Positions 1 to 23,901 of a DNA stretch of 23,901 bases are shown one piece after another. Made by a program: the position numbers and the translations under genes. Source of the stretch: a virus. The number at the start of each line of letters is the position of its first letter. The first letter of the stretch is position 1. The notes below the pieces were generated by a model. That model saw nothing but the letters and a program-made list of their open reading frames with translations, was not told the DNA's origin and ran no database searches. Where the stretch lies: positions 1 to 23,901 of IMG/VR virus record IMGVR_UViG_3300025853_014956; one strand, written 5' to 3'.

Positions 1-32
1 AGACGAGTGCACCGGATGCCCGCTCGATCGCT

Positions 33-56
33 CTATAAAATGCTTATATTTTATAG
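33..56. repeat. AT-rich 9-bp inverted repeat before the first tagged gene
   Basis: CTATAAAAT at 33-41 and its exact reverse complement ATTTTATAG at 48-56 flank a 6-base loop. The 3' arm has a T run but no T tract follows the stem, so it is at best a weak terminator of an upstream gene outside the window. It also contains TATAAAAT, so a promoter role is possible. The preceding 30 bases are more G+C-rich and may be the tail of an upstream gene. Confidence 0.4.
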
Positions 57-71
57 TTAAAGAGGCTTTAT

Positions 72-812
72 ATGAAGATAACAAGAAGACAATTAAGTCG
101 ATTAATAATAGAGGCAATCATCTATGAATCTGATGGCTTTGGAAGCCTAGGTAGCCACGTTTTTCCCGCTGAAAAAAGATCTGCTGATCCTTTTGGTGAC
201 ACTCCTGAAGCTAATACACGAATAGAAGACAGGCTTCTATCAGCAATTGTTGCACACATCGATGCCAATCAGCCGATATCTAGAAGCATGACAGACTTAA
301 TTAAAAGCTTAATTGATTTGGGAAGTTATCCTGATATATTTAAGTATTATTCTGGTGGCGATGTTTATCGAGGAATGAATATTCCTTATGATGTATATAC
401 ATCACTTTTTGGAGACCTTCCTAAAAAAAGCAAGTGGTTTAACGCACCTATTGACTGGCTAAAAAAACGATCAGAGAAAACAGGGGTTAACTTGCCATTC
501 AGTCCAACATCTAGGCCTGGATATAGAGAATCTTTAGACAGCTCTGCAGGTTCATTTGCTTCTTCTTGGACAACTGATCTAGATCGTGCTGTTAGATTTT
601 CAAAAATGCCATCTGGCAATTCTGCTTCAGGAGATATCTTTGGTGACTACGACGGTATTAGCGTTGTTTTAGTTGCTGATAGTAGTTCAAATACTTTTAT
701 TGACATGTCACCCTGGTATGAAATATATGGGTTTACTGATGGGTTTACACATGAGGCTGAAGTCATTGGCGTGGGTGATATATATCTTAAAAGTTTATAT
801 GTATACCGGTAA
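72..812 (+). CDS. Tagged ADP-ribosyltransferase-like protein (Alt-like candidate effector)
   Basis: A 246-residue protein with two visible parts. Residues 1-15 are the shared tag MKITRRQLSRLIIEA, ending in the protease-like site I-I-E|A. From about residue 95 the order of motifs fits an R-S-E type ADP-ribosyltransferase fold: VYRGM with Arg100, then FASSWTTDLDRAVRF (residues 162-176; S164, S165, T167), then HEAEV with the E-x-E pair Glu228/Glu230. In T4, Alt is an ADP-ribosyltransferase carried in the head and injected to modify host RNA polymerase; transfer of that role here is inference. The start is supported by AGAGG at 61-65. The gene is followed 45 bases later by another tagged gene whose first eight residues are identical. 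The target protein cannot be told from the sequence, and an inactive ART-fold protein is the main alternative. Confidence 0.7.
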   Translation: MKITRRQLSRLIIEAIIYESDGFGSLGSHVFPAEKRSADPFGDTPEANTRIEDRLLSAIVAHIDANQPISRSMTDLIKSLIDLGSYPDIFKYYSGGDVYRGMNIPYDVYTSLFGDLPKKSKWFNAPIDWLKKRSEKTGVNLPFSPTSRPGYRESLDSSAGSFASSWTTDLDRAVRFSKMPSGNSASGDIFGDYDGISVVLVADSSSNTFIDMSPWYEIYGFTDGFTHEAEVIGVGDIYLKSLYVYR

Positions 813-857
813 AAATTATAATTTCTAGATAGTTATATATCATATATTGGAGATGTA

Positions 858-1370
858 ATGAAGATTACCCGTAGACAATTACGCCGACTTATCTTGCAAG
901 AAGTTCAAATCAAACCGGATGTTGCAGCAGATAACCCGGCAGTATTTCTCGAGCACATAATTAAACCTGACGCTAGTACTAGTGGGATTCCTCCAAAGTA
1001 CCTAGACAAGATCCATAAACTAATTGACTCTGGGGATCCGGAAATGTTTAACATGGCGGTATCGCTTATCGATGGTCTCGGCGGGGATTCTAGTTATGCT
1101 TACGGCTACAGAGATTATGATAAAGTCGGAGACTTAGAAAAACTAGGAAATAAGGCTAGTGATATTCTTCATGATCTAAGTTCGGGTACAGATACTCCTG
1201 AGATGTATGATGATGTTTACGGCCCTGAGGGAACGAATATCCAAGCTGATTCGATCATTTCTGATCGGGCTGATGCATTTGATGACCCAGCCGCGTGGGT
1301 GGACGCATACTCCACTCATAGTGAAAGATATCAATCAGTTAAAAATAGACCTCGACCTAAGAGTTGGTAA
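858..1370 (+). CDS. Tagged protein of unknown function
   Basis: A 170-residue acidic protein whose N-terminus, MKITRRQLRRLILQEV, is the shared tag with a possible L-Q-E|V cleavage site at Glu15. I do not recognise the remainder. Residues around 45-70 (LDKIHKLIDSGDPEMFNMAV) resemble a short stretch in the preceding protein (LIKSLIDLGSYPDIF) and in the protein starting at 3151 (NNILEYIDSGLSPSYERVF), suggesting a small shared helical element after the tag. The rest is rich in Asp, Tyr and Gly, with no cysteines, signal peptide or membrane segment. The start has TTGGAGAT at 847-854. It is the last tagged gene before the G+C-richer viperin cassette. If the tag is a capsid-targeting signal, this would be a small internal head protein; that is inference. 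Confidence 0.75.
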   Translation: MKITRRQLRRLILQEVQIKPDVAADNPAVFLEHIIKPDASTSGIPPKYLDKIHKLIDSGDPEMFNMAVSLIDGLGGDSSYAYGYRDYDKVGDLEKLGNKASDILHDLSSGTDTPEMYDDVYGPEGTNIQADSIISDRADAFDDPAAWVDAYSTHSERYQSVKNRPRPKSW

Positions 1371-1409
1371 TAATAAAAATTTTGTAATCTTTGTAGTAGC
1401 AGTATATAA

Positions 1410-1417
1410 TATAAATG
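1410..1417 (+). promoter_or_regulatory. Candidate T4-type late promoter element (TATAAATG)
   Basis: TATAAATG lies just upstream of the structured non-coding stretch leading to the viperin gene. T4-like phages use TATAAATA as the late -10 element. In AT-rich DNA such octamers occur by chance, so this is only suggestive. If real, transcription would begin near 1424. Confidence 0.3.
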
Positions 1418-1423
1418 TATAGG

Positions 1424-1759
1424 AAATAGCGGTTGCCATAGACCAAAGTGGCCATAAAGAAAAAACCAATACGACTTATACACAAGTATTGAGGTAAAAC
1501 TTAGAACCGAACGGGAAAACCTAGGTCCTTTTGGAAGCCCCACGGGGTAAAAAGTGCACCGTCCTACGGGACACAGCAGGCTAATGGGTGGACGTGAAGC
1601 TTCGGACAATTCGTAAGTGATATCGCAGTATTACAGGTTGTGCGCTAAATTTTAGAAAGTAGCGCATAACAAAGACAGCCTAGCGCAGTCTGATAAAATT
1701 AATGATAATGATAACTTAATTTTCGTAATACTCGAAACATTCACATACTGGAGTGTCCT
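1424..1759 (+). ncRNA. Candidate structured leader or small RNA upstream of viperin
   Basis: The stretch 1371-1759 has no convincing gene on either strand. From about 1424 it is G+C-richer than the phage genes around it and full of possible helices: CCC 1538-1540 with GGG 1545-1547; GTCC 1561-1564 with GGAC 1569-1572 around a TACG (UNCG-type) loop; TGCGCTA 1641-1647 with TAGCGCA 1660-1666; AAAATTAA 1695-1702 with TTAATTTT 1716-1723. Two helices have competing partners: TAGCGCA recurs at 1681-1687, and CACCGTCC 1557-1564 can pair, with a one-base bulge, with GGACGTG 1590-1596. This suggests a switching leader, but I match it to no known riboswitch, tmRNA, RNase P or intron class. It could be an independent RNA or the 5' leader of the viperin mRNA. 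The exact ends are guesses. Confidence 0.4.
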
Positions 1760-2644
1760 ATGACATCTATTAATACACAGGGACAAGTGTCCCTTCCCGT
1801 CGCCCTTAACTGGCATTTTGAACCTCGTTGCAACTATCGATGCAAATTTTGCTTCGCACACTTCGCGGACATAGAAGAAAAATCCGATTACCCGATCGAT
1901 CGCCTTTATGCCGATCTCTTCACACGTGGTGTCAGAAAGATCACCTTTGTAGGCGGAGAGCCTATGCTAGATCGCCGTATTGATCACAGAATCACACTTG
2001 CCGCGGAGATGGGTTTTACCACATGTTTGGTCACAAATGGCACCCGTGTCTCACCTCGTTGGTTGGAGAAGATGCGTGGCCACTTACACTGGATAGGCTT
2101 TTCTATTGACGCCTCATCTGATGAATTACATGCACTTATTGGCCGCGGCCGAGCAGGTGAAATCAAGGCGGGTTACAGCAAGCATCTCGAGAGATCCCTA
2201 GTCAGTTGGCGTGCAGCGCAAGAGATGGGTTACAATCTTAAACTTAACACAGTTGTGTGTTATCATAACAAAGACGATGACATGTCTGAGCTGATCAGTC
2301 AATTACAACCTCATCGCTGGAAAGTCTTTCAAGCGCTACCCATCAAAGGAGAGAACGACCATATATGGGATGAACTCGAGATCACGAGCGAAGAATTCCA
2401 AGCATGGGTCGATCGCCACCAACACCTGTCGCCCGTTGTTGAGTCGAATGAGATGATGACAGGCAGCTACTGCATGCTCGACGGCAAGCTTCGCTTCTAT
2501 AACAACGTGGGTGGTGAGTTCAAGCGCAGTGCACCCATACCCGATGTAGGCATGGACAGGGCCTGGAAAGAAATATCGTCATTATTCAGCGATGACACAT
2601 TCCAGCATCGTGGTGGCGTGTGGTCTTGGGAGGTGTCAAAATGA
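1760..2644 (+). CDS. pVip: Prokaryotic viperin homologue (radical SAM, ddhNTP synthase family)
   Basis: A 294-residue radical SAM protein. The viperin signature N-x-H-x4-C-x3-C-x2-C is present as N17, H19, C24, C28 and C31; the three cysteines bind the 4Fe-4S cluster. GGEP follows at 65-68. Further stretches match animal viperin as I recall it: LIGRGR (126-131), KLNTVV (161-166), RWKVFQ (186-191), PIKGEN (194-199), VESNEMM (227-233) and the C-terminal DVG and HRGG. The long N-terminal membrane helix of animal viperin is absent, as is usual in prokaryotic forms. Known viperins convert CTP, and in prokaryotes also GTP or UTP, to 3'-deoxy-3',4'-didehydro nucleotides that terminate viral transcription. 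Which NTP is used here is unknown. GGAGTG at 1750-1755 supports the start. The stop overlaps the next start as ATGA, so the two are probably translationally coupled. G+C is about half by eye, well above the neighbouring phage genes, suggesting transfer. Confidence 0.93.
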   Translation: MTSINTQGQVSLPVALNWHFEPRCNYRCKFCFAHFADIEEKSDYPIDRLYADLFTRGVRKITFVGGEPMLDRRIDHRITLAAEMGFTTCLVTNGTRVSPRWLEKMRGHLHWIGFSIDASSDELHALIGRGRAGEIKAGYSKHLERSLVSWRAAQEMGYNLKLNTVVCYHNKDDDMSELISQLQPHRWKVFQALPIKGENDHIWDELEITSEEFQAWVDRHQHLSPVVESNEMMTGSYCMLDGKLRFYNNVGGEFKRSAPIPDVGMDRAWKEISSLFSDDTFQHRGGVWSWEVSK

Positions 2645-2997
2645 GTTGCACTAACTTGAAAACCGGTCGCCGCAAGTCTAGTTTCACTTCTGAGTCAGAC
2701 GCATTGCGCTGTGCACGTGATATCCGCAAAAAAGGTAGAAATCTAGTACCTTACAAATGCAATCACTGTCCGTCATGGCATTTGCGTTCAAAAAAAAATG
2801 CCAAGCATTACACTGTGTGCAATTGCCGGGATCGCAAGGGTAATCTAAAGCGAGCTTATATCGATCTGGGTAAGGTCATAGATGTGCGTGACATGATAAA
2901 CAGCAAAGGGCAAGGTAAGGTAAAGATATACCGGTGTCCTGAGTTTGCTAATCATGAAGTATGGCATTTGGCAGGCAAAAGAAACATGTTGAGGTGA
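2641..2997 (+). CDS. Two-module zinc-binding protein coupled to viperin
   Basis: A 118-residue basic protein, probably read from ATG 2641, which overlaps the viperin stop as ATGA and is preceded by GGGAGG. An in-frame upstream GTG at 2620 lacks this arrangement. Two similar modules are visible: YKCNHCPSWHL at residues 38-48 (C40, C43, H47) and YRCPEFANHEVWHL at 97-110 (C99, H105, H109), with a further CNC at 60-62 between them. The C-x2-C...WHL pattern recalls small zinc-finger proteins found in phages and actinobacteria. Nucleic-acid binding is likely from the many Arg and Lys residues, but this is inference. Prokaryotic viperins are often paired with a nucleotide kinase; this protein is not one. 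It shares the higher G+C of the cassette. It could be an accessory or regulator of viperin, or simply a passenger gene. Confidence 0.8.
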   Translation: MSCTNLKTGRRKSSFTSESDALRCARDIRKKGRNLVPYKCNHCPSWHLRSKKNAKHYTVCNCRDRKGNLKRAYIDLGKVIDVRDMINSKGQGKVKIYRCPEFANHEVWHLAGKRNMLR

Positions 2998-3010
2998 GAA
3001 GGTAGTGTGG

Positions 3011-3090
3011 GAGTCGAGGAAGGCCCGAAGGGCTTACTCGGCGATCATAGAGTAAAGCTCGCGCCGGGAGAAACTCCGAGTTTTTATTTT
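3011..3090 (+). terminator. Structured terminator of the viperin cassette
   Basis: GGAG-AAA-CTCC at 3067-3077, optionally extended by CTC 3058-3060 with GAG 3078-3080, is followed by TTTTTATTTT, giving a Rho-independent terminator. A second hairpin, AAGGCCC-GAA-GGGCTT (one bulge), sits just upstream around 3020-3035. ACTCGG at 3036-3041 can pair either with CCGAGT at 3076-3081 or, as CTCGGCG with one bulge, with CGCCGGGAG at 3062-3070, so mutually exclusive folds exist. The block is G+C-rich against very AT-rich DNA after 3090. Confidence 0.6.
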
Positions 3091-3150
3091 CTTAGTTTTT
3101 TAAATTTAGCAAGATAATTAATATTTATAGTCATTAAAGGATAAATATTA

Positions 3151-4629
3151 ATGAAAATTACTAAAGTGCAATTGCTGAGGCTAATTAAAAACAGTATTTT
3201 TGAAAGTCGAAATAATACCCGGCATAACATATTTGAAGTGTCTTTAAAAAGAAAAGTAAGATCTTACACTCTTGACGATTATAAGGACGAAGATTTTAAA
3301 AATAATATCTTAGAGTATATTGACTCTGGACTGTCACCATCATATGAAAGAGTTTTTAGCGAATGGAGAGATAAAGTTTTAGGAACTTTTTCAGAAGCAG
3401 ACACAGAACGTTTTATAGGCAATCTTCGAGAATGGACACGTGGCGGGATTGAGGCTACTTTTACTGATTGGTCTATGCAAGATATTATAGCAGCATTTTT
3501 TAAAGATGTTGGTCCAGGCACATATTTTCGACCTAACAATGAATCTACATTTATGTATAATATTTTTGGTGACAACTGGAGAGCTGACATGTCAGAGTAT
3601 GTATGGGATGCTGACTGGATGGGTAAACCTTTTAAAGAAGCTTTTATTAACGGGGATACATATCATTTCAATCTTTATAAAGATCCTTCAAGACTTTCTA
3701 GATCTACTCCTAACCTTCATAATCTTACCGGTTTTGTATTGAAATTTGTTATTTTCGAACTCTTAGAACATAAAATAGATCACCTAGCAAGAGAGCAAAG
3801 ACTGTTATCGATGCGCCCAGAACAACGAGAAGCTGTTAAGAAAGTTAAAAATCTAAAAACAACCTTTATGAAATATTTTCAACCCTATAAAAACGAATGG
3901 GATTTTTATCACTTTCTTGGTGCTTTTGTTAACGACAGTGAACAATTAGGCCCACTTGAAAAATTAAAAAGAATGATGGCATCATACATAAATGCGTCGT
4001 CACGGGATGAGATAGCCGCAATTGCAATACCTAGAAATCAATCGAGTCTAGATGGGTGGAACACCCTTCACCAAACATCGCCGATTGGGTTTAGGTTGTC
4101 AGGAGTTGTAACGTCAATGTACCACGGTGATGTATATTCAACTGTTTTTTCTCAAGTAGATGTTCCTCCCGTGGGAGGAGTTAGAAAAAGCAGTGGTTTT
4201 AATAGACACCCAGGAGAGTCAGCTCATCACAATCCGGAACCGGAGTGGATGTTATCACATGGTCTTAAAAAAATCCTTAATCCTCAAACTATTGAAGCAC
4301 TTGGAAGCAGGCCTGATGGTTTTAATTGGAGACAAATAGGAGAAAACTACATTGAGTCTTTTGTCGACAATTGGAGCATAAGCGCAATAGTTTTAAACTT
4401 AGACGTATTTGCTGAACAATTTGCTGAGCATTTGGATATGACTTACAGTTACGAAGACAATGCTGAACAATTACAATATGATGAAATTGATGACTGTGTT
4501 ACGTTTTTTATAGAATTGTCTGACTCAGGTTTTAGCATATATGCTGCACCTGATATTAAAACACCTTTGAGTAATAGTGCATTAGCTCAAATGGGTAATT
4601 TAATAGAAACAAAACTCAAAAGTTTTTAA
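3151..4629 (+). CDS. Large tagged protein of unknown function
   Basis: A 492-residue protein beginning with the tag MKITKVQLLRLIKNSIFES; the likely cleavage-type site is I-F-E|S at Glu18. I recognise no catalytic motif. Residues 50-70 (KNNILEYIDSGLSPSYERVF) resemble a post-tag stretch in the two tagged proteins before the viperin cassette. The middle is rich in Trp, Phe and Tyr, and the last 60 residues are acidic. There is no signal peptide, membrane segment or cysteine cluster. AAAGG at 3136-3140 supports the start. It resumes the tagged gene series directly after the cassette. If the tag marks head-packaged proteins, this is one of the two or three largest cargo candidates in the window. 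Confidence 0.8.
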   Translation: MKITKVQLLRLIKNSIFESRNNTRHNIFEVSLKRKVRSYTLDDYKDEDFKNNILEYIDSGLSPSYERVFSEWRDKVLGTFSEADTERFIGNLREWTRGGIEATFTDWSMQDIIAAFFKDVGPGTYFRPNNESTFMYNIFGDNWRADMSEYVWDADWMGKPFKEAFINGDTYHFNLYKDPSRLSRSTPNLHNLTGFVLKFVIFELLEHKIDHLAREQRLLSMRPEQREAVKKVKNLKTTFMKYFQPYKNEWDFYHFLGAFVNDSEQLGPLEKLKRMMASYINASSRDEIAAIAIPRNQSSLDGWNTLHQTSPIGFRLSGVVTSMYHGDVYSTVFSQVDVPPVGGVRKSSGFNRHPGESAHHNPEPEWMLSHGLKKILNPQTIEALGSRPDGFNWRQIGENYIESFVDNWSISAIVLNLDVFAEQFAEHLDMTYSYEDNAEQLQYDEIDDCVTFFIELSDSGFSIYAAPDIKTPLSNSALAQMGNLIETKLKSF

Positions 4630-4731
4630 AATAAAAATAGGAAAGATAATATTATAAATTAAAAATGCAATGTGATCAAAACTTTAATATATATACATGC
4701 TGATGCATCATTTTTATTAGGAGAAAAGAAA

Positions 4732-5325
4732 ATGAAAAAAATATCAAGGTATGAAATAAGAAATTTAATCAATGAAGCCATACTGAATGAAGATAGTGAG
4801 GCTAACCTTTTAGATAAAGCAAAATATCGAGTTAGAGGAGCAGTTGATAAAATTAAAGATAGAATTAATCCCGTCGACGGTAGGCATGGAGATCATTTAA
4901 TTGATGATGAAGACATGATCGAGGAAACAAGAGAAGAATACGTTAAACGTATTTTAATGGAATATGATTATAGATTAGGCACAGAAGGAAAAATTATTGC
5001 AACTTCTAGTCCAGCTTCAGGAAACAATCAAACATTCGTATACAGGGTTGTTGATGATGGTAATATGCAATTGTACGTTAGAAAGCAAGGATCTGGCGAT
5101 TTTGCAAAATTAGACTTTGCATTAACCAGCGGGGTTTTTGGACGTGGTTTAGGTAAATCGCGAGAAGACGAAGCAATTATAACTAAATTTATCTTAGATA
5201 TGTTTAGAAAATTAGGTGGTACACCAGCTTCTTCTATTGATCAGACAGCAGACCAAGATGTTGCATTAAACGAATCTCTTTCTAGAGGTAATTTATATCG
5301 ACGCAGATATCACGGAAGATATTAA
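4732..5325 (+). CDS. Tagged small basic/acidic mixed protein of unknown function
   Basis: A 197-residue protein starting MKKISRYEIRNLINEAI, a one-residue-longer version of the tag ending in I-N-E|A. I chose ATG 4732 over an in-frame GTG at 4672 because AGGAG at 4719-4723 is well placed and the tag then sits at the N-terminus. The region after the tag is helical and charged. A central stretch (about 75-125) has alternating hydrophobic residues that look like a small beta-rich domain, and the C-terminus is Arg- and Tyr-rich. No known family is recognised. The next tagged gene starts only 8 bases after its stop, so the two are co-transcribed. Confidence 0.75.
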   Translation: MKKISRYEIRNLINEAILNEDSEANLLDKAKYRVRGAVDKIKDRINPVDGRHGDHLIDDEDMIEETREEYVKRILMEYDYRLGTEGKIIATSSPASGNNQTFVYRVVDDGNMQLYVRKQGSGDFAKLDFALTSGVFGRGLGKSREDEAIITKFILDMFRKLGGTPASSIDQTADQDVALNESLSRGNLYRRRYHGRY

Positions 5326-5333
5326 AGGGATAA

Positions 5334-6008
5334 ATGAAAATTAGTGAAGAAAAGTTAAGGATTCTCATTAGAGAGTCAATTAGGCAAAACTTAATAGAAG
5401 AAGGTTTTTTTGATGATGCAAAAGAGTGGATCGGAAACAAATTTTCTTCACTGTCTGATTTTTTCTCAGAGTTTTTTTCAAATTATAGTAAAGAATTAAG
5501 TAAAATGTCATCAGACATTATTGAAGATCTTAAAAAATCTTCCTCGGTATATATAAAAGAAATGATTAAGTCTGAAGGTGACCAACAGACTATTTCAAGT
5601 CTAATACAATATTTTGCTACACAGGAAGATATTAAAGACTTTCTTAAAGAATATGCCAAAAAACCAGAATCGATTGACAAGCTGTTTTCTTATTTAAGTA
5701 AAAAAGGTGTTAATATAGAATCATTGTGTGCCAAGGTTGCAGGAAAACTTATTGAGAGCGGAATACTTGAAATTGACATGTCAAATAGTGCTTCACCTGT
5801 CTATATTACAGACAAAAAGTCTGCCCCTAAAATAATAAGTAATGCTTTATTAGGCTCGATGGAAGAACTAGATGCTAAATTCGGTATAGACTTTTTTAAT
5901 ATCAAAAATAAAAAAGCTAAAAAAATAAAAATAGGGGCTAACATTGAAAAAGTAGGCACAAAATCTGTTCTTAAAATGAAACTTAAAAAGATGTTCAAGG
6001 ATAGTTAG
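5334..6008 (+). CDS. Tagged Lys/Ser-rich protein of unknown function
   Basis: A 224-residue protein with tag MKISEEKLRILIRESI and a site-like I-R-E|S at Glu14, then L-I-E-E|G a little further on. The body is predicted to be mostly helical, with many Lys, Ser and Ile residues and a strongly basic tail (KNKKAKKIKI and KMKLKKMFK). A basic tail would suit contact with DNA inside a head, but that is inference. AAAGGG before ATG 5334 supports the start. Its 3' end overlaps by 14 bases the end of the convergent metalloprotease-like gene on the minus strand. Confidence 0.78.
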   Translation: MKISEEKLRILIRESIRQNLIEEGFFDDAKEWIGNKFSSLSDFFSEFFSNYSKELSKMSSDIIEDLKKSSSVYIKEMIKSEGDQQTISSLIQYFATQEDIKDFLKEYAKKPESIDKLFSYLSKKGVNIESLCAKVAGKLIESGILEIDMSNSASPVYITDKKSAPKIISNALLGSMEELDAKFGIDFFNIKNKKAKKIKIGANIEKVGTKSVLKMKLKKMFKDS

Positions 6009-6447
6009 GCTTCATTATTCCGCTTTCTGAATGTGTCAACCCTAATGCATGCCCTAGTTCGTGTTTAATTGTTAAATTATTATATTCAACAATATTATTG
6101 CTTAATCGTATGACAGCTCCATCGATAATTTTTAAATCCGGATTATCCGGATAAAAATAAAAGAAAGTGTCTGTCTCTGCATAGTGATCTAGATTAATTG
6201 TATTGTCTCTCTTTATAAGTATTGAGTGTTTTTCTTTGTATGGTATATTACAATTGATAAAATTAAATTGATTAATTTTGATTGTTTCTGATTTTTCATT
6301 CCAATAATCAACAGCATCTTTAACTTGTGCGTAAGTTATGTTAGCATCATTACATACTTTAATAGAAGGTTTTGATTCCCAAACATATCTATCCTTGATA
6401 TTTGATGCTTGGCTAGTAATCATTAATAAAGTTAGTATTAAATTCAT
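5995..6447 (-). CDS. Secreted matrixin-like zinc metalloprotease
   Basis: A 150-residue protein with a short hydrophobic N-terminus (about residues 1-14, ending SQAS) that could be a signal peptide. The full metzincin motif HELGHALGLTH is at residues 129-139 (H129, E130, H133, H139), followed by the Met-turn SGIM with Met145. This is the minimal catalytic part of a matrixin/astacin-type protease; the fold stops directly after the Met-turn, so it is short compared with cellular family members. CAGGAG upstream on the minus strand fits the start. It is a single minus-strand gene among plus-strand tagged genes. A likely role is cleavage of an envelope or extracellular protein of the host; the substrate is unknown. 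Confidence 0.8.
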   Translation of the reverse strand: MNLILTLLMITSQASNIKDRYVWESKPSIKVCNDANITYAQVKDAVDYWNEKSETIKINQFNFINCNIPYKEKHSILIKRDNTINLDHYAETDTFFYFYPDNPDLKIIDGAVIRLSNNIVEYNNLTIKHELGHALGLTHSESGIMKPNYP

Positions 6448-6457
6448 TGTTAACTCC

Positions 6458-6478
6458 TGTTATAATTATATTATAACA
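6458..6478. promoter_or_regulatory. Symmetrical bidirectional -10 element between divergent genes
   Basis: TGTTATAAT at 6458-6466 and its exact reverse complement ATTATAACA at 6470-6478 are separated by TAT. The palindrome puts a perfect TATAAT on each strand (6461-6466 plus; 6470-6475 minus), between the divergent metalloprotease gene (start 6447) and the DUF192 gene (start 6501). This could drive both genes or bind a dimeric regulator. Confidence 0.5.
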
Positions 6479-6500
6479 CACTATACAAAGGTATTACATT

Positions 6501-6815
6501 TTGCTAAAACAATTTAAAAACTATAAAAAAACTTGGACAACAATCAAAGGTAAAAAAATTAACTTATGGATTGCAGATACTTACCAAAAAAAGAGACAAG
6601 GACTGTCAAATGTTAAAAAATTACCACGTGACTGGGGAATGTTATTTGTCTATACTGAGGATGTTGATCATGGTTATACAATGAAAGATACTAAAATACC
6701 ATTAACCATTATATTTTTAGATAAAAACATGAAAGTAATCGAATCTTTTTTTGCAAAGCCCGGGCAAATAAGTATTAAACCCAGTTCTCCTTATAGATAT
6801 GTTATTGAAATTTAA
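6501..6815 (+). CDS. DUF192 family protein
   Basis: A 104-residue protein matching the DUF192 pattern: KRQGLSN near residue 31-37, then WGMLFVY (45-51), MKDTKIPLTIIFLD (61-74) and a terminal strand. It covers essentially the whole family domain with no signal peptide, whereas many bacterial members are exported. The start is TTG at 6501 with AAAGG at 6487-6491; no ATG in frame precedes the domain. The biochemical role of DUF192 is not established, and phage copies are common. It carries no capsid-type tag, unlike the genes on either side on the same strand. Confidence 0.82.
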   Translation: MLKQFKNYKKTWTTIKGKKINLWIADTYQKKRQGLSNVKKLPRDWGMLFVYTEDVDHGYTMKDTKIPLTIIFLDKNMKVIESFFAKPGQISIKPSSPYRYVIEI

Positions 6816-6868
6816 CAAGATATAACTAGATGCTATTAATAATTACTAGTATCGATAGGTGGTAAATT

Positions 6869-7609
6869 ATGAAAATTAGTGAAGCATGGATCCGTCATCA
6901 AATTAAATTATCTATTAGAAACAATCTAAATGAAGGAATTCTCTCAACAATAGGCGCAGGAATTGATGCAATTGCACCAGATTGGTTAGTCAAAAAACCT
7001 CTCAAAGGATTACTATTTAGAAGAGTTAGTAAAAAGCTAGGATTTAATCCTAATTCTACAATAGGAATGTTTGTACAAAGTGTTTTGGAAGATATTAACT
7101 TTGAAACAGCAGCAAAAATATATTCTGGAGAAATTGAGTGTGAAGAGTTAACACCAGTTGTCGCAAAAGTAGCGTCAGATACAATTACTAAAATAGGCGT
7201 AAAGAAATTGTTAATGTACATACTTCAGCATTATGACGTACAAGAATTGGCCAACTCAATTATATCATTTGGTGGTAGTGGTAATAAAAAAGATGAAATA
7301 TTTAATTTTCAAAGTGTAGTACCGTCCAAAACAGAGCTTATAACAAGCAATCAAGCAAACCAAATACTCAATAGTCTAATTGGTAGTTACGGTACTTCTT
7401 TGGTAGAAAAATTAGTTTTTAATTTAGTAGAAGAGCATATTGTTCCTAAGCTAGTTGATATTGCATGTAATATGGACAAAGAAGACATTCAAAAACTTGA
7501 CAAAGATATTGGCATAGGACCCAGTAATGAATTTGCTGACAATGTTAAAAGCTTAAGTGATGGCGACACAACTGATCAGCTTTTAAAAATAGGGCAAAGC
7601 TTTATATAA
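6869..7609 (+). CDS. Protein with degenerate tag, unknown function
   Basis: A 246-residue protein starting MKISEAWIRHQIKLSIRNN. The tag is recognisable in its first half, but the LI-x-E core is lost; a possible replacement site is L-N-E|G at Glu22. The remainder is hydrophobic and helical with a Gly/Ala stretch at about 25-40, and no catalytic motif is visible. One segment around 105-130 (VKKLLMYILQHYDVQELANSI) is amphipathic. AGGTGG at 6857-6862 supports the start. It lies between the DUF192 gene and another tagged gene 27 bases downstream. Confidence 0.75.
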   Translation: MKISEAWIRHQIKLSIRNNLNEGILSTIGAGIDAIAPDWLVKKPLKGLLFRRVSKKLGFNPNSTIGMFVQSVLEDINFETAAKIYSGEIECEELTPVVAKVASDTITKIGVKKLLMYILQHYDVQELANSIISFGGSGNKKDEIFNFQSVVPSKTELITSNQANQILNSLIGSYGTSLVEKLVFNLVEEHIVPKLVDIACNMDKEDIQKLDKDIGIGPSNEFADNVKSLSDGDTTDQLLKIGQSFI

Positions 7610-7636
7610 AAAACTCAAAACAAAGGAGACAAACAA

Positions 7637-9202
7637 GTGTTAAGTATTAAAGAGGTCAGATCGATCATTAGAAAAAGAATTATAGAGTCTATGATTTTAG
7701 AGTCACATACTTTTTCTAGAGGAAATTTTGCTAAAATGAGAGGTATTGATGGTCAAAAACTTCTTAAGAAAGATGATAGCACAGGACAGATTGTTGATGC
7801 TTATTTTATTCCTAAGGGGTGGCCTGACGATTCTAGTAAAAAGCCTATGAAACAAAACCGGTCTAACAGGGTTTACGAAACCTTAACAGACCAGAATGAA
7901 TTAGATCAACTAAAACTAGAATTAGGCGGAGTTGATAATCAAGAATTAAATGATGCAATATCTAACATTTCTAATATGTCAAGTGAAATGACAAATTTAT
8001 TAGCAATGTCTGCCGAAGACATCATGACATTATGTTTCAAAAGTGATACAAACGAAATAAATAAAATTGCAAAAATATTGATCTCAGATGAAAAAATATT
8101 CAGGCCAGTAAACGCTATTTTTAAAAGAAAAAAAGGTGACAGTTTTAAGCCTGTCGGTTTTATCTTTAAAGGTAACGATAAAAATATTGACCGAAGCACA
8201 CACGATCATGCTGAATTAATTAAAACAGAATTTAATAGTAAAGTATCCAATGCGTTCATGTCAATGTTTAGTAAAGGAGCAATTGATACTTTCGTAAATT
8301 TATTGAAAAAAGCAAAAGATGCTGGTTATACATACTGGGATTTCGCTGAATTGAGTCGTATGCTAGCAATACATGGATTAGGACCGTCTAAAGGGAAAAA
8401 CCTATATGACGCCATCAATATGATTAATCGGTCAGGTTTGCGAAGTAATATCAATACATTACCTAGCTATTTTAACAATCAATTATCTTTTCTTGTAGGT
8501 AATGCTATTAATGAAATTCCACTCTTTAACTATGTAAAAAAAGACGGCACTAGAATTCCAGTTTACGTCGGCGACTATGAAGAAAAAAGACAAGCGCTAG
8601 CTGATGCATTAACGCAAATCATGAATCCTTCTGATCCGGATGATCCGGATAGTTCTAGTCAACCGGTTAGAGGGTCGACTACCCAGGCACAGTCACAGTC
8701 ACAGTCACAGTCACAGTCTTCATCCGGGGTGAGAATGGCTAGATCTGGGTCTAGTAGAGGAGATGGTGTAAGAGGCATTAAAATGAAAACAGAAGCACGT
8801 AGCGGCGAAAGCATCAACACTTTAGACGACTTAGGTTTTAAAGCTGGAACTGATAGAGAGCTTCAAGTTGCCATTAGTGACCTGGTCAAAAATGAAAGAA
8901 AATTTAAAGGAACAGGAATTATTAACTTAGAAGTACTTCTAAACAAACGAGGAAAATTTTCAGGTGTAAAGTTTAGAAAAGGTCAAAATAAATTCGCTGC
9001 AAGGCAAATAGAAATGCTTAAGTCTAAAATTAAAGAGTTTTTAAGAAATGCCCAATATGCACCCATTAATGACCCGGGCAGTGGTACAGCTACTCCAACG
9101 GACTCAGAACAGTGGTATGGATATTCCAAAGATAAACTATTACCTCGTGGAAAGAATTATAGAAGAGGGGCAAAGTTTTACATTAATCTAGAAATATATT
9201 AA
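7637..9202 (+). CDS. Large tagged protein with SQ-repeat linker, unknown function
   Basis: A 521-residue protein read from GTG 7637, with AAAGGAG at 7622-7628 and no better ATG. The N-terminus MLSIKEVRSIIRKRIIES is a shifted version of the tag with I-I-E|S at Glu17 and I-L-E|S soon after. Residues about 30-330 form one unknown region. Then comes a low-complexity linker of alternating Ser and Gln (around 350-365) with Ser/Gly/Arg on each side. The final 130 residues are a separate basic domain ending in a beta strand (YINLEI). That last domain has a faint look of a TonB C-terminal fold (strand, helix, strand) but I would not assign it. The 3' end overlaps the convergent zincin gene by four bases. 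Confidence 0.75.
   Translation: MLSIKEVRSIIRKRIIESMILESHTFSRGNFAKMRGIDGQKLLKKDDSTGQIVDAYFIPKGWPDDSSKKPMKQNRSNRVYETLTDQNELDQLKLELGGVDNQELNDAISNISNMSSEMTNLLAMSAEDIMTLCFKSDTNEINKIAKILISDEKIFRPVNAIFKRKKGDSFKPVGFIFKGNDKNIDRSTHDHAELIKTEFNSKVSNAFMSMFSKGAIDTFVNLLKKAKDAGYTYWDFAELSRMLAIHGLGPSKGKNLYDAINMINRSGLRSNINTLPSYFNNQLSFLVGNAINEIPLFNYVKKDGTRIPVYVGDYEEKRQALADALTQIMNPSDPDDPDSSSQPVRGSTTQAQSQSQSQSQSSSGVRMARSGSSRGDGVRGIKMKTEARSGESINTLDDLGFKAGTDRELQVAISDLVKNERKFKGTGIINLEVLLNKRGKFSGVKFRKGQNKFAARQIEMLKSKIKEFLRNAQYAPINDPGSGTATPTDSEQWYGYSKDKLLPRGKNYRRGAKFYINLEIY
8688..8717 (+). repeat. Five tandem copies of a CACAGT hexamer inside a coding gene
   Basis: The hexanucleotide CACAGT is repeated about five times in frame and encodes alternating Ser and Gln. 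It sits in the linker between the two parts of the large tagged protein. Copy number could vary by slippage in steps of two residues without shifting the frame. Confidence 0.85.
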
Positions 9203-9606
9203 TATTTTTTTGATTCATATATCGCTTTATTTTCAGGCTTTTGTTTAGAAAAAAGTTTTATTAATTCGCCTGCTTTTGCATTGGCTTGATCTTCGTGAAA
9301 GCCTCCAGCGTCTCTAATTGGTCCTCTAATTATTCCGATCTGATCTTGCATCATATGCGTCATTTCGTGTGCAACAGATCTCATCACGTCAGCCAAAGCC
9401 CTATTTTTACAATAGATCTTGCAGCAATTGTTTCCCACTTCATAAAGTGCTGTTGTACTAATACCATGAGGTTCACGAGAATTAACGAGGTGAACTTCAA
9501 AATCACCTTCTATTGGTAAACTATCTGCACAAAACAAAATGAATTCTCCAGCCAACCGCAACTGCTCTGGTCCATAATGTAAGTCTCTGTCAACGTAAAG
9601 ATTCAT
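9199..9606 (-). CDS. HExxH zinc peptidase-like protein
   Basis: A 135-residue protein with HEMTH at 80-84 (H80, E81, H84) and, about 20 residues on, HEDQANAKAGE (104-114), where Glu105 is a plausible third zinc ligand as in gluzincin-type peptidases. A pair of cysteines at 61-62 plus C66 could add structure. No signal peptide is visible. AGGTG upstream on the minus strand supports ATG at 9606. It ends four bases into the convergent tagged gene and starts 15 bases after the end of the minus-strand serine protease gene, so the two protease genes probably form a minus-strand operon. The substrate is unknown. Confidence 0.72.
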   Translation of the reverse strand: MNLYVDRDLHYGPEQLRLAGEFILFCADSLPIEGDFEVHLVNSREPHGISTTALYEVGNNCCKIYCKNRALADVMRSVAHEMTHMMQDQIGIIRGPIRDAGGFHEDQANAKAGELIKLFSKQKPENKAIYESKKY

Positions 9607-9621
9607 ATATCACCTTTTTAT

Positions 9622-10419
9622 TTAATATATATCAATAATATTATCAACTGATATTAGAAAATTGTTAATTTCTCTTTGGCCCGGGCCCATTCCCACATTC
9701 TCAAAATCGACAGCAGCTGCAACTAAAATTGATATTAGTTCTCCCTTCTCATTATACACAGCAGACCCACTGCTTCCAAATGTTGACGGGATTGTGTAAA
9801 TGCACATGACGTCTTCACAGCCTCCAAAATGACCGTCAAAAACTAGTTTTGTGTGTGCTGATGCTATACCACTAGGAGCTGCCACATTTACGACAGGATC
9901 ACCGATAGCAGGCATGCGATTAGCTATTTTTATTTTTTTAAATAATTCATTTTGTTTTTTAAGTGCTTGTAAAAGACAAAGATCATTCTCTTGATCTTCT
10001 AAGATTATACTGGCAACTCTGTTTGATGGTCCGATATAAGCACGAATTACTTTTTCACCTAAGCTTGATAAATACAGAGAGTTTTCCGGGGTACAAAAAT
10101 GACTAGCTGTCAATATAAATATATGAGATCGTGTTGATGAAATGACAACACCCGATGCTGAGGATTCTGTTGTGGTGATTTCATCGCAAGTACCTGCTTC
10201 AGCATCATCGTCTTCACAAAATACCAAGTGTCTTTCTGTCGTTAGAAAAACAAAATTATTTATTTCATGATCTAACTCAGAATTTACTTTCAACATTTGA
10301 TTGGCCGGTTTAACAATCTTTGGTGTGCAGCTATAAAAGTAGTAGCAGCTAGCTAAGAAGAAACATAAAAACGACATAATTAGACTCCTTGGTGTGTTAT
10401 TGATTAGGTTAACAATCAT
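9622..10419 (-). CDS. Trypsin-like serine protease, probable lipoprotein
   Basis: A 265-residue protein from ATG 10419. Residues 1-25 look like a lipoprotein signal: Arg11, a hydrophobic run SLIMSFLCFFLA, then the lipobox L-A-S-C at 22-25. The chymotrypsin-fold triad is visible in order: TASHFC with His107, ENDLCLL with Asp146, and FGSSGSA with Ser217. These sit at normal spacing for a single-domain HtrA/trypsin-like protease without PDZ. Two starts have strong ribosome sites: GAGGT before 10419 and AAGGAG before ATG 10377. The shorter form lacks the positive charge before the hydrophobic run. It would act at the membrane or periplasm of the infected cell. It is upstream of the zincin gene on the same strand. 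Confidence 0.82.
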   Translation of the reverse strand: MIVNLINNTPRSLIMSFLCFFLASCYYFYSCTPKIVKPANQMLKVNSELDHEINNFVFLTTERHLVFCEDDDAEAGTCDEITTTESSASGVVISSTRSHIFILTASHFCTPENSLYLSSLGEKVIRAYIGPSNRVASIILEDQENDLCLLQALKKQNELFKKIKIANRMPAIGDPVVNVAAPSGIASAHTKLVFDGHFGGCEDVMCIYTIPSTFGSSGSAVYNEKGELISILVAAAVDFENVGMGPGQREINNFLISVDNIIDIY

Positions 10420-10480
10420 ATTTACCTCATATAACTTAAGTATTACGAAAAAGTGCAACATAAAATTTAGTGGTGTATAA

Positions 10481-10488
10481 TATAAATA
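10481..10488 (+). promoter_or_regulatory. Candidate late promoter element (TATAAATA)
   Basis: An exact TATAAATA lies 15 bases before the start codon of the UV endonuclease gene, in the 84-base divergent gap. It matches the T4 late -10 consensus as I recall it. Chance matches are expected in AT-rich DNA. Confidence 0.4.
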
Positions 10489-10503
10489 ACACAAGGAGTT
10501 ATT

Positions 10504-11436
10504 ATGACAATACGATTAGGATATGCATGTATCAATATGCACTTACAAAAAACACAAAAAATTACCACAAATCGAGGCATGATTAAAAGAACGTTCAAGG
10601 CAAAAGGCGTTCCGTATGCCTCAGAGCTGGCAGAACACAATACAAGAAACCTTTTACCCATTCTTATGTGGAATCATAAGAACGATATTAAAGTGTTTAG
10701 AATGACATCCTGCCTATTCCCGTGGGGTTCAGAATACGAGCTAGAAGATCTTCCTCATTGGGATCAGATCCAAACTAATCTTAAAAAAGTCGGGGCATAC
10801 GCAAAGCATGTGGGTATCAGGTTATCATTTCATCCGGGCCCCTTTAATATTCTTACTTCTCCAAAAGAACATGTTGTTCAAAATGCAATCAAAGATCTGA
10901 CAATCCACGGTAAAATCATGGATACAATTGGCATGCCTCGGGATCGTTGGTCAAAAATTAACATACATATTGGTGCAACTTATGGAGACAAGCAATCAGC
11001 TATCGATCGATGGTGTAAAAACTATGAGCTTCTTCCAGAAAGTGTCAAGTCTCGTATCACACTAGAAAACGATGACAAAGCTAGCATGTACAGCACTAAA
11101 GACCTATACCAAGTATACAAACGTCTTGGTGTTCCAATCGTATTCGACTATCATCATCACAAGTTTTGTACTGGTGATCAAACAGAAGAAGAAGCGCTTA
11201 AACTTGCAGCTAGTACATGGGGTGATGTTCGTCCTTGCTGTCACTACTCAGAGTCAAAGGCACTCAATGAGGGACTAGATGTTAAACCTCAAGCTCATTC
11301 TGATTATATTTTACAAGAAGTCCAAGACTATGGGCTAGATATTGACGTTGTATTTGAGGCAAAAGCAAAAGAACAAGCGATACTTAAATACAGAGAACTA
11401 TACGGAGACAAGCAATGTCTATTAACAGCAAAATAA
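10504..11436 (+). CDS. uvsE: UV-damage endonuclease (UVDE family)
   Basis: A 310-residue TIM-barrel protein with the UVDE motifs in order: LGYACIN (5-11), FRMTSCLFPW (65-74), LSFHPGPF (107-114), HIGATYGD (155-162), LENDD (187-191), FDYHHH (214-219), CHYSE (246-250), HSDY (265-268) and FEAKAKEQA (284-292). The His, Asp and Glu residues in these supply the metal site. The family nicks DNA 5' to UV photoproducts and other lesions, starting an excision pathway that does not need UvrABC. Length is normal for bacterial members. AAGGAG at 10493-10498 supports the start. The 3' end overlaps the nucleotidyltransferase gene by 22 bases, so they are co-expressed. A phage use would be repairing its own sunlight-damaged genome. 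Confidence 0.93.
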   Translation: MTIRLGYACINMHLQKTQKITTNRGMIKRTFKAKGVPYASELAEHNTRNLLPILMWNHKNDIKVFRMTSCLFPWGSEYELEDLPHWDQIQTNLKKVGAYAKHVGIRLSFHPGPFNILTSPKEHVVQNAIKDLTIHGKIMDTIGMPRDRWSKINIHIGATYGDKQSAIDRWCKNYELLPESVKSRITLENDDKASMYSTKDLYQVYKRLGVPIVFDYHHHKFCTGDQTEEEALKLAASTWGDVRPCCHYSESKALNEGLDVKPQAHSDYILQEVQDYGLDIDVVFEAKAKEQAILKYRELYGDKQCLLTAK

Positions 11437-12119
11437 AACAACATTTGCCTCACCAAGAATTGTCTGAAAAAATTTGGAAAGAAGATAAATTAAAACCTGC
11501 TATCCGCGAGCAATTGCTAGAAATAGCAGATGTATTTATTGAGTATCTTGGTATACCTATCGATGTTGCTGATATCACATTGACAGGATCGTATGCAAAT
11601 TACAATTATACACCCTATTCAGACATTGATCTACATATTATCGTAGATCCAAAGTCTATAAACAACGATGTCGACTTGGTGGAAGAGTTTTTAAAAGCTA
11701 AGAGGCAGTTTTGGAACGATCGACATGACATTAGAGTGCTAAATATTGAAGTTGAGATGTATGCACAAGATATTAACGAACCACACGCTAGTAGTGGAGT
11801 ATATTCTATCAAGGATGATAAATGGTTAGAAAAACCTAATAAGTTTAGAAAGGAGTTTGACAAAACTAATGTTTCTAGAAAAGTAAAATATTTTAAGAGG
11901 CTAATTGACATGGAAATAGAAGAAGCCAAGATGAATAGAAATATTAAGGGACTAGAAAAACTCATAAAAAAAATTCGTGATATGCGTTCGGCCGGACTCG
12001 AAAAAAGTGGCGAGATGGCCGATGAGAATATTATTTACAAGGTACTGCGTGGTGAAGGAGATATACAAAAACTTTATGACATGAAAGATAATATTTTTGA
12101 TGTCGACTTAAGTCTGTGA
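11415..12119 (+). CDS. Nucleotidyltransferase-domain protein (pol-beta fold)
   Basis: A 234-residue protein. Residues 57-76 hold the nucleotidyltransferase signature: T-G-S-Y-A-N (57-62) then S-D-I-D-L-H (69-74), with metal-binding Asp70 and Asp72. A third acidic residue is likely Glu112 or Glu114 in the strand IEVEMY. The C-terminal part is helical and basic. The start overlaps the end of the UV endonuclease gene, with GGAGA just upstream. This minimal domain occurs in tRNA-, antibiotic- and protein-modifying enzymes and in type VII toxin-antitoxin MntA; nothing here indicates the substrate, and no HEPN partner gene is adjacent. It may assist repair or modify a host RNA or protein. Confidence 0.85.
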   Translation: MSINSKIKQHLPHQELSEKIWKEDKLKPAIREQLLEIADVFIEYLGIPIDVADITLTGSYANYNYTPYSDIDLHIIVDPKSINNDVDLVEEFLKAKRQFWNDRHDIRVLNIEVEMYAQDINEPHASSGVYSIKDDKWLEKPNKFRKEFDKTNVSRKVKYFKRLIDMEIEEAKMNRNIKGLEKLIKKIRDMRSAGLEKSGEMADENIIYKVLRGEGDIQKLYDMKDNIFDVDLSL

Positions 12120-12130
12120 TTAATATTGAT

Positions 12131-13438
12131 TTATATTCCTTCGATATCATATCCTTTAAGGTCTAAAATATTATATATAAAATCCAAATTTGAATTAGCG
12201 ATATCTCCCTCAGCTGGACTAGTAAAGTCATAATTACCATGGGAGCTTTTTGCAGAGTTTAAAGCAGATTGTAAAAAGGTTTCGTGCTCTCTTTTAATAC
12301 CTCGTGCTGAATTACTGTGTGTAGGTATACCTGCGTTATGCGGATCTAAAAATCGTCTAATTGAATCCATGGAGTTAGGTTCAATGAGAATATTCTCATC
12401 GACGTCTAAAGTAAATTGTCCTGTATGATTATCTCGGCCTAGGTCTCCAACTTCAATTACTTTAGAGTCAATCAATGATTTAAATGCATCCAGCTCTTCA
12501 TTAGTTGCAATTACAAAGCATTTAACTATCGGATAGCCATCTTCATCGACCGTCATATTAATTCCAGTAATCATACCCGGTACACTGTACAATTCATCAG
12601 CTACGTATTCTATAATTTTTTCATCATCATATTCTGAATATACTTCATCGTCTATATTATAGTTGTAGTCGTATCCCAAAGTAATTTCATAAAGCCCTAA
12701 TCCGTCTGTGATATTAGTATTTCGGGAATTAAAATTACTAGTCATAGAGTAGTCCTCAGAATCAAATTCAACACGTACAGGTCCGATATTAGAATCTGGG
12801 TTAAATATTTTGTTTTGTGCACCTATGTGGGTTACAGGGTCACTATCTCGTCGCGACCATTGACGGTAATATCTTCCTGTTTCAAACCTATGAATATATT
12901 CTTTTGCCGAAACATAATCAGAATAAGTAACCGGTCCTATACCTGCCTCATCGACTTGATCAAACAAGGTTTCAAACAACACGTCTAGTTGATTTTTTTC
13001 GCTAGGATTAGGTGCTGTCTTGGTTCTATAACTATAAATATACTCTCTTAATTTTGGATGTTTCTGAACCAACTGATCTCCTAAAAAGGCAATATATCTG
13101 TCTTTAAACCTTTCAATTTCACGTCCTTTCATTCCTCCAGGAATAGTATCTGCAGTTATACCAGTAGCTAAAGTATTGTATTGATTTAACATTGCAGTTC
13201 TCTGTGGGCTGCTATGATACATAGTTTGAGGATTATTGTCTATATCATCTCTAAAAGCTTTAAGCTTTGCTAACATTTTATGGTTATTACTATCGCTCAA
13301 CCAGTTTTTAATGTTATTAAAAATTTCACGTGGCATTGTTGTTTGATCGATATTAGTTCCTGCAACAAAGTCAGCCTTTGCAAAGTCTTCGATTGCTTCT
13401 CTAATTAATTTTCTAACGGTTTTTCTAGTTATTTTCAT
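12131..13438 (-). CDS. Tagged acidic protein of unknown function
   Basis: A 435-residue protein that starts at ATG 13438, which overlaps the stop of the upstream minus-strand gene as ATGA. An earlier in-frame ATG at 13474 would place twelve residues before the tag and lie inside that gene. The N-terminus MKITRKTVRKLIREAI is a textbook copy of the tag with L-I-R-E|A. The body is rich in Asp, Asn and Tyr, with a very acidic middle (about residues 255-285) and no cysteine cluster, signal or membrane helix. No family is recognised. It is the only full-tag gene on the minus strand in this window, and it is translationally coupled to a gene with an internal tag. Confidence 0.8.
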   Translation of the reverse strand: MKITRKTVRKLIREAIEDFAKADFVAGTNIDQTTMPREIFNNIKNWLSDSNNHKMLAKLKAFRDDIDNNPQTMYHSSPQRTAMLNQYNTLATGITADTIPGGMKGREIERFKDRYIAFLGDQLVQKHPKLREYIYSYRTKTAPNPSEKNQLDVLFETLFDQVDEAGIGPVTYSDYVSAKEYIHRFETGRYYRQWSRRDSDPVTHIGAQNKIFNPDSNIGPVRVEFDSEDYSMTSNFNSRNTNITDGLGLYEITLGYDYNYNIDDEVYSEYDDEKIIEYVADELYSVPGMITGINMTVDEDGYPIVKCFVIATNEELDAFKSLIDSKVIEVGDLGRDNHTGQFTLDVDENILIEPNSMDSIRRFLDPHNAGIPTHSNSARGIKREHETFLQSALNSAKSSHGNYDFTSPAEGDIANSNLDFIYNILDLKGYDIEGI

Positions 13439-14181
13439 TTTTTTCTCTTTCTGTGTTTTTGAATTTGTTTCCATTGGGCTGAGTCGACTGATCTAGCTTT
13501 CCCACCTTTTAAAACACTATTAACTCTTGCCATTGCCCATGAATGCGGGTTTTGACCTGATCTAGAACCTGATGAGTAATAAGCACCCATACCTTTTCTA
13601 TATATTGCTTTAAGTGCACCAACAGGTGCATTTCTGTCTTTTGCTTTCTTTTTTAACGCTTTATCAACTTTACTAGATATCTTTCTAGGTTTAGTCTTTT
13701 TCTTCTTTCTCTTTTTTTCTTCTAATTCTTTAACTGCTTCTCTTATTAGAGATTCTAACTGTTCTTTGTTGAGGGTTATAGATTCATTCTTATAATTGTG
13801 TTTTGAAGTCTTTTTTGATTTAAATTGAGATTTTTCAAATCTATCTCTGGCATCCATTGCAGCTTTATCATCAGCCTTTCCAGGTGTTTTCTTAGCTTTA
13901 TTGAATCTTTTAATTAGTTTTTTTAATTGTTCTTGATCTTCAGCTGATCGATTTGCCTTATACCCAGGTGTAAGTTTAGCTTCGTTTTTATTTTTTTTAC
14001 TAGCAATATCTTTTAAGACATCATCAGGTAGGAAGTCCATTTTAGTAACCTTAGGATTATCATCAGCACCTTTTTGAACACTTCTCATACCATTAGGCTT
14101 CTTTTTACTCTTTTTCTTTCCTTCGCTAATATTTTTTTGTAAATTATCTAAAACTAGCTTTATTAATTTATTGTCATCCAT
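13435..14181 (-). CDS. Lys-rich phage protein with an internal tag copy
   Basis: A 248-residue, extremely Lys-rich protein. ATG 14181 is preferred (AAGGT about 10 bases upstream); an extended reading to 14283 has no ribosome site and runs through the divergent promoter region. Residues 1-21 look like a weak tag ending I-S-E|G. Residues 135-153 contain a clear internal tag, NKEQLESLIREAVKEL, with L-I-R-E|A at 148/149. The last 75 residues hold a conserved phage-type domain with ALKKKAKDRNAPVGALKAIY and HSWAMARVNSVLKGG, which I recall from marine phage proteins but cannot name with confidence. The internal site would separate a disordered basic N-terminal part from this domain if a prohead protease acts there. 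An internal core or DNA-binding head protein is plausible. Confidence 0.8.
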   Translation of the reverse strand: MDDNKLIKLVLDNLQKNISEGKKKSKKKPNGMRSVQKGADDNPKVTKMDFLPDDVLKDIASKKNKNEAKLTPGYKANRSAEDQEQLKKLIKRFNKAKKTPGKADDKAAMDARDRFEKSQFKSKKTSKHNYKNESITLNKEQLESLIREAVKELEEKKRKKKKTKPRKISSKVDKALKKKAKDRNAPVGALKAIYRKGMGAYYSSGSRSGQNPHSWAMARVNSVLKGGKARSVDSAQWKQIQKHRKRKK

Positions 14182-14254
14182 TATTAATTGTACCTTATCT
14201 TTAATAATAACTATAATTTTATTAACTAAGTCCATTATAAGTATAAAATATATA

Positions 14255-14262
14255 TATAAATT
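14255..14262 (+). promoter_or_regulatory. Candidate late promoter element (TATAAATT)
   Basis: TATAAATT ends 14 bases before the start of the YeaH-like gene, in the divergent gap 14182-14276. It is close to the T4-type late -10 element and could drive the long plus-strand block. The DNA here is an AT run, so a chance match is possible. Confidence 0.3.
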
Positions 14263-14276
14263 ACAGGAAATAATAC

Positions 14277-15452
14277 ATGTCAATATTTAAAAATCACAAA
14301 ACAGTTGCCGATCGATCGGCATCTGATAGAAGAAGACACAAAGAAAAAATTGAAAAGGCTATCAAAGAAGGAATTCATGACATTGTTGCTGAAGAAAGCA
14401 TAATAGGACAAAATGGAAAAAAGAAAATAAAAATTCCTGTAAGAGGAATTAAAGAATATCAGTTTATCTACGGTGTAGGCAATGGTACAAAAGGTGTAGG
14501 ATCGGCTCAGGGTCAAGATATTCAAAAAGGACAAGTTGTTAGACAACCTAATCAAAAAGGGCAAACAGGATCAGGAAAACCAGACAAACCAGGTAATGAT
14601 GCAGGTGAAGATTATTACGATGTAGAAGTTTCACTAGATGAATTAGCAAAATATCTTTTTGATGATTTAAATCTTCCTGATCTGGCTAAAAAACAAAGCA
14701 ATACAATAGAGACTGACAGAATCAAAAGAAAAGGATATAGGCCAAAAGGTATAAGAGCTAGACTGTCTAAAAAAGAGACACTTAAAAATAAGATTAGAAG
14801 ACGAAGTCAGGCAGTTAAAAATGGTACCTACGATCCTGAAAGTGATGAGAGGTTTCCATTTCATCAAGATGATTTAAAGTACAAATACATCGATACACAA
14901 AAAAGACCGGTGACAAATGCAGTTATTTTTATGATAATGGATGTATCCGGATCGATGGGAAAAACTAAAAAGTTTTTAGCCAGATCATTCTTTTTCTTAT
15001 TATATCAGTTTATTAGATACAAATATCAGAACGTTGATTTAGTTTTTATATCCCATACAACAGAAGCAAAAGAAGTTAACGAAGATGATTTCTTTAAAAA
15101 AGCTTCTTCCGGAGGAACATATATTTCATCAGGATTATCGTTGGCAGAAGAGGTTATAATAGAAAGATATAACCCAAGCAGTTGGAATCTTTATACTTTT
15201 CATTGTTCAGATGGTGAAAACTGGTCAGATGACAATGATAAAGCTTTAGAAAAAATGAGTACTTTAATTAAGCTAAGTCAGCTATCCGGATATATTCAAA
15301 TTACTCCCGGTCAAGAAAGTATGTGGGGACAAGAAATGGCAGAAGTATTTGGTCCACTTGTTTCTGATAAATTTAAAGTCTGTAAAATTAAAGAAAAACA
15401 AGATATTTGGCCTCAGTTTGCCAAATTATTTGGAGGTAAATATGAGCTCTAA
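14277..15452 (+). CDS. yeaH: YeaH/DUF444 family protein with VWA domain
   Basis: A 391-residue protein that matches E. coli YeaH in layout. There is a basic N-terminus with RRR and an EGI segment (18-38), a Gly/Gln-rich linker (65-108), YYDVEVSLDELAKYLFDDL (113-131), then a von Willebrand A domain from about 210. The metal site is complete: D222-V-S224-G-S226, Thr281 in GGTYIS, and Asp312 in SDGENW. In bacteria, YeaH acts with the PrkA kinase (YeaG) in starvation and stress responses; the molecular job is not settled. AGGA at 14265-14268 supports the start. The stop overlaps the SpoVR start by 11 bases. It is somewhat shorter than cellular members (about 420 residues). Confidence 0.92.
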   Translation: MSIFKNHKTVADRSASDRRRHKEKIEKAIKEGIHDIVAEESIIGQNGKKKIKIPVRGIKEYQFIYGVGNGTKGVGSAQGQDIQKGQVVRQPNQKGQTGSGKPDKPGNDAGEDYYDVEVSLDELAKYLFDDLNLPDLAKKQSNTIETDRIKRKGYRPKGIRARLSKKETLKNKIRRRSQAVKNGTYDPESDERFPFHQDDLKYKYIDTQKRPVTNAVIFMIMDVSGSMGKTKKFLARSFFFLLYQFIRYKYQNVDLVFISHTTEAKEVNEDDFFKKASSGGTYISSGLSLAEEVIIERYNPSSWNLYTFHCSDGENWSDDNDKALEKMSTLIKLSQLSGYIQITPGQESMWGQEMAEVFGPLVSDKFKVCKIKEKQDIWPQFAKLFGGKYEL

Positions 15453-16773
15453 CAACGATTGGTCTGTTGAACAGCTAAAAGAATGGGATAATAAGATTTG
15501 TGAAATTGCCAGTGGTTATGGTCTAGACTGGCATGAGATTACTTATGAGATATGTGATTACTACGAAATGATTGGTCATATGTCATACCATGGTATGCCT
15601 AGTCACTACAATCATTGGTCGTATGGAAAGTCTTTTGAAAGAACTCACTTCATGTATAATCAAGGGCAAAGCGGTTTACCTTATGAGTTGATCATAAATT
15701 CTAACCCATCAATTGCTTATTTAATGATGCAAAATCCTTTATATCTGCAGGTTTTGATTATGGCACATTGTGTAGGTCATAGTAGCTTTTTTAAACATAA
15801 TAGAATGTTTAAAGATACTGATCCGGATCATATTGTCTCGAGAATGAGAAACGCAAAAAAAAGAATTCAAGGATACATAGAAAACCCACTTATTGGTCAA
15901 AATAAAGTTGAGAATTTTTTAGACAGCCTTCACGCGATTAAATATCAGACTAATAGATACAATTCTCCTAGAAAGTCTAGAAGTGAAATAAAAACAAATG
16001 AAATTAAGAAGTTTAATCATTACAAAAAGAAAGGAATTATTTTAGACTTTGATAATTTATCAAAGCAAAGGCTTTTAAAACCCGATCATGACATCTTATC
16101 TTTTTTTGGCGAATACTATCCAGATTATTATTCAGATTGGCAGTTAGATCTTATTGAGATCGTTAAAAATGAAAGTTGGTATTTTATGCCGCAAATCCAA
16201 ACAAAAATATTAAATGAGGGGTGGGCATCTTTTTGGCATTATAAAATACTTCATGATTTAAATCTTCCTGATGAAATGCATTTACCTTTTCTAAAAATGC
16301 ACAATGCAGTTGTTAGGCCTCACCTAGGAGGTGTTAATCCTTATCACTTAGGATTTTATATTTTTCAAAAAGTTGAGAGAGAACAAGGATTAGAAGCTTG
16401 CTTTGACGTAATGAAAACACACGATGACGTTTCAGCAATTAGACTTCTTTTAGACGAGGACGACTTAAGAGAATTAAATTTCTTTGCCTATGAAAATCAA
16501 AAAGACGGAAGTGCAGTTGTATCTGAAGTTGTTGATCATGATGACTGGAAAACAGTAAGAAATCAATTGATTAAAAATACGGGTATTAATATGATTCCTC
16601 ATATTTACATTGATAGAGTTGAAAATGACAATACATTAGTGCTCAAACATGAGCATGATGGCCGAGACTTAGACTTAGATTATGCAGATAAAGTCATGGA
16701 CCACATTAGGGAAATATGGCCTCATGAAGTTAAGCTTTATACAGTAATTGAAGAAGAAGTATGGGAATTTTAG
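15442..16773 (+). CDS. spoVR: SpoVR/YcgB family protein
   Basis: A 443-residue protein read from ATG 15442, with GGAGGT just upstream and inside the end of the YeaH-like gene. SpoVR hallmarks are present: GLDWHEITYEICDYYEMIGH near residue 25, GMPSHYNHWSYGKSFE (about 50-66), YNQGQSGLPYELIINSNPS (about 71-89), MAHCVGHSSFFKHN (about 110-123) and NEGWASFWHYKILH (about 255-268). The conserved His and Glu residues suggest a metal-dependent fold, but the activity of the family is unknown. It was named for a role in Bacillus spore cortex formation. In proteobacteria it travels with PrkA and YeaH, as here. It is shorter than E. coli YcgB (about 510 residues), mostly at the C-terminus. Confidence 0.93.
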   Translation: MSSNNDWSVEQLKEWDNKICEIASGYGLDWHEITYEICDYYEMIGHMSYHGMPSHYNHWSYGKSFERTHFMYNQGQSGLPYELIINSNPSIAYLMMQNPLYLQVLIMAHCVGHSSFFKHNRMFKDTDPDHIVSRMRNAKKRIQGYIENPLIGQNKVENFLDSLHAIKYQTNRYNSPRKSRSEIKTNEIKKFNHYKKKGIILDFDNLSKQRLLKPDHDILSFFGEYYPDYYSDWQLDLIEIVKNESWYFMPQIQTKILNEGWASFWHYKILHDLNLPDEMHLPFLKMHNAVVRPHLGGVNPYHLGFYIFQKVEREQGLEACFDVMKTHDDVSAIRLLLDEDDLRELNFFAYENQKDGSAVVSEVVDHDDWKTVRNQLIKNTGINMIPHIYIDRVENDNTLVLKHEHDGRDLDLDYADKVMDHIREIWPHEVKLYTVIEEEVWEF

Positions 16774-16829
16774 TTTACATTTCCAAAAAAAAGAATTAAA
16801 TTATTAATATATCACAAGGGAGCATAATA

Positions 16830-18779
16830 ATGGCACGCGCAAAAGCAAATAAAAAAGACTTTCTTGATTTGATCACAAATCAAAGAGAATCTAAAAAAAG
16901 AGATAAATTTGAAGGAACTTTTCTTGATTATTTAGAAAAAGTAAGAACAGATCCGGAAATGATTAAACTGGCACATAGAAGACTTTATGAAACAATTAAA
17001 GATCAGGGTGTCAATACATTAGACGTCGGCAGTGAAGGATACAGAGATATTTTTAATGGCGACAAGATTAGAAAATATGATTATTTTGAAAAAGAATTTT
17101 TTGGGATGGAGTCAGTTATCAATAAATTGATGAGATTCTTGAAGTCGGCTGCTTTCAAGGGTGAAGAAAGTCGACAGGTTCTTCTTTTAATGGGCCCAGT
17201 AGGTGCAGGTAAGTCTGCATTAATCGATTCAGTTAAGCGTGCTTTAGAAGGTGCAGATAACTATTTTTACCTAGAGGGTTGCCCAGTAAGAGAAGAGCCT
17301 CTTCATCTCTTACCACGTGGTCTAAGAAAAGATTTTGAAGATATCTTAGGCGTGCATATTGAAGGTGATTTATGTCCTGTATGTCGTCACAGACTAATTC
17401 ACGAATTTGATGGTAAATATGAGAATTTTCCAGTTAAGGAGACGGGTTATTCGCAGCGAGGTCGTAGAGGTATTGCAGTAGTTCCACCTATGGATGCAAA
17501 CTCACAGGATGTCTCTGTGCTGATCGGAACTGAAGATATTAGTAAACTAGATCTTTATCCAGAAGATGATCCACGTGTACTCTCTCTTAACGGTGCGTTT
17601 AACGTAGGTAACAGGGGTATTGTTGAATTTGTTGAAGTATTTAAAAATGAAATTGAATTTTTACATACAATGCTGACAGCGACACAAGAGAAACGTGTGC
17701 CTACTCCAGGTAAAAACGATATGCTTTATTTTGATGGTGTGATATTATCCCATTGTAATGAGTCAGAGTGGAACAGATTTAAATCTGAACACACTAACGA
17801 GGCTATTTTGGACAGGGTGTTAAAAATTGAAGTACCGTATGTGCTCGAACTAAATCAGGAACAAAAGATTTATGAAAAAATTCTAGGAAAGTCTGATTTT
17901 AGAGGTGCACACATTGCACCACATACTTTAAAAGTAGCATCAATGTTTTCAGTGATGTCTAGATTACAAAATTCAAATAAGTGCGATTTGTTGACTAAAA
18001 TGAAGATTTATAATGGTGAAGCTATTATTGAAAAAGGTCGCGTTAAAAAAGTAGATATTCGTGATCTTAAAGATGAAGCTAAACACGAAGGCATGGAAGG
18101 TATCTCTACCCGATTTATTATGAAAGCTTTAGATGCAGCTTTATCTGATTCAGAAAGTGGTATGATTACACCAATTAATGTTGTTGATTCACTCGTTAAA
18201 CAAGTTAAAGAGCAGATTATCGATGAAGATGCCAAAACTCGATACTTAGAAATCTTGCAAAAAATTATTCGCGAAGAATACTTAAGAATTCTAGAAACAG
18301 AAATTGCAAAAGCATTTATTACTGCATATGAAGAACAAGCACAGTCTTTATTTGATTCTTACCTAGACAATGCTGAATGTTTTACTACTAAATCAAAAGT
18401 AAAAAATAAAATTACACGTGAAGAATCAGAGCCTGACGAAAAATTCATGAGAACTATTGAAGAGATGATTGGTGTTGTAGGTTCGGCAAGAGATGGATTT
18501 AGAAACGATGTAACTGCTTATATGTTTTCTAGATTAAGAAAGGGCGAGACAGTTGATTATAAGTCTTATGGTCCCCTCAAAGAAGCAATCGAACAATATC
18601 TTATTTCATCTGTTAAAGATATTGCACGCATTGTTACAAGATCTAAGTCTAGAGATGACGACCAAAAGAAAAAATATGTCGACATGATAGAAACGTTGAT
18701 TCACGAATATGGATATAATGAAGCATCTGCAGAGGAAATTTTAACGTATGCGTCAAATAACTTGTGGCGAGACTCATAA
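16830..18779 (+). CDS. prkA: PrkA-type AAA+ serine protein kinase (YeaG-like)
   Basis: A 649-residue protein. The N-terminal AAA+ module has the Walker A loop GPVGAGKS at 122-129. A small cysteine-rich stretch follows, CPVREEPLHLLP (C151) and LCPVC (C182, C185), as in the family. The C-terminal third is the helical PrkA kinase-like region. Length and order fit full-length PrkA/YeaG, which has been described as a serine kinase and more recently as an AAA+ protease-like factor acting under nutrient stress. AAGGGAG at 16816-16822 supports the start. It follows SpoVR by 56 bases, and its end overlaps the next gene by 32 bases. In this phage-like setting it could reprogram a starving host. Confidence 0.93.
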   Translation: MARAKANKKDFLDLITNQRESKKRDKFEGTFLDYLEKVRTDPEMIKLAHRRLYETIKDQGVNTLDVGSEGYRDIFNGDKIRKYDYFEKEFFGMESVINKLMRFLKSAAFKGEESRQVLLLMGPVGAGKSALIDSVKRALEGADNYFYLEGCPVREEPLHLLPRGLRKDFEDILGVHIEGDLCPVCRHRLIHEFDGKYENFPVKETGYSQRGRRGIAVVPPMDANSQDVSVLIGTEDISKLDLYPEDDPRVLSLNGAFNVGNRGIVEFVEVFKNEIEFLHTMLTATQEKRVPTPGKNDMLYFDGVILSHCNESEWNRFKSEHTNEAILDRVLKIEVPYVLELNQEQKIYEKILGKSDFRGAHIAPHTLKVASMFSVMSRLQNSNKCDLLTKMKIYNGEAIIEKGRVKKVDIRDLKDEAKHEGMEGISTRFIMKALDAALSDSESGMITPINVVDSLVKQVKEQIIDEDAKTRYLEILQKIIREEYLRILETEIAKAFITAYEEQAQSLFDSYLDNAECFTTKSKVKNKITREESEPDEKFMRTIEEMIGVVGSARDGFRNDVTAYMFSRLRKGETVDYKSYGPLKEAIEQYLISSVKDIARIVTRSKSRDDDQKKKYVDMIETLIHEYGYNEASAEEILTYASNNLWRDS

Positions 18780-19992
18780 GAGAGAGGTTTTTGATAAAAG
18801 CTATGTTAAAAAATTCTTAGAAAAAGATAAACATAGCTTTTATCAGTTTGTATCTAAGAGCGTATTATATGAAAATAAAGTAATGATTAAGTCACCGGCA
18901 CTAAATTACTTAAACATACAGTACGATGATGATAAAAGCAACTCTTTTAAAAACATGATATTGAAAGAATATTATGAATGTGAAAAAATGTATCCTTATT
19001 TAGGAGATTATTTCCTATTAGACTTTTTTGGGTACAAGGTCAACAAAAAAGGATCTATAAAAAGATTTAACAAGAAAAATCAAAAATCATTTTTAAACAC
19101 AATAAGTAATGACAATGTTAAACAATTTGCAGATTGGTTTTTTAAAAACACCAATCTTAATAGAAGGATGATAATTAGCTATACAAATGATCAAAAAAAC
19201 ATTTGCGTTGAATACGAAAATGATTTTGCTTTTAAAATTGATTATGATTATGATTTTATTAATTGCTTATCAGATAAAACTTATAGAAACTACAATTATA
19301 TAATCATTGATGGATATATAGAGACTATTGGTGAAATACATCACATGTTGCATGAAGCATCAAATAACAAAGAAGCATATGTTATCTTTTGCTACGGTAT
19401 GTCAGAAGAAGTAAAACAAAACATTATAGTTAATAATAGAAAAGGAATAACAAGATTGATACCTGTGTCAATGAATGCTAATGATGAAAATACATTAAAC
19501 ATACTTAATGACGTCGCTGCAATTCATGATGGAGATGTTATTTCCAGCAATTTAGGACAAACAATCTCTCAAGAAGTTAGAAAAAAACTTAAAAAAGGTA
19601 AAAAAATAACATTTTTAAAAGACGTTGTTTACATCGATGCTGTAGCTGATCAAAGCAAAATAGAAAAACATAAAATATTTTTGTTAAATAGATTAACTGA
19701 TGCTAGCGCGAAAATAGACGTAAACATAAAACCTCTAGAAAAAAGAGTTTCTAATTTTTCTGCTAAAAGATTGAATATTTATATACCTTTGTCATTAAAA
19801 ACAAACAATGAATTTCAAAGAGAGTTTGATTATTTTATTAGATTTTCTAAATTTCTTGATAAAAAGTTTGATCTAATAGACTTAGGGTTTAAAAAAAGAT
19901 ATATGGTTCCGGAAATATATAAAAAAATAGCAAATAATAAGTCGAAAAGTTTACAATCTATGTTTAACAATATAGAAGTAATATTATCTTAA
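18748..19992 (+). CDS. Orphan chaperonin-like protein (GroEL apical and intermediate domains)
   Basis: A 414-residue protein. Residues 180-300 read like a GroEL apical domain: YNYIIIDGYIETIGEIHHML (182-201) parallels the GroEL segment on locating helices; KEAYVIFCYGMSEEVKQNII (208-227) parallels the segment around GroEL helix I; ENTLNILNDVAAIHDGDVIS (247-266) parallels its LEDIAILTGGTVIS stretch; KKGKKITFLKDVVYID (282-297) parallels GKAKKV...KD...IDG. Residues 300-365 resemble the following intermediate region. The ATP-binding equatorial motifs GDGTTT and GGG are missing, and the N-terminal 170 residues do not look like equatorial sequence. It is therefore probably not an ATP-driven folding ring. 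AGAGGA at 18731-18736 supports ATG 18748 inside prkA. A substrate-binding mini-chaperone for phage proteins, or a decoy or adaptor of host GroEL, are possible roles. Confidence 0.6.
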   Translation: MRQITCGETHKREVFDKSYVKKFLEKDKHSFYQFVSKSVLYENKVMIKSPALNYLNIQYDDDKSNSFKNMILKEYYECEKMYPYLGDYFLLDFFGYKVNKKGSIKRFNKKNQKSFLNTISNDNVKQFADWFFKNTNLNRRMIISYTNDQKNICVEYENDFAFKIDYDYDFINCLSDKTYRNYNYIIIDGYIETIGEIHHMLHEASNNKEAYVIFCYGMSEEVKQNIIVNNRKGITRLIPVSMNANDENTLNILNDVAAIHDGDVISSNLGQTISQEVRKKLKKGKKITFLKDVVYIDAVADQSKIEKHKIFLLNRLTDASAKIDVNIKPLEKRVSNFSAKRLNIYIPLSLKTNNEFQREFDYFIRFSKFLDKKFDLIDLGFKKRYMVPEIYKKIANNKSKSLQSMFNNIEVILS

Positions 19993-20013
19993 ATTAATAA
20001 ATGGAGAAATCAA

Positions 20014-20250
20014 ATGAAAAAAAATAATAAAGTGGATAGTCAAAGCAATAGTAAAGTCATGTCTTCTGTTGCTTCTACGATTGATTTTATAAAAGAACAA
20101 ATTGTTACAGATTTGATGATGGCAAAGAGCTCTGGGATGATTGATTATAGTAATGAAGATTTGCAGAAGATTGCAAGAATTGTCAATACTAGTATTGGAA
20201 ACTCATTTGTAAAAGCGTCAAGTCAAATTGAAAATACTTTAAAGCGCTAA
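20014..20250 (+). CDS. Small protein of unknown function
   Basis: A 78-residue protein with a polar, basic first 20 residues and a helical remainder (about 18-75). No motif, signal or cysteine is visible. GGAG at 20003-20006 supports the start. It sits 21 bases after the chaperonin-like gene and 5 bases before the next gene, so it is part of the same transcript. Confidence 0.7.
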   Translation: MKKNNKVDSQSNSKVMSSVASTIDFIKEQIVTDLMMAKSSGMIDYSNEDLQKIARIVNTSIGNSFVKASSQIENTLKR

Positions 20251-20255
20251 TAATT

Positions 20256-20720
20256 GTGGAAACAATCAAACATCTAATAGAATGTCACTGTATACTTCCT
20301 ATTTTTAAAAACAGGACTCCGGTAATTTATCACAAGTTTGCAGTTTTTAGCAAGATTGACAAAAACGATAAAGTAATACCCAAATACGTCAATTGTAATA
20401 ATTGTGGTGTAGTTCATTTTGTAACTGAAATATGCAAATCTGATATTAAAATTGGAAAAGAAGATATTGGATCGATTAGAACAAAAGAAGACATTAAACT
20501 AAGCCTTCCTGAGAAAATTATAAACGTCCTTGATGGAAGCAATTGCACTGTCGACCTGTATGAAGAAACTGAGTTTATATTAGAAAATCAAACATTTCCA
20601 CGAGAATTAATACTAAAAAGAGAAATAATCAATGAAGAACATCATTTAAAAATATTAGAAATTAAAGATAATAATAATTTTAAAATTAAATCAGAAACAA
20701 TATCTACGATAATAAAATAG
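20256..20720 (+). CDS. Zinc-ribbon-like phage protein
   Basis: A 154-residue protein starting at GTG 20256. An N-terminal ECHC (C10, C12) and NCNNCG (C47, C50) plus ICK (C60) suggest one zinc-ribbon-like site spanning residues 7-60. The motif sequence HLIECHCILPIFKNR ... HKFAVFSKID ... IPKYVNCNNCG feels familiar from marine T4-like phages, where it has no known function. The second half is acidic and beta-rich. No clear ribosome site precedes the GTG, so translation may depend on coupling to the gene ending 5 bases upstream. Confidence 0.7.
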   Translation: METIKHLIECHCILPIFKNRTPVIYHKFAVFSKIDKNDKVIPKYVNCNNCGVVHFVTEICKSDIKIGKEDIGSIRTKEDIKLSLPEKIINVLDGSNCTVDLYEETEFILENQTFPRELILKREIINEEHHLKILEIKDNNNFKIKSETISTIIK

Positions 20721-20728
20721 AGGTCAGT

Positions 20729-20989
20729 ATGAGCTACTCAGTAAAATTAGAAAAACTAGCTAGAGAAAAACAAAAGTCTAGAGACATTGTAAAGGAAGTT
20801 TTAAAGTTTGGTGTAACAGAAGACCAAAAATTTGATATTATTCACGGAATACTATTGTCCCTAGAAAATAATGAAGCAATTAAAGAAATTAATTTAGTTT
20901 TAAAAAAATACAGAGAAACTATTAACAAAGACGAAGATAAAGATAATAATTTAAAAGGCAATAATCCAAAAAGGATCATATTAGACTAA
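20729..20989 (+). CDS. Small helical protein of unknown function
   Basis: An 86-residue charged protein with AGAGG before the start. Residues 1-70 are predicted to be helical (KLEKLAREKQKSRDIVKEVL, then a second pair of helices), and the tail is Asp/Asn/Lys-rich and probably disordered. It resembles small phage proteins that follow the zinc-ribbon protein in marine phages, but I cannot give a function. It is in the same transcript as its neighbours. Confidence 0.7.
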   Translation: MSYSVKLEKLAREKQKSRDIVKEVLKFGVTEDQKFDIIHGILLSLENNEAIKEINLVLKKYRETINKDEDKDNNLKGNNPKRIILD

Positions 20990-21008
20990 TTTCAAAAAGG
21001 AGAAGATT

Positions 21009-21200
21009 ATGTCACTTAACGAAGATTTAATGAGTCAATTTGAAGAGCTTAAAGTTCTAATTGAAACTTTGCAAACAGATGTTGTAAAAAATGCACAAGG
21101 AAATAAATCAGCAGGTGTTAGAGCAAGAAAAGGTTTGCGACATGCTAAAAAATTAGCGTCAGAGATTGTAAAAAAATCAATTGATGCTGATAAAAAATAG
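21009..21200 (+). CDS. Histone H1-like (Hc1-type) small basic protein
   Basis: A 63-residue protein whose second half, NKSAGVRARKGLRHAKKLAS (31-50), matches the Hc1/histone-H1-like family pattern of a Gly-Asn-Lys turn followed by a basic helix (GNKAAGxRARKALxxLKKL in other members). The first half is an acidic helix. These proteins bind DNA non-specifically in several bacteria and large phages and may compact or organise it. AAGGAGAAG upstream supports the start. It is the last gene before the strong terminator, ending the long plus-strand block. Confidence 0.78.
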   Translation: MSLNEDLMSQFEELKVLIETLQTDVVKNAQGNKSAGVRARKGLRHAKKLASEIVKKSIDADKK

Positions 21201-21229
21201 TATGTAAATAAATACATTTTGTAATCATG

Positions 21230-21255
21230 AAAGAGATGCAATGCATCTCTTTTTT
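21230..21255. terminator. Bidirectional Rho-independent terminator
   Basis: AAAGAGATGC (21230-21239) and GCATCTCTTT (21243-21252) form a perfect 10-bp stem with an AAT loop, followed by a T run on the plus strand and matched by an A run on the other side. It sits between the convergent histone-like gene and the sigma-like gene, and so can stop both. Confidence 0.88.
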
Positions 21256-21493
21256 ATATTTTAATTTTATCTTTTAGCTTTTTGATTGCAATTTTTTCAA
21301 TTTGACAAATTCTCATTCTTGTAACTTTAAATAGATCACCTATGTCTTGAAGTGTAAACTTATCCTCAGCTTCATTATTTTCTCTAATTAAATTGATACA
21401 ACAATTATTAGACGATTCTTTGTTTATCCAATACCGACAATTTTTACGTTCACATTTTTTTTGACAATTTTTGTTGAATTCGTAACATTTCAT
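21254..21493 (-). CDS. Cys-rich protein with sigma-region-4-like helix-turn-helix
   Basis: A 79-residue protein. The first 32 residues carry six cysteines (C3, C10, C14, C19, C31, C32), which looks like a metal-binding knuckle. Residues 46-75 (FTLQDIGDLFKVTRMRICQI, then EKIAIKKLK) match the -35-binding helix-turn-helix of sigma-70 region 4, whose usual form is TLEEIG..LGVTRERIRQIE..AL.KLR. There is no region 2, so it cannot be a full sigma factor. It may be a region-4 mimic or a transcription regulator acting on promoters or host RNA polymerase. GAGGA before the start on the minus strand supports ATG 21493. It is the only minus-strand gene in the last 7 kb and is transcribed away from phoH. 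Confidence 0.82.
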   Translation of the reverse strand: MKCYEFNKNCQKKCERKNCRYWINKESSNNCCINLIRENNEAEDKFTLQDIGDLFKVTRMRICQIEKIAIKKLKDKIKI

Positions 21494-21539
21494 ATTAAAC
21501 TAATCCTCACTTAATAATTAGAATTATACATCAATCGTA

Positions 21540-21547
21540 TATAAATT
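21540..21547 (+). promoter_or_regulatory. Candidate late promoter element (TATAAATT)
   Basis: TATAAATT lies 15 bases before the phoH start codon, in the gap between divergent genes. The spacing from the ATG is close to that of the similar elements at 10481 and 14255, which slightly raises the odds that the set is real. Confidence 0.35.
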
Positions 21548-21562
21548 AACAAAAGGATTAAG

Positions 21563-22927
21563 ATGAAAGATAGAAAAATATTCATTATTGATACAAGCGT
21601 TTTGCTTTATGATAAAAACTCAATTCACTCATTTCCAGAAAATGATTTATTAATTCCTCTAGTTGTCTTAGACGAATTAGACATGTTTAAGGATAAAAAG
21701 GGTTTAATAGGAGAAAACGCAAGATATGTCAATAGATTTTTAGACGACTTAAGATCAAAAGGAAACTTGCATCAAGGTGTAAAGTTAGACAATGGACAGA
21801 CAATTAAAGTTGCATTAAACGGATTTAATAAAGTTCCTGTTGGTCTAGATCCTAATTATGCAGATAATAAAATGTTGTCTCTTGCTTTAAATCTACAACA
21901 AACAGTTGATAATCAAAGAATTGTATTAATAACAAAAGATATTAACTTTAGAGTTAAATGTGATTCCCTAGGAATACAATCTGAAGACTACTATAAAGAT
22001 AAAGTTCTCTTAGACGACGAAGAGGTCTTTAAAGGATATTTTGAAATAGAAACGCACGACGTGTTTTTAATTGATGATTTATATGACTATGTAAGTGATA
22101 AAAACGCAAATAAAGATGAAGATACATTAGAAGAGTTTTTGCAATTATGTCAAGAAGAACTTGGTAGAAAACCTTATGAAAATGAATTTTTTTGTGTCAA
22201 AGCAGAGCCGTCTAAGTCTTTTTTAGGATGCTTTGAAAAAGGTGATATTGTTAAAGTTTACCAATCTTCTGAATTCTTTGATGCATTTTCCAGAATGGGA
22301 ATCAAAGCAAAAAACAGAGAGCAACTTTTTGCACTAAATGCTCTTTTGGACCCGTCTTTACCATTAATATCAATTTCCGGTCTGGCGGGTAGTGGTAAAA
22401 CATTTATCGCATTAATGGCAGCGTACGCACTCGTGCAAGAAGGGTATTATAATAGAATTGTTTTTACAAGAAACGTGCAGCCTGTAGGGCGGGATATAGG
22501 ATTTTTACCAGGGACAGCCGATGACAAAATGAACCCATGGATTGCTCCAATTATGGATAATTTTAGAGTAGGTCTAAACGATACTAATCTTTCGTTGTTT
22601 AAAACTTTAAAAGAGCAAGGTGTGATTGAAATTGCGCCATTAACATTTATTAGAGGTAGAACTTTCAATGACAGTATTCTTATTATGGATGAGGCACAAA
22701 ACGCTACTATACATGAATTAAAAACTGTAATCACAAGAATGGGAGAAAACTCTAAGATTATTTTATTAGGAGATGTAGACCAGATCGACACGCCTTATAT
22801 CGATGCATTATCAAATGGTCTTACTATAGTTTCAGAAAAGTTTAAAAGCGAAAATTGTGCTGCTCACATCGCATTAAAAAGAGGTGAAAGATCTCATTTA
22901 TCAGCAGTTGCTGCAAGGATTATATAA
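21563..22927 (+). CDS. phoH: PIN-PhoH protein (PhoH2-type RNase/ATPase)
   Basis: A 454-residue fusion. Residues 5-135 are a PIN nuclease domain with the acidic set Asp10 (FIIDTSVLL), Glu38 (VLDELD), Asp101 (YADNKML) and Asp126 (ITKDINFR). Residues 250-454 are the PhoH ATPase with Walker A GLAGSGKT (273-280) and Walker B ILIMDEAQN (372-380), plus GDVDQID (403-409). This is the PhoH2 layout, linked to RNA unwinding and cleavage in bacteria. PhoH genes are common in marine phages, often as auxiliary metabolic genes with an unsettled role. Length is normal. The following small gene starts two bases after its stop. Confidence 0.94.
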   Translation: MKDRKIFIIDTSVLLYDKNSIHSFPENDLLIPLVVLDELDMFKDKKGLIGENARYVNRFLDDLRSKGNLHQGVKLDNGQTIKVALNGFNKVPVGLDPNYADNKMLSLALNLQQTVDNQRIVLITKDINFRVKCDSLGIQSEDYYKDKVLLDDEEVFKGYFEIETHDVFLIDDLYDYVSDKNANKDEDTLEEFLQLCQEELGRKPYENEFFCVKAEPSKSFLGCFEKGDIVKVYQSSEFFDAFSRMGIKAKNREQLFALNALLDPSLPLISISGLAGSGKTFIALMAAYALVQEGYYNRIVFTRNVQPVGRDIGFLPGTADDKMNPWIAPIMDNFRVGLNDTNLSLFKTLKEQGVIEIAPLTFIRGRTFNDSILIMDEAQNATIHELKTVITRMGENSKIILLGDVDQIDTPYIDALSNGLTIVSEKFKSENCAAHIALKRGERSHLSAVAARII

Positions 22928-22929
22928 AA

Positions 22930-23244
22930 ATGGCAAATGTTAAAAAACAAGATAAAAATAGATTTAGAAAAATATATTCATTTATTAGACGAAAGCCTAG
23001 TAATGAGTTTATTTCAACAGGTAACAGTATAATTGAAAGCGTAGAGTTGGATTTTTCTAGCTCTACGTCTGAATCTTATACATTTATAGAGACATATTCT
23101 ACTAATCCAACAGTTGTTGTGGGATCTGCTTCTGCAGTTGATTCCGGAATTAATATTTTTGTGGATTCACTATCAACAACTTCAGTAACAGTAAATGCTA
23201 GTTCTTCATTTACAGGAACAGTTAGTTTACTAGTAATACAATAA
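22930..23244 (+). CDS. Small beta-rich phage protein, possibly structural
   Basis: A 104-residue protein with a basic N-terminus (about 1-25, KKQDKNRFRKIYSFIRRKPS) followed by about 75 residues of Ser/Thr/Val-rich alternating beta sequence (VELDFSSSTSESYTF ... NPTVVVGSAS ... NIFVDSLSTTSVTVNASSSF ... VSLLVIQ). The beta part resembles small carbohydrate-binding or fibre-tip modules seen in tail and neck fibres (H-type lectin-like pattern), but this is only resemblance. The ribosome site AGGAT lies inside the end of phoH. It precedes a glycosyltransferase gene. Confidence 0.7.
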   Translation: MANVKKQDKNRFRKIYSFIRRKPSNEFISTGNSIIESVELDFSSSTSESYTFIETYSTNPTVVVGSASAVDSGINIFVDSLSTTSVTVNASSSFTGTVSLLVIQ

Positions 23245-23277
23245 AAAGTTTACTTATAGCAACCTGAGCAGTAGAAT

Positions 23278-23303
23278 TATATGCATTGGAGGTAATGCAT
23301 ATG
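23278..23303 (+). promoter_or_regulatory. RNA hairpin presenting the Shine-Dalgarno in its loop
   Basis: Bases 23278-23287 (TATATGCATT, with one G-U pair at the base) pair with 23294-23303, leaving GGAGGT (23288-23293) as the six-base loop. The ATG start at 23301 lies in the stem. GGAGG to ATG is 8 bases, the normal distance. It looks like a translational control element. Confidence 0.65.
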
Positions 23304-23901
23304 TTATCTAATTTTACTGATTCTGATATTGTTTTTGTAGCTGATTTATTTTTAGAAGAGTACGGTGGTGGTGCAGAAAGATCTACAGAAGCTTTATTTG
23401 AAACGTCACCTTACAAAACATGTAAGATTAAGTCATCTGAAATCACACAGGAATTAATTCAGCAAGGTACACAAAAATTTTGGGTATTTTTTAATTATAG
23501 AGGAATGAACCATGATTTAATTCCGCTAATTGTTGGAAATTGTCACTATGCAATAGTTGAATATGACTATAAGTTCTGTCAATACAGATCGATTGATTTG
23601 CACAAAAAAGAAACTGGTAAGAATTGTGACTGCCACGAATCCCAACTAGGAAAAATTATTACCGCTTTTTTGCACGGATCTGAGCATATATTTTGGATGT
23701 CCAAAAAACAATCAGAAATATACCATGAAAGATTTCCATTTTTAAAAGAAAACAATCAGACAGTTTTAAGCTCTGTTTTTTCTTTGTCTGATTTAGAATA
23801 TATAGAAAGACTTAAGAATGCTAGAAATAAAAATGGACATGCAAAAAATCACTGGGGAGTCATTGATGGAAATAGTTGGATTAAAGGTGTGGCAGAAAGT
23901 T
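23301..23901 (+). CDS. Glycosyltransferase-like protein, N-terminal part (runs off the window)
   Basis: The frame is open from ATG 23301 to the end of the window (200 codons). ATG 23301 is chosen over ATG 23295 because GGAGG at 23288-23292 is only two bases from the latter. The N-terminus DIVFVADLFLEEYGGGAERS has the strand-plus-GGAE pattern at the start of GT-B (GT4-type) glycosyltransferases. Further on come FWVFFNYRGMNHDLIP, AIVEYDYKFCQYRS, a cysteine pair NCDCHE, and FWMSKKQSEIYHERFPF, a combination I associate with marine phage glycosyltransferases. The catalytic C-terminal half lies beyond the window. Possible roles are modifying phage DNA, virion glycoproteins or the host surface. The likely donor sugar is unknown. 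Confidence 0.65.
   Translation, partial: MLSNFTDSDIVFVADLFLEEYGGGAERSTEALFETSPYKTCKIKSSEITQELIQQGTQKFWVFFNYRGMNHDLIPLIVGNCHYAIVEYDYKFCQYRSIDLHKKETGKNCDCHESQLGKIITAFLHGSEHIFWMSKKQSEIYHERFPFLKENNQTVLSSVFSLSDLEYIERLKNARNKNGHAKNHWGVIDGNSWIKGVAES

Follow-up and report, generated by a model that had tools for sequence, protein, structure and literature searches.

An apparently functional viperin in a tailed-phage genome and its probable zinc-ribbon partner

The stretch of DNA analysed here (the whole 23,901-nt stretch of IMG/VR record IMGVR_UViG_3300025853_014956, one strand, hereafter the window) encodes a 294-residue protein that is almost certainly a true viperin, in a genome that leaves us hardly any doubt of being that of a phage. 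The viperin gene overlaps the gene of a 118-residue double zinc-ribbon protein, and we give roughly even chances to the reading that the coupled pair would exclude rival phages with T7-type RNA polymerases by means of 3'-deoxy-3',4'-didehydro-NTPs (ddhNTPs). Viperin itself is a textbook antiviral enzyme, common to animals, archaea and bacteria. An earlier note on this DNA had the viperin reading frame exactly right but missed the coupled gene, through which the unit reaches position 2997. The unit consists of the following features:

1750..1753, plus strand: GGAG, a probable ribosome-binding site 6 nt ahead of the viperin ATG, read from the sequence
1760..2644, plus strand: viperin (radical-SAM nucleotide dehydratase family), 294 residues, ATG start, TGA stop, frame intact
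1829..1852, plus strand: codons of C24-N-Y-R-C28-K-F-C31, the [4Fe-4S]/SAM motif, its three cysteines unchanged in all 35 aligned viperins
2641..2644, plus strand: ATGA, in which the start codon of the 118-residue gene overlaps the viperin stop; the sequence suggests translational coupling
2641..2997, plus strand: double zinc-ribbon protein of 118 residues, a probable viperin partner with orthologues beside phage viperins

Family membership and a complete active site are demonstrated at the level of sequence and predicted fold. The protein passes the family threshold of NCBIfam model NF038283 ('viperin' (SAND)), scoring 254.3 bits where the curated cut-off is 180; the best non-viperin model of that collection, MoaA, gives 58 bits, far below the 284 set for that model. 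The PADLOC pVip model matches with an E-value of 1e-72, the non-kinase pVip model outscoring the kinase pVip model, and a PDB sequence search aligns residues 9-291 with mouse viperin (chain 5vsl) at an E-value of 7e-43. In our own profile search, radical SAM proteins outside the viperins score at most 81 bits and full-length viperins at least 188. An AlphaFold model (pLDDT 87.8) was aligned by Foldseek to CTP-bound mouse viperin (6q2p) with a TM-score of 0.85 at 33% identity; the 30 best PDB fold matches are all viperins, with E-values down to 5e-24, and the next fold appears at 1e-12. Viperin thus ranks first in NCBIfam, PADLOC, the PDB sequence search and Foldseek, and a generic radical SAM protein is ruled out by the score gap and the fold match. 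The earlier note had preferred a viperin to such a protein on the strength of the signature NxHx4Cx3Cx2C and of viperin-specific stretches, and its preference holds: the signature is present in full as N17-x-H19-x4-C24-x3-C28-x2-C31.

The residues aligned to mouse C84, C88, C91, K120, K220, N222, R245, K247, E293, Y302 and D306 are all identical. Six of these in the phage protein, K60, K161, N163, R186, K188 and Y237, align with mouse K120, K220, N222, R245, K247 and Y302, which we take to contact the nucleotide. Near the GGEP loop, T62 and V64 replace mouse N122 and S124 in the alignment, a substitution within the range of the family since other viperins show N or T, and A or V, at these places. 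Relative to animal viperin (RSAD2), with which it shares the fold, 33-35% identity and every active-site residue checked, the phage protein differs in these two residues and in lacking an N-terminal membrane helix. It resembles the prokaryotic viperins (pVips) in family, active site, length and fold; the known pVips, however, are cellular, residing on chromosomes or plasmids. In four plasmid relatives (L014, L018, L229 and L230) a deoxynucleoside or thymidylate kinase lies just upstream, whereas the phage viperin has the zinc-ribbon neighbour instead, and Pfam reveals no nucleotide kinase, adjacent or fused, in the window. On its residues and fold the phage viperin is apparently functional, and very probably would make a ddhNTP.

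The window is an IMG/VR record and carries PhoH and similar genes, with no structural hallmark. Assignment to a phage therefore relied on relatives, which share the following backbone:

9199..11436, both strands: left part of the conserved phage backbone, with a 135-residue HExxH protein (minus), a trypsin-like peptidase (minus) and a UvdE UV endonuclease (plus), by Pfam; collinear in relatives
14277..18779, plus strand: YeaH (DUF444)-SpoVR-PrkA cassette, phage backbone, by Pfam
21254-21493, minus strand: protein of 79 residues with a sigma-70 region 4 match (9.6e-9), conserved in relatives
21563..22927, plus strand: PhoH-like protein, phage backbone (Pfam; PHROG 1.7e-100)

A search of IMG/VR with the viperin returned two contigs (G001, 61 kb, and G002, 41 kb) whose viperin is 85% identical to that of the window and, being the same in both, evidently marks a single phage species. 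Both are collinear with the window from the viperin through the ORF at 23286, with the YeaH-SpoVR-PrkA cassette 80-84% identical. At its far end G001 encodes baseplate wedge proteins of the T4-like type (2.7e-7 and 1.1e-7), and a late-sigma match there is weak. A PrkA query returned 20 IMG/VR contigs, the related ones being up to 237 kb long, and the order UvdE-NTase-YeaH-SpoVR-PrkA-...-PhoH is common to about 20 contigs as far as each extends. Four of these relatives (G312, G317, G320 and G321; 110-237 kb) possess a large terminase and a T4-type prohead protease of family S77. Another, G318, encodes proteins 100% identical to those of the window over the shared ORFs and starts past the viperin region. 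No near relative of the window phage was found among GenBank phages. PrkA relatives in GenBank phages are only 30-35% identical; YeaH, SpoVR and PrkA are bacterial stress and sporulation kinase genes. The terminase, S77 and baseplate genes, found in collinear relatives and not in the window, establish the lineage as one of large T4-type tailed phages (Caudoviricetes). Extension of the contig through its relatives thus bears out the earlier reading of the genome as viral.

That reading would have failed had the contig been bacterial, or chimeric at 1.4 or 3.1 kb. Neither is the case, because separate contigs of different phages repeat the same gene pair in the same place, and this synteny rules out a chimera or contamination. 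The GC content of the viperin gene, 49% against 33-39% in backbone genes, is what an assembly artefact, contaminating bacterial DNA or a passenger gene in decay might produce. A decayed gene would hardly retain an intact frame, a complete active site and a pN/pS of 0.14, and we regard this whole group of explanations as extremely improbable. The same elevated GC hints at an outside origin of the viperin.

The viperin appears to be accessory cargo within a variable island. It occupies the same site in the second phage (G001/G002) and in G303, where the contig end cuts it to a C-terminal part of 168 residues, 84% identical. Other relatives are without it, which is what makes it accessory: G315 reaches some 12 kb, and G312 and G301 about 5 kb, further upstream than the point where they correspond to the window, and neither these parts nor the remainder of the three contigs contain a viperin. 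The earlier note had correctly placed a viperin in a phage genome and missed both this accessory status and the recurrence of viperins in other phages. Comparison of the window and G002 viperins gives a pN of 0.116 and a pS of 0.811, and the resulting ratio is similar to those of the backbone genes PrkA (0.15) and YeaH (0.16), showing purifying selection. Protein divergence between the two phages is likewise 15% for the viperin and 16% for PrkA. Given these PrkA-like values, the viperin has most likely stayed with the sub-lineage, under constraint.

The viperin-coupled 118-residue double zinc-ribbon gene is, on present comparisons, new here. The protein is an internal duplication: its first half contains Y-x-C-x2-C-x2-WHL, which the second half repeats as Y-x-C...WHL. 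It stands beside all three phage viperins of the lineage (window, G002 and G303); the orthologues adjoining the viperin in L002 and L226 are 46-47% identical to it, and the stop-codon overlap recurs, with a GTG start in G002 and ATG in G303. Among 22,231 stop-to-stop segments, a count biased by loci gathered partly around viperins, the family is clear only beside phage viperins and upstream of the spirochaete viperin L038, at a distance of about 0.35 kb. A search of 296 spirochaete genomes, free of that bias, found homologues in seven. Two of the seven carry the homologue on one contig with a viperin-family gene and in the same orientation, the distances being about 0.36 kb and about 4 kb; the other five have no viperin, so the family is not exclusive to viperins. 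We consider the protein a probable viperin partner from its gene neighbourhoods. Its predicted fold is of low confidence (pLDDT 72) with no PDB match below an E-value of 0.27, and for this reason it stays an unnamed double zinc-ribbon. One spirochaete gene run may be an extended viperin operon, the last four genes having overlapping ends:

L253, 5977-11078 (Treponema saccharophilum plasmid pTS2): zinc-ribbon protein, 79-residue ORF, nucleotidyltransferase, PEP-binding protein, cysteine desulfurase and divergent viperin

In three other spirochaete genomes (L248, L250 and L251), where no viperin accompanies it, the zinc-ribbon gene has as neighbours large proteins that resemble one another at the N-terminus (ME...YGxIxIxQ...).

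Viperins also occur in viruses outside this lineage. With an alignment of nine viperins as query, IMG/VR viral contigs yielded eleven further full-length viperins and one cut one. The IMG/VR proteins L040, L042, L043, L045, L046 and L050, L047-L049, and L041 and L044 are true viperins (>250 bits), on several contigs accompanied by phage genes, and are 28-39% identical to that of the window. Among the contexts examined, L042 and L048 show a terminase, L047 and L048 a tape-measure protein, L045 a phage DNA polymerase, L043 a helicase-primase and L040 a Sak4-like recombinase. The earlier note had called for a phylogeny with prokaryotic and virus-derived homologues. In the resulting tree, built without an outgroup and rooted for drawing only, the window viperin pairs with L001 on a long branch (support 100/100), six other viperins form a second clade exclusively of IMG/VR contigs, and L047 groups with a Sulfitobacter plasmid viperin. 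The AU test does not reject a common ancestry for the two phage clades (p 0.31). In the phylum of the Lachnospiraceae viperin, 1 of 399 genomes has a viperin.

In L045 (9974-12855), which belongs to an unrelated phage, the viperin gene and the start of the gene for the phage DNA polymerase overlap, so that the viperin may be expressed with the replication genes. Such an arrangement would suit a role in metabolism or nucleic-acid modification, with viperin making an altered nucleotide for the phage's own use, as would another unrelated phage, L042, whose viperin lies about 6-9 kb from genes resembling the 7-deazaguanine pathway. No genes of this kind lie near the viperin of the window phage, however, and a chain terminator is a poor building block; we judge this role quite improbable.

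Searches of described phages gave little comparable. Querying 50,697 GenBank phage records by tblastn with three different viperins returned weak radical SAM matches or nothing, and the best 50 matches among BFVD structures have TM-scores of at most 0.65 and identities of 11-19%. The earlier statement that no well-characterised phage viperin was known stands for the open-access literature, in which we found none, the surveys of Bernheim 2021 and Shomar 2024 falling outside that scope. One paper (PMC12028318) does list 'viperins' among the accessory genes of Vibrio Schizotequatroviruses, identified with DefenseFinder in two runs, one of them without gathering cut-offs. These are, like ours, radical SAM proteins of T4-like phages, in that case marine. 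Two members of that genus, KVP40 and phi-pp2, reach at most 42 bits, with about 115 of 281 positions aligned, where 180 bits is the cut-off. Such partial matches indicate that KVP40 and phi-pp2 have no viperin, and for these two phages the published claim was not reproduced.

Many otherwise unrelated proteins of the island share the N-terminal leader MK(I/L)(T/N/S)RRQLRRLIxE(S/A):

72, 858, 3151, 4672, 5334, 6869 and 7637, plus strand; 12131-13474, minus strand; and L219, L220, L221 and L223: leader-bearing proteins

The element (L/I/V/M)xE begins at residues 9-14 in 91% of 32 leaders, a set chosen partly by the first 12 residues, as against 15% in shuffles. Since relatives encode a T4-type prohead protease, the leader looks like a capsid-targeting sequence, one that would mark packaged, perhaps injected, proteins. 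Neither the viperin nor the 118-residue protein has it, and the viperin is therefore probably made in the cell rather than packaged. Regulatory scans of the sequence were uninformative: the T4 late promoter TATAAATA has 5 sites where 4.2 are expected, a promoter and terminator scan was at or below chance, and Rfam gave no match above threshold.

Bacterial viperins make ddhCTP, ddhGTP or ddhUTP, and ddhNTPs end RNA chains (PMC10732462). In E. coli, T7 RNA polymerase is inhibited by the chemistry of viperins (PMC9642334, PMC11291487), and PMC11291487, with Bernheim et al. 2021 cited there, describes bacterial and Asgard archaeal viperins as protecting E. coli against T7. No T7-type RNA polymerase was found in 11 related contigs, which are genome fragments, in a search for that type only that recovered the polymerase of phage T7 as positive control (E 1e-109). 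From its absence in the parts covered, the carrier would not be expected to poison itself by the classical route, and ddhNTPs should hit rivals more than the carrier. We propose that the viperin would be made in the infected cell, where, with SAM and a reductant, it would dehydrate one or more NTPs to ddhNTPs; these would terminate the RNA chains of single-subunit T7-type polymerases brought by co-infecting phages. The carrier would be little affected, as it probably relies on the RNA polymerase of the host together with sigma-like factors of its own, and the zinc-ribbon protein would help the viperin or regulate it, the net outcome being superinfection exclusion. That the main role of the viperin is directed against rival phages is, in our estimate, an evenly balanced proposition.

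The main rival to this proposal is an attack on the host, in which ddhNTPs or a drain on NTP pools would damp host transcription or force a dormancy-like state favouring the phage. Other backbone genes, the YeaH-SpoVR-PrkA cassette and the sigma region 4 protein, also look host-directed. A T4-type phage dependent on host RNA polymerase would nevertheless harm itself, the related contigs offer no T7-type polymerase as an escape, and published assays express viperins in living E. coli (PMC11291487). Host take-over is accordingly unlikely, although less so than a third role, counter-defence, whereby modified nucleotides or the zinc-ribbon protein would jam a nucleotide- or reverse-transcription-dependent host defence. 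An accessory gene in a variable island suits such an arms race, but specific sequence evidence is lacking, and we know of no example of counter-defence by a viperin; this role is about as improbable as that in modification.

Returning to the exclusion of rival phages, its fullest form would make the two-gene cassette an offensive phage-phage weapon, with the zinc-ribbon protein as an undescribed viperin cofactor or regulator that is also found with some spirochaete viperins; we hold this tentatively, at somewhat less than even chances. The retention of a functional-looking viperin by a virus lineage suggests that the ddhNTP weapon is also wielded by viruses, most plausibly against each other. 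Through such phages viperins may pass from one cell to another, and the coupled zinc-ribbon gene offers a concrete candidate for a partner of the enzyme.
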